NCBI GenBank assembly: GCA_003235365.1
Contig: QJWJ01000030.1
Coordinates: 1-64,000 of the forward strand
Source of the DNA: Deltaproteobacteria bacterium
Lineage (GTDB): Bacteria > Myxococcota_A > Polyangia > Polyangiales > Polyangiaceae
Length of the DNA: 64,000 bases
Reading direction: 5' to 3'
The notes under the pieces are model-generated. The model made no database searches and was not told the DNA's origin. It saw only the letters and a program-made list of their open reading frames with translations. Positions 1-64,000 of the stretch are shown here, one piece after another (the first letter of the stretch is position 1; the number at the start of each line of letters is the position of its first letter). Made by a program: the position numbers and the translations under genes.

Positions 1-27
1 ATCGACGGAACACCACGCAACCCAATC

Positions 28-1374
28 ATGTTCACTCGCATTCCCCACGTCAGGCTGCTCGTTGCTTCCCTCAGTGCGGCTTCATTCGGTGTCGTCGCCT
101 GCGGAAACTCCAGCACCGGCGACGGCGGGAGCGAGGTCACGACCGGACCGAGCGCAACCGACAGTTCTTCCCCATCCTCGGCTCTATCCACGAGTGAGCC
201 GTCGTCGACCGGGGTGGCGTCGCAGCCGACGGTGACCACGACCGTCGGATCGACCGTTTCGCCTCAGGGCGCCGGAGGGGCTTCCGTAGTGCCCACTGGA
301 ACCGGTGGCGGCCCCGCTTCGGGCGGTACGGGTGGTGGTGGCGGTACGGTGGTCGGTGCGGGTGGAGCTCCGGTCACGCCCGAGCCCGTCAAGCGCGAGT
401 TGCTCAGCCAGACTGGCCTGTACTCGGATACGCCAGCGGGCGTGCTGGCTGAAGGCGTCATGCCATACGCTCCCCAGTTCCAGCTGTGGACTGACGGTGC
501 AGAAAAGCACCGTTGGGTCTACATCCCACCGGGTGAACAGATCAACACAGCCAAGATCGACGAGTGGAAGTTTCCGGTCGGTACCAAGCTGTGGAAGGAA
601 TTCGTCCGAGACGGCGTGCGCGTCGAGACCCGCCTACTGGAGAAGCTGCCGCCCGAACGCGCTGACGAAGGGTTCGAAGGGTGGCTCGTGCTCGCGTACA
701 TTTGGAACGAGGAGCAGACGGACGCCGTGGCTGCGCCCGATGGCATGAGCGATGCCAAGGGGACGACTCACGACGTTCCCAATCAAGAGGCGTGCGGCAA
801 GTGTCACGACATGCGCGCCGAGAAGCCCATTGGCTTCAGCGCCGTACAGCTCGCCCACGACGGTGAGGGGGCGACCTTGACGACGCTGGCGGAAGCGGGG
901 TTGCTGTCCGTACCAATCGACGCCGACCTGACCGTTCCCGGCGACGAAACCCAACGCGCCTTGTTGGGTTACTTTCACGCCAATTGTGGACACTGCCACC
1001 GTGCCAAGGCCCCGACGAACAGTCGCGTTTCGAGCCTGCACCTGTGGCTCGAAAGCGACCACCTGAGCAGTTTCGAGGAATCGGAGCCGTATCAGTCTCT
1101 CGTCAATCACGCGACCGAGTCCGGACAGGGCTCGGTGTTCGGAACCCGCGTCGTCGGTGGAGATCCGGACAACAGCGAACTGATGCGTCGCGTGTCGTTG
1201 CGTTCGACGAGCCCGGAGATCATCGAGATGGGCGCGGACACTGGCGAAGAAGTGCCCATGCCGCCCCTCGGCACCGAAGTCGTCGACGAGGTCGCGGTCC
1301 AGATGGTGCGCGATTGGATCCTCAGCCTGCCGCCGCCCGAGCCACAGGACCCAGTCGAACCCGCCACACCTTGA
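28..1374 (+). CDS. Diheme c-type cytochrome lipoprotein, SO_2930-like
   Basis: Predicted lipid-anchored cytochrome c acting outside the cytoplasm in electron transfer. Residues 1-25 are a lipoprotein signal ending in VVAC with Cys25 as the lipidated residue. A Ser/Thr/Gly-rich linker, including a poly-Gly run, fills up to about residue 118. The conserved domain then opens with LLSQTGLYSD, a block I associate with SO_2930-type diheme lipoproteins. Two canonical heme sites are visible: C256-G-K-C259-H260 and C320-G-H-C323-H324. Met411 in VPMPPLG is a candidate distal ligand. Only 27 bases precede the ATG inside the window, so its promoter and upstream partner cannot be judged. The redox partner is unknown. 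Confidence 0.85.
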   Translation: MFTRIPHVRLLVASLSAASFGVVACGNSSTGDGGSEVTTGPSATDSSSPSSALSTSEPSSTGVASQPTVTTTVGSTVSPQGAGGASVVPTGTGGGPASGGTGGGGGTVVGAGGAPVTPEPVKRELLSQTGLYSDTPAGVLAEGVMPYAPQFQLWTDGAEKHRWVYIPPGEQINTAKIDEWKFPVGTKLWKEFVRDGVRVETRLLEKLPPERADEGFEGWLVLAYIWNEEQTDAVAAPDGMSDAKGTTHDVPNQEACGKCHDMRAEKPIGFSAVQLAHDGEGATLTTLAEAGLLSVPIDADLTVPGDETQRALLGYFHANCGHCHRAKAPTNSRVSSLHLWLESDHLSSFEESEPYQSLVNHATESGQGSVFGTRVVGGDPDNSELMRRVSLRSTSPEIIEMGADTGEEVPMPPLGTEVVDEVAVQMVRDWILSLPPPEPQDPVEPATP

Positions 1375-1452
1375 GCCAAGCTCGAGGCCAGCGATCCGAG
1401 CCGGAGGGAGATGCCTCGCCTCGGCCGGGGACACTGGGGGCGGCTGTCCCGC

Positions 1453-2427
1453 TCACCAGCTGCCGGGGGGCGGCGGGGCGAAACGACCGGGGAACGGATC
1501 GGCGCGTCGTCGGCGCTCCACTTCGCTGTCGCGGGGGAAGTAGAAGCCGCGTTCTGCGAACAGCGCAACGCCAATCACGCCGATGTTCATGCCTTTGCCG
1601 CGTCGGGCAGCGTAGGAGTCTTCGACGGATCCGAAGCGGAAAGCACGCACGCTGTCTGCGCTGTCGCGAAAGCCGTCGATATCCAGCGTCGACCACGGGT
1701 TGACGATGTATCCACGCTTGGTGAACGAGCCCTCCTGGCCGTCGATCACGTCCAGGCCATCGACACTGGCCACGATCTCGAAGCGTCCAGGCGTGTTGTT
1801 CGTAATGCGGATCTGGTAACGATCGCCGTGGTCGCCGAAGATGTAAGGCTGCCCTCCTGCGACCAAGCCGGGTAGCGCGTCACCGTCGTCGTCCACGATG
1901 GCAACCGTCAATGCGCCGCCGATGACCGGGAACACGGCGTCGTAGGCATGGTCCGTCGAGCGTCCCGTTGCCGCCCGAATACCGGCTTCGTCGTCGTAGT
2001 GGAGGCTCAGCGTCGACTGAGGGCTGTAGCTGCCTCGGGTGAAGCTGACCTCACGGATGTGGCTGTCACGTTGTTCACCCCAGACCGTGGCAAGGCCGGG
2101 TCGACGCCACATCGGGGTTCGGCCGTCGGAGTAGGAGTCGTCCAACGTACCTTCTTCGGCGATGGCGTCCGCGCCCCAATCGCGGTGGGGCGCAGCCTTG
2201 CGGGCACCGCGACCCATGCGCGCTCGAGGGGGCGGCGAAGCGGCCGCAGGAGCGTCGGGTTCGCTCGCGGGACTCGGCGGGGGCTCGGCCGTCTGGGCAG
2301 CGCCGTGCCATTCGGTATCGCCCGGTCCAGGGGTTGCAATTTGGCTGTCGGGCTTGCGGCTGACGCACCCCGTTCCGAGCAATACGGTCAGAAGCAAGAG
2401 GAGGAACGAGTTCGAGATGCGCTGCAT
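1453..2427 (-). CDS. Lipoprotein of unknown function
   Basis: I do not recognise the family. The reading frame is open further upstream, but ATG at 2427 gives a clear lipoprotein signal: basic start, a poly-Leu core and LGTGC with Cys21 as the lipidated residue. GGAG lies about 8 nt before this ATG. The 324-residue product has a Pro/Ala/Arg-rich stretch after the signal and then a more ordered domain with Trp, Asp and Gly in short beta-like segments, ending in a Pro-rich tail. It converges with the cytochrome gene on the other strand, so the two are not an operon. Envelope localisation is the only functional statement supported. Confidence 0.7.
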   Translation of the reverse strand: MQRISNSFLLLLLTVLLGTGCVSRKPDSQIATPGPGDTEWHGAAQTAEPPPSPASEPDAPAAASPPPRARMGRGARKAAPHRDWGADAIAEEGTLDDSYSDGRTPMWRRPGLATVWGEQRDSHIREVSFTRGSYSPQSTLSLHYDDEAGIRAATGRSTDHAYDAVFPVIGGALTVAIVDDDGDALPGLVAGGQPYIFGDHGDRYQIRITNNTPGRFEIVASVDGLDVIDGQEGSFTKRGYIVNPWSTLDIDGFRDSADSVRAFRFGSVEDSYAARRGKGMNIGVIGVALFAERGFYFPRDSEVERRRRADPFPGRFAPPPPGSW

Positions 2428-2627
2428 GATGGGTCTCCGTTGAATGGGATGTTCCGGCAACGAGGAGCGAGCGCTTCGCTTACAGGCGGCCACGCAAAAA
2501 GAATCTTGGGGTGGGTCAATGTAGGCTTCTCGCGGCACGTCGCGACGCTGCAAGCGGTCCCGCCGCTCGTACCGTCGCTCGATTGGGGCGGGCCTTGAAG
2601 CGGTCGACGTTGGCCTGCGCGTGCGGT

Positions 2628-2633
2628 TAGAGT
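2628..2633 (+). promoter_or_regulatory. Putative -10 element (TAGAGT) placing the transcript start at the GTG
   Basis: TAGAGT lies 6 nt before the GTG at 2640. There is no room for a ribosome binding site, so the transcript would be leaderless. The same hexamer and spacing occur before the gene at 38333. Confidence 0.35.
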
Positions 2634-2639
2634 GTCCCC

Positions 2640-3113
2640 GTGTCGAAAAAGGCGAAGAGCACTGCGGAGTTCGAGCGCGACTACGACGACGGGGAGCTCA
2701 TCTGCAGCGAAGGGGAATCGAGCAGCGAGATGTTCGTGATCCAGGCCGGACAGGTGCGGATCTTCAAGAATTCCAGCCGGGGGAAGGTCGATCTCGCGCT
2801 GTTGGATCGGGGAAACTTCTTCGGGGAGATGAGTGTGCTCGAAGGCTTGCCCCGCGACGCGAGCGCTCAGGCAGTTGGCAAAACGCGGGTGCTGGTCATG
2901 AGTACCGGGGCGTTGCTGGTGCGGCTGCGACGCGATCCGACGTTTGCGTTCGAGTTACTTCACCGCCTCAGCGGTCGCGTGCGGGCGCTCAATTCGCGCC
3001 TGTTGTACACGTTGGAGAAGAACGGCCCCGAAGCCGCCGCAGAGCACGCCGCGGGCCCAGCCGGTACGATGATGATGTACGTTCCGGACGTCGCCAAGGA
3101 GAGTGAGTCGTGA
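2640..3113 (+). CDS. Cyclic nucleotide-binding (CNMP/Crp-type) domain protein
   Basis: A 157-residue protein that is essentially one cyclic-nucleotide-binding beta-barrel (about residues 12-125). It shows the family pattern of an early GELICSEGE turn, a central GNFFGEMSVL phosphate-binding-cassette-like segment and a following RDASAQA stretch. No helix-turn-helix follows, so it is not a complete Crp-type transcription factor; the C-terminal 35 residues are Ala/Pro-rich. It starts with GTG and overlaps the downstream metallophosphoesterase by 11 bp, so the two are translationally coupled. A small-molecule-sensing regulatory subunit for that phosphoesterase is an inference. The arginine that normally contacts the cyclic phosphate is present as R in the RDAS segment. 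Confidence 0.75.
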   Translation: MSKKAKSTAEFERDYDDGELICSEGESSSEMFVIQAGQVRIFKNSSRGKVDLALLDRGNFFGEMSVLEGLPRDASAQAVGKTRVLVMSTGALLVRLRRDPTFAFELLHRLSGRVRALNSRLLYTLEKNGPEAAAEHAAGPAGTMMMYVPDVAKESES

Positions 3114-3879
3114 CGAGGGGCAGGCGCGCCAAGTGTTGATTGAGACGCGGGAAGAGCGCTTGCTCGTCGTTTCCGACATGCACGTCGGCAACCCCTACAG
3201 CGAAGCGCGGCGCGCCTTGGGGGCTTTCTTCGACTACGCGCGCAAGGGCCGCTTCAACGTCTGCATCAATGGCGACGGCTTCGAGATCTTGCAAGCGAGC
3301 TTCTCGTCGCTTGCGCACGATTCGGTTGGCGTACTCAACCGCATCCGTTCGCACATCGATGCTGGGCTGCGCGTTTACTACGTTGTCGGCAATCACGACA
3401 TCGTGCTCGAACAGTTCTTGCAGAGTTGGTCGAGCATCGAGATCACGCCGTTCTTGAACGTCTCCGCGTTCGGTAAACGAATCCGCATCGAGCACGGTCA
3501 TCTTTACGATCCGTCGTTCGTACGCAGTCCGGGAGTGTACGAGTTTCTGACGAAGTTGGCCGGTCCGCTGTTGCGCATCTACCCCGACGTCTATCGCCTG
3601 TGGGCGCTGTGGGAGAACTTCTGGCAGCGCATTCGCGCATGGCGCAGCAAGAGTCTGATCGAACGCAGCGTCTACTATCAGGCCGCCGACATGCTGCTGC
3701 GGCGTGGTTTCGACGTCGTCGTGTTTGGACACACGCACCGTCCCGAAGACGTCAGCTTGGGGGAAGGGCGGCGTTACATCAATTCCGGCAACTGGGTGCG
3801 TGGCGGATCGTACGTCGAGATCGCCGATGGGCGCATCGAGCTCAAGAGCTGGTCGAGGTTGCCGCCTACCGACCTTTGA
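3103..3879 (+). CDS. Calcineurin-like metallophosphoesterase, LpxH-like
   Basis: A 258-residue binuclear metallophosphoesterase. Signature ligands are in order: SDMHVG with D25 and H27, NGDGFE with D58, GNHD at 96-99, and GHTHRPE near residue 212. Length and motif order resemble UDP-2,3-diacylglucosamine hydrolase (LpxH), which makes lipid X in lipid A synthesis, but the same architecture is used by other phosphodiesterases, so the substrate is not assigned. The GTG start at 3103 lies inside the end of the cyclic-nucleotide-binding gene, giving an 11-bp overlap. No signal peptide is seen, so it is probably cytoplasmic or membrane-associated. It converges with the lytic transglycosylase gene 13 bp downstream. 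Confidence 0.8.
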   Translation: MSRDEGQARQVLIETREERLLVVSDMHVGNPYSEARRALGAFFDYARKGRFNVCINGDGFEILQASFSSLAHDSVGVLNRIRSHIDAGLRVYYVVGNHDIVLEQFLQSWSSIEITPFLNVSAFGKRIRIEHGHLYDPSFVRSPGVYEFLTKLAGPLLRIYPDVYRLWALWENFWQRIRAWRSKSLIERSVYYQAADMLLRRGFDVVVFGHTHRPEDVSLGEGRRYINSGNWVRGGSYVEIADGRIELKSWSRLPPTDL

Positions 3880-3892
3880 CGAGTGCTTGCAG

Positions 3893-6199
3893 TCAGTACA
3901 GCTCCGGCGACCACGGGACGCGCCCACCATTGGTCGGCTCTTCCGGCTCCTGGGTGGACGACGCGAGTGTCAAAGGGATCTGAAGCTCGCCGAACTGGGG
4001 ATACAGGCGCTGATAGACGAACAGGTTGCCCAGCACGCGTTGCACGTAGCCACGGGTTTCGCGATACGGGATACGCGCGACGAAGAACTCGATCGGCAGG
4101 TCACTGGTCGCGTGGCGCCAGCGCAGCGCGGCTGCCGGTCCTGCGTTGTACGCCGCAATTGCGGGCGCTGGGTTGTCTTCGAACAGGTCGAGCAGCTTGG
4201 CGAGATAGAACGTGCCAAATCGGATGTTGTAGTAGGGCACATCCATGTGATTGGCAGCCTCGCGTTCTCTCAGCTCTTGCGCAATGCGCTCGGCGGTGGG
4301 CCCGATGATCTGCATCAGGCCCCGCGCTTCGGCCGATGACTCGATGGTGCTGTGAAAGCCACTCTCTTGACGCATGACCGCGTAGACCAAAGCGGGTGAC
4401 ACGCGCCATTGCTTGGTCTGACTCGCGACGATGTCCGAATAGGGCGTGGGATAAACGCAGCGCCAGAGCCAATCCTCGCCGTCACCGGGGCGGTTGAAGA
4501 AGCCGGTGGAGCTGGCCAAGTGGCTACCGATGACAAACCGCCGCCGCCCTGCAGCGAGTTGGCCGTAGCCATCGCATTGCATCCGGCCGCGCTCTGTCGT
4601 CGTCTGAGCCAACCACTGAGACTCGAGCTGCTGCATCGACGCCTCGGCGAGTTGGTACAGTCCGAGGGCGTTGAGCTCCGTGACGGGTGTGGGCAATGGC
4701 AACACCGCTTCGCCGGGCGGCGTCGCAGTGGCCACAGGTGGCACGGGCTGTCCCGCGGCGGCCAGGCGCAGTCGGCTTTGGTGGCCGGCGAAGGACAGCG
4801 GAGTGTTGAGCGCCAAGTCTCGCAACAGGACCTGTGCGGTCTCGAGTTTGGCTGCATGTTCCCAACACACGGCTTCCAGTAGTTGGTACAGGCTCGCGTC
4901 GGATCCTCGGGGATCGGCATCGCGCAGCTTGCGAAACCAGTACGCCGCTCGCTCGAACTGGCCCAACGCGAACCAGGCCACGGCGCGTTCGCGTCGGGCG
5001 GCTTCGTGGTACTCGCTCTGCGCGTAGTTGTCCATGAACGCGCTGTGCGCATCGACGGCCTTCTGCCATTCACCCAATACCAGCCATTCGCTACCGATGT
5101 GAAAGCGTGCGGCGAGGGTCAGCGGCCCCTTCGGCGTTTGCTTCGACACTTTCTCGAACAGCGCAATCGCTTCCTCGATTCGACCGGCGCGCGAAAGGCC
5201 GCGGGCCGCGTAGTACATGTCGCGCAGGGCCTGATGGCTGCCCTTTTCCGCCGCTTCGCGCAAGTACTCGGAGGCAACCTCGAAGTCGCGCGCGCGGTAT
5301 CGAGCCCAGCCCTGCCAGTGTAGCGCGTCGCCTTCGCTGACCTTGTAGTACGGAGCCTTCAACACGACCTCGAGCTCGCGATCGGTCTCCGCGACTCGCC
5401 CTGCCTGCGCGAAGCGAGTCGCTCGTAGATAACGTTGCTCGGCTCTGAGCGGAGTCTGGGGAAAATACTGGGCGATCAGTTCGGGCGTACCTTCAGCGGC
5501 TTCGGCCAGCGGAGTGTTCAGGGCGAGCCAGCGCCAATCCAGCAATGCATTGAATGGCTTGTCGGTGACCAACCCGAGCTGGGCCCGCAAGGCGCGAACG
5601 TCGGCTTGTTTGCGCTGCGACGTGCCCGCGAAGGCCATCGCGCGGCGTACCATTCGGTCGGCTTCGGGGAGGCGCTTGGCGTCGAGCAAACGTCCCGCGA
5701 CCAGGAGGATCTCGTCGGCGTCGCGCGCCTTTTCGGCGAACGCCAGTGCCTCGTCCAGATCTGAACCCTTCAACAGCGCCTCGTGCTCCCAAGGCGTGAT
5801 GAGCGAGCTCAAATCGGCGAACTGCCGCTTCGCGGCGCGCAGGTGGGTCAGCGCGCTATCAGCGGCACCCAATTTCAGGTCGACGTACCCCGTGACCAAG
5901 TCTCTGGCGGGGATGTCCATGTCTGGACTTTCGAGCAGCGTGCGTGCGTCGATGTAGCGACCTTCGACGAGGGCTTGTCGGAGCAGTTCTTCACTCGACG
6001 GAGGCGGCGGCCCACCGGCGTCCGCCGGTTGCGTCGTCATCGGACCCGCTGGGCGCGTGGCAGGGCCGTGGTCGACAGCGCTGGAGATCGTCGCTGCGCC
6101 TGTCGCGGCGGGTCGGGGCGGCTTCGGCCCTTCGCGCGGCGCTCGAGCGCAGGCGACGGCAAGCAAGCCGACGAGTAGTGTTCGGACGCACCGCATCAC
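3893..6199 (-). CDS. Soluble lytic murein transglycosylase-like lipoprotein (TPR + SLT domain)
   Basis: Predicted peptidoglycan lytic transglycosylase anchored in the outer membrane. The N-terminus is a short lipoprotein signal ending in LAVAC. A Pro/Ala-rich linker leads into a long alpha-helical TPR-like region (about residues 75-520), like the superhelical part of Slt70. The C-terminal SLT catalytic domain contains the VMRQESGF block with catalytic Glu612, the ARGLMQI motif and the AYNAGP motif. At 768 residues it is somewhat longer than Slt70, explained by the lipoprotein linker. A second Met directly after the first gives an alternative start 3 nt in. The gene stands alone and converges with the metallophosphoesterase gene. 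Confidence 0.85.
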   Translation of the reverse strand: MMRCVRTLLVGLLAVACARAPREGPKPPRPAATGAATISSAVDHGPATRPAGPMTTQPADAGGPPPPSSEELLRQALVEGRYIDARTLLESPDMDIPARDLVTGYVDLKLGAADSALTHLRAAKRQFADLSSLITPWEHEALLKGSDLDEALAFAEKARDADEILLVAGRLLDAKRLPEADRMVRRAMAFAGTSQRKQADVRALRAQLGLVTDKPFNALLDWRWLALNTPLAEAAEGTPELIAQYFPQTPLRAEQRYLRATRFAQAGRVAETDRELEVVLKAPYYKVSEGDALHWQGWARYRARDFEVASEYLREAAEKGSHQALRDMYYAARGLSRAGRIEEAIALFEKVSKQTPKGPLTLAARFHIGSEWLVLGEWQKAVDAHSAFMDNYAQSEYHEAARRERAVAWFALGQFERAAYWFRKLRDADPRGSDASLYQLLEAVCWEHAAKLETAQVLLRDLALNTPLSFAGHQSRLRLAAAGQPVPPVATATPPGEAVLPLPTPVTELNALGLYQLAEASMQQLESQWLAQTTTERGRMQCDGYGQLAAGRRRFVIGSHLASSTGFFNRPGDGEDWLWRCVYPTPYSDIVASQTKQWRVSPALVYAVMRQESGFHSTIESSAEARGLMQIIGPTAERIAQELREREAANHMDVPYYNIRFGTFYLAKLLDLFEDNPAPAIAAYNAGPAAALRWRHATSDLPIEFFVARIPYRETRGYVQRVLGNLFVYQRLYPQFGELQIPLTLASSTQEPEEPTNGGRVPWSPELY

Positions 6200-6677
6200 A
6201 CCTGTTCATAACGCCGTCACGGCCCTTGTCATCACAAGAAAACGCTCCGAACGCTCGGGCGGATGGATTGCCGACCCTGGCGTGGGTCGTGTTCGAATTC
6301 GGGATCTCGACCGATCGACGGTGTTCGGCCACGGGCGAGGCCGTCAGGGGTGGCGCCGCGAGCCCCATGACCCGCGTTTGCCGGCGATACATGCCGAGGC
6401 TGGGCTAGGAGCGGCAATCATGTTGATTGCCGCGACAAATCAACTACCCAGAGCACCGAACAGCGAGCAAGCGTGACCGAACGTAGCCCCAAAAAACGCC
6501 ATCACGCGCGCAGGGGCGAGTTTTCGGGGCGATTCCGTGCCCTGGCAAGCTGATCGGCGCTCGAGACTGTCTCGCGTGCGGGGAGTGGCGAACGCTCGGG
6601 AGGCGGCGGCGCTCGAATCGGCCCTGCGGAACGGTTGCACAGGACTACGGCTCATCTGGAAGGCTATACCAGGGCCG
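6200..6677. other. Intergenic region carrying dispersed repeat copy 1
   Basis: No convincing gene was found in this 478-bp gap. Its second third holds the repeat described separately. The long forward reading frame running into the methyltransferase is best explained as read-through of high-GC DNA, because the family N-terminus begins only at 6678. Confidence 0.5.
6411..6563 (+). repeat. 150-bp dispersed repeat, copy 1
   Basis: This segment matches the reverse complement of 18886-19037 at about 85% by hand alignment (roughly 23 differences in 153 positions). It begins with a perfect 10-bp inverted repeat, GCGGCAATCA at 6411-6420 and TGATTGCCGC at 6424-6433, separated by 3 nt, and ends near CAAGCTGATCGG. 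It is not coding: the frame that is open in copy 2 is interrupted here. It lies upstream of the methyltransferase gene and could be a small non-autonomous mobile element, a regulatory element or a structured RNA. Confidence 0.75.
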
Positions 6678-7418
6678 ATGACTGAGACAGTTCCGCGTCG
6701 CACCGGTGACACGATTGCCATCGACGGAGCCTACCAACACCGAGCGTTGACGGAGGGGCCCCCGGTTCAGCGCTTCTGGCACGAAGCGAAAGTGCGTTTG
6801 CTCGATTGGCTGTTTCCGGTCGCGTCGGGGGAACGGGTGCTCGATGTGGGCTGCGGCTCTGGGGTTTTCTCCCATGCGATGTCGTGCAAGGGCGCCAGGG
6901 TCGTGGGAGTGGACGCGAATCCGAGCGCCATCGAGTACGCCTCGACGACGTTCGTCGGTGAGGGCCTCGAATTCCGGTTGGGCCTGCTCGACGAATTGGC
7001 GCTCGAACCGGCGAGCTTCGACAAGGCCAGCTGCCTGGAGATTGTCGAGCACGTCTATCCGGAGCAGGTGCGGTCTTTGCTCGGCTCGTTGCGATCCACT
7101 TTGCGCCCGGGCGGCAAGTTACTGATAACCACGCCAAACTACCGCGGGCTGTGGCCGCTCGTCGAATGGACAGCGGATCGCTTCAGCTCGGCGGCCAAGA
7201 TGGACGCGGAGCAACACGTGACCCATTTTCACCGCGCGATGCTCCGTGAGCACCTGGAACGCGCAGGATTCAGCGTGGACGTGCTCCGCACCTACTGCAC
7301 GTTCGCACCGTTTGCCGCGGCGGGATCGAAGCGGGTTGCTGACCGCCTCGAGCGCGTCGAGCGCGAGGTGGACCTGCCTTTCGGCAATCTGCTGGCCGCC
7401 GTTGCGACGCGGCGCTAG
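6678..7418 (+). CDS. Class I SAM-dependent methyltransferase
   Basis: A 246-residue methyltransferase. The SAM-binding motif I is VLDVGCGSGVFS, followed by the acidic VDANPSA strand that contacts the ribose and a later LRPGGKLLITTPN strand typical of the UbiE/Methyltransf_11 group. I start at ATG 6678 rather than the longer frame from 6537, because the first 47 residues of the longer frame are Arg/Ala-rich low complexity and overlap the dispersed repeat. Substrate is unknown; the histidine-rich HVTHFHRAML segment and the general layout resemble small-molecule or lipid methyltransferases. No operon partner is evident. Confidence 0.8.
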   Translation: MTETVPRRTGDTIAIDGAYQHRALTEGPPVQRFWHEAKVRLLDWLFPVASGERVLDVGCGSGVFSHAMSCKGARVVGVDANPSAIEYASTTFVGEGLEFRLGLLDELALEPASFDKASCLEIVEHVYPEQVRSLLGSLRSTLRPGGKLLITTPNYRGLWPLVEWTADRFSSAAKMDAEQHVTHFHRAMLREHLERAGFSVDVLRTYCTFAPFAAAGSKRVADRLERVEREVDLPFGNLLAAVATRR

Positions 7419-7563
7419 TGCGATGCCGTGGTGTGCCGGCGTCTCAATGTGGCGTTTGGGCGTTCGCCTCTGCGTTGTCTGACGGCATCCGCGGGGGGGA
7501 AGTCGAGCCGTGCACGCCCGCCGTTCACAGTGAGGTGGGAGTCGCTCTTCTGGGATTGCCAGC

Positions 7564-8025
7564 GTGTTGTTGCTTGGCTGCAGCACCTCCTCGCAGGTGC
7601 CTGCGACGATCCATGCCGGCGGGGAAGTGGAGTCACGGCCCGCTGGCGTCAGCACTCGGGCGTCGTCGGATGTCTCTTGTACCGGTCTCGTCTGCGCAGC
7701 CGCTGGTGTTGGGCGAGCCTGCGCCGACGTCGGCTCCGACGATTTCCCCGTCGGATGCGCGTTCGCCTTACGAGCTACAGCTGAGCTGCGGAGCCGTCAT
7801 CGTCGACGCGCCGAAAACGTGTGGGCTCGTGATTACCGACGTCACCGGCGCGGGAGTCTACGACGGCTTTGCCGGGGTGGAAATTGCGCGGTCGCACATC
7901 GAGGAAGTACTCGAAGAGGAACTGCGGCGTAGAGCCGCGCGACGATCAGGGTGCCAGATCGCGCTGTTCGGTATGGGCAAGGAGCCCGATTGGATTCTCG
8001 ACGGGTCGTGGGGGCGAACGCTGGG
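7564..8025 (+). pseudogene. Decayed CotH-kinase-family lipoprotein (frameshifted and truncated)
   Basis: No single frame explains this region, but pieces of one protein appear in order across frames. Frame 1 from 7564 reads VLLLGCSTSSQ, a lipoprotein-like start. Frame 2 from about 7700 gives a Pro-rich linker and then VITDVTGAGVYDGFAGV. Frame 3 from about 7875 gives WKLRGRTSRKYSKR and GVEPRDDQG. Frame 2 from about 7959 gives ALFGMGKEPDWILDGSW. The order and wording match the start of CotH-type kinase domains (tGvyDG.aGikiRG.SSr..pKksy.vElrd, then LlGm..esDWvL.g). After 8025 the similarity stops, so about two thirds of the domain is missing. At least two or three frameshifts are required; a sequencing error cannot explain the truncation as well. 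Confidence 0.6.
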
Positions 8026-8128
8026 ACGAGTGCGGCGATGTAGGTGGGCGCAGGTCGGAACCTCCGGAAGTGGGGCGTCGTGGGCTGGCGCTGGCGCGCG
8101 TGCAACGTGCGCGCCGGAGGAAAAGTCG

Positions 8129-8134
8129 TAAGCT
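8129..8134 (+). promoter_or_regulatory. Putative -10 element (TAAGCT) next to the FHA gene start
   Basis: TAAGCT sits 7 nt before ATG 8142. It overlaps the TAA that ends the open frame from the pseudogene. A GGAGG further up (8116-8120) is too far from the ATG (21 nt) to act as its ribosome binding site. Confidence 0.3.
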
Positions 8135-8141
8135 CCAGGCA

Positions 8142-8672
8142 ATGGCGGAGCTGGTGGTGACACTGAAAGGACGTGAGGTGAGTCGTCACATCGTGGGGCG
8201 CTCGACTCGAATTGGACGCGATCCCGCGAACGAGGTCGTGATCGACAACGTGGGTGTTTCACGCCACCACGCCACGCTGATTCTCCTCGATGACCGGTTC
8301 GTTCTCAAAGACGAGCAGAGCGCCAACGGCGTGTTCGTCAATGGACAGAAAGTCGAAGAGCGTGAACTGGTAGACGGAGACGTCGTTCAGATCGGCAAGT
8401 TCATCGTCAACTTCATGCGCCAGCCCAACCAGCCCATTGCCGACATGGGGCCGCCGTCGGCGGCGATGCCCCGCTCTCGCGAAATGATGCGAACGTTCGC
8501 CATGAACGAGGCACAGGTCAAAGATCTGCTGTCAGGTGGCCGGGGAACGCCTCTACCTCAGGTCGCCGACGTGACTCCTGCGCAAAGCGGCATCAACCCC
8601 ACTTGGTTGCTGGCCGGTGGACTTGCCGCGATCGCCATCCTGACCACCGTTGCCGCGTTGCTGTTGTTCTGA
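8142..8672 (+). CDS. Tail-anchored FHA-domain protein
   Basis: A 176-residue protein with an N-terminal FHA domain (about residues 4-87), a phosphothreonine-binding module. The key residues are present in order: IGRDPANEVVI, SRHHATL, and NGVFVNG, covering the conserved Gly-Arg, Ser-Arg-His and Asn. A linker with Met/Pro follows, and the last 23 residues are a single hydrophobic segment (WLLAGGLAAIAILTTVAALL), so the protein is probably inserted by its C-terminus with the FHA domain in the cytoplasm. ATG 8142 is chosen because the FHA fold begins immediately after it. A likely partner class is a Ser/Thr kinase; the CHASE-kinase gene lies 4 kb away, but no direct link is shown. Confidence 0.85.
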   Translation: MAELVVTLKGREVSRHIVGRSTRIGRDPANEVVIDNVGVSRHHATLILLDDRFVLKDEQSANGVFVNGQKVEERELVDGDVVQIGKFIVNFMRQPNQPIADMGPPSAAMPRSREMMRTFAMNEAQVKDLLSGGRGTPLPQVADVTPAQSGINPTWLLAGGLAAIAILTTVAALLLF

Positions 8673-8720
8673 AAGGGCGATTCTGCGCGCGTGGCGCCAG
8701 CGTAGGTCGTCGTTCGCGAT

Positions 8721-9470
8721 TCAGCGGCCGATCAGCGAGAACCAGCCAACCTTCACCGAGGCGTTGGCAACCAGCGGAGCCGGGCGATACTCAGTGCTGC
8801 CGACTTGCAACGTCTGTGGGTTGAGCACCCAATGCAGCCCTATCCAGGGGTCGAGGTAGAAGTTGTCGACGAAGCGCCAGGTGTAGCCCGCGCCGACCGT
8901 GAACACCCCGCTCACCCACTTCGCTTCGCCACTGCCGTCTTTGGCGGCGACCGCTTGAAGCCACGTTTCGACACCACCGCAAACCCAGAACTCGTCGAAT
9001 CGGGGGCCAAACGTGCGGTCGATGATGAACGCGATGGCGGTGAGGTCGGGGTCGATGACCTTTTCGTCGAAGGCAAACGTGTCTGGAGGCTCCAGGTGTG
9101 CACCCACGAGGCGCAGCCGCAGGCCGGAGATCCCGGCCCAGACTTGCGGGGCGTATCCAACCTTGCCGTTGATTGCGCTGACCACGGTCGGGAACAGGTC
9201 GAGCTGAATGCCCAGTGCGACGTCTGCTGCCCTTCGCGGCAAGCGATGCGGCGCGATCCAATTGGGATCGGGGCGAACGCCGCGACGGGAAACGTGCCGT
9301 ACCTGTGGGGCACCAGAGAATGGCAGCGGCGCGGATTGGCGGTCTGTGTCGACGAGCGTCGAGGATTCGTCGGTGGCGAGGCACGGGGACGCGTGCATGA
9401 GCATCATCAGGCACCACCACGCGGGGGCGGCCGTCGATGCGCCGAGCACCCTTCGCGTCGCTGAGGGCAT
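8721..9470 (-). CDS. Exported beta-rich protein, probably outer membrane
   Basis: A 249-residue exported protein of unknown family. The start at 9470 gives a basic N-terminus, a hydrophobic core and a probable cleavage after ASPCLA. The mature part has alternating hydrophobic and aromatic residues (for example GYTWRFVDNFYLDPWIG) and ends in KVGWFSLIGR, which looks like beta-barrel strands, although the final residue is not the aromatic typical of barrel proteins. The frame stays open for another 1 kb upstream, but that part overlaps the two ABC permease genes on the same strand and is spurious. It lies downstream of the ABC exporter genes and could share their transcript. Confidence 0.6.
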   Translation of the reverse strand: MPSATRRVLGASTAAPAWWCLMMLMHASPCLATDESSTLVDTDRQSAPLPFSGAPQVRHVSRRGVRPDPNWIAPHRLPRRAADVALGIQLDLFPTVVSAINGKVGYAPQVWAGISGLRLRLVGAHLEPPDTFAFDEKVIDPDLTAIAFIIDRTFGPRFDEFWVCGGVETWLQAVAAKDGSGEAKWVSGVFTVGAGYTWRFVDNFYLDPWIGLHWVLNPQTLQVGSTEYRPAPLVANASVKVGWFSLIGR

Positions 9471-9616
9471 GACCCGCAGCGTATCGGCGCAGCGACGGAT
9501 TGTCGATGGTGCGTCGCGAAGGCGGGGCGAGCTGGGCTCGACACCACCTCGAGGGGGCGCCGAACCGCTGCACCTTCGCCTTGCATCGCCGGCGTTGCGT
9601 GGGCCACGCGCTTTCA

Positions 9617-10468
9617 TCAGCTGGACGCGCTCGTGTAGTAGCGAAGGGCGAAGCGGAAGAACCAGCGTGTTCCCAGCAACAGGGCGACGGCGATGATCGG
9701 GGCACCGATTGACGCTTGAAGGCCACCCCGATCGAACAACACCTGCGCCGGAACGCTCGTCATGAACGCAACCGGGACGACGAAGGTGAAGACGAAGCGA
9801 TACGCACCAGGTGGAAAGGCGTCGATGGGGAACCGACCGGCATCGAGCATGGCGCGCAACACCTCCGTGACGTTGTAGATCTGCACGAACCACACTGTCG
9901 TAGTCGCCATCGCAAACCACAGCGAGTACAGGATTGCAACGCTGCACAGCAGGCTCAGACCGAGCGCTGCCAGCGATTCTGCGTCGACTCCAACGCTCAG
10001 CGCGCCGTAGGTGACGAGCGATAGACCGAGCGTGGCGTCGGGTAGGCCCCACGGGGAGACTCGCCGGGTGCTGAGCCAGAATTGCGAGTCGACGGGCTTG
10101 AGCAGCACGAAATCGAGCGTGCCCTGTCGCACGTGGTCGACCAGGCGGTTGAGGTTGGGCTGGAGGATGGTCGACGACACTCCGGAAAGCAACGTGAACA
10201 TGCCCATCACGACCAGCGCTTCGGGCCACGTCCAGCCGCCGAGCGTCGACCCATGATCGAAGAACAGCCGTAGCGTGAACACGCTGGCCGAAAGATTCAG
10301 AGCGCTGCTCAACAACGCCAGAGCGAAGTTGGTTCGGTACTCCATCTCGGCTGCCAGCGACGTGCCCCAAAAAAGCCCAAGCAGGCGGACTAGGGTTCGG
10401 AGCCTGCGTGCAAGACCACCTGGAAGCTCGGAGCGCTGAGCGCGGCGGGGACCATCGATGGCGTTCAC
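9617..10468 (-). CDS. ABC-2 family exporter permease (second subunit)
   Basis: A 283-residue integral membrane protein with about six hydrophobic segments, similar in layout to the ABC2_membrane_6 type (COG3694) permeases that work as pairs with a homologous partner. Conserved-looking pieces include EYRTNFALAL after the first cytoplasmic stretch, LVDHVRQGTLDFVLLKP, and the FPPGAYRFVFTFVVPVAF segment, which fits the family pattern. It begins with GTG directly abutting the stop of the upstream permease gene (zero spacing), so it is co-translated. Together with the next two genes it forms a complete three-component exporter. The substrate is not known. Confidence 0.8.
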   Translation of the reverse strand: MNAIDGPRRAQRSELPGGLARRLRTLVRLLGLFWGTSLAAEMEYRTNFALALLSSALNLSASVFTLRLFFDHGSTLGGWTWPEALVVMGMFTLLSGVSSTILQPNLNRLVDHVRQGTLDFVLLKPVDSQFWLSTRRVSPWGLPDATLGLSLVTYGALSVGVDAESLAALGLSLLCSVAILYSLWFAMATTTVWFVQIYNVTEVLRAMLDAGRFPIDAFPPGAYRFVFTFVVPVAFMTSVPAQVLFDRGGLQASIGAPIIAVALLLGTRWFFRFALRYYTSASS

Positions 10469-11254
10469 TCAAGCCCCCATTGCCGAGTAGTGGGCCAAGC
10501 CTTTTCGCCAAGCCCAGCGCTGTACTGCGATCAACCCGATGGTCCAGCCGCTGATCACCAACAAGGCGTGCACTACGTCGACCTCCCGCCCTGCCAACAA
10601 GCTGGCGGGGACGAAGACGAAGTACGGAAAGGGCGTGTAGTAGGCCACTTGTTGGACCAGCGGAGGGTACAGATCCAAGGGGGCGAGCATCCCGGAGAAG
10701 AACGCGTAGCAGATGAACGAAAGCGATTCCAGGCTACTAGCTCGTTCGTTGAAGAAGCAGCTGGTCGCCAACAGAAACTGCATCGCAAAGCGACAGGCAA
10801 AGACGAGCGCGATGGTCAGCAGCCCCAACGTCGCCTGCTGCCAAGTCGGGATGAAGAACGAACCCGGATGAAGCCAGAAACACAGACCAATCAGCAAGAG
10901 TACGATGGGAAGGCGGACGATTCGTTCCGCGAGGTGATTGGCGACGTAATTCCACGCGGGGTCAATGGGCCTGAGCAGACCCGGCGAGAGCAGCCCGCGC
11001 ACGACGTGATCCTCGAACTCCCAGATGACCCAAACGAACGTGAGCTGCCGCACCAGGAGCACACCCACGAAGTAGCGAACGACGTCGACGGACGTATAAT
11101 CGAAACTCCCCGTCGCCGCTGCCTGCCCCCACACGCCCATCAAGATGATGGGAAGTGTCCCCGACAATGCCCACAACACCATTTCCGCGCGGTACGTCGT
11201 CGTGAGCGCGAACGCGGTGGCGAGCTGAGCTCCGAATTTTCGCGGCCAGCTCAC
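10469..11254 (-). CDS. ABC-2 family exporter permease (first subunit)
   Basis: A 261-residue polytopic membrane protein. The GTG start at 11254 overlaps the stop of the ATPase gene by 4 bp (GTGA), the usual sign of translational coupling; the longer upstream frame lies inside the ATPase gene. It has the same plan as the following permease: TTYRAEMVLWALSG near the start, a conserved VRGLLSPGLLRPIDP cytoplasmic segment and MLAPLDLYPPLVQQVAYYTP, matching the LxpLdffP.w...l...lPf pattern of this family. The two permeases probably form a heterodimeric channel driven by the ATPase. Confidence 0.8.
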   Translation of the reverse strand: MSWPRKFGAQLATAFALTTTYRAEMVLWALSGTLPIILMGVWGQAAATGSFDYTSVDVVRYFVGVLLVRQLTFVWVIWEFEDHVVRGLLSPGLLRPIDPAWNYVANHLAERIVRLPIVLLLIGLCFWLHPGSFFIPTWQQATLGLLTIALVFACRFAMQFLLATSCFFNERASSLESLSFICYAFFSGMLAPLDLYPPLVQQVAYYTPFPYFVFVPASLLAGREVDVVHALLVISGWTIGLIAVQRWAWRKGLAHYSAMGA

Positions 11255-12267
11255 GCCCCGTCTCCCTGGTTCGCGTGGAGGGCGGCTTCTCCGCTGAGCA
11301 ACGGTCCGAGCACACTCTCGATTGCGGGCTGTCGAACCGTGAGATCGATCGGGTCCAATTCGCGAAACAGCGCAGCCACGGCCTGCCTCAGGTGGCCGCG
11401 TTCCACCGCCAGGGTCACCTTTGGACCGTCGCACGCCAGCACTTCGCCGAAGTCTGCAAGTTGCTCACGGTCCAGCGGCGTGCCGAGGTGGACCTCGATC
11501 TCTCGCAAAGGGCTGAGGCGTTCCGTCAACTGATCGAGCTCACCGTCGAAGATCATACGGCCGCCGTGGATCACCATCACCCGTTCACACAGTGCCGTGA
11601 TGTCTGCCATGTAATGGCTCGTGAGCAGTACGGTAGCTGAGAAACGCCGGTTGTATTCGGCGAGGAACTTGCGGATGGACTCCTGGGCATTGATGTCCAG
11701 GCCCAAAGTGGGCTCGTCGAGGAACAACACCTTGGGGTGGTGAAGCAGTGCCGCGAGCAACTCGCACTTCATGCGCTCTCCGAGCGATAGCTTCCGCACC
11801 GGTTGGGTCAGCAAGGAACCAACATCCAGCATTTCGGCCAAGTCGGAGATGCGGCGTTTCGCCTCAGCTCGATTCAAGTCGTAGACGGCGGCGTTGATGC
11901 GTAGGCTGTCCAGTGCCGGCAGGTCCCAGATCAGCTGTTGTTTCTGTCCCATTACCAGGGTGATTTGCCGCAACAGTTCGTGCTCGCGTCGAAACGGATC
12001 GCGCCCCGCCACGCGCACACTGCCGCTCGTCGGTCGGATCAGTCCGGACAACATCTTGAGCGTCGTCGTCTTGCCCGCCCCGTTGGCACCGACGAACCCG
12101 ACGAATTCTCCACTTCGCACTTCGAAATCTACCGAAGAAACGGCCGCGATTTCACGGGTTTGACGTCGAAAGAAGTGGCGCACGGTGGCGGCGACTCCCG
12201 GCGGTTTGTCGGCTACCGTGTAAGTCTTTCCGAGGCTGCGTGCGGTCAGCATGGCCTGCTTATACAC
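11251..12267 (-). CDS. ABC exporter ATP-binding protein
   Basis: A 338-residue ABC ATPase that powers the two downstream permeases. Walker A is GANGAGKTT, the signature is LSLGER (a variant of LSGGQ), Walker B is VLFLDEP, and the switch is SHYM with the H-loop histidine. The LTARSLGKTY start and the C-terminal extension of about 80 residues match ATPases that pair with COG4587/COG3694 permeases. Met6 (ACA...ATG) is an alternative start. It heads a three-gene operon with a 4-bp overlap to the first permease. The gene is divergent from the CHASE-kinase gene, with 123 bp between the starts. Confidence 0.9.
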   Translation of the reverse strand: MYKQAMLTARSLGKTYTVADKPPGVAATVRHFFRRQTREIAAVSSVDFEVRSGEFVGFVGANGAGKTTTLKMLSGLIRPTSGSVRVAGRDPFRREHELLRQITLVMGQKQQLIWDLPALDSLRINAAVYDLNRAEAKRRISDLAEMLDVGSLLTQPVRKLSLGERMKCELLAALLHHPKVLFLDEPTLGLDINAQESIRKFLAEYNRRFSATVLLTSHYMADITALCERVMVIHGGRMIFDGELDQLTERLSPLREIEVHLGTPLDREQLADFGEVLACDGPKVTLAVERGHLRQAVAALFRELDPIDLTVRQPAIESVLGPLLSGEAALHANQGDGA

Positions 12268-12390
12268 CTCGGCGCCTTCACCCTGAGGAAACTCGCGCGG
12301 CAGCGGCTACTTCCCGGCTGCTAGTTGCCGGTGAGGGGGGACTCGCGTTTCACGGAACGGCGCACTCGACAGTCCAGGCACCGCTGGCGC

Positions 12391-14367
12391 ATGATACCCA
12401 TGACGATGGGATGGCTGCAGCGGAGGGGCTCCACACGCAAGCGACGCGCCGTCCTGGTTGCGCTCGGTGGAGTGGTCGTCGGCACTGTCGCGGCGGGAGC
12501 CGTCTACGCCTGGGATGACGAGCGTGTCACCGCCGACGTCGAGCGCCGCACCAACGAGCTGGCATCGACTCTGCGAACCGGGCTGGCCACGCCCGTCGAA
12601 TCGTTGTTCTCCATCAGCGCGTATCTACAGATCCCTCGCGAAATGGGCCTGTCATCACAGCAGTTTCAGACGTTCTGCAAGCCCGCCATCGACAGGCATC
12701 CCGAAATCGCCGGCCTGGAGTGGTTCCCTCTCGTCGACTCCGCCGAACGCGCCACGTTCGAGAAGTTCGTGGGTAACGAACAGCCTGCATTCCGGATTAC
12801 GGAGCCGACACGGGCAGGAGACATGGTGGCTGCCGTGGCTCGCGACTTCCACGTCCCGCTCACGCTGATGTACCCGGTGGTCCCGCCGGTGAGTGGGCTG
12901 GACCTGGCGTTCGACCCACGGCGACTGGCATTCGTGGAGCGGGCTCTGCAGACCGGGCAGATCACCCTGTCGGACCGCTTCGCGTTGGTGGAAGACCCAC
13001 CGGACGTGTTGAGCGTTGCGGCATACGCACCCGTCACTGCGGCCCATTGGGTGCCGCGTGACGCGGGGGTTCCCGCGTTTTCTCGTGGCGTGGCCGTGGC
13101 ACTGTTTCGCCTCAATCCACTCGTTCTGAGCATGGTTGGCGGCGAGCACACGCAGGGGATCGTCTTCGAGCTGTGGGATCCGTCCGCGCGTGAAGAAGCG
13201 AGATTGATCCATCGCAGTGGCTCGCCGCCGAGTGAGGCACGTCAGCACTCCGCCGACATTCCCTTCGTCGATCGCACGTACCGTCTGGTGGTCTACTCGA
13301 CCGAACCCCGCGGCGGCTGGCTTCCGCTGTTGGCGTTTCTCTTTTCTGCCGCGGGGGTTTGGGTGACAGCCGGTTATCTCGACGCGCGCAGTCGCGCTAG
13401 TCGGCTACTCCGCAAGGCACAGCGCCTGGGGCAGTATCAGGTCGAGTCGCGTATCGCCAGCGGCGGTATGGGAACCATTTACCGCGCGCGGCACGCGCTG
13501 ATGCGTCGGCCCACTGCGATCAAGATCGCCAATGCCGAGCAGGCGGCGTCGATCTTCGAGAAGGAGGTGCTGCTGACCAGCTCGCTGACGCACCCCAACA
13601 CCGTCATGGTTTACGATTTCGGGCGGGGCGAGAATGGAACCTTCTACTACGCGATGGAGTTCATCGACGGCTACGACTTGGAGGAGCTCGTTCAAATGCA
13701 CGGCCCCGTTCCCGCTGGTCGGGCGATCCGCCTGTTGCTGCAGGCTTGCGGAGCGCTCGCCGAAGCCCACCAGCGCGGTCTCATTCATCGCGACATCAAA
13801 CCCAGCAACTTGATGGTCACCGAACGCGGGGGCGTTCGGGATTTTCTAAAGGTGCTCGACTTCGGCTTGGCGAAGCCACAGGTTGCGCCGAGCGACGTTG
13901 CGGCGAGTGTGTCTGCTGGGTTCGCCGGAACACCCGGCTATTTGGCACCGGAGGTCATCGCTGGACGACCAGCGTCTGAAGTCTCGGACATCTTCTCGTT
14001 GGGCGCGGTGGCATTCTACCTGGTGGCGGGTCACGGTCCGTTCTCGCAGGCGAAGTCAGTTGCCGAAGCTCTGACCCTGGCCCTCACTCGTGACCCTCAG
14101 GTTCCAGCCGACGTCCCCCCGGCTCTGGCGAGTGTGATTGTGGCGTGCCTCAGTCGCGAGCCACAAGGCCGTCCGCGCAGCATGCAGGCGCTTTCCGAAC
14201 GTTTGCGTCACGCGATGGAAGAGTGCCCACCATGGACGGCGCAGGACGCGGAGCGTTGGTGGGCGGCGCACCCTCATCCGGGTCGTGGCGTACAGAGTCC
14301 GACCATGAAGACCTTCGTTCCCGAGGGCGGACGTATCTCGTCGTCTCTGGAACGAACCGCGAGCTGA
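12391..14367 (+). CDS. Transmembrane Ser/Thr protein kinase with extracytoplasmic CHASE sensor
   Basis: A 658-residue receptor kinase. A TM helix (about residues 20-41) is followed by a periplasmic CHASE domain (about 50-290; note the block HPEIAGLEWFPLV), a second TM (about 310-332) and a cytoplasmic eukaryotic-type kinase domain (about 348-610). Kinase residues are complete: glycine loop ASGGMG at 356-361, Lys378, HRD at 466-468, DFG at 490-492, and GTPGYLAPE. CHASE is usually found in histidine kinases and cyclases and binds small ligands such as cytokinin-like molecules; the ligand here is unknown. ATG 12391 is preferred over a TTG at 12325 because it leaves a normal short basic segment before the first TM. 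Confidence 0.85.
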   Translation: MIPMTMGWLQRRGSTRKRRAVLVALGGVVVGTVAAGAVYAWDDERVTADVERRTNELASTLRTGLATPVESLFSISAYLQIPREMGLSSQQFQTFCKPAIDRHPEIAGLEWFPLVDSAERATFEKFVGNEQPAFRITEPTRAGDMVAAVARDFHVPLTLMYPVVPPVSGLDLAFDPRRLAFVERALQTGQITLSDRFALVEDPPDVLSVAAYAPVTAAHWVPRDAGVPAFSRGVAVALFRLNPLVLSMVGGEHTQGIVFELWDPSAREEARLIHRSGSPPSEARQHSADIPFVDRTYRLVVYSTEPRGGWLPLLAFLFSAAGVWVTAGYLDARSRASRLLRKAQRLGQYQVESRIASGGMGTIYRARHALMRRPTAIKIANAEQAASIFEKEVLLTSSLTHPNTVMVYDFGRGENGTFYYAMEFIDGYDLEELVQMHGPVPAGRAIRLLLQACGALAEAHQRGLIHRDIKPSNLMVTERGGVRDFLKVLDFGLAKPQVAPSDVAASVSAGFAGTPGYLAPEVIAGRPASEVSDIFSLGAVAFYLVAGHGPFSQAKSVAEALTLALTRDPQVPADVPPALASVIVACLSREPQGRPRSMQALSERLRHAMEECPPWTAQDAERWWAAHPHPGRGVQSPTMKTFVPEGGRISSSLERTAS

Positions 14368-14398
14368 CACCGTTCGCGCGGGCTCACAGGCGTGGCAA

Positions 14399-15643
14399 TC
14401 AGAAGCTCCAGGGTTGATCGAAATCCGACTTCGGTGGTGCCAGCGGAAGTTCGATTCTGAACGTGGAGCCTTTGCCCGGCGTGCTATGTACGTCGATACG
14501 GCCGTTGGCACGGTCCACGATGCCGTACACCGCCGAGAGCCCGACGCCACTGTGCCCGCTCTTCGTCGAGTAGTAAGGCTCGAACAGTCGCTCTTGGGTC
14601 GCTTCGTCCATGCCGCAGCCCGTGTCGGTCACCTCAATCACGACGTCGCCGTCTTGTGAAAAGGCCCTCACGGCCACCTTGCCGCTGCCCCGGATCGCGT
14701 CGCGCGCGTTCATACACAGATTGAGGATCAGTTGTTCGAACTCGACCGGTGCGATTGGGAGTTGCTGATCGCCCACGTCCGATTGGAGGTCGAACTCGAT
14801 CGTGCGGCCGAGTAAGTTGCGCAGCGAAGAGACCATTTCTTGCAGCGCTGAGGTCACACTGACTTCGCCCTGAGGTGAGCGGTTGTCGCAAAAGTCGCGC
14901 AATTGCTGGAGCAGGCGCGTGCCGTAAGCGATTACGTCCGCGACGCTCTCTTCGTCAGGTCGCCCCGGCACCATCGAATCCAATTCTTCGGCGCGTAGCG
15001 CCGCGATCGTCAGCACGTTGCTCAGGTCGTGGACGACGACGCGGCCAAGCCGCAGTAGGGCTTCCATCTTGTGGTGCTCGGACTGCATTTGTCGTTGCGC
15101 ATCGACGGCGGCGCGCAGGTCTGCCCGCTCCGCCTGCTGCAACAGGATCGTCAAGAGATCAGCAACGGCGCTAGCGAAGTCTGCCTCGCGTTCCGTCCAC
15201 TCTCTCGGCTGGCCCTGGTGCTCGTGGCACACCACTCCAATCACGGATCCATCGCGGAAAATCGGTGCGTCCAGCAACGAGCTCACACCGGTCTGGCGCA
15301 GGTAACTCTCGAGCTGCGACGTCGTTTCGTCCACGAGCGCATGGGTCGCAGCGACGACTCGACGTGACAGAATCGCTTCGAAATAGGCCGGGCAGCTCCT
15401 TCTCGCAATTTCACCGCCCGACGTGAACGAGTCCGTCTGCTTGTCGTACGCCAACGCGCATTGAATGGCGTCTGCCGCTGGCGTCAGGAACCACACGGAC
15501 ACTCGCGCCACGTCCAGGGTCCTCGCGCTCTGCTTGCACGCTGCGCGGTATGCGGTCACACGGGCCTGCTGGCCGTCACTCCGTATCTCTGCGAGGCGGA
15601 GCCGGGCGGTTTCGAACGCGACGCGCAGAGACCCCTTCGTCAT
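14399..15643 (-). CDS. Soluble GAF-domain sensor histidine kinase
   Basis: A 414-residue kinase without membrane segments. Residues about 20-175 form a GAF domain (note SVWFLTP and the GVSSLLDAPI and GVVCHEHQG blocks). The dimerisation helix has VVHDLSN with His205 as phosphoacceptor. The ATPase domain has N-box NLCMNARDAI, G1 DTGCGMD and GHSGVGLSAVYGIV, all intact, so it should be active. The start at ATG 15643 removes 24 unlikely residues of the longer frame. No receiver domain or response regulator lies next to it. It converges with the CHASE-kinase gene, 31 bp away. Confidence 0.85.
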   Translation of the reverse strand: MTKGSLRVAFETARLRLAEIRSDGQQARVTAYRAACKQSARTLDVARVSVWFLTPAADAIQCALAYDKQTDSFTSGGEIARRSCPAYFEAILSRRVVAATHALVDETTSQLESYLRQTGVSSLLDAPIFRDGSVIGVVCHEHQGQPREWTEREADFASAVADLLTILLQQAERADLRAAVDAQRQMQSEHHKMEALLRLGRVVVHDLSNVLTIAALRAEELDSMVPGRPDEESVADVIAYGTRLLQQLRDFCDNRSPQGEVSVTSALQEMVSSLRNLLGRTIEFDLQSDVGDQQLPIAPVEFEQLILNLCMNARDAIRGSGKVAVRAFSQDGDVVIEVTDTGCGMDEATQERLFEPYYSTKSGHSGVGLSAVYGIVDRANGRIDVHSTPGKGSTFRIELPLAPPKSDFDQPWSF

Positions 15644-15904
15644 GCTTGTTCGCGACCATAGCAATTGAGGCTTGTCAGGGCAACGGGCGCGCGACCCGGT
15701 CTTCGGGCGACGCAACGACCTTTGCGGTGTGGGCGATGTCGGTGACTGTCTTGCCGGTGCGCTGAGATTCGTTTCCGCACGGCGAACTGATGCGCAAACG
15801 CACGCAAGAATCGCTCGTCGTCAGCACCTGAGCGACGGCAGGGTGACGCCTGCGTCCCGGATTTCCGAAGAAGAGTCGTGGTCGTGGACTCTGAGAACGG
15901 AGGT

Positions 15905-16894
15905 TCACCGCGATTCGTCGCGGCGGACGATGTAGGCGGGGCGGGCCTTGAGTTCTTCGTAGATGGCACCGAGATACAGGGCGATCACTCCTATTCCCGA
16001 CAACAGCAGGCCTCCGAGGATTAGCTGCAAGAGGATTACGGTCGTGAAACCGGTCAATGCGTCGCCGCGGAGGTAGCGATACAAGGTCCAAACCCCGAGG
16101 CCGCCCGAAAACAAGAGCGTGAACGCTCCGCTCGTGGCGACCAACCGCAGCGGGAACGCGCTGAACGCCAACAGGTTGCGCAACGAGTACCGAAACAGAG
16201 CTCGGGTCGACCATTTGCTCCGCCCCGCAGCGCGCGGGGCGACGGCGAACGGTACGTCGGTCGTTCGAAAGCCCACCCAAGTCACCAGTCCGCGGAAGAA
16301 TCGCGTCCGCTCCGGCAGCTGCCGAAGCGCGTCCACCGCGCAGCGGTCGAGCAACTTGTAGTCGCTGGCTCCGCGAAATGTCGCGCCGGCCACACCGCCC
16401 ATCAATTGGTTGAATAGGGCTGCGAGGAGACGGTAGGCGATGCTCTCATCGCCACGGCTTTGTTTGACTGCGTTGACGATTTCGTAGCCGGCTCGCCATT
16501 GGCCGACCAAAGCAGGCAACAGCTCCGGTGGGTGCTGGAGATCGGAGTCCATCACCACGACGGCCCGGCCCCGCGCCGCGTCCAAACCGGCGGCCATCGC
16601 GGCTTCCTTGCCGAAGTTTCGCGTCAACGCCGTCACTCGGATCCTCGCGTCTGCCAAGCTCGCTCGCTGCAGTTGTGCGAGGGTTTCGTCGGACGAGCCG
16701 TCGTCGACACAGACCAACTCGTAGCTCGCGCCCGTCTTGTCGAGCTCCAGCTTGACCGCGGCGAGTGTTTGGCTCGCCAGTTCTTGCTCGTCGTAGAATG
16801 GTAGGACGACGCTCAGTTCGGGGGCGGGCGCGACGCTGCGAGGCGGATCGTCGATCGGGGACGGTACTGAAGCGCGTGCGGGATCGCCGGGCAT
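15905..16894 (-). CDS. Family 2 glycosyltransferase, DPM1/GtrB type
   Basis: A 329-residue membrane glycosyltransferase, probably making a polyprenyl-phosphate sugar. The GT2 domain (about residues 25-230) begins SVVLPFYDE and contains VDDGSSDETL, TRNFGKEAAM, and the metal-binding MDSDLQHPPE. Two C-terminal TM helices follow (about 245-270 and 285-315), the hallmark of the GtrB/DPM1 group. ATG 16894 is chosen; the longer frame would overlap the divergent gene promoter. The neighbouring divergent gene encodes a polytopic membrane protein with a GT-C-like size, which would be a plausible user of a lipid-linked sugar, but that link is only inference. Confidence 0.85.
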   Translation of the reverse strand: MPGDPARASVPSPIDDPPRSVAPAPELSVVLPFYDEQELASQTLAAVKLELDKTGASYELVCVDDGSSDETLAQLQRASLADARIRVTALTRNFGKEAAMAAGLDAARGRAVVVMDSDLQHPPELLPALVGQWRAGYEIVNAVKQSRGDESIAYRLLAALFNQLMGGVAGATFRGASDYKLLDRCAVDALRQLPERTRFFRGLVTWVGFRTTDVPFAVAPRAAGRSKWSTRALFRYSLRNLLAFSAFPLRLVATSGAFTLLFSGGLGVWTLYRYLRGDALTGFTTVILLQLILGGLLLSGIGVIALYLGAIYEELKARPAYIVRRDESR

Positions 16895-16998
16895 TGACGC
16901 GATGGTGAGGTCGAACGAGGGCGGGCCCGGGTCCGAGGGCCAAGTCGGAAGTGGAGCGGCCAGTGTCCGCTGGCCGGCATGGGGTGTCAAGGCGGGCG

Positions 16999-18801
16999 AT
17001 GACCCGAGGATTTGTGCTAGTGGCGTGCTCGTTGGCTCGATCGTCCGTTCTCAGAATCGCTTCCAGCGCCTGGCCTTGGTTGGTTGCGGCGCTGTGTGCG
17101 GCAGCCTTCGCGCTGACGTTCGGCCTGAACTATCCCCTCGACAACCAGTTCGTCTACTTCCTGTCGGCGCTGCGGCAGCTCGATCCGACGACGCTGGCGC
17201 GTGATTGGTACGCGACCGAAGTAACCCACTATCACCCGGCAATCACCGTGCTGGTGACGCCACTACTGAAGTGGTTTCCGTCGGGGTGGGCGATTGCGGC
17301 GTTGCAGATGGTCGTGATCGTCAGCTCGAGTCTGGCGTGGCTGGCCGTGTGCCATCGCTTGGTTCGCCACCGCTGGACCGCGCTCGTGGCCTTCGTGCTG
17401 ACGTTTTCGCTCATCACTTGCACGCATGCGCTGTCCGTCGGCACGAGCTACCTGTTCAACGAGGCGTTCCAGCCATCGACGATGGGAACTTGGGGGCTGC
17501 TGTTCGCGATTGCGGCATTCGTCGCCGAGCGCTGGCTGATTAGCGGGACCATGCTCGGCCTGGCTGGGTTGTTTCACGCCAATTACCTGGTCCTGGACTT
17601 GGCGGCGTTCGGATTGGCCCATTTGGTGCTGGCGGGGTGGGCACTGCGCGGCGGTTTGGACCGTGCGAAGCTCCGCCTGCTCGCGCTCAGAATGGTGTTT
17701 CAGTTTGGCCCTTCGGTGGTCGCGTTGGCTTTGCTCGTCGCACCGATGTTGGCAACGGTGGCTTCAGACCACGCCGCTGAGGCTCAGCGAATTCTGTTCG
17801 AGATCCGATCGCCGCATCACTACTACCCGCGGTCGTTTTCTCGCGATTTCCTACCGTTCAGCTGTTGGCTCGTGTTGGGGGTGGTCAGCAGTCAGGTGTT
17901 GCCCAAGACCGAAGCGCTACGTCGTTTGATTGTGTGGACTCTGGCTACGGCGGCCGTAGTGTGGGCGGGCTCGGTGTTCACCACGTGGGAGTACGTCGCC
18001 CGCGTGGCGCAGCTCTTCGTTTGGCGTATCGCGCCCTTCGTGGACCTGGTGGGGCAGGGGCTGTTCTGCTTGGGTCTGGTTCACGTGATGTGGCGTCCAG
18101 CGCATTGGCGCCGGTGGTCCTTGCGCGATCTGTGTCTGTTGTTGGTCAGCGTGTGCGGGTTGGTCACGGCGGCGGGCCTTGCGGGTAACGAGGGGCTGGC
18201 CGAGGTGTTGTCACTCACGCTCGGCTTGGGGGTGCTCCTCGGGGGGGTGCGCTTCGCCGTGGACCATCGCTGGGGGCGTAGCGGGCGACGTGGCCTGCTC
18301 ACCACCGTCCGAACGGGCTTGGCTGTGGCAGCGTTGCTCGGTTGCAGCGGTGTTTTCGCTTGGGCGGCCTGGCCGCGGTTGAAGGACCTGGAGCGTAGCT
18401 CCAACCTGCTGCACCAGATGGGCGCTCACGACAGACAGCTGTACGAGTGGGTGGCTGCCAACACTTCCCGGGACGCGCGCTTTCTCAGTCCGCCCGGTCA
18501 CGAAGCGTTCCGCTACATTTCTCAGCGCGCCATCGTCGTCGATTGGAAGGCCACTCCCATGCTGCCCGACGAGGTCATCGAGTGGTATCACCGCGTGCAA
18601 GACGTCGTGGGGCGCCCCGTTCGCAGCGGTCGTGATCTGGTGGGATACTCTCAGTTGGACGTGAATCGGGTTCGGAGCCTCAAGACCAAGTATGGCTTCG
18701 AGTACGTGCTCGTTCGCCGCGGCCCGCACGCCCGGCTGCGTTCGCTCAGCCAGGTGTATGCGAATTCTCGTTGGGTGATCTTCGACGTCCGTCAGCTTTG
18801 A
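16999..18801 (+). CDS. Polytopic membrane protein, GT-C-like size, function unknown
   Basis: A 600-residue inner-membrane protein with about 10-12 hydrophobic segments and a soluble C-terminal part of about 130 residues. The first loop reads LDNQFVYFLSALRQLDP followed by DWYATEVTHYHP, with acidic and histidine residues facing the outside, reminiscent of the first-loop acidic site of GT-C glycosyltransferases. The C-terminal part contains DARFLSPPGHEAFRYIS, a pattern seen in the periplasmic domain of such proteins. I do not assign an enzyme. ATG 16999 is chosen because the preceding frame is basic low complexity. It is divergent from the GT2 gene with about 100 bp between the starts. Confidence 0.65.
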   Translation: MTRGFVLVACSLARSSVLRIASSAWPWLVAALCAAAFALTFGLNYPLDNQFVYFLSALRQLDPTTLARDWYATEVTHYHPAITVLVTPLLKWFPSGWAIAALQMVVIVSSSLAWLAVCHRLVRHRWTALVAFVLTFSLITCTHALSVGTSYLFNEAFQPSTMGTWGLLFAIAAFVAERWLISGTMLGLAGLFHANYLVLDLAAFGLAHLVLAGWALRGGLDRAKLRLLALRMVFQFGPSVVALALLVAPMLATVASDHAAEAQRILFEIRSPHHYYPRSFSRDFLPFSCWLVLGVVSSQVLPKTEALRRLIVWTLATAAVVWAGSVFTTWEYVARVAQLFVWRIAPFVDLVGQGLFCLGLVHVMWRPAHWRRWSLRDLCLLLVSVCGLVTAAGLAGNEGLAEVLSLTLGLGVLLGGVRFAVDHRWGRSGRRGLLTTVRTGLAVAALLGCSGVFAWAAWPRLKDLERSSNLLHQMGAHDRQLYEWVAANTSRDARFLSPPGHEAFRYISQRAIVVDWKATPMLPDEVIEWYHRVQDVVGRPVRSGRDLVGYSQLDVNRVRSLKTKYGFEYVLVRRGPHARLRSLSQVYANSRWVIFDVRQL

Positions 18802-18885
18802 ACGGACCGCGCTGGCGTCGGACGGCCAGACCGCTACTCGAGCGCGCTGCGCGGCCGGCGCAAGATTTCTCGACTGGAGCAGCTG

Positions 18886-19037
18886 GAGCACCGATCAGCT
18901 TGCCTGTGCACGGAAATGTCTCGAAAAATCGCCCCAGCGGGGGTGAGGGCGTTCTTCGGGGCCGCGTTCGGGCACTCTTGCTCGCAGCTCGGTGCTCTAG
19001 GTTGTTGATTTGTCGCGGCAATCAACGTGATTGCCGC
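18886..19037 (-). repeat. 150-bp dispersed repeat, copy 2
   Basis: Reverse-complement partner of 6411-6563, about 85% identical by hand alignment. The palindromic end is at 19015-19037: GCGGCAATCA, a 3-nt loop, and TGATTGCCGC. Both copies keep the palindrome perfectly although the rest of the repeat has drifted, and in both the palindrome is at the same end. Here it lies 86 bp upstream of the aldo/keto reductase start. Confidence 0.75.
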
Positions 19038-19110
19038 TCAACGGGGGATTCGGGGACGTTTCGTCGGGCAGATCCTCGGATCATCGTCACTCAATTGGGG
19101 CCCGCTCTGC

Positions 19111-19116
19111 TATAGC
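19111..19116 (+). promoter_or_regulatory. Putative -10 element (TATAGC) next to the aldo/keto reductase start
   Basis: TATAGC is followed after 6 nt by ATG 19123. If it is the -10 box, transcription starts at or very near the ATG. Confidence 0.3.
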
Positions 19117-19122
19117 GAGGTC

Positions 19123-20070
19123 ATGCGACAGCGAGTGTTGGGCCGAAGCGGGTTGAACGTTTCCGAGCTTGCCCTGGGGACCTGGGGCCTTTCAGGTGAC
19201 GCGTACGGGCCAGTAACCGAGAGCGACCAAGACGAGGTGATTGAACGCGCGCTGGACTACGGCATCAACCTGTTCGAGACGGCGGACGTCTACGGCGCAG
19301 GCAAGATGGAGACGAAGCTCGGCGAGCGCTTGGCGGGCACGGAGGACACCTACGTGGTAACCAAGATTGGCACTGACCTGCAGACCAAGCCGAAGCGCAA
19401 GCGGTTCGACGTGGAGTACCTGAAGACGGCGTTGGAACGCAGTCGGGAGCGCTTGAAGCGCGACAAACTCGACGTGGTGTTGCTGCACAACCCGAGCGTG
19501 GCGGCCATCGCAAACGGAGAAGCCATCGAGTGGCTGCAGAGCCAGGTGGACGATGGGCACCTGCGCGCCTGGGGGATCAGTGCCGGCTCCAAGGAGGTCG
19601 TCGGCGCGGCGCTGTCGAAACCCTTCGTGCCGTACGTCATCGAGCTCGTGCTCAACGTGTTTTCCGCTTCCGACTACGACCTGATGGAACGCGACCTGAC
19701 CGAGCGCAACATCGCGGTCTTGGCGCGTTCGGTGCTTGCTCATGGTCTGCTTGCGGGGATGTGGCCTTCGGACAAGACATTCCCTCCCGAGGACCATCGT
19801 TCGAAGCGTTGGACGGCGGATCAGTTGCGACGCCGCATTCACCAGCTCAAGGCGCTGCGTGTGCTCAACACGGGCAACAGCATGCCGTCGATGCGGGCGG
19901 CCGCCGTCGCGTTCGTCCTGCAGAAAGAACGCGTCGCCTCCGCAGTGCTCGGTCCACGCAACGCGTTGGCACTCGACCAATTGGTTCGGGAAACGCCGAA
20001 GGAACCGCCGTACTTGGACGAGCGGGCGCGTCAGCAACTGCAGGTGCAATTGACGCGACTGGCCGTCTGA
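19123..20070 (+). CDS. Aldo/keto reductase
   Basis: A 315-residue NADPH-dependent oxidoreductase of the AKR family (TIM barrel). The N-terminus RVLGRSGLNVSELALGTWG is family-typical, and the catalytic block NLFETADVYGAGKMETKLGE carries the active Tyr; the Lys lies in VVTKIG and the His in VVLLHNP. The usual first catalytic Asp is Glu (ETA), a variation also seen in the second aldo/keto reductase at 38333. The C-terminal AVLGPRNALALDQL segment matches the NADP-binding end. ATG 19123 is chosen over 19027 because the extra 32 residues would be read from the dispersed repeat. Substrate unknown. Confidence 0.85.
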   Translation: MRQRVLGRSGLNVSELALGTWGLSGDAYGPVTESDQDEVIERALDYGINLFETADVYGAGKMETKLGERLAGTEDTYVVTKIGTDLQTKPKRKRFDVEYLKTALERSRERLKRDKLDVVLLHNPSVAAIANGEAIEWLQSQVDDGHLRAWGISAGSKEVVGAALSKPFVPYVIELVLNVFSASDYDLMERDLTERNIAVLARSVLAHGLLAGMWPSDKTFPPEDHRSKRWTADQLRRRIHQLKALRVLNTGNSMPSMRAAAVAFVLQKERVASAVLGPRNALALDQLVRETPKEPPYLDERARQQLQVQLTRLAV

Positions 20071-20086
20071 GTTGATCGAGTCGCCC

Positions 20087-21025
20087 TCAGCCCCCGGGGA
20101 CCAACTTGCTTCGGTCCTTTTCGCGGCCGTCGGCGGGCTCGGTGTGCACGACCACGTCCGACAACTGCGGGAACTGGCGGCGAAGCTCAGCCGCCACGAC
20201 ATGGGACAGTGCATGCGCCTCGTGCAGTGGCATGTTGGGGTCCAGGTGTAGGTGCAGATCGAGGTGCACGTGGTCTGGGTCGCCTCGAGAGCGGATCTTG
20301 TGGGCGCCCCGCACTCCGGCGACGCCCACGACCGTCGCGTGTACCTCCTCCGGACTCAGGCACGCTTCGTCGGCGAGGACGGCGATGTTGGCGCGCAAGA
20401 TCGACCAGGCGGTGTGCGCGATGAACACCGACACGATCGCGGCGGCGACCAGGTCGGCATCGGGCCAGCCCAGGGCGCAACCTGCAAAACCGGCGAGCAC
20501 GGCGATCGCTGCCAGGGCGTCACTTGCGGTGTGTTTCGAGTCGGCTTCGAGCAAAGCACTGCGCAGCAGCCTCGCCTGCCGACTTTCGTAGGCGCTGATG
20601 AAAGCGTTGCTGACCACCGTCACGATCACCACTGCTGCGGCTCCCCAGCTCACGTTCGCAGCGGCGCGCTCGCCGCTGACACCGGCGTGCAGTTGGCTGA
20701 TGATCTCCAGAAACCCAGCGCCGATCAACAAACCGATGATGACCGCTGCCATCGTCTCGAAGCGTCGGTGCCCGTACGGGTGTTGACGATCCGGGGGGCG
20801 AGAGGCGATCGAGATCCCGATCAACCCGACGACGTTCGACGCACCGTCCAATACCGAGTGCAGGCCGTCGGTGAGTAGCGACAAAGCGCCCGTACGCCAC
20901 CCGACGAAGAGCTTCGCTGCCGCGACGAGCCAGTTGAGCGCCAGTACGATCCACAAGACGCGGGCAATCCGTCGGTCGCGTTCCTGGGCCATCGGTTTGA
21001 CGATACGCATCGGCTCAGAGCTCAT
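20087..21025 (-). CDS. Cation diffusion facilitator (CDF) family metal transporter
   Basis: A 312-residue inner-membrane metal/proton antiporter, probably exporting Zn2+, Fe2+ or a related divalent cation. Six hydrophobic segments occupy about residues 20-215. The two halves of the metal site are visible: LLTDGLHSVLDGASN in TM2 and ADSKHTASDALAA in TM5. The cytoplasmic C-terminal domain (about 220-300) has HKIRSRGDPDHVHLDLHLHL, with clustered His and Asp that bind regulatory metals. The start lies 4 bp after the stop of the upstream lipoprotein gene, so they form an operon. Confidence 0.9.
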   Translation of the reverse strand: MSSEPMRIVKPMAQERDRRIARVLWIVLALNWLVAAAKLFVGWRTGALSLLTDGLHSVLDGASNVVGLIGISIASRPPDRQHPYGHRRFETMAAVIIGLLIGAGFLEIISQLHAGVSGERAAANVSWGAAAVVIVTVVSNAFISAYESRQARLLRSALLEADSKHTASDALAAIAVLAGFAGCALGWPDADLVAAAIVSVFIAHTAWSILRANIAVLADEACLSPEEVHATVVGVAGVRGAHKIRSRGDPDHVHLDLHLHLDPNMPLHEAHALSHVVAAELRRQFPQLSDVVVHTEPADGREKDRSKLVPGG

Positions 21026-21029
21026 CAGC

Positions 21030-21749
21030 TCACAGCTCGGCGGCGAAGGTCGGATCCTTCTGCGGGTAGCGAGGAGAATAGATATCTACCTGCGTCTCTC
21101 CTTCGCGCCGAACGACCAGGGCGCGCAGTCCCAGAAATCCGTGATCGGTCAACTCGCACAGGTCGTACTGCGCACCGTCTTTGGTCCACTTGCGCAACAG
21201 GCGGTTGCCCCCCGTGTCGTCGCAGGTGACGCTTGCAGCGATTCGCCATGCGAAGCGATAGGCGTCGTTGGGATCCGTTTGCCAGTAGTGCAGCTCGAAG
21301 GGCGCAGCCTGCGGCTGCGCAACGCGAGTCGTACACAGTCCAAAGCGGGGGCTTTCGCGGGGCTCACACTCGGTTTGTCCACCGATGCGAGAGCCACTCT
21401 CTCGGTGCGAACTGACCCAGTCCATGAATGTGGTCAGTGGGTTGGTTTTGGCGTTTGCCTGTCGTGCCAACTCGGAGGCGCGCGATTGATGTCGTTGCTC
21501 GCGCTCCACTGCGCGCTGCAAGCGGTCGATGTCGTAGTCGGACGCCTGGGTACATTCCGTTCGAGCGAGTTCGAGCGCCGAACTCGCTGCTTCGACATTC
21601 CCCGCTGCCAACGCTTCGTGGCTGCTACGACGAGCGTCGAGACACGCGTTGCTTTCCTTCTTTTCCGAGTTGCACGACAAGCACAGCACGACAGTGACTG
21701 CCACTTGGGCTCGGCGCGGTTTCACCTCGCCTCGAATAACACGCAGCAT
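21030..21749 (-). CDS. Exported (probably lipoprotein) protein, co-transcribed with the CDF transporter
   Basis: A 239-residue protein of unknown family. The start at 21749 gives a basic N-terminus, a hydrophobic core and LCLSC, a weak lipobox with Cys26. A helical segment rich in Ala, Glu and Arg (about 35-95) contains regularly spaced Cys (ACLDARRSS, ARTECTQASD). The C-terminal domain has two further Cys (LCTTR, TCDD and DLCELTD). The longer upstream frame contains a strong hairpin and is not used. The close spacing to the CDF gene suggests a role in envelope metal handling, but nothing in the sequence proves it. Confidence 0.6.
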   Translation of the reverse strand: MLRVIRGEVKPRRAQVAVTVVLCLSCNSEKKESNACLDARRSSHEALAAGNVEAASSALELARTECTQASDYDIDRLQRAVEREQRHQSRASELARQANAKTNPLTTFMDWVSSHRESGSRIGGQTECEPRESPRFGLCTTRVAQPQAAPFELHYWQTDPNDAYRFAWRIAASVTCDDTGGNRLLRKWTKDGAQYDLCELTDHGFLGLRALVVRREGETQVDIYSPRYPQKDPTFAAEL

Positions 21750-21787
21750 CGCCGTTTCAACCCCTGCGAAGCCGTCTCTCAAATAGC

Positions 21788-21825
21788 GCACAGCGGCTTG
21801 GGGGAGGGATCCCAAGCCGCTGTGC
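21788..21825. other. 15-bp perfect inverted repeat with 8-nt loop
   Basis: GCACAGCGGCTTGGG at 21788-21802 pairs exactly with 21811-21825. The loop is GGAGGGAT. No T-run follows on either strand, so it is not a standard intrinsic terminator. It lies 39 bp upstream of the lipoprotein-CDF operon start, so an operator, an attenuating hairpin or an RNA stability element are the main options. Confidence 0.7.
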
Positions 21826-22386
21826 TGTGCCGCCGATTCCCAAGAGAAAACCGACTTCTTCTGCAAACTCTGCTATCGAGGAATACAGGGATTTATGAAC
21901 AGGAGGGGGGACCAGAAGGCCCTGGGTGAACATACCGCACCCAGCGTCGGTGGCAAGGGTGTCGATGGGTGTTGTTGGCCGGGCGCGGAATACATCGTCC
22001 TACCTTTCGCCACATCAACCGCGAACGGCCGAGGAAACCCCTGCTCGCGGCGCCTGTGTTCCGGCCGTGCCGCTCACGTGCCGCGGCCAGTCCGTTGGAG
22101 GGGTTGCAGCGACATGGGAATAGTCGCAGGGGAGCTGGGAGCAGTCGGCTGACACTGCTCATCCCCTCAGCATGGCCGGACGAGGCCGGTCCGGGTGGTG
22201 AGACGGGGCTGAGATGGGACGGACGATTCGCTGACTCGCAGGGGAAACGCGTCGCTGGCGACCTTTCAGTGGTGCGAGGATTTGACCGATCGTTCCGGCG
22301 GAAATTCCAATCGTCGGCACTTCTACCCTTGTGGCGCTCGACCATTACTTGTTTGCTCCCCGCCCCAGATTCTGCGGAGGCCATCC
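21826..22386. other. 560-bp intergenic region upstream of pgk with several hairpins
   Basis: No convincing ORF. The + strand can form CTGGGTG/CACCCAG (21922-21928 with 21938-21944) and GAGCAGT/ACTGCTC (22139-22145 with 22154-22160), the latter enclosed by a GGGG/CCCC outer stem (22129-22132 with 22162-22165). It could be a long pgk leader or an independent small RNA. I looked for tmRNA, RNase P, SRP and 6S hallmarks and found none that I can defend. Confidence 0.4.
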
Positions 22387-23604
22387 ATGACGTTCAAGAA
22401 ACTCAGCATTTCAGACCTTTCCCTTTCCGGTAAGCGCGTGTTGATGCGCGTTGATTTCAACGTGCCCATGCAAGACGGAGCGATCACCAACGACGCCCGC
22501 ATCGTCGCCGCGCTGCCGACGATCAAACACGCGTTGGATCAGGGAGCGAGCGTCGTGCTGATGAGTCACCTCGGTCGTCCGAAGGGGGCTCCCGAGGCGA
22601 AGTACTCGATGCGTCCCGTTGCGGCTACGCTCGAGAAGCTGTTGTCCCGTTCCGTCAAGTTCCTCGACGATTGCGTGGGGGCGGACGTGGAGGCCGCCTG
22701 CGCCGCTGCGAAACCCGGCGACGTCATCCTCTTGGAGAATTTGCGCTTTCACGCCGAGGAAGAAGGCAAGGGGGCGAGCCCCGAGGCGGTTGCCAAATTC
22801 CGCGCGTCGCTCACCAAACTGGGAGACGTCTACGTCAACGACGCGTTCGGTACCGCTCACCGCGCCCATTCGTCCATGGTGGGAGTCGACTTGCCACAGA
22901 AGGCCGCTGGATTTCTTCTGCAGAAGGAGCTCGAGTACTTCGGCAAGGCGCTCAGCGATCCAGACCGTCCGTTCCTCGCCATCCTCGGCGGGGCCAAGGT
23001 TGCCGACAAGATCCAGCTGATCGAGAACCTGCTCGACAGGGTGGACGAGATGATCATCGGTGGCGGCATGGCCTACACGTTCAAAAAGCAACTGTCGGGT
23101 ATGGCGATCGGCAAGAGCCTGTACGACGAAGCCGGAGCGAAGATCGTCGCGGGGTTGATGGCCAAGGCCGAGCAACGGGGCGTGAAGATCCATCTGCCCA
23201 CGGACTTCGTGACCGCTGATGCGTTCAGCGCCGACGCGAACGCGGGTTACGCGACGGATGAGCAGGGCATTGCCGACGACCTCGAGGGGTTGGATTGCGG
23301 GGCAAAGTCGCTGGAGGTGTTCGTGGCGGCGGTGCAGCGCGCCAAGACCGTCGTCTGGAATGGTCCGGTCGGCGTTTTCGAGTTCGACAAGTTTGCCGGC
23401 GGGACGAAAGCCCTGGCCGCCGCGGTTGCCGAGGCGACCCAGCGCGGAGCCACGACGATCATCGGCGGCGGTGATACGGCGACGGCCGCCGCCAAATTCG
23501 GTGTCGAGGACGCGGTCAGTCACGTCTCGACGGGCGGTGGCGCGTCCTTGGAGCTGTTGGAAGGCAAGGACTTGCCCGGCGTGAGCGCGCTGTCCGACGC
23601 ATGA
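22387..23604 (+). CDS. pgk: Phosphoglycerate kinase
   Basis: A 405-residue glycolytic enzyme that transfers phosphate from 1,3-bisphosphoglycerate to ADP. Family motifs are complete: [12 protein letters not shown] near the start, [10 protein letters not shown], the [11 protein letters not shown] segment, [12 protein letters not shown] with the catalytic region, [11 protein letters not shown], and the C-terminal [11 protein letters not shown] and [17 protein letters not shown] 22387 has GGAGG 9 nt upstream and gives the standard length. It is not next to gap or tpi here, unlike many genomes, and is preceded by a long structured intergenic region. Confidence 0.97.
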
Positions 23605-23921
23605 CGTCGCAGTGAGTGCGGCCGCCCGTCCCCGGGCTGGTTGGCGGGCCCCTCGTCGAGTGCGACGGGGGGCTGCGTTCATTTGAGGCCAAGAGATGCG
23701 CGCCGCAGCGGGACTCGAGGCCGCCGTGCCGCTCGCGCGTGCCCTGAACGGCGATCACTCGTTTCGCCCCAGCGGGTGGGAAGTGGCGGTCGAGGCCCGA
23801 TCCGGAGCGCCGCGTGGCACAGAGGCTAGCGAAGTATTGGGTATACGGAATTTGCCAAGAAACGCGGGAATATTGACAACTCAGTTCTGGCTGACTCAAC
23901 GTTCCAGTATACACTCCTGAC
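23605..23921. other. Intergenic region with an AT-rich end, probable promoter of the TIGR02147 gene
   Basis: A 317-bp gap with no gene. The last 90 bp are clearly more AT-rich than the surroundings. They contain TTGACA at 23873-23878 and two GTATAC palindromes (23841-23846 and 23907-23912), 66 bp apart. TTGACA and the second GTATAC are too far apart for one classical promoter, so the exact promoter is not fixed. The paired GTATAC sites are candidates for a regulator binding site. Confidence 0.4.
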
Positions 23922-24806
23922 GTGCCGAGCCCCCCCAAGCCTCCCGCGGATCCCACGTCGAAGGCGCGCTCCTACGACCCGGACGTGTTCGACTTCCTCG
24001 ACTACCGAGCGTATCTCCGCGAGTTCTACAAGGCCCGAAAAGCGCAGACCGCGTTCTCCTATCGCGCGTTTTCCATGCGGGCGAAGCTCAAGTCGCCCAA
24101 CTACCTGAAGCTCGTGATGGACGGAGAGCGGAATCTGACGCCCTCGATGGCGAAGCGTTTCGCCCAGGCTTGTGGATTGACCGGGCAGAGTGCGTCGTTC
24201 TTCGTCGAGTTGGTCGCCTTCGGGCAAGCCGACACGATGGACGAGCGCAACGAAATCTACGCTCGGCTCAAGCGCTATGCACAGTATCGCGAAGCGAACC
24301 GTTTGCAGATAGCGCAGGACGAATACCACTCGAAATGGTACTTGCCTGCCATTCGTGAACTGGCGCTCGCCGAAGACTTCGAGGCCGATCCAGAATGGAT
24401 CGCTGCTCGACTCGAACCCCAAATCAAACCAGCGGAAGCGAACGCTGCCCTGGAGACGCTGCAACATTTGCGCATGCTCGTTCCGGACGAACACGGCCGT
24501 TTGCGGCAGGGGACCCCACACGTGACTACCGGGGCCGAGACTGCGAGCCTGCACATGGTAAACTACCACCGCACCATGATGCGTCTCGCTTCCGAATCTC
24601 TCGAGCGCGTGCCCTACGACCAGCGCGACATTTCAGCGGTGACGCTGTGCCTGGGGCGCGACGGACTCGAACACGTCAAGCGGGCCATCGTGCGCTTCCG
24701 CAGAGAACTGTTGAAACTGTCCGAGTTGGAGCAGAATCCGAGGCAGGTGGTGCAGCTGAACTTCCAACTCTTTCCGCTCAGCTCCTCCGGGGAGGATACG
24801 GAATGA
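23922..24806 (+). CDS. TIGR02147 family putative transcriptional regulator
   Basis: A 294-residue protein of the TIGR02147 family (DUF4423-type C-terminal domain), found mostly in Fibrobacter, Bdellovibrio and myxobacteria. Diagnostic blocks are FDFLDYRAYLREFYKARK at the start, FSYRAFSMRAKLKSPNYLK, the LTPSMAKRFAQACGL helix-turn-helix-like segment, DEYHSKWYLPAIRELA, and the C-terminal RDISAVTLCLG followed by VVQLNFQLFPLS. It starts with GTG. Its last codons overlap the ATG of the following lipoprotein gene by 4 bp, so the pair is coupled. It probably controls that lipoprotein gene, because the family is repeatedly found in this arrangement (my recollection, not tested here). Confidence 0.9.
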   Translation: MPSPPKPPADPTSKARSYDPDVFDFLDYRAYLREFYKARKAQTAFSYRAFSMRAKLKSPNYLKLVMDGERNLTPSMAKRFAQACGLTGQSASFFVELVAFGQADTMDERNEIYARLKRYAQYREANRLQIAQDEYHSKWYLPAIRELALAEDFEADPEWIAARLEPQIKPAEANAALETLQHLRMLVPDEHGRLRQGTPHVTTGAETASLHMVNYHRTMMRLASESLERVPYDQRDISAVTLCLGRDGLEHVKRAIVRFRRELLKLSELEQNPRQVVQLNFQLFPLSSSGEDTE

Positions 24807-25816
24807 CCGCGCGGCGGCTGAGCGCGTCAGGCGGGGCTTGCTCGCATCGCACGGTCCGGTCGCGTGTTGCGATGCCGCTGCTGATTGGTGTCGGCTTGAC
24901 TTGCGTGTGCGCATGCGGAGCCGGTCCTTCGACGGGTACGGAGTCGGGCAATCCCATCAATCCGCCGACTCCGCCGGCTGAACACGAGAGTGTTGCGTCG
25001 GCGCTGCCGCCCCTCGACGAGATGCCCGATTTGGTGTCGGACGAGCCGGCCGTCATCGACGAGCCAGTGATCGACGATCCCGCACTGCAACCGGTAGACC
25101 CCGTGCCTCCGGAGCCGACCACCAACGATCAACCAGACTTTCAGACACCCGTGCCTGAACCGGGAGGCGGCGAGCCCGTCCCGTCCACGGACTTTCCGTC
25201 ACCCATCGGCTCGAGCGATGGTGAGCCGATGGGCGCCACGGGGCAAGGACCGATTCCGACGCCGCCGGCGAGTACGGCTCCGGAAATGACGCCGTCGGAC
25301 GGGCCTGGCACCGCTGGCACGGCGGGCCCCACTGGTGCAGCGGGTGACAACTGCTACGACGACCTGTGCTCGGACATGGCTCGCGCGGTCGCCGATGGCC
25401 TCAACGCTACGGTGGTCCCGGATGCATACCAGGGCGAGTGCAGTACGGGATCTTCGGCGCAGGACCTGTGCACCTGCCGGAGCCCACTCGGCGACCTGGC
25501 TCTGAGCAGCGCGGTCGCTTGTCCCGTCACGAGCCCACTCGGCCATTGCTTGTACGCGGGGGACGAGTTTAGCGGGTGCGCAATTCAGGCGGACAGCTGC
25601 CAGTTGGCGTGCGACGAGGTGCTCGAACGTCAGCGATCGGATCAGGCCACTTTGCAGCAGGTGCGTGTCCGGGCTGCGGCGTGTAGCCCGCAACAGCAAT
25701 GCGTGTTCGTGCTCGAGGCAGGCCAGGCCTGTTGGTTGGGGCCGGCAATGTCGGAAGTCGACTGCGACGCGAGCGACGATGAACTCATTGCAGGCACCGC
25801 GGGCGTCACTCCTTGA
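24803..25816 (+). CDS. Cys-rich lipoprotein with GTESGNP motif, partner of TIGR02147 regulator
   Basis: A 337-residue lipoprotein translationally coupled (ATGA overlap) to the upstream regulator. A hydrophobic signal ends in VCAC with Cys38 as lipidation candidate, followed closely by GTESGNP at 45-51, a signature I associate with lipoproteins encoded after TIGR02147 genes. About 130 residues of Pro/Asp/Glu/Gly-rich linker lead to a C-terminal domain with more than a dozen cysteines (NCYDDLCSDMA, DLCTCRSP, GHCLYAG, GCAIQADSC, CQLACDE, AACSPQQQC, ACWLG), presumably disulfide-bonded outside the cell. Function unknown; surface display is likely. Confidence 0.8.
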   Translation: MTARRLSASGGACSHRTVRSRVAMPLLIGVGLTCVCACGAGPSTGTESGNPINPPTPPAEHESVASALPPLDEMPDLVSDEPAVIDEPVIDDPALQPVDPVPPEPTTNDQPDFQTPVPEPGGGEPVPSTDFPSPIGSSDGEPMGATGQGPIPTPPASTAPEMTPSDGPGTAGTAGPTGAAGDNCYDDLCSDMARAVADGLNATVVPDAYQGECSTGSSAQDLCTCRSPLGDLALSSAVACPVTSPLGHCLYAGDEFSGCAIQADSCQLACDEVLERQRSDQATLQQVRVRAAACSPQQQCVFVLEAGQACWLGPAMSEVDCDASDDELIAGTAGVTP

Positions 25817-26033
25817 GTGGTCGAGTACGCGAGTCTTTCTCGCCGTGGAAGGGCCGGTCGGGAGTGACGGGCACGAAGCGGCCTTTCGTCGTCGTGCGCG
25901 CAACGCTTTCGACGATGCCGAGCTGCTCGGAGGCTGCGGCCGCGCCGTTGGTGCACTGGCGTTGAATCTTCGGTCTGACCGCATTTTGATCGACGTGCGC
26001 GGTTGTTGTTGCGACGGCGCGCGGCCCTGGTAG

Positions 26034-27134
26034 ATGCTGCGCGCCATGCAGGTTCGCCCAGCCACCCAGTGTCGGTGGGACATCGTGAGTTTGGGGGAGG
26101 TGATGTTGCGTTTGGATCCGGGAGACCGGCGCATCCACACGACGCGCACCTTCGACGTGTGGGAAGGAGGGGGCGAGTACAACGTCGCGCGCGGGCTGCG
26201 CCGCTGTTTCGGTCAGCGAGCGGCCGTCGTGACCGCGCTGGCAGACAACCCCGTCGGTAGACTCGTCGAGGACTTGATGCTTCAGGGAGGTGTGGATCTG
26301 AGTCACCTGATCTGGCGCAAGGCCGATGGGGTGGGACGTCAAACGCGCAATGGCTTGAACTTCGTGGAGCGGGGTTTTGGTCCCCGAGCCGCGGTGGGTT
26401 GTAGCGATCGCGGGCAAACGGCGATCAGCCAACTGAAGCCCGGTGACGTCGATTGGCCTTCGATCTTCGAGCAAGAGGGGGCTCGCTGGTTTCACACGGG
26501 CGGCATCTTCGCTGCACTTGGTGTGGCCACACCGGACGTCGCGGCCGAGTCGATGGCCGCCGCACATGCGGCAGGGACCGTCGTCTCCTACGACTTGAAC
26601 TATCGTCCGTCGTTGTGGGATGGGGCCGGCGGTCAGCAGCGCGCTCGCGAAGTCAACCGCTCCGTCGTGCGCAACGTGGACGTATTGTTCGGCAACGAGG
26701 AGGACTTCAGCGCCGCTCTCGGCTTCGAACTCGATGCCGTCGACGAGGGCTTTCAGAAACTCGAAACGGATAGCTTCAAGGCGATGATCGAACGCGTGGT
26801 CAAAGAGTTTCCCAACGTGTCGACCGTTGCCACCACGCTGCGTACCGCGCGCACGGCGACGGTCAACGGGTGGGGCGCGATCTGCTACCACGAGGGTGAG
26901 TTCTTCGAGGTTGCTCAAACTGACGTCGAAGTCTTCGATCGTGTCGGGGGAGGAGACTCGTTCGCCTCCGGATTCATTCATGGCTTGATGACCGGCAAGG
27001 GGCCGCAGTGGGCGCTGCAGTGCGGCGTGAGTCACGGCGCTTTGGCCATGTCGACCCCCGGGGATACCACCATGGTTACGTTGGCAGAAGTCGAACGCGT
27101 CATGAAAGGCGCCGGGGCGAGGATTGCGCGATGA
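26034..27134 (+). CDS. kdgK: PfkB-family sugar kinase, probable 2-keto-3-deoxygluconate kinase
   Basis: A 366-residue ribokinase-fold kinase. The N-terminus has the SLGEVMLRLDPG block and GGGEYNVARGLRR sugar-binding segment typical of KDG kinases; the C-terminal VGGGDSFASGF (about residues 303-313) is the PfkB signature with the catalytic Asp and anion hole. Assignment to 2-keto-3-deoxygluconate rests on the next gene being a KDPG aldolase, with which it overlaps by 4 bp; together they convert KDG to pyruvate and glyceraldehyde 3-phosphate. At about 366 residues it is longer than E. coli KdgK (about 310), through a central insertion. Met5 at 26046 is an alternative start. Confidence 0.8.
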   Translation: MLRAMQVRPATQCRWDIVSLGEVMLRLDPGDRRIHTTRTFDVWEGGGEYNVARGLRRCFGQRAAVVTALADNPVGRLVEDLMLQGGVDLSHLIWRKADGVGRQTRNGLNFVERGFGPRAAVGCSDRGQTAISQLKPGDVDWPSIFEQEGARWFHTGGIFAALGVATPDVAAESMAAAHAAGTVVSYDLNYRPSLWDGAGGQQRAREVNRSVVRNVDVLFGNEEDFSAALGFELDAVDEGFQKLETDSFKAMIERVVKEFPNVSTVATTLRTARTATVNGWGAICYHEGEFFEVAQTDVEVFDRVGGGDSFASGFIHGLMTGKGPQWALQCGVSHGALAMSTPGDTTMVTLAEVERVMKGAGARIAR

Positions 27135-27784
27135 GCAATCGTGAGCAAATCAGCCTGCGGATTCGCACGCTGGGGCTGATGCCCGTGGTGAGAGCGCCGT
27201 CCATGGAAGGCGCAGTGGCATTGGGCAGAGCCCTGTTTGAAGGCGGGATTCACTGTCTGGAGATCACCATGACCGTCCCGGGTGGTGTCGACGTGATCCG
27301 CCAATTGAGTGCCAGTCTCGGTCCCGATGCGCTCGTGGGAGCGGGCACGGTCACCAGTGATGAACAGGCACATCGGTGCACGGCTGCCGGTGCACGGTTC
27401 ATCGTCAGCCCTGCGACATTGCCGTCCTTGGTGGCTGCGGCACACGGCGCGGACGTGCCCGTGGCGCTCGGTGCATTGACTCCGACTGAAGTACTGACCG
27501 CCGCCCAGTGCGGCTCCGACTTCGTGAAGGTATTTCCCTGCTCGGCTTTGGGCGGTCCCAGTTACCTCGAGGCGCTCAAGGGGCCCTTTCCCGACATCGA
27601 GCTGTTCCCCACCGGTGGAGTGAGGCTGGAGACGATGCACAGCTACCTCGCTACGGGGGTGCGGGTGCTGGGGATTGGGACGGCGCTCGCCGACTACAAT
27701 CTTCTGGAGAGGGACGGGGCGCCGGCTGTCGTCGACCTGGCGCGCCGCTACGTCGCCGAGTTCAATCGTTTTGACAACGGGTAG
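27131..27784 (+). CDS. eda: KDPG/KHG aldolase
   Basis: A 217-residue class I aldolase of the Entner-Doudoroff route that splits 2-keto-3-deoxy-6-phosphogluconate into pyruvate and glyceraldehyde 3-phosphate. The Schiff-base lysine is K133 in DFVKVFPC, at the same position as in the E. coli enzyme, and the general-acid Glu is E44 in CLEITMT. GAGTVTS and the phosphate-binding PTGGV complete the family pattern. ATGA overlap with the kinase gene and only 3 bp to the glycogen synthase gene place it in the middle of a three-gene operon. Confidence 0.93.
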   Translation: MSNREQISLRIRTLGLMPVVRAPSMEGAVALGRALFEGGIHCLEITMTVPGGVDVIRQLSASLGPDALVGAGTVTSDEQAHRCTAAGARFIVSPATLPSLVAAAHGADVPVALGALTPTEVLTAAQCGSDFVKVFPCSALGGPSYLEALKGPFPDIELFPTGGVRLETMHSYLATGVRVLGIGTALADYNLLERDGAPAVVDLARRYVAEFNRFDNG

Positions 27785-27787
27785 GTC

Positions 27788-29644
27788 ATGGGCTTCGATG
27801 GGTCATTCTCATATGGCGATGTAAACACGACACCTGCAGATCCCGCGCACAGCACGCTGCTGTTCGAAGTTGCCTGGGAGGTCTGCAATCAGGTCGGTGG
27901 CATTTATACGGTGTTGCGCTCCAAGGCCGATTTCATGCTGTCGACGTGGGATGACCGCTACTGCGTCATCGGTCCTTACCTCGCCGGGCAGGCAGCAACC
28001 GACTTCGAAGCGGCGCCGCCGACGGGAGTCTTTGCCGAGATCATCAGTGCGCTAGGCCGTGAGGGGATCTCAGCCTACTTCGGGCATTGGCTGGTCTCGG
28101 GCAAGCCCCAGGTGATCCTGGTCGACCCGAAGGTGCCCCGGGAGAAGTTGAACGAGGTCAAGCACGCATTGTGGGAGGCTTTTGGAATCGAGTCTCCTCC
28201 GAACTCGCCGCTCGTCGACAACGCGTTGGGCTTTGGGTACGCCGTGTCGCGGCTCACCGCCGCAGCTTCACGGCACTGGATCGTCAAGGGCACGGGGCAG
28301 CGTGTACTAGCCCACTTTCACGAGTGGCAAGGAGCGGCGGCGTTGCCGCTGATCCGCCGCGACGGGCAGCCACTGATCACCGTCTTCACGACTCACGCGA
28401 CGTTGCTCGGACGCTACATCGCGTCCAGTCGCGACGACTTGTACCGTCGCCTCAAGGAAGTCGATCCCGAGGCGGAAGCCCGACACTTCGGGATCCTCAC
28501 CCAGCATCGACTCGAGGCGGTGTGCGCCGAATGCTGCACGGTGTTCACCACGGTGTCTCCGATCACCGGTGAGGAGTGCGCGCACTTCCTGAACCGCAAA
28601 CCCGACATCATCACGCCCAACGGGATCAACGTGGCTCGCTACGACGTCGGGCACGACTTTCAGACGCTGCACGCCCAGCACAAGGAAGGGATTCGGCGTT
28701 TCGTGATGGGGCATTTCTTCCCCAGCTACGACTTCAATCTCGACGAAACGCTGTTCTTCTTCACGTCGGGCCGGTTCGAACCCCACAACAAGGGCTTCGA
28801 CTTGTGTTTGGAGGCGATGGCGCGGCTCAACGAGGAGCTCAAGGAAGCCAACCTTTCGGTCAACGTCGTGTTCTTCGTCGTGACCAATCAACCGGTGCGC
28901 TCGCTCAACCCGCACGCGCTGCGCGACCGGGGCGTGCTCGAGGAGCTTCGGTCGGTTTCGCGTCAGATCGGCGACATGCTCTCCGAACGGTTGTTCATGA
29001 GTGGTGCGGCGGGCGAAGACGTAGATCTGTCGGAACTCGCCGACGAGTACTGGATGGTTCGCTACCGCCGGACGCGCTATGCGTTCAAGTCGAATCGCCT
29101 ACCGTTCTTGACCACTCACGTCCTGGTCGACGAGGAAAACGACCCGGTGCTCCGAAAGATCCAAGCCTTGGGGTTGAGCAACTCGAAAGACGACCCGGTG
29201 AAAGTAGTCTACCACCCGCAGTTCATCAACTCGGTGAACCCACTGTGGAGCATGGAGTACGAGCAGTTCGTGCGCGGTTGTCACTTGGGGATCTTTCCGA
29301 GCAGCTACGAGCCCTGGGGCTATACGCCGCTGGAATGCGTGTGCATGGGCGTGCCTGCGATCACCAGTGACTTGTCTGGCTTTGGGCGCTACCTGGCCGA
29401 CATGCACCCGGATCACGACCGACATGGGATCACGGTGCTCGGTCGGCGAGATCAAGACTTTCATTCGTCCGCCAAGGAACTCGCCAACCGGCTTCAAGCG
29501 TTCTGTCGCTTGAACCGCCGCCAACGCATCGCATTGCGCAACTCGGTCGAGGCGCATTCCCACTCCTTCGGGTGGGAGCGCTTGGGCTCGGCCTATCACC
29601 GAGCCCATCAATTGGCATTGGAACGCTGCGGGGCGCTCATCTGA
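27788..29644 (+). CDS. Glycogen synthase, GT3 (eukaryotic-type) family
   Basis: A 618-residue glycosyltransferase. The opening LLFEVAWEVCNQVGGIYTVL is diagnostic of GT3 glycogen synthases (yeast Gsy/animal GYS type), not of the bacterial GlgA (GT5) family. Other GT3 blocks are HFHEWQGAAALPLIR, FTTHATLLGRYIA, ITPNGINV, FTSGRFEPHNKGFDL with the sugar-donor Arg, and SSYEPWGYTPLECVCMG with the catalytic Glu region. The regulatory phosphorylation tails of the eukaryotic enzymes are absent. It is the third gene of an operon with KDG kinase and KDPG aldolase, suggesting joint control of sugar-acid breakdown and polysaccharide storage. UDP-glucose would be the expected donor. Confidence 0.9.
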   Translation: MGFDGSFSYGDVNTTPADPAHSTLLFEVAWEVCNQVGGIYTVLRSKADFMLSTWDDRYCVIGPYLAGQAATDFEAAPPTGVFAEIISALGREGISAYFGHWLVSGKPQVILVDPKVPREKLNEVKHALWEAFGIESPPNSPLVDNALGFGYAVSRLTAAASRHWIVKGTGQRVLAHFHEWQGAAALPLIRRDGQPLITVFTTHATLLGRYIASSRDDLYRRLKEVDPEAEARHFGILTQHRLEAVCAECCTVFTTVSPITGEECAHFLNRKPDIITPNGINVARYDVGHDFQTLHAQHKEGIRRFVMGHFFPSYDFNLDETLFFFTSGRFEPHNKGFDLCLEAMARLNEELKEANLSVNVVFFVVTNQPVRSLNPHALRDRGVLEELRSVSRQIGDMLSERLFMSGAAGEDVDLSELADEYWMVRYRRTRYAFKSNRLPFLTTHVLVDEENDPVLRKIQALGLSNSKDDPVKVVYHPQFINSVNPLWSMEYEQFVRGCHLGIFPSSYEPWGYTPLECVCMGVPAITSDLSGFGRYLADMHPDHDRHGITVLGRRDQDFHSSAKELANRLQAFCRLNRRQRIALRNSVEAHSHSFGWERLGSAYHRAHQLALERCGALI

Positions 29645-29670
29645 GAGCGCGGATTGTCCGAGCTGACGCC

Positions 29671-31041
29671 TCACTCTTCGGCGGCTGCGCCGTTGAGGAT
29701 CCATGTCTCGATGTCTGCTAGGGCACCTTCGGGCAGAAGTCGCGGCTTGAACTCCGCGTCGAGCGGCATACCCAGCCCCACCATGGTGTCGAGCTGGTTC
29801 ATTTTCACCCAAAGGTAGCTGTTTGCAGGATCACCGGGGGTCACCAACGGCATGTCCGGCGCCTGGGTGGACTTCTCGAGCAAGCGCTCGTACGAGCCCT
29901 CGGTGATGACGTCGAATCCGAACTCCGGTGACTCGCTGCCGTGACACCCTTGGCAGTTGGCTACGAGCAGCGGCTGGATGCGTCCCAACCACGTCGCTCC
30001 CTTGCCCAGTAGGTTGAGTCCTTCCGGATCCGCAGACCAGCTGCAGTCGGCGTAGTTGATCGGACTCGTCAAGTCGTACACCTCATCGATCTTGTCGGGT
30101 AGCCCTTCGACCAAACAGTACAACGCGAGCATGTCCGAAATGGACAAAGGCGTGTTTGCCAGTGGCATGCGTGTGCCGGGGATCGACAGGCCGCGCAGTT
30201 CTCCCCGCAGCCGACCTATCAAGTAGCTGCGTTCCGGATCACCGCCCTGTAACATGGCCAGCGGAGTGGCCTCGCGCGCGCCGTAGACTCCGTTGCGGTT
30301 CATGTCGCCCTGGCCCACGCCCGAATCGATGAGAGACGCCACCCGGTCGACCTGCCATTCACGCACTTCGCCGACGAGGTGTTTGCCGCCCTCGAGCACG
30401 AACCACTCGGTTTCGTAGCGGGCGTAACTCACTTCTTCGACCTCTCCGCCGTCGATGACGTTGAGTTTGAAGCTAGCCGTGCCCCAGGTGTGGGTGCGGC
30501 CGTCCCCGATGTTGATCGGTGATTGCAGCTCGATGTGAAGGCCGGGCGAGTCCAGTTCTGGCCGCTTGTCGTCGTTGTAGTCTTCGTCGCCGATGATGTA
30601 GTCGACCCAGCCGATTTCGACTTCTTTCGATCCGCCGAGGGTGATTCGATCGCCGGGGCGTTCGCACCCATCGAAGACGGCTGACCAGTCGCCGGGCTGA
30701 ACGTTGCACGGCGCGTTGATCGCGGCCAGCAGGTTCGAAGGCGTGTGGAGATCGGGATACTCTTTCTGGTTGTGACACACGCCCCCAGTGGGGCCGCACG
30801 TTCGAACGATGACGTTGCGGTGAAGATCCAAACCAGTGCGGTGCGTCGCCTGCGCCTCGAGCACGAATTCGTTGTCGCCGGTGTAGCGCGGCGCTTCCAC
30901 CGCTTGCATCAGCGTCGGGCGCTCGTTGTCGAAGTTGATCTTACCGGTGGGGCCGTACTCCGACGCGTCTTGCCCGCAGGCCACGAAACACGTGCAAATG
31001 GCACCGACCAAGGGCGTGGTGAGCGTGCTGACTGCCCTCAT
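29671..31041 (-). CDS. Heme-binding lipoprotein, third gene of the DUF1549/DUF1501-like operon
   Basis: A 456-residue lipoprotein. The signal ends in FVAC with Cys22 lipidated. One canonical heme site is at C363-Q-G-C366-H367 with Met in VGLGMPLD as a possible distal ligand, so the C-terminal 110 residues are a cytochrome-c-like domain. An earlier C82-x6-C89-H90 may be a non-canonical heme site or a structural disulfide. The middle 250 residues are beta-rich and not recognised. ATG 31041 overlaps the stop of the DUF1501 gene by 4 bp, showing coupling. It is probably exported together with the two upstream products into one surface or periplasmic complex. Confidence 0.75.
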   Translation of the reverse strand: MRAVSTLTTPLVGAICTCFVACGQDASEYGPTGKINFDNERPTLMQAVEAPRYTGDNEFVLEAQATHRTGLDLHRNVIVRTCGPTGGVCHNQKEYPDLHTPSNLLAAINAPCNVQPGDWSAVFDGCERPGDRITLGGSKEVEIGWVDYIIGDEDYNDDKRPELDSPGLHIELQSPINIGDGRTHTWGTASFKLNVIDGGEVEEVSYARYETEWFVLEGGKHLVGEVREWQVDRVASLIDSGVGQGDMNRNGVYGAREATPLAMLQGGDPERSYLIGRLRGELRGLSIPGTRMPLANTPLSISDMLALYCLVEGLPDKIDEVYDLTSPINYADCSWSADPEGLNLLGKGATWLGRIQPLLVANCQGCHGSESPEFGFDVITEGSYERLLEKSTQAPDMPLVTPGDPANSYLWVKMNQLDTMVGLGMPLDAEFKPRLLPEGALADIETWILNGAAAEE

Positions 31042-32477
31042 CCGAACACTCCTGCGATGGGGTCGTCTTGGATGAAGAACTCCGAGTGATCGGCACACAG
31101 CAGATCCATCATCGTCTTTGCAACGGAGCGGTACGAGAACACTACACCGTCATCCTTCAGATCCGCCTTGGCGGTGACACCGAATTGCTTTCCTCCGATG
31201 CCAGCCTGCGTGATCAGGCCTCCCATGAACGGCATGCTCATCCAGCGCGTGGCGCGATCACCGCCGTGGTCGCTGCCACCCGCGGAGTTGAACCCGCTGC
31301 CGCGAGCGGTCCGTCCGAACTCACTGCCGAGGATCACCAGCGTGTGGTCCCAATAGGTCCCACCGGTGGGGTGCTCCATACGCTTGAGTGCTGCGTTCAG
31401 CGCGCTGAGCAAGCGGTTGAGACCGCTCATCGCATCTGCGAGCCGTTCGTCCTCGCCGGAGTGCATGTCGTAGCCGCCTTGATCGAGGTAGACGGCAGGG
31501 CAGCCAAAGTGAAAGAGGCGCAACGCCAGCTTGAGCTGATTCGCGGAGCCACCGTCACCGAACATCGTCGACAGTTGTCGGTTGCTGATTCCGTCGACTT
31601 GCTCGTCCGAGTTGTTGCGTACCTTCAGAACGTCGCTCGCGAAGATCTCGGAGAACTTGCGCGTCGACTCGCGCGTGCCCATGTAGGCCTCGACTAGCGA
31701 TCGAGACGGCACCATCTGCTTGGCGAGCATGTTGTTGTCCGCCTCGGAGGCCATCGCGTTCGCCCAGTCGGGAAGCGACGCGCTGGAAAAGACGAAGTTG
31801 TCGAAACTGTCGCCCTGGATCAGCGGGGGGCGGTAAGCTGCGTACTCACCCGCGCCGCGCGCCATACCCGCCGAGCCGAGCACGAACGGCGGCAGCTCGA
31901 TGCGCCCCTCGGCAGCGGCAGCCTCGATGCGCGCCCGCAAGCCGTAGTTGAGCATGGTGAAGATGCTGTTCTGGCCAGATACGGAGCCCGTGTTGAAGCG
32001 GTCGAGGCCGGTGCCGTGGTTGCCGTCGGCGTTGCCGGAGGTTGGCTCGTGATCGACCGTCGCCAGCACGGCCATCTCGTTGGTGAAGTCGGTAACCCGG
32101 CGCATACCGAGGTCGACTAGCGCTTGCCCGGCGTCACCGTCGAGCCAGTCCGAACCCTCGAGGAGTCGGCTGGCGCCCCATTCGGTACCGCTGGCGAGGT
32201 TGCGCGCCATGCCGAACGGGTTGAATTCCTGCGCGACGTTGCCGTTGAAAGCCGTCGTGAAGCGGAAGCCGCCACTCAATCGCATGTAGATGATGTGCTG
32301 GACGCTTCCCCGTGCGTCGCATTGTTGAGCGAACGTGGAGTTGGGGATCCAGATCAGGGGACCGGCGGCGGCACCGCCGATGATGCTCGACTGCAGGAGC
32401 TTGCGGCGCGTGAGTCGGTTCTTGGGTTTGCTTGCGGCTGGTTTCGATGAAGGAGGTCTGCGTCGATTCACTATCAC
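31038..32477 (-). CDS. DUF1501-family protein with Tat signal
   Basis: A protein of about 479 residues resembling the DUF1501 group. A twin-arginine export signal is clear: LTRRKLLQSSIIGGAAAG followed by a hydrophobic stretch and SNSTFAQ-like end, so it is exported folded, which suggests a bound cofactor or metal. The C-terminal half has LVILGSEFGRTA and GSDHGGDRATRW, the alkaline-phosphatase-like segment typical of DUF1501. The start is uncertain; GTG 32477 (or GTG 32471) is chosen because the longer frame would run into the upstream gene, whose stop is at 32498. It lies between a DUF1549-like lipoprotein and a heme lipoprotein in a three-gene operon. Confidence 0.75.
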   Translation of the reverse strand: MIVNRRRPPSSKPAASKPKNRLTRRKLLQSSIIGGAAAGPLIWIPNSTFAQQCDARGSVQHIIYMRLSGGFRFTTAFNGNVAQEFNPFGMARNLASGTEWGASRLLEGSDWLDGDAGQALVDLGMRRVTDFTNEMAVLATVDHEPTSGNADGNHGTGLDRFNTGSVSGQNSIFTMLNYGLRARIEAAAAEGRIELPPFVLGSAGMARGAGEYAAYRPPLIQGDSFDNFVFSSASLPDWANAMASEADNNMLAKQMVPSRSLVEAYMGTRESTRKFSEIFASDVLKVRNNSDEQVDGISNRQLSTMFGDGGSANQLKLALRLFHFGCPAVYLDQGGYDMHSGEDERLADAMSGLNRLLSALNAALKRMEHPTGGTYWDHTLVILGSEFGRTARGSGFNSAGGSDHGGDRATRWMSMPFMGGLITQAGIGGKQFGVTAKADLKDDGVVFSYRSVAKTMMDLLCADHSEFFIQDDPIAGVFG

Positions 32478-32497
32478 ACCGTGTGTCTTTGCTCGAG

Positions 32498-34321
32498 TCA
32501 GTAGAAAAGCATTTCGGCGCTGCTGAGCAGCGCGTAGCAGGCGGGGCGGGCGAACTCTTCGGCGCGGCAAACGCTTCGTGCGCAGCTCTCGCCGTGCGCT
32601 CGCGCTGCTTCGGTTTCTTTGCCGGTGGGCGAGCGCCCGAAGAAGTGCAGCATTTGGTAACGAACGATTTCCGCCGCACTATCGGCAGTGATCGACTCGT
32701 CGGCGCCGATCTCTTTGGGGAGCAACTGCTCGATGGAAGCGCGCTCACGACGTCCGTCCCCACCTTCCAGCGCAGGGTCACAGATGCGGGTTGCGAAGTT
32801 GAGTTGATTGGCCGTGGTCAACACACTGACGATCTTGAAGCGGCCACCCTGAGAGTTGTCGGGGCAACCGCCGAGGTTGCGAACCAGATCGCGATAGCGG
32901 GTGTCGATGCGCCCCTCGTCGTTGACCTGCCAGTCCGACTCCTGGAGCAGGGCGTACGCGCTCGGGCTGTCCGAATCGAGGAAGTCGCCAGGACGGTTGA
33001 TGCGCAGGTCACAGCGCCGCACGTCGCTGTCGGTCATCGCATTCAGCGAGTCGACCCAGCCCTCGGCGTCGATCTGCTTCAATGGGCCGTAGGTGTAGCG
33101 AAGTTTGGCATCGCGATCGCCCGTGCTGCTTTGCAGATAGGCGGCGCTCGTCAGGATCGCGTAGTGCAGTGAACGGATGTCGCCGTTGTTGTCGAGGGCG
33201 TAGCGGACCAGCTCCTCGCCGACCTGGGGAACCTGCGTCGCCAGATCGTAGCCGAGGTACTGATCGATGACGACGTTCGCTGCGTGCTCCCAGAACAGCC
33301 AATCTTGTGTGAGCAGTCGGCCTGGGGTTTGGAGCTTCTCCCATTCCGAGGCGGTGAGGAGGCCGCTCCACATGAGCCAACCGTCACGCTCCTTGCGCGC
33401 TCGAGAGTCGGGTTCGAGAATGATGGTCTCGACGTGTCCGAAGCGGACGCTCGTACACTCGCCGCTGCCCGCCGATTGGCGCCCCTCGTCGTCCACGCAC
33501 CGGTACCTGATGTAGGCGTCGGGCAAACGCATGCCGAGCTGCGGATGGTCGTAGTAGTTGTTATCCCACAAGGTGTACATTCGGCCCAAATCGCTACGCT
33601 CGTCGCCAAACGGCGGGCGGCCGAGCAGCACCCAAAACAGCGCCTCGGCTCGGTCGCCTCGGGTTGCGTGACGCCGCGTCAGAATCGGGTGGGCGCTGAG
33701 CACGGCGGCAAATTCGTCATAAGCGATGCGACCCTCGTAGAGCGCTTCGACGACTCGGTCCATGTCGTAGATCCGTTCGACGCTGACTGACTCGGTGTCG
33801 TAGCCGAGGCGGTCGGCCCAGTGCCGACGATTGAGCCGCACGAAGGCTTCGGTCGACAGCAGGTCCTTGACGACTTCACCCCAAGGTCGATCGAGACACT
33901 GGTCCTTCATTTCGCTGCGGGTCGGGAAGCGCCCCTGGGTGTCGACCCACAAACGGCGGCAGGCTTCTTCGGCTACGATGGGGGTGCCGCTGCCGCCCGG
34001 GCCCCACAGGCCGGTGCACAGCCCCTTGTTCACCGGGTTGGTGAGATTCAACGACTCACAACGGGCGAGGCAGTCCTCGCCGCAAGTGATCGGCGGCTCT
34101 GCATCCCAGGTCGACGCTTCGTCGACCGGAACCTGATCATTGCCACCAGCAAAGTTGCCGTCGGTGATCGGGTCGCCGTTGGATAGCAGTTCCGAGGGGC
34201 CACGTTCTGGGTGCTCGACGTCGAACAGCTTCTTTTCGTCGGAACACCCAGAGGCGAGTAGACCCCAGCAAGTCAAGACGGCCGGGAGTGCGTTGAGTAA
34301 AGTCCTCGATGAGCGCTTCAT
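32498..34321 (-). CDS. DUF1549/DUF1553-like lipoprotein
   Basis: A 607-residue lipoprotein with signal ending in LLASGC. The region with RRLWVDTQGRFPTRSEM and LSTEAFVRLNRRHWADRLGY resembles the DUF1549 pattern (RRlyLDltGl.Pt.eE, then LL.s..yg.rw.rhWlDlary) known from planctomycetes and other bacteria, where such genes are paired with DUF1501 genes exactly as here. No CXXCH is present, so it is not itself a cytochrome. It is the first gene of the operon. A TAGACT hexamer lies about 15 nt before the ATG (34335-34340 on the minus strand) as a possible -10 element. Confidence 0.65.
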   Translation of the reverse strand: MKRSSRTLLNALPAVLTCWGLLASGCSDEKKLFDVEHPERGPSELLSNGDPITDGNFAGGNDQVPVDEASTWDAEPPITCGEDCLARCESLNLTNPVNKGLCTGLWGPGGSGTPIVAEEACRRLWVDTQGRFPTRSEMKDQCLDRPWGEVVKDLLSTEAFVRLNRRHWADRLGYDTESVSVERIYDMDRVVEALYEGRIAYDEFAAVLSAHPILTRRHATRGDRAEALFWVLLGRPPFGDERSDLGRMYTLWDNNYYDHPQLGMRLPDAYIRYRCVDDEGRQSAGSGECTSVRFGHVETIILEPDSRARKERDGWLMWSGLLTASEWEKLQTPGRLLTQDWLFWEHAANVVIDQYLGYDLATQVPQVGEELVRYALDNNGDIRSLHYAILTSAAYLQSSTGDRDAKLRYTYGPLKQIDAEGWVDSLNAMTDSDVRRCDLRINRPGDFLDSDSPSAYALLQESDWQVNDEGRIDTRYRDLVRNLGGCPDNSQGGRFKIVSVLTTANQLNFATRICDPALEGGDGRRERASIEQLLPKEIGADESITADSAAEIVRYQMLHFFGRSPTGKETEAARAHGESCARSVCRAEEFARPACYALLSSAEMLFY

Positions 34322-34605
34322 GATTCGGTGTCAGCAAGTCTAGCCCATGGCAGGGGGCACCAATGCCAAGGTTGAACGGTTTGTCTCGTTTTTGTCGTTG
34401 CGTGTGCGATTTGGTCCAGTGCGTGGCGGGCGCACTTGTGGGGCGCTGCACGTGGATGGCGTAACATGAACCCCCGGAGTTTGTCGCTTGTCAGGCATAT
34501 GGGGTGCGGCTACGTTTGCTCGTCGAAGCCTATGAATTCTCAGGGAGTCTTGTCGGCGTTTGCTTCGCGAATTCGCGGGGCACGGCCGAGCAAAGGGGAG
34601 CATCG

Positions 34606-35403
34606 ATGTTGATCAGACCTTGGCTTGCAGTCGTCGGGGCTGTGGCGCTGTGTTCACACGAGATTCGAGCAGAGCAGAAACCGTCCACCGTCGCCAAGGG
34701 GAGCGTTGGTTCGGACGAGCCTGTGGGTGGTAAGGCGCTGGCGCGACCGACGGAGCCGTTGACGCCATCCGTGGTGGGCTTTGGTCCGAGCATCTTCTTC
34801 GAGGACTCGACCCGATTCGAGAACCGGACGCAGAACGGAAACGAGACGGAGGAGTTGCGCGAAGATCACGTCAGTGACGGCGTGTACAATCTTCAAGCCT
34901 GGGTTCTGTTTCCCGTGCTCAACGAGCGAGTGCGCTTCGGTGGCGGGCTAGCTTGGTACAACAAGTACACCCTGGCCTACCCGGAAGAAGAGAACAACAA
35001 TCGCGATGAGACGTACGTCATTGGACACACGTTCGACTTGTTTGCGCAGCTGGAGTACGTGATCCCAGACATCGTCAGTGACTTGGGGGTGCTGTTGGCG
35101 CTCAAGGGCGGCGCGGTGATTGCCTTTGCCAGCGGCGAGCTGCGCGAAGACTTGGACAGGCACGATCGCAGTGGTTTCAACGTCTGGCCACTGCCTCGCT
35201 TTGGTGGTTTCGTCGGACCGCACTTGGGCCTGTTGTGGCCGCTCAACGACAAGCTGACCGCGCGCTTCGGCGCGGGGGCAGAATTCTCGAAGCTCGTGTT
35301 GTGGAGCGTCAAAGCGGAAGACGGCGGGACGCTCACGGAGCTGGATGCTCACTTGAACACGACTCGCTACCTCTTCTCGCTGGGGCTCGAGATCGGGCTT
35401 TGA
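34606..35403 (+). CDS. Exported beta-rich protein, probable outer-membrane protein
   Basis: A 265-residue exported protein. ATG 34606 has GGGGAG 5-10 nt upstream and gives a signal peptide of about 23 residues with cleavage after EIRA. The mature protein has short alternating strands with many Gly and aromatics (for example NLQAWVLFPVLNERVRFGGG and GPHLGLLWPLNDKLTARFG) and ends in SLGLEIGL, typical of small beta-barrels. The 102 bases of open frame before the ATG are not used because they contain no signal and no SD. The family is not recognised. Confidence 0.6.
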   Translation: MLIRPWLAVVGAVALCSHEIRAEQKPSTVAKGSVGSDEPVGGKALARPTEPLTPSVVGFGPSIFFEDSTRFENRTQNGNETEELREDHVSDGVYNLQAWVLFPVLNERVRFGGGLAWYNKYTLAYPEEENNNRDETYVIGHTFDLFAQLEYVIPDIVSDLGVLLALKGGAVIAFASGELREDLDRHDRSGFNVWPLPRFGGFVGPHLGLLWPLNDKLTARFGAGAEFSKLVLWSVKAEDGGTLTELDAHLNTTRYLFSLGLEIGL

Positions 35404-35444
35404 GCTGCAGGCAGAGTTAGCAAAGCAAGGAGCGTTCTCGAAGG

Positions 35445-36974
35445 ATGGCCCAGCTGGACAAGTTCATCGCGGCGATGCTGACGCGCTCAGCGAGCGAATT
35501 GGTGCTCGCTCCCGAGGCAGAGCCCACGCTCATCGTCAACGGCAAACCCGCCTCACTGACGTCGCGTAAGCCCAACGTCAGCCAGATCCGGCGACTGATC
35601 GCCGAGATTGCGCCCAAGGAGGTACGCGTCGCGTTCACTACTGACGGTGGAGGCACGTTCGAGTACCGAGTCGGTAACTTGGACCCGGTGTCCATGACCG
35701 TCAGCGATTGGGCAGGAGAAACGGAGCTGCGCATTCGGCCCTTGGCGGCGCTGCGAGCCGACGATGCGATTGCTTTGGAAACCGACGACATGTTGGTTCA
35801 CGACGGTCCGATCGGCGCGTTGGATGCACCACCTCCCGCGCCGCCCGTTCGCGATCTGGGCGGGAGCAAGATCGCTGGCGGTAGTGCGGGATCGCCGCCC
35901 ATCGACGAGCTGTTTCGAGTCCTCGTCAAGACCGGTTCGTCCGATCTGCACATGAGCTCCGAAGAGATCCCGATGATCCGCAAAGACGGCGAAATGGTGC
36001 GGGTCGACTACCGAAGGTTGAACCCCGAGGCTCTGTGGGAGTTGCTCCTGCCGATCATTCCGCAGAGCAATCGCGAGCAGTTCGATGCGGAGGGGGACAC
36101 GGATTTTGCCTACGAGATCAAGGGTTTGGCTCGCTTTCGCGCGAACCTGTTTCGGGATCGCAAAGGGGTCGGTGCCGTATTCCGAACGATTCCGGCAGAC
36201 ATACTCACGACCGAGCAATTGGGCCTCTCCCAAGCCATCTGCGACTTGACGAAGCTCACCAAGGGATTGGTGCTGGTTACTGGTCCCACGGGTAGCGGCA
36301 AGTCGACGACGCTGTGTGCGCTCGTCGACCTCATCAATCGCACTCGCTCGGATCACATCATTACGATCGAGGATCCAATCGAGTTCGTTCACGAGAACAA
36401 GAAGTGCTTGGTGAACCAGCGAGAGGTAGGTGTTCATACCCAGGGATTCAAACGGGCGCTGCGCGCGGCGCTGCGTGAGGACCCAGACATCGTGCTAGTG
36501 GGGGAAATGCGCGATCTCGAAACCATCGCCATCGCCATCGAGACGGCGGAGACCGGCCACCTCGTATTCGGCACGCTCCACACCAGCACCGCCTATTCGA
36601 CGATCGACCGCATCATCGACCAGTTTCCGCCCGACCAGCAGGAGCAGATCCGCGTGATGCTCAGCGAATCACTGCGAGGGGTGATCAGTCAGACCCTGTG
36701 CAAGAAGATTGGTGGCGGACGAGTTGCGGCTCTCGAAGTGCTACTGTCGAATCCTGCAGTGGCCAACCTGATTCGCGAGGGCAAGACCTTTCAGATCCCC
36801 TCGATCATGCAAACCAATCGCGGCAGGGGCATGGTTCTGCTCAACGAGGCACTCCTCGAACTGGTGCAGAAACAGAAGATCACGGCTGACGAAGCGATCC
36901 TCAAAGCCGTGGACAAGCCGACTCTCAAAGGGATGCTCAAGAACGCCAACATCCCGCTTCCCGAAGGCGCGTGA
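35445..36974 (+). CDS. pilT: Type IV pilus retraction ATPase PilT with duplicated N-terminal domain
   Basis: A 509-residue hexameric secretion ATPase. The C-terminal about 355 residues are a full PilT: Walker A GPTGSGKST at 280-288, Asp-box EDPIEFVHEN, Walker B DPDIVLVGEMRD, and His-box GHLVFGTLHT. PilT proteins are normally about 345-370 residues; here residues 1-115 look like an extra, diverged copy of the PAS-like N-domain. LDKFIAAMLTRSASELVL aligns with IDELFRVLVKTGSSDLHM at 153-170, and later pieces keep the same order. A Pro/Gly-rich linker (about 120-150) joins the copies. No other pilus genes are in the window. Confidence 0.85.
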   Translation: MAQLDKFIAAMLTRSASELVLAPEAEPTLIVNGKPASLTSRKPNVSQIRRLIAEIAPKEVRVAFTTDGGGTFEYRVGNLDPVSMTVSDWAGETELRIRPLAALRADDAIALETDDMLVHDGPIGALDAPPPAPPVRDLGGSKIAGGSAGSPPIDELFRVLVKTGSSDLHMSSEEIPMIRKDGEMVRVDYRRLNPEALWELLLPIIPQSNREQFDAEGDTDFAYEIKGLARFRANLFRDRKGVGAVFRTIPADILTTEQLGLSQAICDLTKLTKGLVLVTGPTGSGKSTTLCALVDLINRTRSDHIITIEDPIEFVHENKKCLVNQREVGVHTQGFKRALRAALREDPDIVLVGEMRDLETIAIAIETAETGHLVFGTLHTSTAYSTIDRIIDQFPPDQQEQIRVMLSESLRGVISQTLCKKIGGGRVAALEVLLSNPAVANLIREGKTFQIPSIMQTNRGRGMVLLNEALLELVQKQKITADEAILKAVDKPTLKGMLKNANIPLPEGA

Positions 36975-37155
36975 GACGGGTGCGCAGCGGCACGGGGCAC
37001 GGGGCCAAGCCCGTCACGGCCCGTCGCGGTTCGCGTGATTGGGCGACCGGGGAGAGCGGCTCGTGATTGGGGAAGCAGTGTATCGGTCGCCGATTCGGTG
37101 TTTTCCGATCGGCTCTTAATCGATGGCGGCGCTTGTGCGTAATCGGGGGGGACCG

Positions 37156-38208
37156 ATGCCGATTGACCACGCAGGTTCTGCCAACTTCGAGTCGGGGCGG
37201 GCGACGTCAGAGTCCGGCGTGGGGCCGCGCGTGGGCGAGGAGGTAATTCCCGACCCGGCCGATTTGGTCGAGCTGATCTTCTGTCCCTTCGAGCGTGAGT
37301 CGGCATGCCTACCTGAAGAGATCATCGACGGTGCAGAACAGTGGTGTCGGGACCAGCTCGGCGAGAGCACTGGCGTGTTCACGGTTTCGCAGACCGCAGT
37401 GCTCGCCGCGGACTGCTGCCCGGATGCCGGGCCGCAGCAGCTCGCGCTGGCTGTCGACTATTTGCAGTGGGGCTATGCATTGGAACGACGCGTCGAAGCT
37501 TCGCGCAGCCTCGATGCTCCCGAGGACGTTGCGCAGTTGCTCCGACGCCTCGACGGGATCCTCCGCGGTAACCCGCCGTCGCGCGACTCGGAGCCGATTG
37601 AGGTTTCACTTCACGACGTGCTCAAGCGCTATGCGCGGTTTGCGTCGAGGGAGGAGGTGCGAACCTTCGCCGTGGGTAACCGCCGTCGCTTCGACGCTCT
37701 GCTCTGGGAGGCCGCGAATCGGTCGTTTGGCTGGCTCCCGGACGAACTGACTTACACCAACCTGGCGCCCAATCGAAGTCCCCTGTCGGTCCTGACCTAT
37801 GCATTGGGCCCGATGAACCTCGTGCGGTTGTCGGACCGCGCGATGGCGGACGTGCGCGTTCGCACGTGCCGGTGGCTCGCGCGACGTATCGGTTGCTGGG
37901 TGGGCGACCTGCTCACGATCGACGGCCAACGGGCGCGTCGCGGCGGGCACAACCTGGTGTGGATCCGCGCCAACCGGCGCGGTACCGGCATCGCGGAAGC
38001 CGTTCATGGCAGTGTCGAGTTCTGCAATCGCGAGATTGAGGAGTTCTGCGCGCGCAGCGCGCAGCTGCAAACAGCCCATGCGAGCCAACGTGAGATCGTC
38101 ACGTACGCGCGCCGGCTCAGTGGCGCCATCGTCGGGGCCATTCAGTTTGGAGCCGAAGCCGGCTCAGGCGCACCCCGGGCAGCAGCAACGATCGACGCAG
38201 GTCAGTGA
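37156..38208 (+). CDS. Terpene-synthase-like protein lacking both metal-binding motifs
   Basis: Numbering here is from Met at 37123, the longer start. Residues 99-125 (CCPDAGPQQLALAVDYLQW and on to ERRVEA) match the bacterial terpene synthase pattern yPdas.e.L.l.adw..WlF.lDD..De, but the Asp-rich motif is replaced by ERRVE. Near 259-279 the NSE motif position reads GDLLTIDGQ followed by HNLV: the Asn, Ser and Glu ligands are Gly, Thr and Gln. The rest of the helical fold (DALLWEAANRSFGWLPD, EAVHGSVEFCNREIEEF) is preserved. Without Mg2+ ligands it should not ionise a diphosphate in the normal way. Met12 at 37156 is chosen because GGGGGG precedes it. Confidence 0.55.
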   Translation: MPIDHAGSANFESGRATSESGVGPRVGEEVIPDPADLVELIFCPFERESACLPEEIIDGAEQWCRDQLGESTGVFTVSQTAVLAADCCPDAGPQQLALAVDYLQWGYALERRVEASRSLDAPEDVAQLLRRLDGILRGNPPSRDSEPIEVSLHDVLKRYARFASREEVRTFAVGNRRRFDALLWEAANRSFGWLPDELTYTNLAPNRSPLSVLTYALGPMNLVRLSDRAMADVRVRTCRWLARRIGCWVGDLLTIDGQRARRGGHNLVWIRANRRGTGIAEAVHGSVEFCNREIEEFCARSAQLQTAHASQREIVTYARRLSGAIVGAIQFGAEAGSGAPRAAATIDAGQ

Positions 38209-38264
38209 ACCTGCCGTCCGTACCGGTCCTCCGCGCTGCTTTTCCCGGACCCGAACCAACTTCT

Positions 38265-38321
38265 GCCAACCGGGGCTCGAAAAACTGCCCGACAATCGTG
38301 CTCGCCTGTGCTCGCCCATTT
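38265..38321 (+). repeat. Short dispersed repeat, copy 1
   Basis: 38283-38306 (starting AACTGCCCGACAATCGTG) is identical to the reverse complement of 50106-50129, and the similarity extends leftward through a G/C-rich part (AACCGGGGCTCGAA against AACGGGGGCCCGAA). In this copy the last 10 bases, TGTGCTCGCC, are duplicated before CATTTAG. It ends directly at the putative -10 element of the aldo/keto reductase gene, so it occupies the -35 region. Confidence 0.7.
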
Positions 38322-38326
38322 AGAGT
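38321..38326 (+). promoter_or_regulatory. Putative -10 element (TAGAGT) next to the aldo/keto reductase start
   Basis: TAGAGT followed by 6 nt and ATG 38333, the same hexamer and spacing as before the gene at 2640. The repeat described at 38265 supplies the upstream promoter half. Confidence 0.4.
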
Positions 38327-38332
38327 CGACGG

Positions 38333-39541
38333 ATGCTCACACGTCGTTTTGGTCGCACGGAACTCGCGATGCCCGTCTTCAGCTGCGGCGGGATGCGTTA
38401 TCAGTTCAAGTGGCAAGATCGACCGCTCAGCGACGTTCCGCCTGCCAATCAGGCGAATCTCGAAGCGACCGTGAACCGCGCACTGCAATTGGGGATCAAT
38501 CACATCGAGACGGCGCGCGGCTACGGGAGCAGCGAGCGGCAGTTGGGTCAGGTCCTGCCTCGCTTCGAACGGGAGTCGTTGATCGTGCAGACGAAGCTTT
38601 CGCCCAACGATGACCCTCGCCAGTTCGAGTCCGAGTTCCACGAGTCACTCGCCCGACTGCAGCTCGATTACGTCGATCTGTTGGCGATTCACGGCATCAA
38701 CGACCGCACGACGCTGGACTGGTCGACTCGAGACGGCGGTTGCTTCGAGGTCGCCCAGCGTCTGCGTGAACAGGGCAAGGTGCGTTTCGTCGGTTTCTCG
38801 AGTCACGCGAGTCTGGACGTCTTGCTCGACGCGGTCGGATTTGGACGCCCGGAGGTCGGGCAGGGCTTCGACTACGTCAATCTGCATTGGTACTACATCT
38901 TTCAACACAACTGGCCGGCCATCGAGCTCGCCGCTCGGCGTGACATGGGCGTGTTCATCATTTCCCCAACCGACAAGGGGGGGCGGCTGCACTCTCCGCC
39001 CACGCAGCTCGAGGCGCTGTGCGCCCCGTTGTCGCCCATGGTGTTCAACGACTTGTTCTGCCTGTCGCACCCCGAAGTTCACACACTGAGCATCGGCGCG
39101 GCTCGACCGGGCGATTTCGACGAGCACCTGAAGACGCTGCCGTTGCTGGCAGGGGCCCACGAGCAGCTATCGCCCCTCGTCGCGCGGCTGGAGGCTGCCA
39201 TGCAGCGAGCGACCGGGCGCCTGCGGCCCGAAGTGTTCGATCTGGGGTTGCCGAGTTGGGAGCACGTTCCTGAAAACTACAACTTGGAAACCATCTGGTG
39301 GCTGTTGAACCTGGCCAAGGGGTGGGGCCTGTTGGACTTCGCCAAGTGGCGGTTTGGCTTGCTCGACAACGCCGGATACTGGTTTGCGGGGAACCGTCCC
39401 CGTTCGCCGAAACAGGTCGACGACAGCCAGCTGTTCGAAGCGCTGCGCGGCCACCCAGCGCGTGATGACGTGCTCACCATGCTTCGTGAAGCGGTTCTGC
39501 TGTTCGGGAATCACGACCAGCGGCGGCTCAGTCAGAGTTGA
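38333..39541 (+). CDS. Aldo/keto reductase with C-terminal extension
   Basis: A 402-residue aldo/keto reductase. The AKR barrel covers about residues 1-285: RRFGRTELAMPVFSCGG, IETARGYGSSERQLGQVL with catalytic Tyr, IVQTKLSP with Lys, and LLAIHGIN with His. The usual first Asp is again Glu (ETA). The remaining about 115 residues form an extension with VPENYNLETIWWLLNLAKG and FAKWRFGLL; AKRs of the COG1453 type carry a ferredoxin-like Cys-rich tail here, but this tail has no cysteines. It is preceded by the short dispersed repeat and an apparent leaderless start. Substrate unknown. Confidence 0.85.
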   Translation: MLTRRFGRTELAMPVFSCGGMRYQFKWQDRPLSDVPPANQANLEATVNRALQLGINHIETARGYGSSERQLGQVLPRFERESLIVQTKLSPNDDPRQFESEFHESLARLQLDYVDLLAIHGINDRTTLDWSTRDGGCFEVAQRLREQGKVRFVGFSSHASLDVLLDAVGFGRPEVGQGFDYVNLHWYYIFQHNWPAIELAARRDMGVFIISPTDKGGRLHSPPTQLEALCAPLSPMVFNDLFCLSHPEVHTLSIGAARPGDFDEHLKTLPLLAGAHEQLSPLVARLEAAMQRATGRLRPEVFDLGLPSWEHVPENYNLETIWWLLNLAKGWGLLDFAKWRFGLLDNAGYWFAGNRPRSPKQVDDSQLFEALRGHPARDDVLTMLREAVLLFGNHDQRRLSQS

Positions 39542-39672
39542 GCGCGTGGTGGCTGGCACCGGTGTACGGTGGCTTCCGACCTCGCTCCGGCGTGATCGGG
39601 GTACTTTTCCCCCTGGAGACGCCCGCGGGACCGTTCACGATTTTCTTGTGGCTGCCCGCCGCAGGCTTCTTG

Positions 39673-39678
39673 TAAGGT
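39673..39678 (+). promoter_or_regulatory. Putative -10 element (TAAGGT) next to the start of the Cys-rich exported protein
   Basis: TAAGGT with 7 nt to ATG 39686; no Shine-Dalgarno sequence fits between. Confidence 0.3.
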
Positions 39679-39685
39679 TTGCCCC

Positions 39686-40594
39686 ATGATTGGGCATCAC
39701 GGGAATCGACGTGCGCACGGATTGGTTGGTGCGGTCGTGGGGGCTGCACTACTGACGATCGCATCCAGCGTTTGTGCGCAGGATGACATGGATGACTTTT
39801 CGAGCTCGTCGTCGGATACGACGACTACCGAGTCGACCGATTCGGAACTCGGAGACGGTCCGACACCCGGGCAGGAAGCTGCGCAGATCCTCGAGTCGCA
39901 AGAGTACTCCGAGTGTTTGCCATCGTGTGAGCCGGGGTTCGAATGCGTCAAGGGTCAGTGCGAATCGAAGTGTCAGCCGCCCTGTGAGGGGAGCTCGGTG
40001 TGCACGGACAGCGGCGTGTGCGAGCGTCTCGGTGTCGTCAAAGAGCACATGGACGAAGCCGCGGACCGTCGAACTCAACACCGTCGCGACACGACGCTCA
40101 CCGGGGTGCGCGCCATTGGCGGCATTCTGGTTGGCGGCGGGTTCACGCTCCACTCGTACAAGGAGCGGGATGGCGACGGCTTGGATGACCCCAGCTCGCA
40201 CGGCGCTTTCTACGCAGCCATCAAAGCCGGCGTCATGTTCGAGATCGCGGAGCTGTCTGCGGAGTGGTCGCCGAAGCTGTACAAGCCGGTGGCGATGGGG
40301 CGCAAAGGAGTGCTCGATCGCAGCACCTTCATTCACAGTCTGATCGGGCAGGTCGGCGTGCACATCCCGATGACAGACATGGTGTATTGGCCGATCCGCG
40401 TCGGCGGGGGCTTCATCGCCAACGATGGTCGGCTCGACTTTCAAGCCAAGGTCGATCCGTTCAACCTGTCGATCAAGACTCGCTACCTGTTGCTCGAAGC
40501 GTCGTTCCCAAGCCTGCGCTACATGTCGGACTTCGACGATTACCATCGCTGGACCGCGTTGGTGACGTTGGGTGCCAATTACATCTCGCCCTGA
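39686..40594 (+). CDS. Exported protein with Cys-rich module and beta-rich C-terminus
   Basis: A 302-residue exported protein. The signal peptide ends after SSVCA. An acidic Ser/Thr/Asp-rich linker follows, then a compact Cys-rich module (ECLPSCEPGFECVKGQCESKC and CTDSGVC, eight to ten cysteines over about 45 residues), like EGF-type or EB modules. The last 165 residues contain alternating strands (GGILVGGGFTLHSY, IRVGGGFIANDG) that resemble an outer-membrane barrel or a related beta structure. Family unrecognised. The arrangement suggests a surface protein with an exposed disulfide-rich head. Confidence 0.6.
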   Translation: MIGHHGNRRAHGLVGAVVGAALLTIASSVCAQDDMDDFSSSSSDTTTTESTDSELGDGPTPGQEAAQILESQEYSECLPSCEPGFECVKGQCESKCQPPCEGSSVCTDSGVCERLGVVKEHMDEAADRRTQHRRDTTLTGVRAIGGILVGGGFTLHSYKERDGDGLDDPSSHGAFYAAIKAGVMFEIAELSAEWSPKLYKPVAMGRKGVLDRSTFIHSLIGQVGVHIPMTDMVYWPIRVGGGFIANDGRLDFQAKVDPFNLSIKTRYLLLEASFPSLRYMSDFDDYHRWTALVTLGANYISP

Positions 40595-40753
40595 GTGCCG
40601 GGCGGCCAATGCCGCAGACTGCCGAGGTGAACTGGAGACACAGTAGCCAGGGAATTTTCTGTCCTGGTGGTAGCTGTGGTGGGTGGAGGCGGACTCTGCA
40701 CCCTCGCGACGTCGTTCCGGGGCATGACGCCACACGAGGAAGGAATCGTTGTC

Positions 40754-42235
40754 ATGAGTAATCAGGATCCCGCTGGGCTCTACATTGGATTGGACGTTGG
40801 CACTCAAAGCACCAAGGGAGTGCTCGTCGACGTCACGAAGTCTGGTTCCGAGGCAGTGCTGGCTCGAGCCGCGGAGCCGTACCCGCTGATCGACGGGCTG
40901 CCACCTGGAGCCGCCGAGCAGCACCCCCACACGTGGCGTGATGCCGTGCGCAGCGCCATCGGCAAGTTGCTCGAAGGGGTTGATCTGCAGCGCGTCCGCG
41001 GTATCGGTGTGTCGGGTCAGCAGCACGGCCTGGTCGTGCTCGACGAAAACGACGAGGTGATTCGCGCGGCCAAGCTGTGGTGCGACACGACCACGATCGC
41101 CGAGTCGGAGGCCATCACGAAGCAAGGGCGTTGGCCCGTCCCCACCGGTTTCACGCTGCCGAAGCTGTTGTGGATGAAGAACAACGAACCGGCAAACTAC
41201 GCCAAGGTGCGTACCGTACTGTTGCCGCACGACTACATCAACTTCCTACTGACCGGCGAGAAGTTCATGGAAGCCGGCGATGCTTCCGGGTCAGGCGCAT
41301 TCGATCCGGTCGAACGCTGCTACGACGAGCAAATCCTGCAGTGGCTCGATCCCAACGCGCGCAGCTTCTTTCCCAAGCTCGTTGCTCCCGATGCTCCTGC
41401 TGGCGTGGTCAGCGGGAGCGCCGCGCAGTTCTTCGGGTTACCGGCGGGGATTGCCGTCTCCCCCGGCGGTGGCGACAACATGATGAGCGCGATTGGCAGC
41501 GGTGCAACCAAGGCGGGGGCAACCGTCGTCAGTCTGGGCACTTCCGGCACGGTGTTCGCTTATTCCGCGCGACCGGTCATCGATCCATCGGGGCTGATTG
41601 CCGGGTTCTGTGATTCTACCGGGGCGTGGATGCCTTTGCTGTGTACGATGAACGTCACCGGCGTGACCGAAGAGGTGCGCAGCGCTTTCGGCCTCAGCCA
41701 CGAGGAAATTTCGCGCAAGGCGGAGGCAGTCGCGCCCGGGTGCGGTGGGTTGAACTTCTTGCCCTACCTGCAGGGTGAACGCGTTCCCAACCTGCCTGCC
41801 GCCACCGGTGCCTTGTTGGGGTTGCGCCCGGGTTATCTGGATGCAGGGAGGTTGTTTCGCGCGGCCATCGAGGGAACGAGTCTCGGGCTCGCTTCGGGCG
41901 TCGAGCGTATGAAAGGCCTCGGCCTGGAGGTGGCGTCGCTCCGCGTCGTTGGCGGCGGCTCGAAGAACCCCTTGTGGCGCCAGATCCTCGCTGACATGTT
42001 GGACGCTCCGGTGAGCGTGCTGCTCGAACCCGAGTCGGCTGCGCTCGGCGGCGCGATCCAGGCCTATTGGGTCAATCGTCGCGCCGCGGGTCAAGACGTC
42101 ACGGCCGATGATGTCGCCTCCCAGCTGGTGAGCGTGGCACCCGGCGTGACTGAGCCGATCGCCGCCAACACGGCGCACTATCGCGAGCAGTTGGCCCAGT
42201 TCCAGCAACAGACGACGCAGCTGTTCGGCGGCTGA
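40754..42235 (+). CDS. xylB: Xylulokinase
   Basis: A 493-residue FGGY-family sugar kinase that phosphorylates D-xylulose. The N-terminal ATPase motif is [30 protein letters not shown] includes the conserved QQHG of xylulokinases; ASGSGAFDP and [20 protein letters not shown] near the C-terminus are the second family signature. ATG 40754 with AAGGAA about 10 nt upstream gives the standard N-terminus. It is followed after 4 bp by a macrodomain gene and then galM, forming a likely sugar-use cluster. No xylose isomerase gene is visible in the window. Confidence 0.92.
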
Positions 42236-42239
42236 CGCC

Positions 42240-42740
42240 ATGCCGAGGGTCGAGCTGGTCGACGGCGACATCACGCGGCTATCCGTCGATGTGATCGTCA
42301 ATGCGGCCAACAGCTCGTTGTTGGGAGGAGGCGGCGTGGACGGTGCGATTCACGCCGCGGCCGGGCCCGAACTACTCGAAGAGTGCCGAGGACTCGGCGG
42401 TTGTCGGCCGGGCGAGGCCAAGATCACGGCGGGCTACCGTCTGCCAGCGCGGTGGGTGATTCATACGGTCGGTCCGATCTGGCATGGAGGAGACCAGGAC
42501 GAGGAGCGAGTGTTGCGCAGCTGTTACAGGAGTTGCTTGGCACTCTTGCCTCCCGAAGCGTCGAGCGTGGCGTTTCCAGCGATCAGTACGGGGGTCTTTG
42601 GGTACCCCGTGCAGCAGGCCGCGCGCGTTGCCCTGGAGGAGATTTGGAGCGAGCGCCGCGAATCCCTTCGGGTCCTGTTGGTGTGTTTCGGCGCGCGCGT
42701 GCGCGAGGCCTACGAGGTCGTATTGGCTCAGCGTCGATGA
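42240..42740 (+). CDS. Macrodomain protein, O-acetyl-ADP-ribose deacetylase-like
   Basis: A 166-residue single-domain macro protein. It binds ADP-ribose and in this subgroup (YmdB/MacroD type) removes acetyl or ADP-ribosyl groups. Conserved pieces are [20 protein letters not shown] with the key Asn, [33 protein letters not shown]. The substrate loop [10 protein letters not shown] is intact. It starts 4 bp after the xylulokinase stop without an SD of its own, so it is translated by coupling. Why a macrodomain sits with sugar genes is not obvious; removal of ADP-ribose-type by-products is only speculation. Confidence 0.9.
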
Positions 42741-42927
42741 CCGGATGTGGCCCCGATCCGCGGCGTGGAGGGCCTTTTGGGGGCTGGGTTCTCAACGCGC
42801 GGCTGCCAGCGACATGGCGCCAGGCCGAGGCTCGCGACGAATCGTTGTTGCTTTGGGGGACTGGGTCGCGGATTCTTGAGCGGGCTGCAAAGCCCGACGA
42901 CGAATCGTTACGGCAGGAGGACCCCGG

Positions 42928-43971
42928 GTGCGGATCATTTCAAGAGCGTTTGGAGAGGTGGCTGGCCGCCCCGTCACGGAGTTCGTCTTGCGAAATCGCA
43001 GGGGCAGCGAAGCCCGCGTCATCGACTACGGGGCGACGCTGACGGCGCTTCGCGTTGCGGGACGCGACGGAAGTTTCGCGGATGTCGTGGCGGGGTTTGA
43101 CGATCTCGACGGCTATCTGAACTGTCCGGCCTTTTTCGGCGCGATCGTCGGCAGAGTTGCCAATCGCATCGCCGACGGCAGGTTTGAGCTCGACGGCCGC
43201 GAATACCGCGTCGCCACCAATGATCCACCGCATCACTTGCACGGCGGTACTGTCGGTTGGGACAAGGTGCTGTGGTCAGCTGCGTCGGCTCAGACGCCGC
43301 GCGGGCCCGAAGTCCGGCTGACCTACGTGTCTGTCGATGGCGAGGAAGGATACCCCGGGTCGGTCAGCGCACGCGTGCGTTACCTGCTGACCGAGGAAGA
43401 CGAACTGTGCATCGACATGTCCGCCAGTTGTGAAGAGACGACTCTCGTCAACATGGCGCACCACAGCTACTGGAACCTGTCGGGCGAGCAAGGCCGTGAC
43501 ATTCTCGAGCACGAGCTGACGCTGCATGCCGACGACTACACGCCGGGCAATCCGGTCGTGCCGTACGGGGTGCTGCAGCCCGTTGCAGGAACGCCGTTCG
43601 ACTTCCGCCATGCCAAACCCGTCGGCAGAGACATCGAGAGCGTGGGCGGCGATCCCGGGGGATACGACCACAACTACGTCGTGCGCGGGCCGGTGTCGGC
43701 GATGCGCCCGGTGGCGCGGCTGAAAGATCCTCGATCGGGCCGCGTGATGGAACTGACCGCGGATCAGCCCGGGGTGCAGTTTTATTCGGGCAATTTCCTC
43801 GACGGCTCACTCACCGGCAAAGGCGCAAGCTTCGGCAAACGCTCGGGGCTGTGCCTGGAGACGCAGGCCTTCCCCAACGCCATCAACGTTCCGGCGTGGG
43901 CCAACCAGGTCATTCTGCCGGCGGGTGGCGAGTACGAGCACCACATGGTGCATCGCTTCTTTACCGAGTGA
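42928..43971 (+). CDS. galM: Aldose 1-epimerase (mutarotase)
   Basis: A 347-residue enzyme that interconverts alpha and beta anomers of galactose, glucose and related sugars. Catalytic residues are in HHLHGG (about 102-107), NMAHHSYWNLSG, DHNYV and CLETQAFPNA with the general-base Glu. The GTG start at 42928 has AGGAGG 8-13 nt upstream, which decides the start. It lies downstream of xylulokinase and the macrodomain gene and converges with galE 17 bp away, so hexose and pentose steps are clustered. Confidence 0.92.
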   Translation: MRIISRAFGEVAGRPVTEFVLRNRRGSEARVIDYGATLTALRVAGRDGSFADVVAGFDDLDGYLNCPAFFGAIVGRVANRIADGRFELDGREYRVATNDPPHHLHGGTVGWDKVLWSAASAQTPRGPEVRLTYVSVDGEEGYPGSVSARVRYLLTEEDELCIDMSASCEETTLVNMAHHSYWNLSGEQGRDILEHELTLHADDYTPGNPVVPYGVLQPVAGTPFDFRHAKPVGRDIESVGGDPGGYDHNYVVRGPVSAMRPVARLKDPRSGRVMELTADQPGVQFYSGNFLDGSLTGKGASFGKRSGLCLETQAFPNAINVPAWANQVILPAGGEYEHHMVHRFFTE

Positions 43972-43972
43972 G

Positions 43973-43989
43973 GAGCGGACGGGCCGCTT
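43973..43989. terminator. Short hairpin between convergent galM and galE
   Basis: GAGCGG at 43973-43978 and CCGCTT at 43984-43989 form a 6-bp stem (one G-T pair) with a 5-nt loop, exactly between the two convergent genes. No T-run, so a bidirectional terminator is only plausible. Confidence 0.3.
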
Positions 43990-45020
43990 CACAGCGGGTT
44001 GGCTTCCAGCGCCAACTGCCAGCGGTAGGCGTCTGCCATCGCGTCTTCGATCGACAATTTAGCGCGCCATTGCAATTGCTCTTGCGCCTTGGTGACGTCG
44101 GCATAGGTCTCGATCACATCCCCCGGGCGCCGTGAGCCCATCGTGTAGTTCAGCTTCGTGCCTGAGACCTTCTCGAAAGCAGTGATTGCTTCGAGTACGC
44201 TGGTGCCGCGTCCAGTTCCGACGTTGAACACTTCGTTGACGGGGGGGGCTCCGGTTCGCGCTTGCAACCATGCCAGTGCTCTGACGTGGGCACTGGCCAA
44301 GTCGAGCACGTGGATGTAGTCCCGCACGCACGTGCCGTCGGAGGTGGGGTAGTCGTTGCCGAAGACCGTGAGCCTCTCGCGCAGCCCCACTGCTGTTTGC
44401 GTGATGTAGGGCACCAGGTTTTCAGGCGTACCCAACGGCAACTCGCCGATCAGCGCACTAGGGTGGGCGCCGACCGGGTTGAAGTAGCGGAGCGTCACTG
44501 CCCGCAGATCGGCGCCGCTGGCGACGACGTCGTTGATGATGTCTTCGCACATCTGCTTGGTGCGACCGTAGGGCGATTCGGCAGCCTTGATCGGGCTTGT
44601 TTCGGTGACTGGCAGCGTGTCCGGTTGTCCGTACACGGTGCACGATGACGAGAACACGAACAGCTTCACCCCGCTTCCGAGCATGGCCTCGAGCACGCTG
44701 CCCAGGGAGCCCAGGTTGTTGCGGAAGTAGTCCAAGGGGTTTTTCACAGAAGCGCCGACCGCCTTGTGAGCGGCGAAGTGAATCACCCCGAGCACGTCCG
44801 CCTCGCGCTGCAGCACACCCTCGACAGCATCGCGGTCGCAGCAGTCGACCTCGTAGGTGGGGATCTTCTGGCCCACGATTCGCTCGAGTCGACCGATGAT
44901 GCGTCTGTCCGAATTGACGAACGTATCGACCACGATCGGTGAGTAACCCGCGGCATGAAGCTGGACGATGGTGTGGGATCCGATGAAACCGGCGCCGCCG
45001 GTGACGATGACCTTCTTCAA
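43989..45020 (-). CDS. galE: UDP-glucose 4-epimerase
   Basis: A 343-residue extended short-chain dehydrogenase/reductase converting UDP-glucose and UDP-galactose. The NAD site is VTGGAGFIGSH; the catalytic Ser lies in SSSCTVYG and the catalytic pair is Y and K in SPYGRTKQM; ALRYFNPVGAHPSA is the substrate-binding block specific for GalE. The start codon is TTG at 45020 with a strong GGGAGG 7 nt upstream, which decides the start. It would supply UDP-glucose/UDP-galactose for glycan synthesis and could feed the GT3 glycogen synthase. Confidence 0.95.
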   Translation of the reverse strand: MKKVIVTGGAGFIGSHTIVQLHAAGYSPIVVDTFVNSDRRIIGRLERIVGQKIPTYEVDCCDRDAVEGVLQREADVLGVIHFAAHKAVGASVKNPLDYFRNNLGSLGSVLEAMLGSGVKLFVFSSSCTVYGQPDTLPVTETSPIKAAESPYGRTKQMCEDIINDVVASGADLRAVTLRYFNPVGAHPSALIGELPLGTPENLVPYITQTAVGLRERLTVFGNDYPTSDGTCVRDYIHVLDLASAHVRALAWLQARTGAPPVNEVFNVGTGRGTSVLEAITAFEKVSGTKLNYTMGSRRPGDVIETYADVTKAQEQLQWRAKLSIEDAMADAYRWQLALEANPL

Positions 45021-45146
45021 GTCGAACCTCCCGATCGGCTGGAGCGACAGTCAACTCGACGACGGCTTTCAGTCGAAATCCGCGAGGAGGGCAGGGCGGC
45101 GCGTGCACCTTCCCATCGCCCGCGCCGCGCCGTGGCCAGTGAGCAC

Positions 45147-48100
45147 TCAGTCATCGGAGGGCGGCTTGGACGGTTTGGATGATGGCTGTGAATCGTCCTC
45201 GACACGGCTGGCCTCGTTATCGGAGTCGTCCTCCGCATCCGGGCCGCTGGTTGAGGAACCGCTGGTCGGCGGAGCCTCGCTCGGCGAATCGTTCGACGGC
45301 GCAGGGACGGACGCCGCGCCCACGTCGTCGGAAGCAGGCGCACCCGTCGAACGCGGGGGTGCCTCCGAATCCGTCGGCTCAGCGGGGCCGGTGACTGTTA
45401 CTCGCCGGGCTGCACCACGCTGCAGTGTACTGGCTGCCACGCCCGTGGGGAGTGTCGTTTCGTCGTCGGACGGGCCGCGGCCGCCGGCCGCGGCCCCCGT
45501 GGGGAGCGTGGTCGGGCCACTGTCCAACGCGACTGCCGTCGCGCTCGTCGGCGTGGGGCGAGAAGAAGGGCGGGAAGACGAACGAGGCGGCGGGTTGGAT
45601 GAGGACGTTTCCACCCATTGGGCGCCGGGGTACGAGGCGGGGGCGGTCCCCGGGTCGTATCCAGCCGCTGGCTGCGCGGCGACTCGTTTGGGCATCGCGC
45701 GCCACAGACCTTCTTTGGAGAACACCCGGAACCCCCACTTGAGCCAACCGAGCAGATTGAAAGCCAGCCACAGGGACCAGGCGAGAATCGACAGCCGCCA
45801 CACCCAGAGCGAGGTCGTGATCACCCACGGACGCGGAAGCTCCGATTCCGTGCGATCGACGTACCAGGCTAGAATTCGATTCGTGCTTCCGGCGCCCGCG
45901 ACCTGCATGTCCGGCGTGTTGAGCAACCCCTGATAGACAGCGGCGAACAAGCACACCAAGAACACGAGCGTAAACCACACCAGCGCGGCTTGCGTGAGGT
46001 TGTACCAAACCGCGGACTTGGGTCGCCAACGCGGCGCGTATGCGATGACGAAGAACCACGACGCGATGAGCACCGCGACCGGTGCTGGGACCTGCGTCAA
46101 ACCAAGCCCGAGTAGGATCCACTGCCAGTAGGTCAGCGGTGTGTCCGGGATGCGGCCAAGGACGAACACCGCGACGACGATGATGAACAGGACGTATCCC
46201 CACAGCAGGATGGCTGGGCCCCAGGTGGGGCCGCGCAACACGCCCAGTAGCCAGCGATCTTCCGGGACGTGCACGTTGACGCGCACGTTCGTCCCTTCCA
46301 CGGACAGTTTGACCTTCGGGACCACGAACACCAAGCTCTTGGTGCTCGGCTCCTGCCACGACAGTTGAAGGTCGTGCTGGCCGGGATCGATGGACAGCTC
46401 GACCGATCCCTGAGTGTTCTGCAATGCGTGGGGCTTGCCGTCGAGAAGCAACTCCTGCACTTCGGCCGCTTCGGGAATGCCAACCTCGAGCAGATTGCGG
46501 CTGCTCGAGCGCAGGTCCGCCGTGAGCGTCGCTTTGAGCAATCGAGTTCCCGGATGCACGTCCAGCAGCGCCTGGTCGATGGTCAGCGACTCCCCACCCG
46601 CAGGTTCCGGTCGCACCAGTGCGACCTCGACTTCGTCGCCGGGCCAGGGCGTGAAACGCGGCTCCCAGTGGCCTTCGTTCTGATGTTGATCAGGTGCGAT
46701 ACCTGCTGTCGTGCAGCTCCAGATTGGCCCGCACTGCACGACCCACCGTTCGCTGAGGTGTGGGCGTTTCTGGGCGACCAGCGTGATCTTCTCGCTTTCG
46801 TCCAGCACGCTGTCGAAGTCGAGCGCCGTTTGGTCCAGGCCCAATGACAGCACCGCTTCGCCGTTTTCCACGACGACGTCGGCGCGCGTGACTTGCTCGG
46901 TGGGCAGGAGCCGGAATCGTTCGACGATCGGGCTTCCCGCTGGTCCCACTCGTTCGACATGAGTGGAGATGCTCCAGTTGGCTCCGAACTGGAAGGTCCG
47001 AGTGATGAGTAGCCAAGATGGCAGGCTGAGCCGAGTCGTCGTGGTATCCGGCTCTGTCGGGCGAGCTCGCTTGTGGAAACGAAGTGAGCCTTCGACGGAC
47101 CCCGATTCGTTCACCCCATCCACGTCCCAGCCGTCGGCGGTAACCCGCACCGAGCGCGGACGCGCACCCAGGGTCAGCGTGAGATTGTGCCCGACGACGG
47201 GTCCCTTGACGGCGACCCAGTAGCGACCCGGTGGCAACCGCAAGTGCAGAAAGCCATCGTCGCTGAGCATCATCCCTGCAGCGGGGGTACCGTTGATGCG
47301 GACCTCTCCCGGGGCCCAGCTCTCGAACGGCCCGGGCAGTTGGAAACTGCCGTCGGTGGCGACGTGCACCTCGCTGGTGACGGCTAGTTGGTCACCCGCG
47401 ATGGTCAGGTCCATCCGCTGTACGCTGGAGCAATGCGGTGCGCACAACGGGCTGCGCGTGACTCGTTCGCGCAGCTGATCCAGCATCTCTTGACTGGGGA
47501 TCTCGGCGCGCGCGGAGTCGGTGTAGCTCATCGCCCCGAGCCAGCTGACGGCTCCCAACAGCAGCGCCGCTGGGGCAGGGTTGGAGCGACGGCGGGGCAG
47601 CGGCGCGTTTCTCAGTTGGAAGGCGGCGAAGCGCAGCAGCAGCAGCGCGAGCACTCCGCCGAGCAGGATCCGCAGCACGGAGATCATCGCGCCTCCGGCG
47701 CGAGGCAGCAGCAAGAACCGCACTTTGTGGTCGCGGTGAACGGGGCCCGACCAGTTCAACGACCAATTGCGCCAGGTCCATTCGGGAATGCCCGGCCCCG
47801 TCTGAACGACGGCTTGCGGGTCCTGCTGGCGCTGAACCCGCGGCGCGGCGGGAGCCTGCTTTTGTTCTTGGTCTGCAACCGACTTCGCTTTGCGTCCGCC
47901 CGAGCTACTCACTTCGGCGCGCTCGCTCTCGTCTGCTTCCAAATATGGCGTCGGAGCGCTGGGAGGAACGTCGTGGGCGGCGCCAAAGGCCGGCGTCACA
48001 CCCTCCGCAGCGGTTTGCGGGTAGATCGTCGTGCGTACTTCCGATGCGGTGTAGTCCACCAGCACGATCATCAGCGCGATGCCAGTCAGCACGGTTGCGC

Positions 48101-49742
48101 TGCTGACCACCTTTCGCAGCCAGCCCTTGGGCAGCACCCGCAGCAGGGCGATGGCTGTCAGCAACACCGCCCACAAAAAGCGTGGCGCGTCCGTCTGGTC
48201 GTGGGTGAGAACGAGCGTCAGTAGCGCCAACATTCCCCATGAGGCATGGGTCAGTTGCGCGATGGCGATACTGACGATCAGCACGAAGAAGATCGAGAAC
48301 AGGTCCCAGCTCGACCACCACGTCTGGCTGAGCCCATCGACTCCCGTTGCGTTGATCAGCTCCCAACCGGGAGGTACGTGCAGGGTGGCCCCCAGCTCCT
48401 GCACGTCTTGACTCCAGCCAACTGCCGGAAACTCGCGCCCCACGGCCTTGGTACGCCACTCGGCAACCAGGGACAGCTGCCCCTTGCGCAGCTCGACACC
48501 GGCGCGGGTCGTCGACGGATTGTTCGTGATCAGTTGCGGTTCGCCGTCGAGCAGCACTCGCCCCAGCTCACCGACGTTGAGATCGAGACGCCAATCGCGG
48601 TTCATCTGACCGGTGATCCGGTCGCGCACGGTGTACGCGTCCGCGTCGAGATCGAGCCAGATGTCCCGTTGCAGGCGCAGCCGATTGGGCGGACTGTCCG
48701 GCTCACCGCGGCGTGACGTGACCAGGTCGACCGTCGATGCCTTGTCTACCGAGTAGGCGCCGAGTTGCTGCCATTCCTGAGGGAGGTTCGTGCGGCTCGG
48801 ATCGATCGGGGAAGCACCCGTCACCTGCACTTGTCGCAAGTTCGGGTCGGGCGCGAGCACCCACGTCTCTATCTGGGGCCAAGGATCTTCGTGGGCTCCC
48901 GGTTGCAGTTTTCCAGGGGGGGTCGCAAACAGCGCCTCGACGTCGATGCTGTGGCTGCCGGCGTAAACCTGAACCGAGAGGGTTTCGTCTTCGTTCAGGC
49001 GTACGGGCAGCGCTGAAGCGATCTTCAGGATGCTCCCACCGGCGAGACTCACCTTGCCGAGGTTGACCTCCCGCGCTTTGCCTCCGACGCGCAATGCCAA
49101 GCGCGTGGTGACTTTGAACGGCACGCCGTCGTGCAGGTGCCGGAATACTTCGAGCGACAAACGTTGCGGTTCATCGCTGCTGACACCGCTCGCGCGCAAC
49201 CACAGCAGCTGCGGATCACGCTTGGGGAATTGCACCACCTCGCCGTCTCGACGCAGGGCGATGAGCCCGACGTGTTCTGGTACCCGGAGGGTCTCTGGCA
49301 GCGCGTTCCAAACGTAGTCGCCCTCGATGATGTGCGTGCCTTTGCCCAACGACAGGCCCGGGACGCCATCACGATCGAGCACCAACGCGATGCTGCCGTT
49401 GACCTCGACGTTCTGCGGCCAAGACTGTGCTGCGCCAGGAAGATCGACGATCGCCTTGCGGTCGACCACGACGGTCAGGCGGAAGTGGCCCAACGTGCCG
49501 TCGAGATCGAGTTGCATCAGGCCCGGCCACACGCACACCGGGTGCTCCCCGACCACTGGGCAGACCTGATCACCCAATCCGTCCAGGACCCAGGGGATCC
49601 ACGGTTTGAGATCTGGTGGAGTGTCGGCCCAGTCCAGCGGCTGTGCCTGGCCTGGGCAGGGCCGCACCAACAGGGTCACGAGCACCGCCAGGAAAGCGAT
49701 CGCGCGTAACGCGCGTTGCTTCACGCGTGAAGTCTTCAGCAT
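45147..49742 (-). CDS. Giant membrane protein with duplicated extracytoplasmic module, function unknown
   Basis: A 1531-residue envelope protein. The ATG at 49742 has GGAGG about 11 nt upstream and gives a signal sequence ending in PGQA. Layout: extracytoplasmic module 1 (about residues 35-470), a membrane block of several TMs (about 475-570), a charged Pro/Gln-rich linker, a TM pair (about 680-740), module 2 (about 755-1165), a cluster of about six TMs (about 1170-1340) and a tail of about 190 residues rich in Ser, Thr, Pro and Glu. The two modules share a pattern: two Cys near the start, then lPG..sWp..v.vNG, then a hydrophobic dG.l.L..G.h...G stretch, which suggests internal duplication. 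I cannot assign a family; secretion, adhesion or sensing all remain possible. Confidence 0.7.
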   Translation of the reverse strand: MLKTSRVKQRALRAIAFLAVLVTLLVRPCPGQAQPLDWADTPPDLKPWIPWVLDGLGDQVCPVVGEHPVCVWPGLMQLDLDGTLGHFRLTVVVDRKAIVDLPGAAQSWPQNVEVNGSIALVLDRDGVPGLSLGKGTHIIEGDYVWNALPETLRVPEHVGLIALRRDGEVVQFPKRDPQLLWLRASGVSSDEPQRLSLEVFRHLHDGVPFKVTTRLALRVGGKAREVNLGKVSLAGGSILKIASALPVRLNEDETLSVQVYAGSHSIDVEALFATPPGKLQPGAHEDPWPQIETWVLAPDPNLRQVQVTGASPIDPSRTNLPQEWQQLGAYSVDKASTVDLVTSRRGEPDSPPNRLRLQRDIWLDLDADAYTVRDRITGQMNRDWRLDLNVGELGRVLLDGEPQLITNNPSTTRAGVELRKGQLSLVAEWRTKAVGREFPAVGWSQDVQELGATLHVPPGWELINATGVDGLSQTWWSSWDLFSIFFVLIVSIAIAQLTHASWGMLALLTLVLTHDQTDAPRFLWAVLLTAIALLRVLPKGWLRKVVSSATVLTGIALMIVLVDYTASEVRTTIYPQTAAEGVTPAFGAAHDVPPSAPTPYLEADESERAEVSSSGGRKAKSVADQEQKQAPAAPRVQRQQDPQAVVQTGPGIPEWTWRNWSLNWSGPVHRDHKVRFLLLPRAGGAMISVLRILLGGVLALLLLRFAAFQLRNAPLPRRRSNPAPAALLLGAVSWLGAMSYTDSARAEIPSQEMLDQLRERVTRSPLCAPHCSSVQRMDLTIAGDQLAVTSEVHVATDGSFQLPGPFESWAPGEVRINGTPAAGMMLSDDGFLHLRLPPGRYWVAVKGPVVGHNLTLTLGARPRSVRVTADGWDVDGVNESGSVEGSLRFHKRARPTEPDTTTTRLSLPSWLLITRTFQFGANWSISTHVERVGPAGSPIVERFRLLPTEQVTRADVVVENGEAVLSLGLDQTALDFDSVLDESEKITLVAQKRPHLSERWVVQCGPIWSCTTAGIAPDQHQNEGHWEPRFTPWPGDEVEVALVRPEPAGGESLTIDQALLDVHPGTRLLKATLTADLRSSSRNLLEVGIPEAAEVQELLLDGKPHALQNTQGSVELSIDPGQHDLQLSWQEPSTKSLVFVVPKVKLSVEGTNVRVNVHVPEDRWLLGVLRGPTWGPAILLWGYVLFIIVVAVFVLGRIPDTPLTYWQWILLGLGLTQVPAPVAVLIASWFFVIAYAPRWRPKSAVWYNLTQAALVWFTLVFLVCLFAAVYQGLLNTPDMQVAGAGSTNRILAWYVDRTESELPRPWVITTSLWVWRLSILAWSLWLAFNLLGWLKWGFRVFSKEGLWRAMPKRVAAQPAAGYDPGTAPASYPGAQWVETSSSNPPPRSSSRPSSRPTPTSATAVALDSGPTTLPTGAAAGGRGPSDDETTLPTGVAASTLQRGAARRVTVTGPAEPTDSEAPPRSTGAPASDDVGAASVPAPSNDSPSEAPPTSGSSTSGPDAEDDSDNEASRVEDDSQPSSKPSKPPSDD

Positions 49743-50100
49743 GGTCGTGAGCCTCCACGCCCACTGGATGACGCCCGGGTGCTGCCCGGGTCGCCAGCGC
49801 CATTCGGTGGGCCGCCGGCGATGGGTCAGCTGCCGACCCCGAGCCAGGTGCGATCGCCCAGCGCAGCGCGAGGAGGGGCCCGATGCCTTCATGGCGGCAA
49901 CCTAGCAAGAACTTGGCGCCTACACTACAGCCCAAGGGACGGCTAGGTCCAGCCAGAGCGCGGGACGGCTCAGGGGCTGGGCCCGGGCTTGCCCCTCCCA
50001 ATTGGCCTCGACACCGTGAGTTGGGCCCGCAGGGCATGGTCGCGGGGCTCGTTCCGCCCGTTTGATCGTTCTGGACATCGCAGGGGTAGCGATGCTTCCC

Positions 50101-50146
50101 AAATGGGCGAGCACGATTGTCGGGCAGTTCTTCGGGCCCCCGTTTG
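50101..50146 (-). repeat. Short dispersed repeat, copy 2 (inverted)
   Basis: The reverse complement carries AACTGCCCGACAATCGTG and continues through GCTCGCCCATTT as in 38283-38321, but without the 10-bp duplication present there. It lies upstream of the cardiolipin synthase gene in inverted orientation, pointing toward the giant membrane protein gene, so if it acts as a promoter element it would drive the minus strand here. Confidence 0.65.
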
Positions 50147-50209
50147 ATCAGGGCCCGAGAACCCGCCCCCGTTGCAATCGCTGGCTCGACCCCATTTTCT
50201 GTTGCATCG

Positions 50210-50240
50210 AATGAGCGTTCGCGAATCTCGAACGCTCATT
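50210..50240. other. Perfect 12-bp inverted repeat upstream of cardiolipin synthase
   Basis: AATGAGCGTTCG at 50210-50221 pairs with CGAACGCTCATT at 50229-50240 around a 7-nt spacer. TTAGGAT follows. It is 34 bp upstream of the start codon in a divergent promoter region, so a dimeric regulator operator is more plausible than a terminator. Confidence 0.6.
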
Positions 50241-50274
50241 TAGGATCGGGTCTCGGACATCGACCTGGCGCCGC

Positions 50275-51447
50275 ATGCAACACACTTCGATTCAGTCCTG
50301 GCAATCGGGGCGCCTCGCCTCCCGCGCGAGGGGCGCGGAGCGTTTCGTCGGAGGGAACGAGGTCGAGCTGCTCACCGACGGTGGTGACGTGTTCGCCAAG
50401 ATGTTGGCCGGGATCGATGCCGCTGAACGACTCGTTTGGCTCGAGATGTACTGGTTTGCATCGGATCAAACTGGCCAGCTCTTCTTCGACGCATTGCTGC
50501 GTGCGCAGGACCGAGGCGTTGCAGTCCGGGTGATGTACGACGCGTTCGGGTCGTTCGCCACCGACCAACAATGCTTTGCGAGGCTGCGTGCCGCAGGCGC
50601 GCAGGTCGTCGAGTACAACCCGCTGCGTCCGTTTGCTCATCGCGCGCAACTCTTGAAGCTGACACGCCGCAATCACAGAAAGCTGCTCATCGTCGACTGC
50701 CAGGTCGCCTTCGTTGGTGGAATGAACCTGGCCGATCAGTGGCAGCCACAGGCGCTCGGGGGCGAGGGCTGGCGCGACGACGTGGCTCGCGTGCGTGGCC
50801 CTGTCGTCGGTCGCCTCTGCGAGTCTTTTGCCAGGTCGTGGGGGGAAGTGACGGGGGAGCGGATGGCTCTTCCGCATGCGGAGCCTGTCGGCACTGGCGG
50901 CATACCGATTGCGGTCCTGGACCAGGCCAACTTTGCCAAACGTCGCAGCGTGTTGGCCGCGTATCTGCTGCGCCTTCGCGAGGCGCGACAAGAGATCCTC
51001 ATCGCCAATGCCTACTTCGTGCCGAATCGACGGATCCGAGCTGCGCTGGTGGCAGCGCTGCGGCGCGGTGTGGAGGTGACCATCATGCTTCCGGGGATCA
51101 GCGACGTGCCTCTCATACGCCATGCGAGTCGCGCGGTCTGGGGGCGCCTGCTGCGACATGGCGCGCGCATCCACGAGTGGCAACCCAGCGTCTTGCATAG
51201 CAAGACTGCCGTCATCGATCGGCGCTGGACTACCATCGGAAGCTTCAACCTGGACTACGTCTCGATTCTCAACAACCGCGAGCTGAATCTGTCGATTCTC
51301 GACGAACCCTTTGCGTGCATCGTCGCGGACGCGTTTGACCGCGACTTGAGTCATTGCATCGAGGTCGACGCCTACGACTTTCAATTTCGTTCGTTGGGAG
51401 AGCGCGTCGCGGAGCGCGTGCTCTACTGGTTTCGGGCTTGGCTGTGA
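50275..51447 (+). CDS. Cardiolipin synthase-like protein, phospholipase D superfamily
   Basis: A 390-residue enzyme with two HKD motifs: H134, K136, D141 in NHRKLLIVD and H308, K310, D315 in HSKTAVID. FVGGMNLADQW after the first motif and TIGSFNLDYVS after the second are typical of cardiolipin synthases. No N-terminal TM helices are present, so it resembles ClsB/ClsC rather than ClsA. It would join two phosphatidylglycerols or use another alcohol to make cardiolipin-type lipids at the inner membrane. The ATG at 50275 has no strong SD. The gene is preceded by a 12-bp palindrome. Confidence 0.85.
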   Translation: MQHTSIQSWQSGRLASRARGAERFVGGNEVELLTDGGDVFAKMLAGIDAAERLVWLEMYWFASDQTGQLFFDALLRAQDRGVAVRVMYDAFGSFATDQQCFARLRAAGAQVVEYNPLRPFAHRAQLLKLTRRNHRKLLIVDCQVAFVGGMNLADQWQPQALGGEGWRDDVARVRGPVVGRLCESFARSWGEVTGERMALPHAEPVGTGGIPIAVLDQANFAKRRSVLAAYLLRLREARQEILIANAYFVPNRRIRAALVAALRRGVEVTIMLPGISDVPLIRHASRAVWGRLLRHGARIHEWQPSVLHSKTAVIDRRWTTIGSFNLDYVSILNNRELNLSILDEPFACIVADAFDRDLSHCIEVDAYDFQFRSLGERVAERVLYWFRAWL

Positions 51448-51662
51448 AGTTGCGCTGGTGGCGGCTGCGCGGTGTTCCGCGTTCCATGCTCCGTGCGCCC
51501 GAACTGGTGAGTCTCTGCCTCGCTCGGGTCGAGCTTCCGTCGAGTTCCGAGCGCTGCTGTCGAGTACTGGGGGAGCCTCGAAAGTGATCCACCGCTCCCG
51601 GGGGTAGAGCGTCGAGGCCCGCTGCCATCTGTGCTAGGCTCGTTTTCGACGACGGAGCGACC

Positions 51663-52670
51663 ATGAAGTGTGATCCCTTGCTCGCGACCATCTTGGCGGC
51701 CCTGGCCGTTTCCTGCGGCGATGACGAACCGGAACGGAGCGACGGTACGGGCTGCATGGCCGTGGATGCGATGACAACCCAGTGCCCTCATTCCGACGAC
51801 TTGAAACTCGAGGAGCTGTTCTTGCATCTGAACTGCGACGACAAGATCGTCGACAAGCGGGGCCCCGGAACGCTTACCGAGTTGACGGGTCAGGACGGCA
51901 AGACCTTTGCTGCCTGTTGCTACGACGTCAGCACGATAGATCCGGATCCCAACTCTCACTGTGCCGTCGGCAGGCCCTTCCGCGAGCAGGGAAAGACACT
52001 GTCGTCGAACGTGCGCGCGGCAAAGGTGCGCTCGGCAAACCTCCGATTGTCCGGGGCAGCGACGGCGCGAGCCTGGGTGAACGCCGCAACAGGTGAGCAT
52101 TCCTCGGTCGCAGCGTTTTCTCGACTGTCGCTGCAACTCATGGCGTTGGGGGCTCCCATCGAATTGCTGGAAGATGCGCATCGGGCGGCGCTCGACGAGG
52201 TGCGCCACACGCGGGTGTGTCTCGCCATGGCTGAACGCTGGGGTGCGACGGGTGTCACGCTCGAGCCTTTTCCGTTCACCCGACCCGTCGACGTCAACGT
52301 ATCGCTCGTCGAACTCGCGACGGATGCCGTGTGCGAGGGGTGCGTCAACGAGACGCTGGGCGCCTATGCCGCGCGCGAAGCCGCACGTCGAGCTGCGGAT
52401 CCGCAAGCGCGCAGTGCCTTGGAAACGATGGCCCAAGACGAGGCCCGACACGCAGCGCTCGCTTACCGAATCGTCGCGTGGGCGTTGCACGTCGGCGGCA
52501 GCGACGTGCGCGATGCGGTCGTTCGAGCGCTTCGCTCCCCGCGTCAGCCGCTGGACAGCGCCGAGCTGGCGTTGCGAGTGGGGCTCGAGCCCGAACAGTT
52601 GAGCGACTTGCAAGCCCAGGGCCTACACGACGTCGTGCAACCGGCGCTCAGGGCGTTGCTTGCGGCCTAG
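51663..52670 (+). CDS. Lipoprotein with complete ferritin-like diiron domain
   Basis: A 335-residue lipoprotein: signal ending in AVSC (Cys18), a Cys-containing segment to about residue 115, and a ferritin-like four-helix domain (about 130-280). The diiron ligands are all in place: E145 (GEHSSVA), E179-x-x-H182 (DEVRHTR), E230 (NETLGAY) and E260-x-x-H263 (DEARHAA). Ferritin-like domains usually act in the cytoplasm; here the domain is exported and lipid-anchored, so an envelope oxidase or iron/peroxide-handling role is likely. GGAG lies about 7 nt before the ATG and TAGGCT at 51635-51640 could be the -10. It appears monocistronic. Confidence 0.8.
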   Translation: MKCDPLLATILAALAVSCGDDEPERSDGTGCMAVDAMTTQCPHSDDLKLEELFLHLNCDDKIVDKRGPGTLTELTGQDGKTFAACCYDVSTIDPDPNSHCAVGRPFREQGKTLSSNVRAAKVRSANLRLSGAATARAWVNAATGEHSSVAAFSRLSLQLMALGAPIELLEDAHRAALDEVRHTRVCLAMAERWGATGVTLEPFPFTRPVDVNVSLVELATDAVCEGCVNETLGAYAAREAARRAADPQARSALETMAQDEARHAALAYRIVAWALHVGGSDVRDAVVRALRSPRQPLDSAELALRVGLEPEQLSDLQAQGLHDVVQPALRALLAA

Positions 52671-52759
52671 CGTTCACGTTTGTCGGCGCGACAAGTCAAC
52701 CTACTCTGGTGTCCTGCCGGCGCGGTCCAGCTGCGGTCGCCTTCGAGGTTTGGAGGCCG

Positions 52760-53794
52760 TCAGCGCAGGAAGACGCCGTCGGCGAGAGGATCGCTCGGGT
52801 CGATCAAGAACTCGTGGCGCCCGGTGATGAACGCACTGCCCGTGACTTCCGGCACGATGGCGGCAAGCGAGCCCACTGTGGTGGTTTCGACTGCCCGAAC
52901 GTCGAAGCGGCTACGAATGATGCTTTCGATGGTCATCGTCTGCCCGAGTTGCACTTCACCCCGGGCGAAGTGAATTGCCGCGCGCCCGCTCACTCCGGTC
53001 CCCGTCGGGCTGCGGTCGACCTCTCCGTCGGCGAAGATGCAGACGTTGCGGCTGTGTACGCCGTCCTGTCCCGGCCAGACGAAGATGGTGCCGTACAGGA
53101 AGTTCAAGTCGGCATCGCCCTCGGGGTGAACGATCGGCACCTGATCCATCACGGCGTGTTTGATCCTCATGCCGACGTCGATCAGGGGGCGGGGGGCATC
53201 CGGGGTCAAGCCCAGCGCCGCGCCGTCGACGTACGCGTAGAAGGCGCCGCCGAATGCGATGTCGCAGCACACGTCGCCGAGCTGTGGGACCACGACCGTT
53301 CGCTTCGAGTGCAACAGGAACGAGGGGACGTTCTTGAACGACACGCTTTCGACGCTGCCCGACTCGGCGTTCGCGACGGCCGTGACACGACCCGCGGGAG
53401 TGTCGATGCGCAGGACGTCTTGGTTCGCAACGAGCCCGCAATCGAGGACGACCTTGGTGACGGCAATGATGCCGTGGCCGCACATCGTGCTGTAGCCTTC
53501 GTTGTGTAAGAACAACACGCCGAAATCGCCGTCCGGGGTCACCGGATCCGTCGGCAGGCAACCGTACATGTCTGCATGCCCGCGCGGCTCGAGCATCAAG
53601 GCGCGCCGCAGGTGGTCCTGGTTCTGCCGCATCCAATCGCGTTTGGCGAGCATCGTCGAACCCACGGGCTCGGGGATGCCCGAGGTGATCACCCGAAGCG
53701 GTTCGCCAGCCGTGTGCGCATCGATGGTGGTGATGCGTTGCCAGCCGGCAGGTGCATGCCACTGCGCTCCATCGCGCCTCAGAATTCCAGCCAC
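52760..53794 (-). CDS. trans-3-hydroxy-L-proline dehydratase (proline racemase superfamily)
   Basis: A 344-residue member of the proline racemase fold. The first catalytic residue, C105 in STMCGHG, is present, but the second position is T264 in DRSPTGTG rather than the Cys of racemases and 4-hydroxyproline epimerases. A Cys/Thr pair is the known signature of trans-3-hydroxy-L-proline dehydratases, which release water to give delta1-pyrroline-2-carboxylate. The neighbouring gene encodes the enzyme that would reduce this product, so the assignment is supported both by residues and by context. The two genes overlap by 16 bp. Confidence 0.85.
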   Translation of the reverse strand: MAGILRRDGAQWHAPAGWQRITTIDAHTAGEPLRVITSGIPEPVGSTMLAKRDWMRQNQDHLRRALMLEPRGHADMYGCLPTDPVTPDGDFGVLFLHNEGYSTMCGHGIIAVTKVVLDCGLVANQDVLRIDTPAGRVTAVANAESGSVESVSFKNVPSFLLHSKRTVVVPQLGDVCCDIAFGGAFYAYVDGAALGLTPDAPRPLIDVGMRIKHAVMDQVPIVHPEGDADLNFLYGTIFVWPGQDGVHSRNVCIFADGEVDRSPTGTGVSGRAAIHFARGEVQLGQTMTIESIIRSRFDVRAVETTTVGSLAAIVPEVTGSAFITGRHEFLIDPSDPLADGVFLR

Positions 53795-54756
53795 GTGCCT
53801 CGACCTTCCCGTTCAGCCGCCGCCAGTGCCAGCTGGGCGATGGCGACGTCCTGGACGGCGTTGCCCACCGACTTGTAGAACGTCAACTCGTCGTCTGAGC
53901 GCCGACCGGGCGCCGTGCCTGCGGCGACCGCCCCCAGCTCCGTCCACTGCGCCGCACTCGTAATGCCCGCGTCGATGCCGTGCAGCAGCTCTCCTGCTTC
54001 CTGCAAGACGCCCGGTACCGAATCGACGAAGATCCGCGAGTTGCCGATGACCACTTCGTCGACCTCGCGCATCGCGCGGGTGATGCTGCCGATGGCCGTC
54101 ACGTGGGCTCCCGGTTGCAGATCGGCGCCATCGAACACCGGTGTGGACGAGCTCGTCGTGGCCACGACCACGTCGGCCTGCGACACAGCGTCATGTGGGC
54201 TGGACGCGACGCGAAGCTGGGCACGGGTTCGAGGCTGCATCTGCTCGACGAGCCGCTGTGCGTGGCTAGCCGTCGGGCAATGGACGGCGATCTGTTCGAG
54301 CTGTCGCGCCGTGTCCATCGCTTCGAGCTGCAATGGCGCTTGTCCACCCGCTCCGATCAGCGCCCCCACGCGCGCATCCCGTCTCGCCAGCAGGTCGATC
54401 GACGCACACGTGCCGGCGCCGGTACGGAGCGCGGTGAGGTACGTTCCATCGCACAGTGCCAACGGTTCGCCGGTGCTCGGATCCAACACCAACACGAAAC
54501 CGATGATGGTCGGCAACCCGCGTTCCCGATTGTTGGGAAACACCGACACGACCTTCGCAGCCAAGCCCTGTCCCGGGACGTGGGCTCCCATGATGAGGGT
54601 CTTGCCGGCGGCATCGGCCACGTCGACGTGCACCCGGGGCGCCGCGCTCGCGCGTCCGCCCGACAGTTCGGCGAAGGCTGCTTTCATCGCTTCGCTCGCC
54701 TGCGCCATGGGCACGAGGCCCGTCAGCTGCGCCGCGCTCAGGACCAGCACTTTCAC
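53779..54756 (-). CDS. Ornithine cyclodeaminase/mu-crystallin family, probable delta1-pyrroline-2-carboxylate reductase
   Basis: A 325-residue NAD(P)H-dependent enzyme of the OCD/mu-crystallin family. It has the substrate-binding block around KVVSVFPNNRERGLPT, LCDGTYLTALRTGAGT, and the nucleotide-binding GALIGAGGQA. GTG 54756 gives the normal KVLVLSAAQ start; the longer frame from 54855 adds 33 unlikely residues. In the 3-hydroxyproline pathway this family reduces delta1-pyrroline-2-carboxylate to L-proline, which fits the downstream dehydratase. Alternative activities of the family (ornithine cyclodeaminase, alanine dehydrogenase) are less likely in this context. Confidence 0.8.
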   Translation of the reverse strand: MKVLVLSAAQLTGLVPMAQASEAMKAAFAELSGGRASAAPRVHVDVADAAGKTLIMGAHVPGQGLAAKVVSVFPNNRERGLPTIIGFVLVLDPSTGEPLALCDGTYLTALRTGAGTCASIDLLARRDARVGALIGAGGQAPLQLEAMDTARQLEQIAVHCPTASHAQRLVEQMQPRTRAQLRVASSPHDAVSQADVVVATTSSSTPVFDGADLQPGAHVTAIGSITRAMREVDEVVIGNSRIFVDSVPGVLQEAGELLHGIDAGITSAAQWTELGAVAAGTAPGRRSDDELTFYKSVGNAVQDVAIAQLALAAAEREGRGTWLEF

Positions 54757-55165
54757 GGGAGGCGAGTAGATCACATCGGCGTTGAGTCGACAAGTGGCCT
54801 TGGGTTCCACGTCGTTCTTCGGGGGAGCCACGACGATCACCGGCAAGCGCCCCATGGGGGCGTCGTTCAGCGGCGCGCGGACTGAGCCATCGAACTCGCA
54901 CCTGACCGGTGGGATGTGGCGCCTCCGATTCGCCTCGCAGCAAGCGCTTGGGTTCGCTCACGAGAGGCCTGGTTCTACCCAACGAATTGTCAAGCGACGC
55001 CTGTCGCTGGCGAAGTCGGTGAAACTCCAATTGGGTTAGACTGCGGGGCTCAGGCTTAACCTGAGACTATCAGGTTCGTCGAACCGTCACGCAGTCTAAG
55101 TAGGTCTACGTTTGTTGCAGACGGGAGGAACCTTCATGGTGTGTGCTTGACAGCGTATCTTGTCG
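54757..55165. other. Intergenic region at the start of the accessory stretch
   Basis: No gene supported. It contains the nested inverted repeat at 55036-55099 and leads into the recombinase remnant. Confidence 0.5.
55036..55099. other. Nested inverted repeats (cruciform-like)
   Basis: Outer arms TTAGACTGCG (55036-55045) and CGCAGTCTAA (55090-55099) are exact complements; inside them AACCTGA (55058-55064) and TCAGGTT (55070-55076) form a second 7-bp stem with a 5-nt loop. It lies 66 bp before the recombinase remnant and could be the remains of a recombination or attachment site. Confidence 0.6.
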
Positions 55166-55422
55166 ATGGCGACCCTGATGTTGGAGAACGGCGCGGACAT
55201 CCGGCACTTCCAGGAGATGCTGGGTCATGCGGAGCTATCGACGACGCAGATTTACACCCAGGTGTCGATTCGGCGTTTGAAGGCTGTGCATGCTGTGACC
55301 TACCCGCCTCGCGGGAGCTACGGCCGCTGAAGAAGACCGACGCGAGTGAGCCTCCCCTGAGCGAGGACGAGTTGCGGCAGCAGCTCGTGGCGGAGGTCGA
55401 AGCGGAGATGGCGTCGTCGTGA
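55166..55422 (+). pseudogene. Tyrosine recombinase (integrase) C-terminal remnant
   Basis: Reading from 55166, [20 protein letters not shown], then [13 protein letters not shown] with the Tyr nucleophile and [14 protein letters not shown] match the C-terminus of site-specific tyrosine recombinases. The residues before it (the usual FRH..AT box) are absent because the frame is closed by a TGA at 55148-55150. After TGA at 55328-55330 the typical acidic tail ([20 protein letters not shown]) continues in another frame to 55422. So the gene is truncated upstream and frameshifted near 55320; it cannot make an active enzyme. It marks a past integration event. Confidence 0.75.
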
Positions 55423-55665
55423 GCGACCTTTCACGAACGCGCTGCGCGGTCACGCCGGCTAACCCAGCGCTGGGCCAGACGGGGCCGTGGGCGGCGCGGA
55501 AGCGCGGGCAGTGGCGTAAGGCGGCGAATTCTCGGCGTGGAGCGCGCCGCTCGCGCGCGTGCCCCTGGCCCTCCCACGCGCTCGCAGGGGCGGAAATACC
55601 CCGGTGGGGAGCGGCCGATGACGAGCACGTCGATGATGGCCAAGCAATATGGTAACTTGCCCACC

Positions 55666-55905
55666 ATGCACGCGCTCAAAGCCCGCGTTGAAAACGGTCG
55701 CTACGTCATCGACGAACCCGCACAGCTCCCCGAGGGAGCCGAGGTGCAACTGCAAGTCGTCGATGGTGATGATCTGGACCCTGAAGAGCGAGCGCAGCTG
55801 CACGCAGCGATCGAAGAGGGTCTGGACGATTCCGAAGCAGACCGAGTGATCAGCGCAGAAGAATCCTTGGCCGAGCTGCGAGCGCTACGGTGCGGGTCGA
55901 AGTAA
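55666..55905 (+). CDS. Antitoxin-like protein of a type II toxin-antitoxin pair
   Basis: A 79-residue acidic protein. The N-terminus, HALKARVENGRYVIDEP and LPEGAEVQL, resembles AF2212/DUF104-type antitoxins (an extended strand plus loop for DNA binding), and the C-terminal helix EERAQLHAAIEEGLDDSEA with SAEESLAELRAL resembles ParD-type antitoxins that wrap the toxin. TAACTT (55653-55658) lies 7 nt before the ATG and no SD fits. The next gene overlaps by 16 bp in the +1 frame and encodes the truncated toxin. Longer starts upstream are possible but the added residues are Arg/Pro-rich. Confidence 0.65.
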   Translation: MHALKARVENGRYVIDEPAQLPEGAEVQLQVVDGDDLDPEERAQLHAAIEEGLDDSEADRVISAEESLAELRALRCGSK

Positions 55906-56027
55906 CCAAACGCGCTCAGCGAGAGGTCAATCGACTGGGGCGGTGGTGGTTGGAAAACCGCGACAAGGCTCCTGAGCTTTTCGAGGAGGAGCTCAGCGCC
56001 GCCTACTTTCAAAAATGGTTGAGCTAA
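55890..56027 (+). pseudogene. Truncated ParE/RelE-like toxin
   Basis: Starting with GTG inside the antitoxin gene, the frame reads RVEVTKRAQREVNRLGRWWL, ENRDKAPELFEEELSAAYF and stops after 45 codons. This is the N-terminal helix-hairpin of RelE/ParE-family toxins, which are normally 90-100 residues; the C-terminal half with the active or gyrase-binding site is missing. Thus only the antitoxin and half a toxin remain. Confidence 0.6.
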
Positions 56028-56062
56028 GCTGCAAAGGCGCGAAGCCGGGCGGAGCCTGACGA

Positions 56063-56103
56063 ACAAGGGCGAGTGATGGTCACAGATGACCGCTCGCCTT
56101 TGT
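56063..56103 (+). terminator. Intrinsic-terminator-like hairpin after the toxin remnant
   Basis: ACAAGGGCGAG (56063-56073) pairs with CTCGCCTTTGT (56093-56103), 11 bp with one G-T pair; inside, GGTC (56078-56081) and GACC (56088-56091) extend the stem. A short T-rich end (TTTGT) is included in the 3' arm. It is a probable terminator of the toxin-antitoxin transcript. Confidence 0.5.
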
Positions 56104-57374
56104 CAGCTTCAGCGTCCACTAGTACTCAGATGAGCTTCGCCGAGGTGTTCTGGCGCTGCCTGCGGAGCCCGATTGGGGACCGTCGCGTGTCAGCAAAGCG
56201 GTGGAGCTCGCGAGTTCGATCATCTACCGGTTGTCCAAACTCGAGCGGCCGCGCGGATTGAAACGTGCGGAGACTGCGGGGCTGGCCAAGGTCGAGGTGG
56301 TCGCGAGTACTGCCGCTGTGAGGTCGTTTGTTGTCGAGTTCCCCCGCCCGCGACCTGGAGGCGATGTGCCACGTAGTCTGCTGTGTCGCTCGGTGTCGCC
56401 TCGCCGAGGTGCAAGGCGCGTGTGGATGCGTGACCACAACGAGCGGTTCTCGCGGAGTTGCAGGCGGTTCGACGGTTCGGTATTTCAGGCATCCGGACCA
56501 GCACGATGGACTACAGCGCTCGACTGTCCCACTCGTAGTTGGCCAGGAGGTGCAGATGGTCGAGCACGTCTTGGTGGACCCACTTGTCCGCGTCCCGCTG
56601 GCGAGACGGGATCGCGAAGCCGTACAGGAAGCGCAGGCGAGGGTTCCAGCAGTCACAGCCCAACCACCACAGGCTCAGTCGAACGCCGTGCGCTTCACGG
56701 CACAGACTGCCCAAAGCGTCGGGAAACCCGGCAATCTGTTCTTCGTCCGTCATTCGTGCTGCGGGGCGTCGGCGGTGGAAGCCGTGGGTGGTCTCGTTCA
56801 TCCAGCGGCGCATCGTCGTGCTGAGTACTACGAATCTTCACGCCGCCGCAATCGACGCGGATCGCAGATGTCCGCGCCGCGACGTCGCGGCAGGGAACCC
56901 ATTGCGCAACTCATCCAGCAGGGGCATTGACCACGTACTGGTTGTCGCTATGCCGCGTGGGGGGCCACTGTGTACTGAGCGCCCCAACTCAAAGTGATTC
57001 CGGAGACCAAGACGGAGGTTCATCGCCGAAACCCAGAAGCGCTCGCAACAGTGCAGGGCGAACCGCCAAAGCGCCAAGACCGCCAAACGAGACAACCTCA
57101 ACGGGTCTGTGCTTCTGCATGCATCCGACGCGTTGCAGCAGCTGAGATTTCTGGCGATCTCGGTGCCGTGCGGTTCAGAAGAAGAAGCAACCTCTGCAAT
57201 TCGACCCGCCAAGGCCAACGGCTCTGAGCGTAGTCCTCGTCGGCGAGGATGATCCTGTGGAGTGCCTCAGTTCGACGTGATGATAACTTTTGAGGCGCAC
57301 GTGTGGTGCTTGGGAGAAAACACGGGCTGGTGCGTTTCACCGAGCAAATGGTCGAGTTTATCAATGGTGGGTGC
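56104..57374. other. Accessory stretch without recognisable genes
   Basis: About 1.3 kb. A forward frame from 56123 gives DELRRGVLALPAEPDWG and ELASSIIYRLSKLERPRG, coding-like but unrecognised and without a clear start; the reverse-strand hypothetical at 56511-56813 is listed separately. Around 57060 there is a run of GCCAAGACCGCCAAACG-type near-repeats that produce spurious open frames. No transposase or phage gene was identified. Confidence 0.4.
56511..56813 (-). CDS. Small hypothetical protein
   Basis: A 100-residue ORF (80 residues if Met at 56753 is used). Its codons have a high-G/C third position, like genuine genes of the window and unlike the neighbouring open frames. The sequence contains RLSLWWLGCDCWNPRLRF and KWVHQDVLDHLHLL, rich in Trp, His and Cys. 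No SD is seen. I do not recognise it. It lies in the accessory stretch between the toxin remnant and the ORFan at 57436. Confidence 0.35.
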   Translation of the reverse strand: MRRWMNETTHGFHRRRPAARMTDEEQIAGFPDALGSLCREAHGVRLSLWWLGCDCWNPRLRFLYGFAIPSRQRDADKWVHQDVLDHLHLLANYEWDSRAL

Positions 57375-57403
57375 TTGATCGCATTTCTTTGCACTGGTAT
57401 CTG
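57375..57403 (+). promoter_or_regulatory. Putative promoter of the gene at 57436
   Basis: TTGATC (57375-57380) and TATCTG (57398-57403) are 17 nt apart, in an AT-richer part of the accessory stretch, with 32 nt to the ATG that carries its own SD. Confidence 0.35.
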
Positions 57404-57435
57404 ATGCGCCTCGTTCATCGAAAGGAAGGGGGATC

Positions 57436-58101
57436 ATGGCATCTCAAAGCATGGAGTTTACTCGACGTCAGGTTTCGCGCATCAAGGCTACGGCGCAGGC
57501 GGCACTCGCAACCGAGGGTGAATACATCGCGCTCGCAATTCTCGCGCCGGAGATGATCGCCCAGTGCGATGCTTTCACCGTGGCTGATGACGCGGTGTTG
57601 GCGGCGGAGGAAGTTGCGAAGAGGGAAGGGGTGGAGAGCGCCGTCGCGTTGAAAGCGTTGAGCTCTGTATACGATCAGATGCGTGAAGTGACTGCCGGCA
57701 AGCTCGGTATCAGTTACGAGGCGGCTTCGCAGTTTCGAACCCCGGACGACTTGCTCAATGTCGCCGAGGATCTCGAGAACACGCTGGGCAGAGCCGATCC
57801 TCAGTGGGCGGCGCCGGTTTTGGCAAGTTACAGCCCAGTGTTGGAAGCCGCGGAAAAAGAGTACACGGAGAGCGCAGGGGCTCTCAAGAACCTGCAGGAC
57901 ACAGTCATCAAGCGCGAGCAGGCCGAAGGCCAACTGCGTCCAGTGCTCGTTCGCTTCCGTCGCGCGGTACGCGCGACATTTGGCTCGCGAGCGCGGCAAT
58001 ACCGCGAGATACTCGACCGCCGCGGCCGTGCTGGCGCTCCGGAGGATCCCGCCGACGACGGCAATGCCCCGAGCTCGGGGAACTCCGGACCCACCCCCTG
58101 A
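57436..58101 (+). CDS. Hypothetical alpha-helical protein
   Basis: A 221-residue protein of unknown family. GGAAGGGGG is 3-11 nt before the ATG, a good SD. The sequence is almost entirely helical, with regular heptad-like spacing of Ala, Leu, Val and charged residues (for example AEEVAKREGVESAVALKAL and VLEAAEKEYTESAGALKNL), and ends in a basic helix and a Pro/Gly/Ser-rich tail. No signal peptide or membrane segment is seen. Its promoter is AT-richer than neighbouring DNA. It sits alone in the accessory stretch and is likely to be strain-specific. Confidence 0.6.
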   Translation: MASQSMEFTRRQVSRIKATAQAALATEGEYIALAILAPEMIAQCDAFTVADDAVLAAEEVAKREGVESAVALKALSSVYDQMREVTAGKLGISYEAASQFRTPDDLLNVAEDLENTLGRADPQWAAPVLASYSPVLEAAEKEYTESAGALKNLQDTVIKREQAEGQLRPVLVRFRRAVRATFGSRARQYREILDRRGRAGAPEDPADDGNAPSSGNSGPTP

Positions 58102-59026
58102 CCGTCGACGTCAACCTGATCGCAGATCTGGGAGCCATCGCGAACGCGGGCCAACCGCTGCTGGCGTCGCGGCGGCTGGGGGACACCCCGGTGGGAAACG
58201 CCGGGAGACACTGTCCGTGACGCGTCGGCGTTCGTTCCGCAATCGCCGGCACGCCTCTGCAAGACGTACGCGGCCTTCATCCGAAAGCGGGGTACCGTGA
58301 AACACCTTGCGGCACGGCTCACACGAACCGCAGTTGAGTTCGTAGGTTGCCGGCGCGCGTCACACGCTTCGCGGCGCGGCTCCCACAAACCGCAGCTCGA
58401 GCCGGGCAATTCGCGGCGAGGCCCGTACAGACTGCAGCTGAGCTCGTACAAACCGAATCCGGCCCCGTATACAGTGCAGCTGAGCTCGTACAAATCGAAT
58501 CCGGCCCCGTACAGAGTGCAGCTGAGCTCGTACAAACGGGATCGGGCGCCGTATCCGACACGGCGGGGTTCAAGCGCGCTGCGGGCTGTAGTGCCAATCC
58601 TGGGCGTGCCATGAGCTGCCGCTGCCGCTCCGTCGTTCGGCCTCACCCCGACCAAGATCGTGCAGCGGTTCAGTTGCGCATGCCCGATGATCTGTTTGCA
58701 AGGAGCGGGTTCGAGCGTCAGGTTCAGGCCATCGATGCGTGCATAGCGGACGCCTGGATGGCTCTGTGGATCGGCATGGGTTCACACACGACGCGAAGAC
58801 GGCCCGGGCGCAGTGCAACCGTGCTCGCACGGTGGCACACGCTGCGAACCGAGCCGAAGCGGTGAGCGCTTGCCGTTACGCCATGACGGCGAACTTGGTG
58901 GCGTCACGTTTGCGTTGTCGCGGCCTCGAAGGTGCTGAGGCGGCTCCCGCAGTCGTACCCGCAGCAGGAGTTGCGACTGGAGACGTTGGACGCGACTTTC
59001 GCCGAACGAGAGCCCTGTGCACTTCC
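58102..59026. other. Intergenic accessory region with a 42-bp tandem repeat
   Basis: About 0.9 kb with no confident gene. Several frames remain open across the repeat because its unit is a multiple of three. The segment after the repeat (58610-58870) has a forward frame reading MPDDLFARSGFERQVQAID, not recognised and with no SD. Confidence 0.4.
58425..58550. repeat. Tandem repeat, three units of 42 bp
   Basis: Units begin at 58425, 58467 and 58509, each starting GTA(C/T)A and sharing the core TGCAGCTGAGCTCGTACAAA. The first two also share CGAATCCGGCCCC and the third has drifted at its end. Degenerate units are visible before them (around 58322 and 58384). The repeat encodes a 14-residue repeat in every frame, for example YRLQLSSYKPNPAP on the + strand. 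Confidence 0.85.
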
Positions 59027-59779
59027 TCAATACAAGTCGAAATCCGCGAACAACGGTAGGTGGTCGGAAGCCGAGCGTGCCAGGCGTGAGCGCCCCACCG
59101 CGTGGTCGCGAATGCTCAACGCTCCGCGGTAGAACAGGCCGTCCAGGGGGCGTACCGGGTAGGCTGCGGGGAACGTGTTGCTCAACGGGCCTGCGCGGTG
59201 AAGGCCGCTGGGCAACAGGTGCTTGGGCCCGAGGCTCCCCCACAGATCGTTCAGGTCGCCGCCGACGATGAGCGGCGTTTGGCTGTGCAAGCGCTTGAAC
59301 GGGTGGCATTCGATGAAGCGTCGCAGTTGCTTGTCGCGTTCGCTGCCTGCCAGCCCGAGGTGCAGGTTGTGCACGACGATCGTCCGTTGGCGACCACTCC
59401 AGCGGGCGCGGACGTGCGCTTGGACGAGGCCACGTTGCTTTCGAAAGCCCACGGTCAGGTCGATGTGCGTGATGTCGAACAACGGCCAACGCGATAGGAT
59501 CAGGTTGCCGTAGCCACCCCGGCGAAACTGGTGTTCCGGGTGAAACGCGGCGTGCCCCGCAAATGCTTCGGTGAGCAGCGAGACTTGGTCATCGTTGCGC
59601 AAGGACGGCATGCCCTTGGCGACCTCTTGAAGTAACGCGATGTCCGGGTCGTAGTAGCGCAGTACGGCGATGATGCGATCGATGTCGTAGCGCCGGTCGA
59701 CTCCGCCGACGCCTTTGTGGATGTTCCAGGTCAGCACCCGAAGCCGTGTGCTGTCGTGAGCGTACTGTTCGTCGTGCAC
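59027..59779 (-). CDS. Endonuclease/exonuclease/phosphatase (EEP) family protein
   Basis: A protein of about 250 residues of the EEP superfamily (metal-dependent phosphodiesterase or nuclease). Motifs: RVLTWNIHKG with the metal-binding Asn, ALLQEV with the catalytic Glu, VVHNLHLGLAG, VGGDLNDLWG with Asp and Asn, and SASDHLPLFADF with the C-terminal Asp-His pair. The frame is open to 59926, but the extra residues are Arg-rich and would cross the promoter of the divergent acyltransferase gene, so GTG 59779 is proposed; the start is uncertain. Substrate could be DNA, a phosphoinositide-like or sphingomyelin-type lipid; nothing here decides it. Confidence 0.8.
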   Translation of the reverse strand: MHDEQYAHDSTRLRVLTWNIHKGVGGVDRRYDIDRIIAVLRYYDPDIALLQEVAKGMPSLRNDDQVSLLTEAFAGHAAFHPEHQFRRGGYGNLILSRWPLFDITHIDLTVGFRKQRGLVQAHVRARWSGRQRTIVVHNLHLGLAGSERDKQLRRFIECHPFKRLHSQTPLIVGGDLNDLWGSLGPKHLLPSGLHRAGPLSNTFPAAYPVRPLDGLFYRGALSIRDHAVGRSRLARSASDHLPLFADFDLY

Positions 59780-59929
59780 GTTTTCGATGGGTCGATGATT
59801 GCCCGGCTTTCGGCAAATCACCAGCGGTGATCGCACGCGCTTGGTGCTTTCGACGCGTCCGCGGGACCTTGCGCGAACAAACCGAAGCGCCAGCGCGTCT
59901 GCGGCGTTTCGCGTCCGGCGCGACAATGG

Positions 59930-59935
59930 TAGACC
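59930..59935 (+). promoter_or_regulatory. Putative -10 element (TAGACC) next to the acyltransferase start
   Basis: TAGACC followed by 6 nt and ATG 59942, with no room for a Shine-Dalgarno sequence. Confidence 0.35.
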
Positions 59936-59941
59936 GGGACC

Positions 59942-60742
59942 ATGTCAGCACTGTCTCGGGAGGTCGAACAGCGCCTGGACCAGCTGCAGGTTCCGTTCAA
60001 CGCCGCAGGTGTGGACCCGTACGGCGTCTCGAAGAAGTACTTGCGAACCGCCGCAACGGCGCTGGGGCACTGTTACCGTACCTACTTCTCGGTGCGCTGT
60101 GGGGGGATCGAAAACGTGCCGACGCAAGGCCGGGCGATGCTGGTGTGTAATCACTCCGGCGGGTATGCGGTCGACGCGTCGATGCTTGCCGCGGCGTGCT
60201 TCTTCGAAATGCAGCCGCCGCGACTGGTGCACGGGATGGCGGACAAGTTCATCGCGCGCCTGCCCTACATGTCGACGTGGGCCGCGCGAGTGGGTCAGCT
60301 CACCGGGTTACCACAGCACGCGCGCCGGTTGCTCGCCGACGAGCGCCTGCTGATGGTATTCCCCGAAGGTACCGCGGGCACCGCCAAGCTGTACAAGCAG
60401 CGGCACGAACTCGTACGCTTCGGGACGGGGTTCGTTCGCTTGGCGCTGGAGATGAAGTGTCCAATCATTCCCGTTGCCGTGCTCGGCGCGGCGGATGCCG
60501 TCCCCACGGTCGCCAACGTTTATTGGTTGGGCAAACTGTTCGGCGTTCCGTACGTGCCGATCACGCCCTACGTGGTGCCATTTCCTCTGCCGGCGCGGCT
60601 CACCATTCGCTTCGGTTTGCCGTTGTCGTTCGAAGGAAACGGTCAAGAGGACGACCGCACGATCTTGGACCTGGTGGATCGTGTCAAAGCCGAGATCCTG
60701 GCGCTACTCGAACTAGGTAAGATTGACGAGAGGCGCCGATGA
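59942..60742 (+). CDS. Lysophospholipid acyltransferase (PlsC-like)
   Basis: A 266-residue acyltransferase that would esterify a lysophospholipid or related acceptor with acyl-CoA or acyl-ACP at the inner membrane. The catalytic block is [11 protein letters not shown] (His-x6-Asp, the HSG variant rather than NHxSxxD), followed by the acceptor-binding [10 protein letters not shown] motif and [10 protein letters not shown]. No N-terminal TM helix is evident. The stop overlaps the ATG of the next gene (ATGA), so the pair is coupled with an atypical short-chain dehydrogenase, suggesting a two-step lipid modification. Confidence 0.85.
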
Positions 60743-61653
60743 AAGTCGTGGTGACCGGTGTCTCGGGGCGTCTGGGGCGGCTCATCGCCGAACAGCTCGT
60801 GGTGCAGGGGCACACCGTGCTCGGCATCGACCGACGTCCGTGGGGTGGTGCCCCAGACGGCGTCGAAGTGATCGAAGCGGACTTGCGCAAGCGCGCCGCC
60901 GAGGACGTGTTCCGTACGGAGCGGCCCGACGCGCTGGTGCACATGGCCACGGTAACCCATCTGCATCTATCCGAACCAGAACAACACCGACTGAGCCTGG
61001 GTGGAACGAAGGCGGCAATCGACTACTGCCACCGATACGGTGTTGCTCATGCGGTGTTCGTGGGTCGGCACACCTACTACGGAGCCACCGCTGATTCGCC
61101 GCTGTACCACTCCGAAGACGAGCCGCCGATGGCCGCGGAAGACTTTCCCGAATTGGCTGACCTCGTTGCGGCAGACCTGTTCGCCGGCTCCGCGTTGTGG
61201 CGCTACCCAGACATCGGCACGGTCGTGCTGCGGCTGTGTTACACGCTCGGCCCCAGCCGTCATGGAACACTCGCCGACTTCCTGCGCGGACCCAAAGTGC
61301 CCACGGTGTTGGGGTTTGATCCGCTCTTCCAATTCATGCACGAGGACGACGCTGCGCGGGCGGTTTGTGCCGCGGTTTCGCGTCGCCTCAACGGGGTGTT
61401 CAACGTCGCGGGGCCACGCCCGCTTCCACTGTCGGTGTTGATCGCCGAAGCCGGGCGTCATGCGGTCGCGATCCCCGAGTCGGTTCTCCCTTTTCTTCTC
61501 GGCAGGTTCGGCCTGCCGAAGCTCCCCCGCGGAGCGATTAGTCACCTGAAGTATTCGCTGGTGGTCGACTCCGCCGCTTTTGCGGCTCGAGCTGACTTTG
61601 CGCACCAATTCGACGAGTACGAGACACTCCGCGCGTTCCGGCAGTGTGAGTGA
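60739..61653 (+). CDS. Extended SDR (NAD-dependent epimerase/dehydratase family) without YxxxK
   Basis: A 304-residue Rossmann-fold protein. The dinucleotide site [15 protein letters not shown] and the [11 protein letters not shown] segment are typical of extended SDRs, and [16 protein letters not shown] is the downstream substrate block. However, the catalytic Tyr-x-x-x-Lys is missing: where Y and K would stand the sequence reads [11 protein letters not shown], and the Ser/Thr of the triad lies in VGRHTYYGA. The protein may bind the nucleotide and act as a sensor or use another mechanism. It is coupled by a 4-bp overlap to the acyltransferase gene. Confidence 0.75.
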
Positions 61654-61743
61654 ATCTCTGCGAGGACTCGACACCACCTTTGCGTCCAGTTGTTGCGACA
61701 CAAAAACCCGAAGCGAGGGCTCCCGTTCGGGACCCAGACGAGC

Positions 61744-61749
61744 TAGACT
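61744..61749 (+). promoter_or_regulatory. Putative -10 element (TAGACT) next to the receiver-protein start
   Basis: TAGACT with 7 nt to ATG 61757, again without space for an SD. Confidence 0.35.
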
Positions 61750-61756
61750 CGATGTT

Positions 61757-62848
61757 ATGGGTATTGGGGAACACCTGGGGGAAGCCCGATTTCGCGCGGC
61801 GGATCAACCGTCGTCCGGTGCACCGCTGAGTGCAGGGAGCGGCGGGCGAGCCGGTCACGATTCGTCACGGCGTCGCGGCGCTGGTTCTGCTGGCGTGAGG
61901 CGTTCGAGGCGCGGGTCCGTCGCCCTCGAAGGCATCGTTCGAAGTGGTCTCGTCCAGGTTGGGGGGGAAAAGGGGTTGGCGCTGCTCACCGTTCGAGGTG
62001 AGGTCCCGCCGGTTCGCGGCGATGCCGGGGCGCTGCGGCGAGTGATCTCGGCGTTGCTGAGCGTCGGTATCGGGCAGCGACCCGACGAGGTCGACGCCAC
62101 GATCGAGCTGCGTGAGGTGTCCGTGCTTCCGGACGACGCCGTGGAGCCGTTCGTGGGGCGCAGGCCGGTCGCTGAAACGTGCGTGGTGCTGTCCGTCCCC
62201 GCGCCCTCGGGCCAATCGGATGCGGCGCGGCTGCGGGCACTGCTTGACAGTTCCCGAGCGGCCTATTTGCTGCGCAGCCCGCGGTTCGACCCGGCGGACG
62301 AAACGGCTCTTTCCGAGTGTCTGGCAATAGTGCATCGACAGGGTGGCGGTTTGAGGGTAGTCCGTCCTTCGGGCACGGGCCTTTGGTTTGAGGTGTACTT
62401 CCCGGTGGCGGACGAAGGAACAGACGAAACGTCGACAGGAGGGGATCCTGACTTCGTCCAAGGCGTGACGTTCCGAGGGCACGGGCGAGTGCTCGTGATC
62501 GATGATGAACCGTCGGTGGCGCGTCTGACCGGTTTGGTGTTGGATCAGCACGGCTTCGAGGTCGAAGTTGCGGGCAGCGGCAGCGAAGCGCTGTCGCTCA
62601 TCCAGCGACATCCGGAAGGGTTTCGCTTGGTCATCGTCGACCTTTCGATGCCTGATCTGTCCGGGGTCGAAGTATTGCTGCGCGCTCGCGAACTCGGTTG
62701 TTCCGCGCCGATGGTGCTCACCTCGGGGTATTCGCGCAACGAGGCGGTGCAGGAAGCGGGCAACGCGGATTTCGCGGGCTACTTGCAGAAGCCCTATCGT
62801 CTCGAAGCGCTGCTCGACGTCATCCAAGCTGCGTTGACCGACGGCTGA
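61757..62848 (+). CDS. Response-regulator protein with a degenerate HATPase-like N-domain
   Basis: A 363-residue two-part protein. The C-terminal receiver (about 235-360) is intact: acidic pair in VIDDEPS, phosphoacceptor Asp in VIVDLSMPDLSG, Thr/Ser in LTSGYS and Lys in YLQKPY. The N-terminal part (about 60-220) follows the order of a histidine-kinase ATPase domain (GALRRVISALL at the N-box position, ECLAIVHRQGGGLRV and GTGLWFEVYFP at the end) but the N-box Asn, the DxGxG and the glycine-rich lid are lost, and no H-box precedes it. It cannot bind ATP in the usual way. It is probably a phosphorylation-controlled output or scaffold protein. Confidence 0.65.
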   Translation: MGIGEHLGEARFRAADQPSSGAPLSAGSGGRAGHDSSRRRGAGSAGVRRSRRGSVALEGIVRSGLVQVGGEKGLALLTVRGEVPPVRGDAGALRRVISALLSVGIGQRPDEVDATIELREVSVLPDDAVEPFVGRRPVAETCVVLSVPAPSGQSDAARLRALLDSSRAAYLLRSPRFDPADETALSECLAIVHRQGGGLRVVRPSGTGLWFEVYFPVADEGTDETSTGGDPDFVQGVTFRGHGRVLVIDDEPSVARLTGLVLDQHGFEVEVAGSGSEALSLIQRHPEGFRLVIVDLSMPDLSGVEVLLRARELGCSAPMVLTSGYSRNEAVQEAGNADFAGYLQKPYRLEALLDVIQAALTDG

Positions 62849-62924
62849 CGTCGTCGTCGTTCGTTGCGATTGAAGTCAGTGCGGGGCTTGGGTCGCAGGC
62901 ACGCTCACCGGGCCGTGCCGCGAG

Positions 62925-64000
62925 CTATCGGTACTCTTCCTGCTTGATGGCGTAGCGTTTCATCCAACGCTGGATCTGTGTTCGCGCTTTGCCGACTTCG
63001 CGAGCGACCGCGCTGACGTTGCCGGAATGCTTGTTGAGCAGCACGAGCAGTTCCGCGCGATGTTCGGCTTGTTCGTTGGAGAGATCTGGCGCGACGCTCA
63101 CCGACGTGCCGTCCAGCATGGTTTGTGGAAGATGAATGCGTTGAATGGGTTCGCCGCGAGCCAGCAGTGCCGCGGTGCGCAGCACGTTGGACAGTTCGCG
63201 AATGTTCAACGGCCAGTCGTATGCGACGAGTTCTCTGACGGCTTCGGGCGCGAACGTGACGTTGCCGAGTTCGTCACTACTGCGCGCCAGGATGCGACCG
63301 ATGAGTATCCCGAGGTCTTCCTTGCGTTCGCGCAGCGGCGGCAGGTGGCAGCGAAAACCCGCAATGCGTGCGAAGAGATCGTGGCGGAAACGCCCCGACG
63401 CGACCGCTTGATCGAGGTTTTGATGCGTCGCAGATACGACGCGCAAGTCGACCGGGTAGGGGCGGGTTGCGCCGATCGGGGTCACCTCACGTTCCTGCAG
63501 CACGCGCAGCAGCGCCGCTTGGGAACTGAGGGGAAGGTCCGCGATTTCATCCAAGAACAGGCAGCCGCCGTTGGCGCTGCGCACCAGGCCGACGCGGTTG
63601 TTCTCCGCGCCGGAGAAGGCTCCCTTCACCGACCCGAAGAGTTCACTTTCCACGAGATTGGCCGGCAGCGCGCCGCAATTGACACCGACGAAGTCACCCC
63701 GCACCCCGGACCACTTGGCGATCTGCCGCGCCAGGACTTCCTTGCCCGTGCCGCTTTCGCCGTTGATCAGAATCGCGATGTCTTTGGACGGTGCGATCTG
63801 ACGCAGCTCCTCCCAGGAGCGGGCCAGGTCCGCCTTGAAGGTCAGTGTGTCCGTATCGGACGATTGCAGGCAATCGAGGTCGTCCGGGCCGTCCAAACCG
63901 ACCCGGGAACGAAACAAGAGCACCGAGCGGCCCAGCTCGATGAGATCACCGTCCACGAGCGCGTGCTGCTTGACGAGTTCGCCGTTGACGCGCGTGCCGT
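62925..64000 (-). CDS. FHA-domain sigma54-dependent transcriptional activator (cut by the window edge)
   Basis: The coding frame runs past 64000; the first visible residues ([18 protein letters not shown]) are the end of an FHA domain, so the FHA part is incomplete. The central AAA+ domain has Walker A GESGTGKE, the GAFSGA loop (Thr of the usual GAFTGA is Ser), Walker B CLFLDEI and the sensor region [14 protein letters not shown] Fis-type helix-turn-helix closes the protein ([23 protein letters not shown]). FHA-activators of this type respond to Ser/Thr kinase phosphorylation instead of receiver phosphorylation. A target promoter is not identified. Confidence 0.85.

Follow-up and report, generated by a model that had tools for sequence, protein, structure and literature searches.

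What does a protein do that has the predicted fold of a class I terpene synthase and none of its seven near-invariant active-site residues? The question is raised by a gene in the 64-kb window, the whole stretch of DNA analysed here, that is a single unbroken open reading frame of 350 codons. An ATG at 37123 in the same frame is a second candidate start for this terpene synthase homologue, and a possible ribosome-binding stretch upstream of position 37156 would favour the shorter form (Table 1).

Table 1. Coordinates of the gene, its active-site positions and its immediate neighbours in the window.
Feature	Position	Strand	Basis and remarks
350-aa protein of terpene synthase fold lacking the class I active site	37156..38208	+	translation, PF19086, AlphaFold2, Foldseek
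GGGGGGGA, possible ribosome-binding stretch favouring ATG 37156	37145..37152	+	sequence, inference
ERRVE, residues 110-114, at Asp-rich motif position, end of helix 93-115	37483..37497	+	alignments, model
Ala204 at pyrophosphate-sensor Arg position (Arg in 27/27 homologues)	37765..37767	+	alignment A3
GDLLTIDGQ, residues 250-258, at NSE motif (N→G, S→T, K→G, E→Q)	37903..37929	+	alignments
Ser337-Gly338 at C-terminal Arg-Tyr pair position	38164..38169	+	alignment A3
PilT/PilU-family ATPase with N-terminal extension	35445..36974	+	TIGR01420 E=3.8e-138; functional link only putative
Aldo/keto reductase	38333..39541	+	PF00248 E=5.9e-20; functional link only putative

Family assignment and predicted fold

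The profile search for terpene synthase family 2 that an earlier note on this DNA had called for detects the family: the protein matches Pfam PF19086 (terpene synthase family 2, C-terminal metal binding) with E=2.6e-16 and 60.4 bits against a curated cut-off of 23.7. Several NCBIfam bacterial sesquiterpene synthase models match it weakly, and the best sequence match in the PDB is selinadiene synthase (4okm, E=3.8e-12). The NCBIfam models for family 2 encapsulin cargo terpene cyclases stay below cut-off, at 29.7 and 23.8 bits against 1200 and 400. The claim that the protein aligns with class I terpene synthases over its whole length holds as regards homology and is too broad as regards coverage: the similarity spans residues ~35-336 of 350, and residues 1-19 and the last seven (344-350) are modelled with a pLDDT below 50.

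Elsewhere the AlphaFold2 model, built from a 28-row alignment, is confident, with a mean pLDDT of 86.8, a pTM of 0.85 and 248 of the 350 residues at a pLDDT of at least 90. The input alignment consists mostly of catalytic relatives and can bias the model to their fold, a bias from which the profile match is free. All of the best 50 Foldseek matches listed against the PDB are class I terpene synthases; normalised to the length of the query, their TM-scores run from 0.71 to 0.78, and to that of the target from 0.74 to 0.93. Together with the structural invariants, codon usage and neutral simulation described below, the model and its matches argue that the surrounding fold is preserved, as had been proposed.

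Substitutions in the active site

Class I enzymes hold the substrate diphosphate by three Mg2+ ions on two motifs, together with basic residues and an effector triad, and the two metal motifs have been described as mutation-resistant and among the few sequence features conserved across class I terpene synthases (PMC10563020). The window protein lacks an intact Asp-rich (D/N)Dxx(D/E) motif, an intact NSE/DTE (N,D)Dxx(S,T)xxxE motif, the sensor Arg and the RY pair. The reading of ERRVE as the Asp-rich motif proved correct, for this segment aligns in register with the metal motif of the homologues. Against 4okm, ERRVE lies opposite the DD-type motif and GDLLTIDGQ opposite the NSE-type motif, with a single one-residue gap, which falls inside the Asp-rich stretch. 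A DDxxD in another register among the homologues had been named as evidence to the contrary, and we find their acidic motif in the same register (alignment A3). Within the window protein itself, DAPED (residues 120-124) was considered as a DDxxD in another register and rejected, as it lies past helix 93-115 and off the aligned position.

The NSE motif, which had been called erased, is where it was said to be and has lost its Asn and Glu; Asp251 and Thr254 of this region are still present. Positions 1 and 5 of the Asp-rich motif carry conservative Asp-to-Glu changes. As read from the sequence, then, the acidic character of the metal motifs is lowered, not abolished. The losses extend beyond the two motifs of the earlier note to the sensor Arg (R204A), the effector Gly (Ser208 in the window protein) and the C-terminal RY pair. 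The position of the last is slightly alignment-dependent, a neighbouring register placing R341-A342 there, and the Tyr is absent in both. The loss of these further diphosphate-binding residues adds weight to the earlier suggestion that the protein probably does not hold the Mg2+ cluster.

We compared the fate of active-site and structural positions in alignment A3, which sets the window protein beside 27 homologues; these come from whole genomes within its bacterial family, from GTDB contigs and from the order, class and phylum. Alignments after A1 omit L078. Conservation in at least 85% was the criterion for choosing columns; they were then divided into active-site and structural ones on the basis of what is well established for class I enzymes (summarised in PMC10563020), "structural" being assigned by elimination. 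Not one of the seven near-invariant active-site columns is kept (D110E, D111R, R204A, N250G, E258Q, R337S, Y338G), as against seven of nine equally conserved structural columns (W63, P89, P195, D251, N266, A282 and G327; Fisher p=0.0032). Canonical class I chemistry has very probably been lost: with substitutions at the Mg2+ ligands, at the pyrophosphate sensor and in the RY pair, ionisation of a prenyl diphosphate by the class I mechanism is very unlikely.

Relatives and genomic surroundings

A scan of GTDB contigs with the window protein alone as query found no relative; a second scan, with alignment A2, found 13, at 20-26% identity, and the four whose motifs were read are all of catalytic type. 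The nearest relatives found, L135 (G587), L132 (G486) and L091 (a Proteobacteria MAG), share 26-30% identity over most of the domain and, unlike the window protein, have the acidic motif, sensor Arg, NSE motif and RY pair all present. In L135 these read DDRTEA, NDIFTVDKE and RY, and it shares with the window protein a Thr in the NSE motif and the WVxD(I/L)xT context. In the family alignment, in which some rows are partial with these columns empty, the N250 column holds Asn or His in every other filled row, the E258 column Glu or Asp in every other filled row except L047, and the sensor column Arg in all others except two weak, partial matches (L055, L058).

A survey of homologues for the same substitutions, also proposed earlier, gave a negative answer as to the full set, which none carries, and turned up some partly eroded proteins. 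We also searched genomes of the family (108), the order (184), the class (318) and the phylum (379) and found no closer homologue with the same erasure. L077:1349-2269 and L074:1321-2244 (G058 and G130) have eroded Asp-rich motifs (VDERFC and IEERFT, with DE or EE for DD) and NSE motifs reading HDLLFVAKE and HDLLWVAKE (HD for ND, F or W for S). In contrast to the window protein they retain the sensor Arg and the RY pair, and the trees do not group them with it. L047:1345-2226 (G003:C357) reads FDALAGE and NDISCYPKV (DA for DD, C for S, V for E) and likewise differs from the window protein in retaining the sensor Arg. Given this partial erosion in L077/L074 and L047, metal-ligand loss probably arose more than once in the same bacterial family; loss of the whole set is, from the sequences of the relatives surveyed, confined to the window protein. 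Its branch is long, at 1.91 against a median of 1.05 in one tree (second longest of 28) and 2.61 against 0.91 in a second (longest), and no supported group contains it in either. As a separate observation, L047 is convergent with ORFs that by eye read as CheB and CheR-TPR.

Terpene synthase domains occur within chemosensory gene clusters in two related genomes. In G040 (L085:8622-17064, G040:C135) a 498-aa protein fuses a CheW domain to a terpene synthase domain (PF01584 2.3e-21, PF19086 3.8e-25) and is encoded with CheA on one side and an MCP on the other; another CheW and a CheR are close by. The related cluster of G046 (L088:1229-4998, G046:C432) keeps this order, CheA, CheW, terpene synthase, MCP, with the synthase in a frame of its own; its CheA is 57% and its MCP 69% identical to those of G040. 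NSE-type residues are present in both synthase domains, the L088 synthase having NDLEPG as its Asp-rich motif and NDIMSIRRD as its NSE motif. Neither is close to the window protein: identity is 26.6% over 222 residues, at an E-value of about 0.004. The limited literature searched yielded no report of a CheW-terpene synthase combination in a chemosensory operon. The G040 cluster also encodes a protein of ~370 aa without a Pfam match (L085:14074-15180) that, judged by eye, may resemble an alpha/alpha-toroid; similar sequence adjoins terpene synthases in four other genomes (L170, L154, L155, L162). These two clusters hint that the terpene synthase fold can be recruited into signalling in this bacterial family, but they are not direct evidence on the window protein itself: in the 64-kb window and the contig sequence that follows, the only chemosensory gene match is to a response regulator (62486-62791).

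The gene itself sits between the PilT/PilU-family ATPase and the aldo/keto reductase, all three on the plus strand. Other neighbours scanned encode an FGGY kinase, a macro domain, an aldose epimerase, an NAD-dependent epimerase, glycogen synthase and a phospholipase-D-like protein. Among the neighbouring ORFs scanned, a part of those in the window, we recognised no gene for a prenyltransferase or a P450 and no other member of a terpene cluster. In a group of large ORFs on the minus strand (29671-34321), the one scanned has weak DUF1549/DUF1553 (PSCyt2/PSD1) matches, and two more lie beside it. The window protein is the only PF19086 match in its own genome and a profile search with PF03936 gave no match there, so a catalytic paralogue was not found in the genome. 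Six polyprenyl synthase matches lie on contigs other than that of the window gene; two of them (L150 and L151; G000:C236 and G000:C3) are weak (~50 bits) beside four strong ones and are possibly divergent or eroded copies. The one congener genome examined has no counterpart of the window protein. Its pilT orthologue (75% DNA identity) is not adjoined by a terpene synthase gene; ~4 kb from it lies a weak, partial aldo/keto reductase-like match on the opposite strand, and another terpene synthase, motif-complete (L017), is encoded elsewhere.

A probably maintained gene and its possible roles

The GC content of the window gene by codon position (0.697/0.520/0.760) has the host pattern, and its codon adaptation of 0.68 falls within the 0.645-0.731 of 12 neighbouring genes, compared with 0.514±0.022 for random synonymous versions. 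We also simulated neutral change under a simple model in 300 runs, each continued until all seven active-site residues had changed. In none of the 300 was the frame still open (median 9 stops) and in none were the seven structural invariants retained. The simulation argues against neutral decay over a long time; a short neutral phase following adaptive loss would be compatible with it. Since residue loss is selective, codon usage host-like and no neutral run left an open frame, we consider it quite probable that the gene is maintained and functional.

The window protein is best explained as a maintained pseudoenzyme whose ancestor was a bacterial class I terpene synthase, a reading to which we assign a probability of roughly 0.7. 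In its favour are the selective loss of active-site residues, the confidently predicted fold, the host-like codon usage, the outcome of the neutral runs and the long branch; no catalytic paralogue turned up in the genome, nor any terpene-cluster gene among the neighbours scanned. Such a protein would retain the all-helical terpenoid-synthase fold with its catalytic contacts substituted and would act by binding, in a regulatory or carrier role: an isoprenoid or another lipophilic molecule could sit in its hydrophobic cavity, or a protein partner could bind to its surface. Ligand binding specifically is a tentative assignment, with odds somewhat short of even. Counting against the pseudoenzyme reading are E110, E114, D251 and T254, which could in principle hold a weakened metal site, and the absence of the gene from the congener and of an orthologue sharing the erasure.

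Those same absences, with the singleton status of the gene in its genome and its long branch, also speak for relaxed selection, under which a terpene synthase would have lost its function with its gene still unbroken, as in an early pseudogene. The selective pattern of loss, the host-like codons and the failure of all neutral runs to keep the frame open speak against this, and we regard it as unlikely. More doubtful is a non-catalytic subunit of an active isoprenoid enzyme, by analogy with the small subunit of plant GPP synthase. The six polyprenyl synthase matches could supply a partner; these, however, are members of a different family encoded on other contigs, and no catalytic terpene synthase partner was found in the genome.

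Slightly less likely still is changed chemistry, in which an enzyme without the trinuclear Mg2+ cluster would, for example, bind diphosphate through Arg111, Arg112 and Arg207, or would carry out acid-base or prenyl-transfer chemistry or act on a non-diphosphate substrate. New arginines near the cavity mouth (R111 and R207, replacing acids or small residues) and the intact fold and cavity helices of the AlphaFold2 model are consistent with such an enzyme, but the usual diphosphate contacts have gone with the sensor Arg and the RY pair, the protein has no class II acid motif (DxDD) and the literature searched held no precedent. Sequencing or assembly error corrupting the motifs is hardly credible: the genome is fragmented (546 contigs, 6% contamination), but the alignment is in frame on either side of each motif, which rules out a frameshift, the changes lie at separate places with no stop or shift, and the same contig bears the pilT gene with its counterpart in the congener.

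A maintained pseudoenzyme would have consequences for annotation and for the use of the fold. A profile match is usually read as an enzyme, and a fold kept with nearly every catalytic contact substituted warns against naming by profile only. If the protein does bind a ligand, the fold would have been put to a new use, and the parts needed for binding and those needed for catalysis would become directly testable. That the fold has been recast as a non-catalytic receptor for terpenoids or other lipophiles, or as a carrier of them, forming with the chemosensory domains a new class of small-molecule binding module, is a speculative and on balance improbable extension. We came across no bacterial terpene synthase pseudoenzyme in the limited open literature searched; the fold family is known, and what is new here is a likely pseudoenzyme within it.

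Two known systems invite comparison with the window protein. The plant GPP synthase small subunit is a regulatory, noncatalytic subunit of a catalytic partner and is without DDxxD (PMC7839719). It resembles the window protein in combining an isoprenoid-synthase fold with the absence of this motif, and differs from it in belonging to the trans-prenyltransferase family and in forming a heterotetramer with its catalytic partner. The PF19086 class I synthases (selinadiene synthase 4okm, T-muurolol synthase 9hqm and 10-epi-cubebol synthase 7zrn) are homologous to the window protein over the whole domain and share its helical fold, and it is in the metal motifs, the sensor, the effector Gly and the RY pair, all substituted in the window protein, that the two part.
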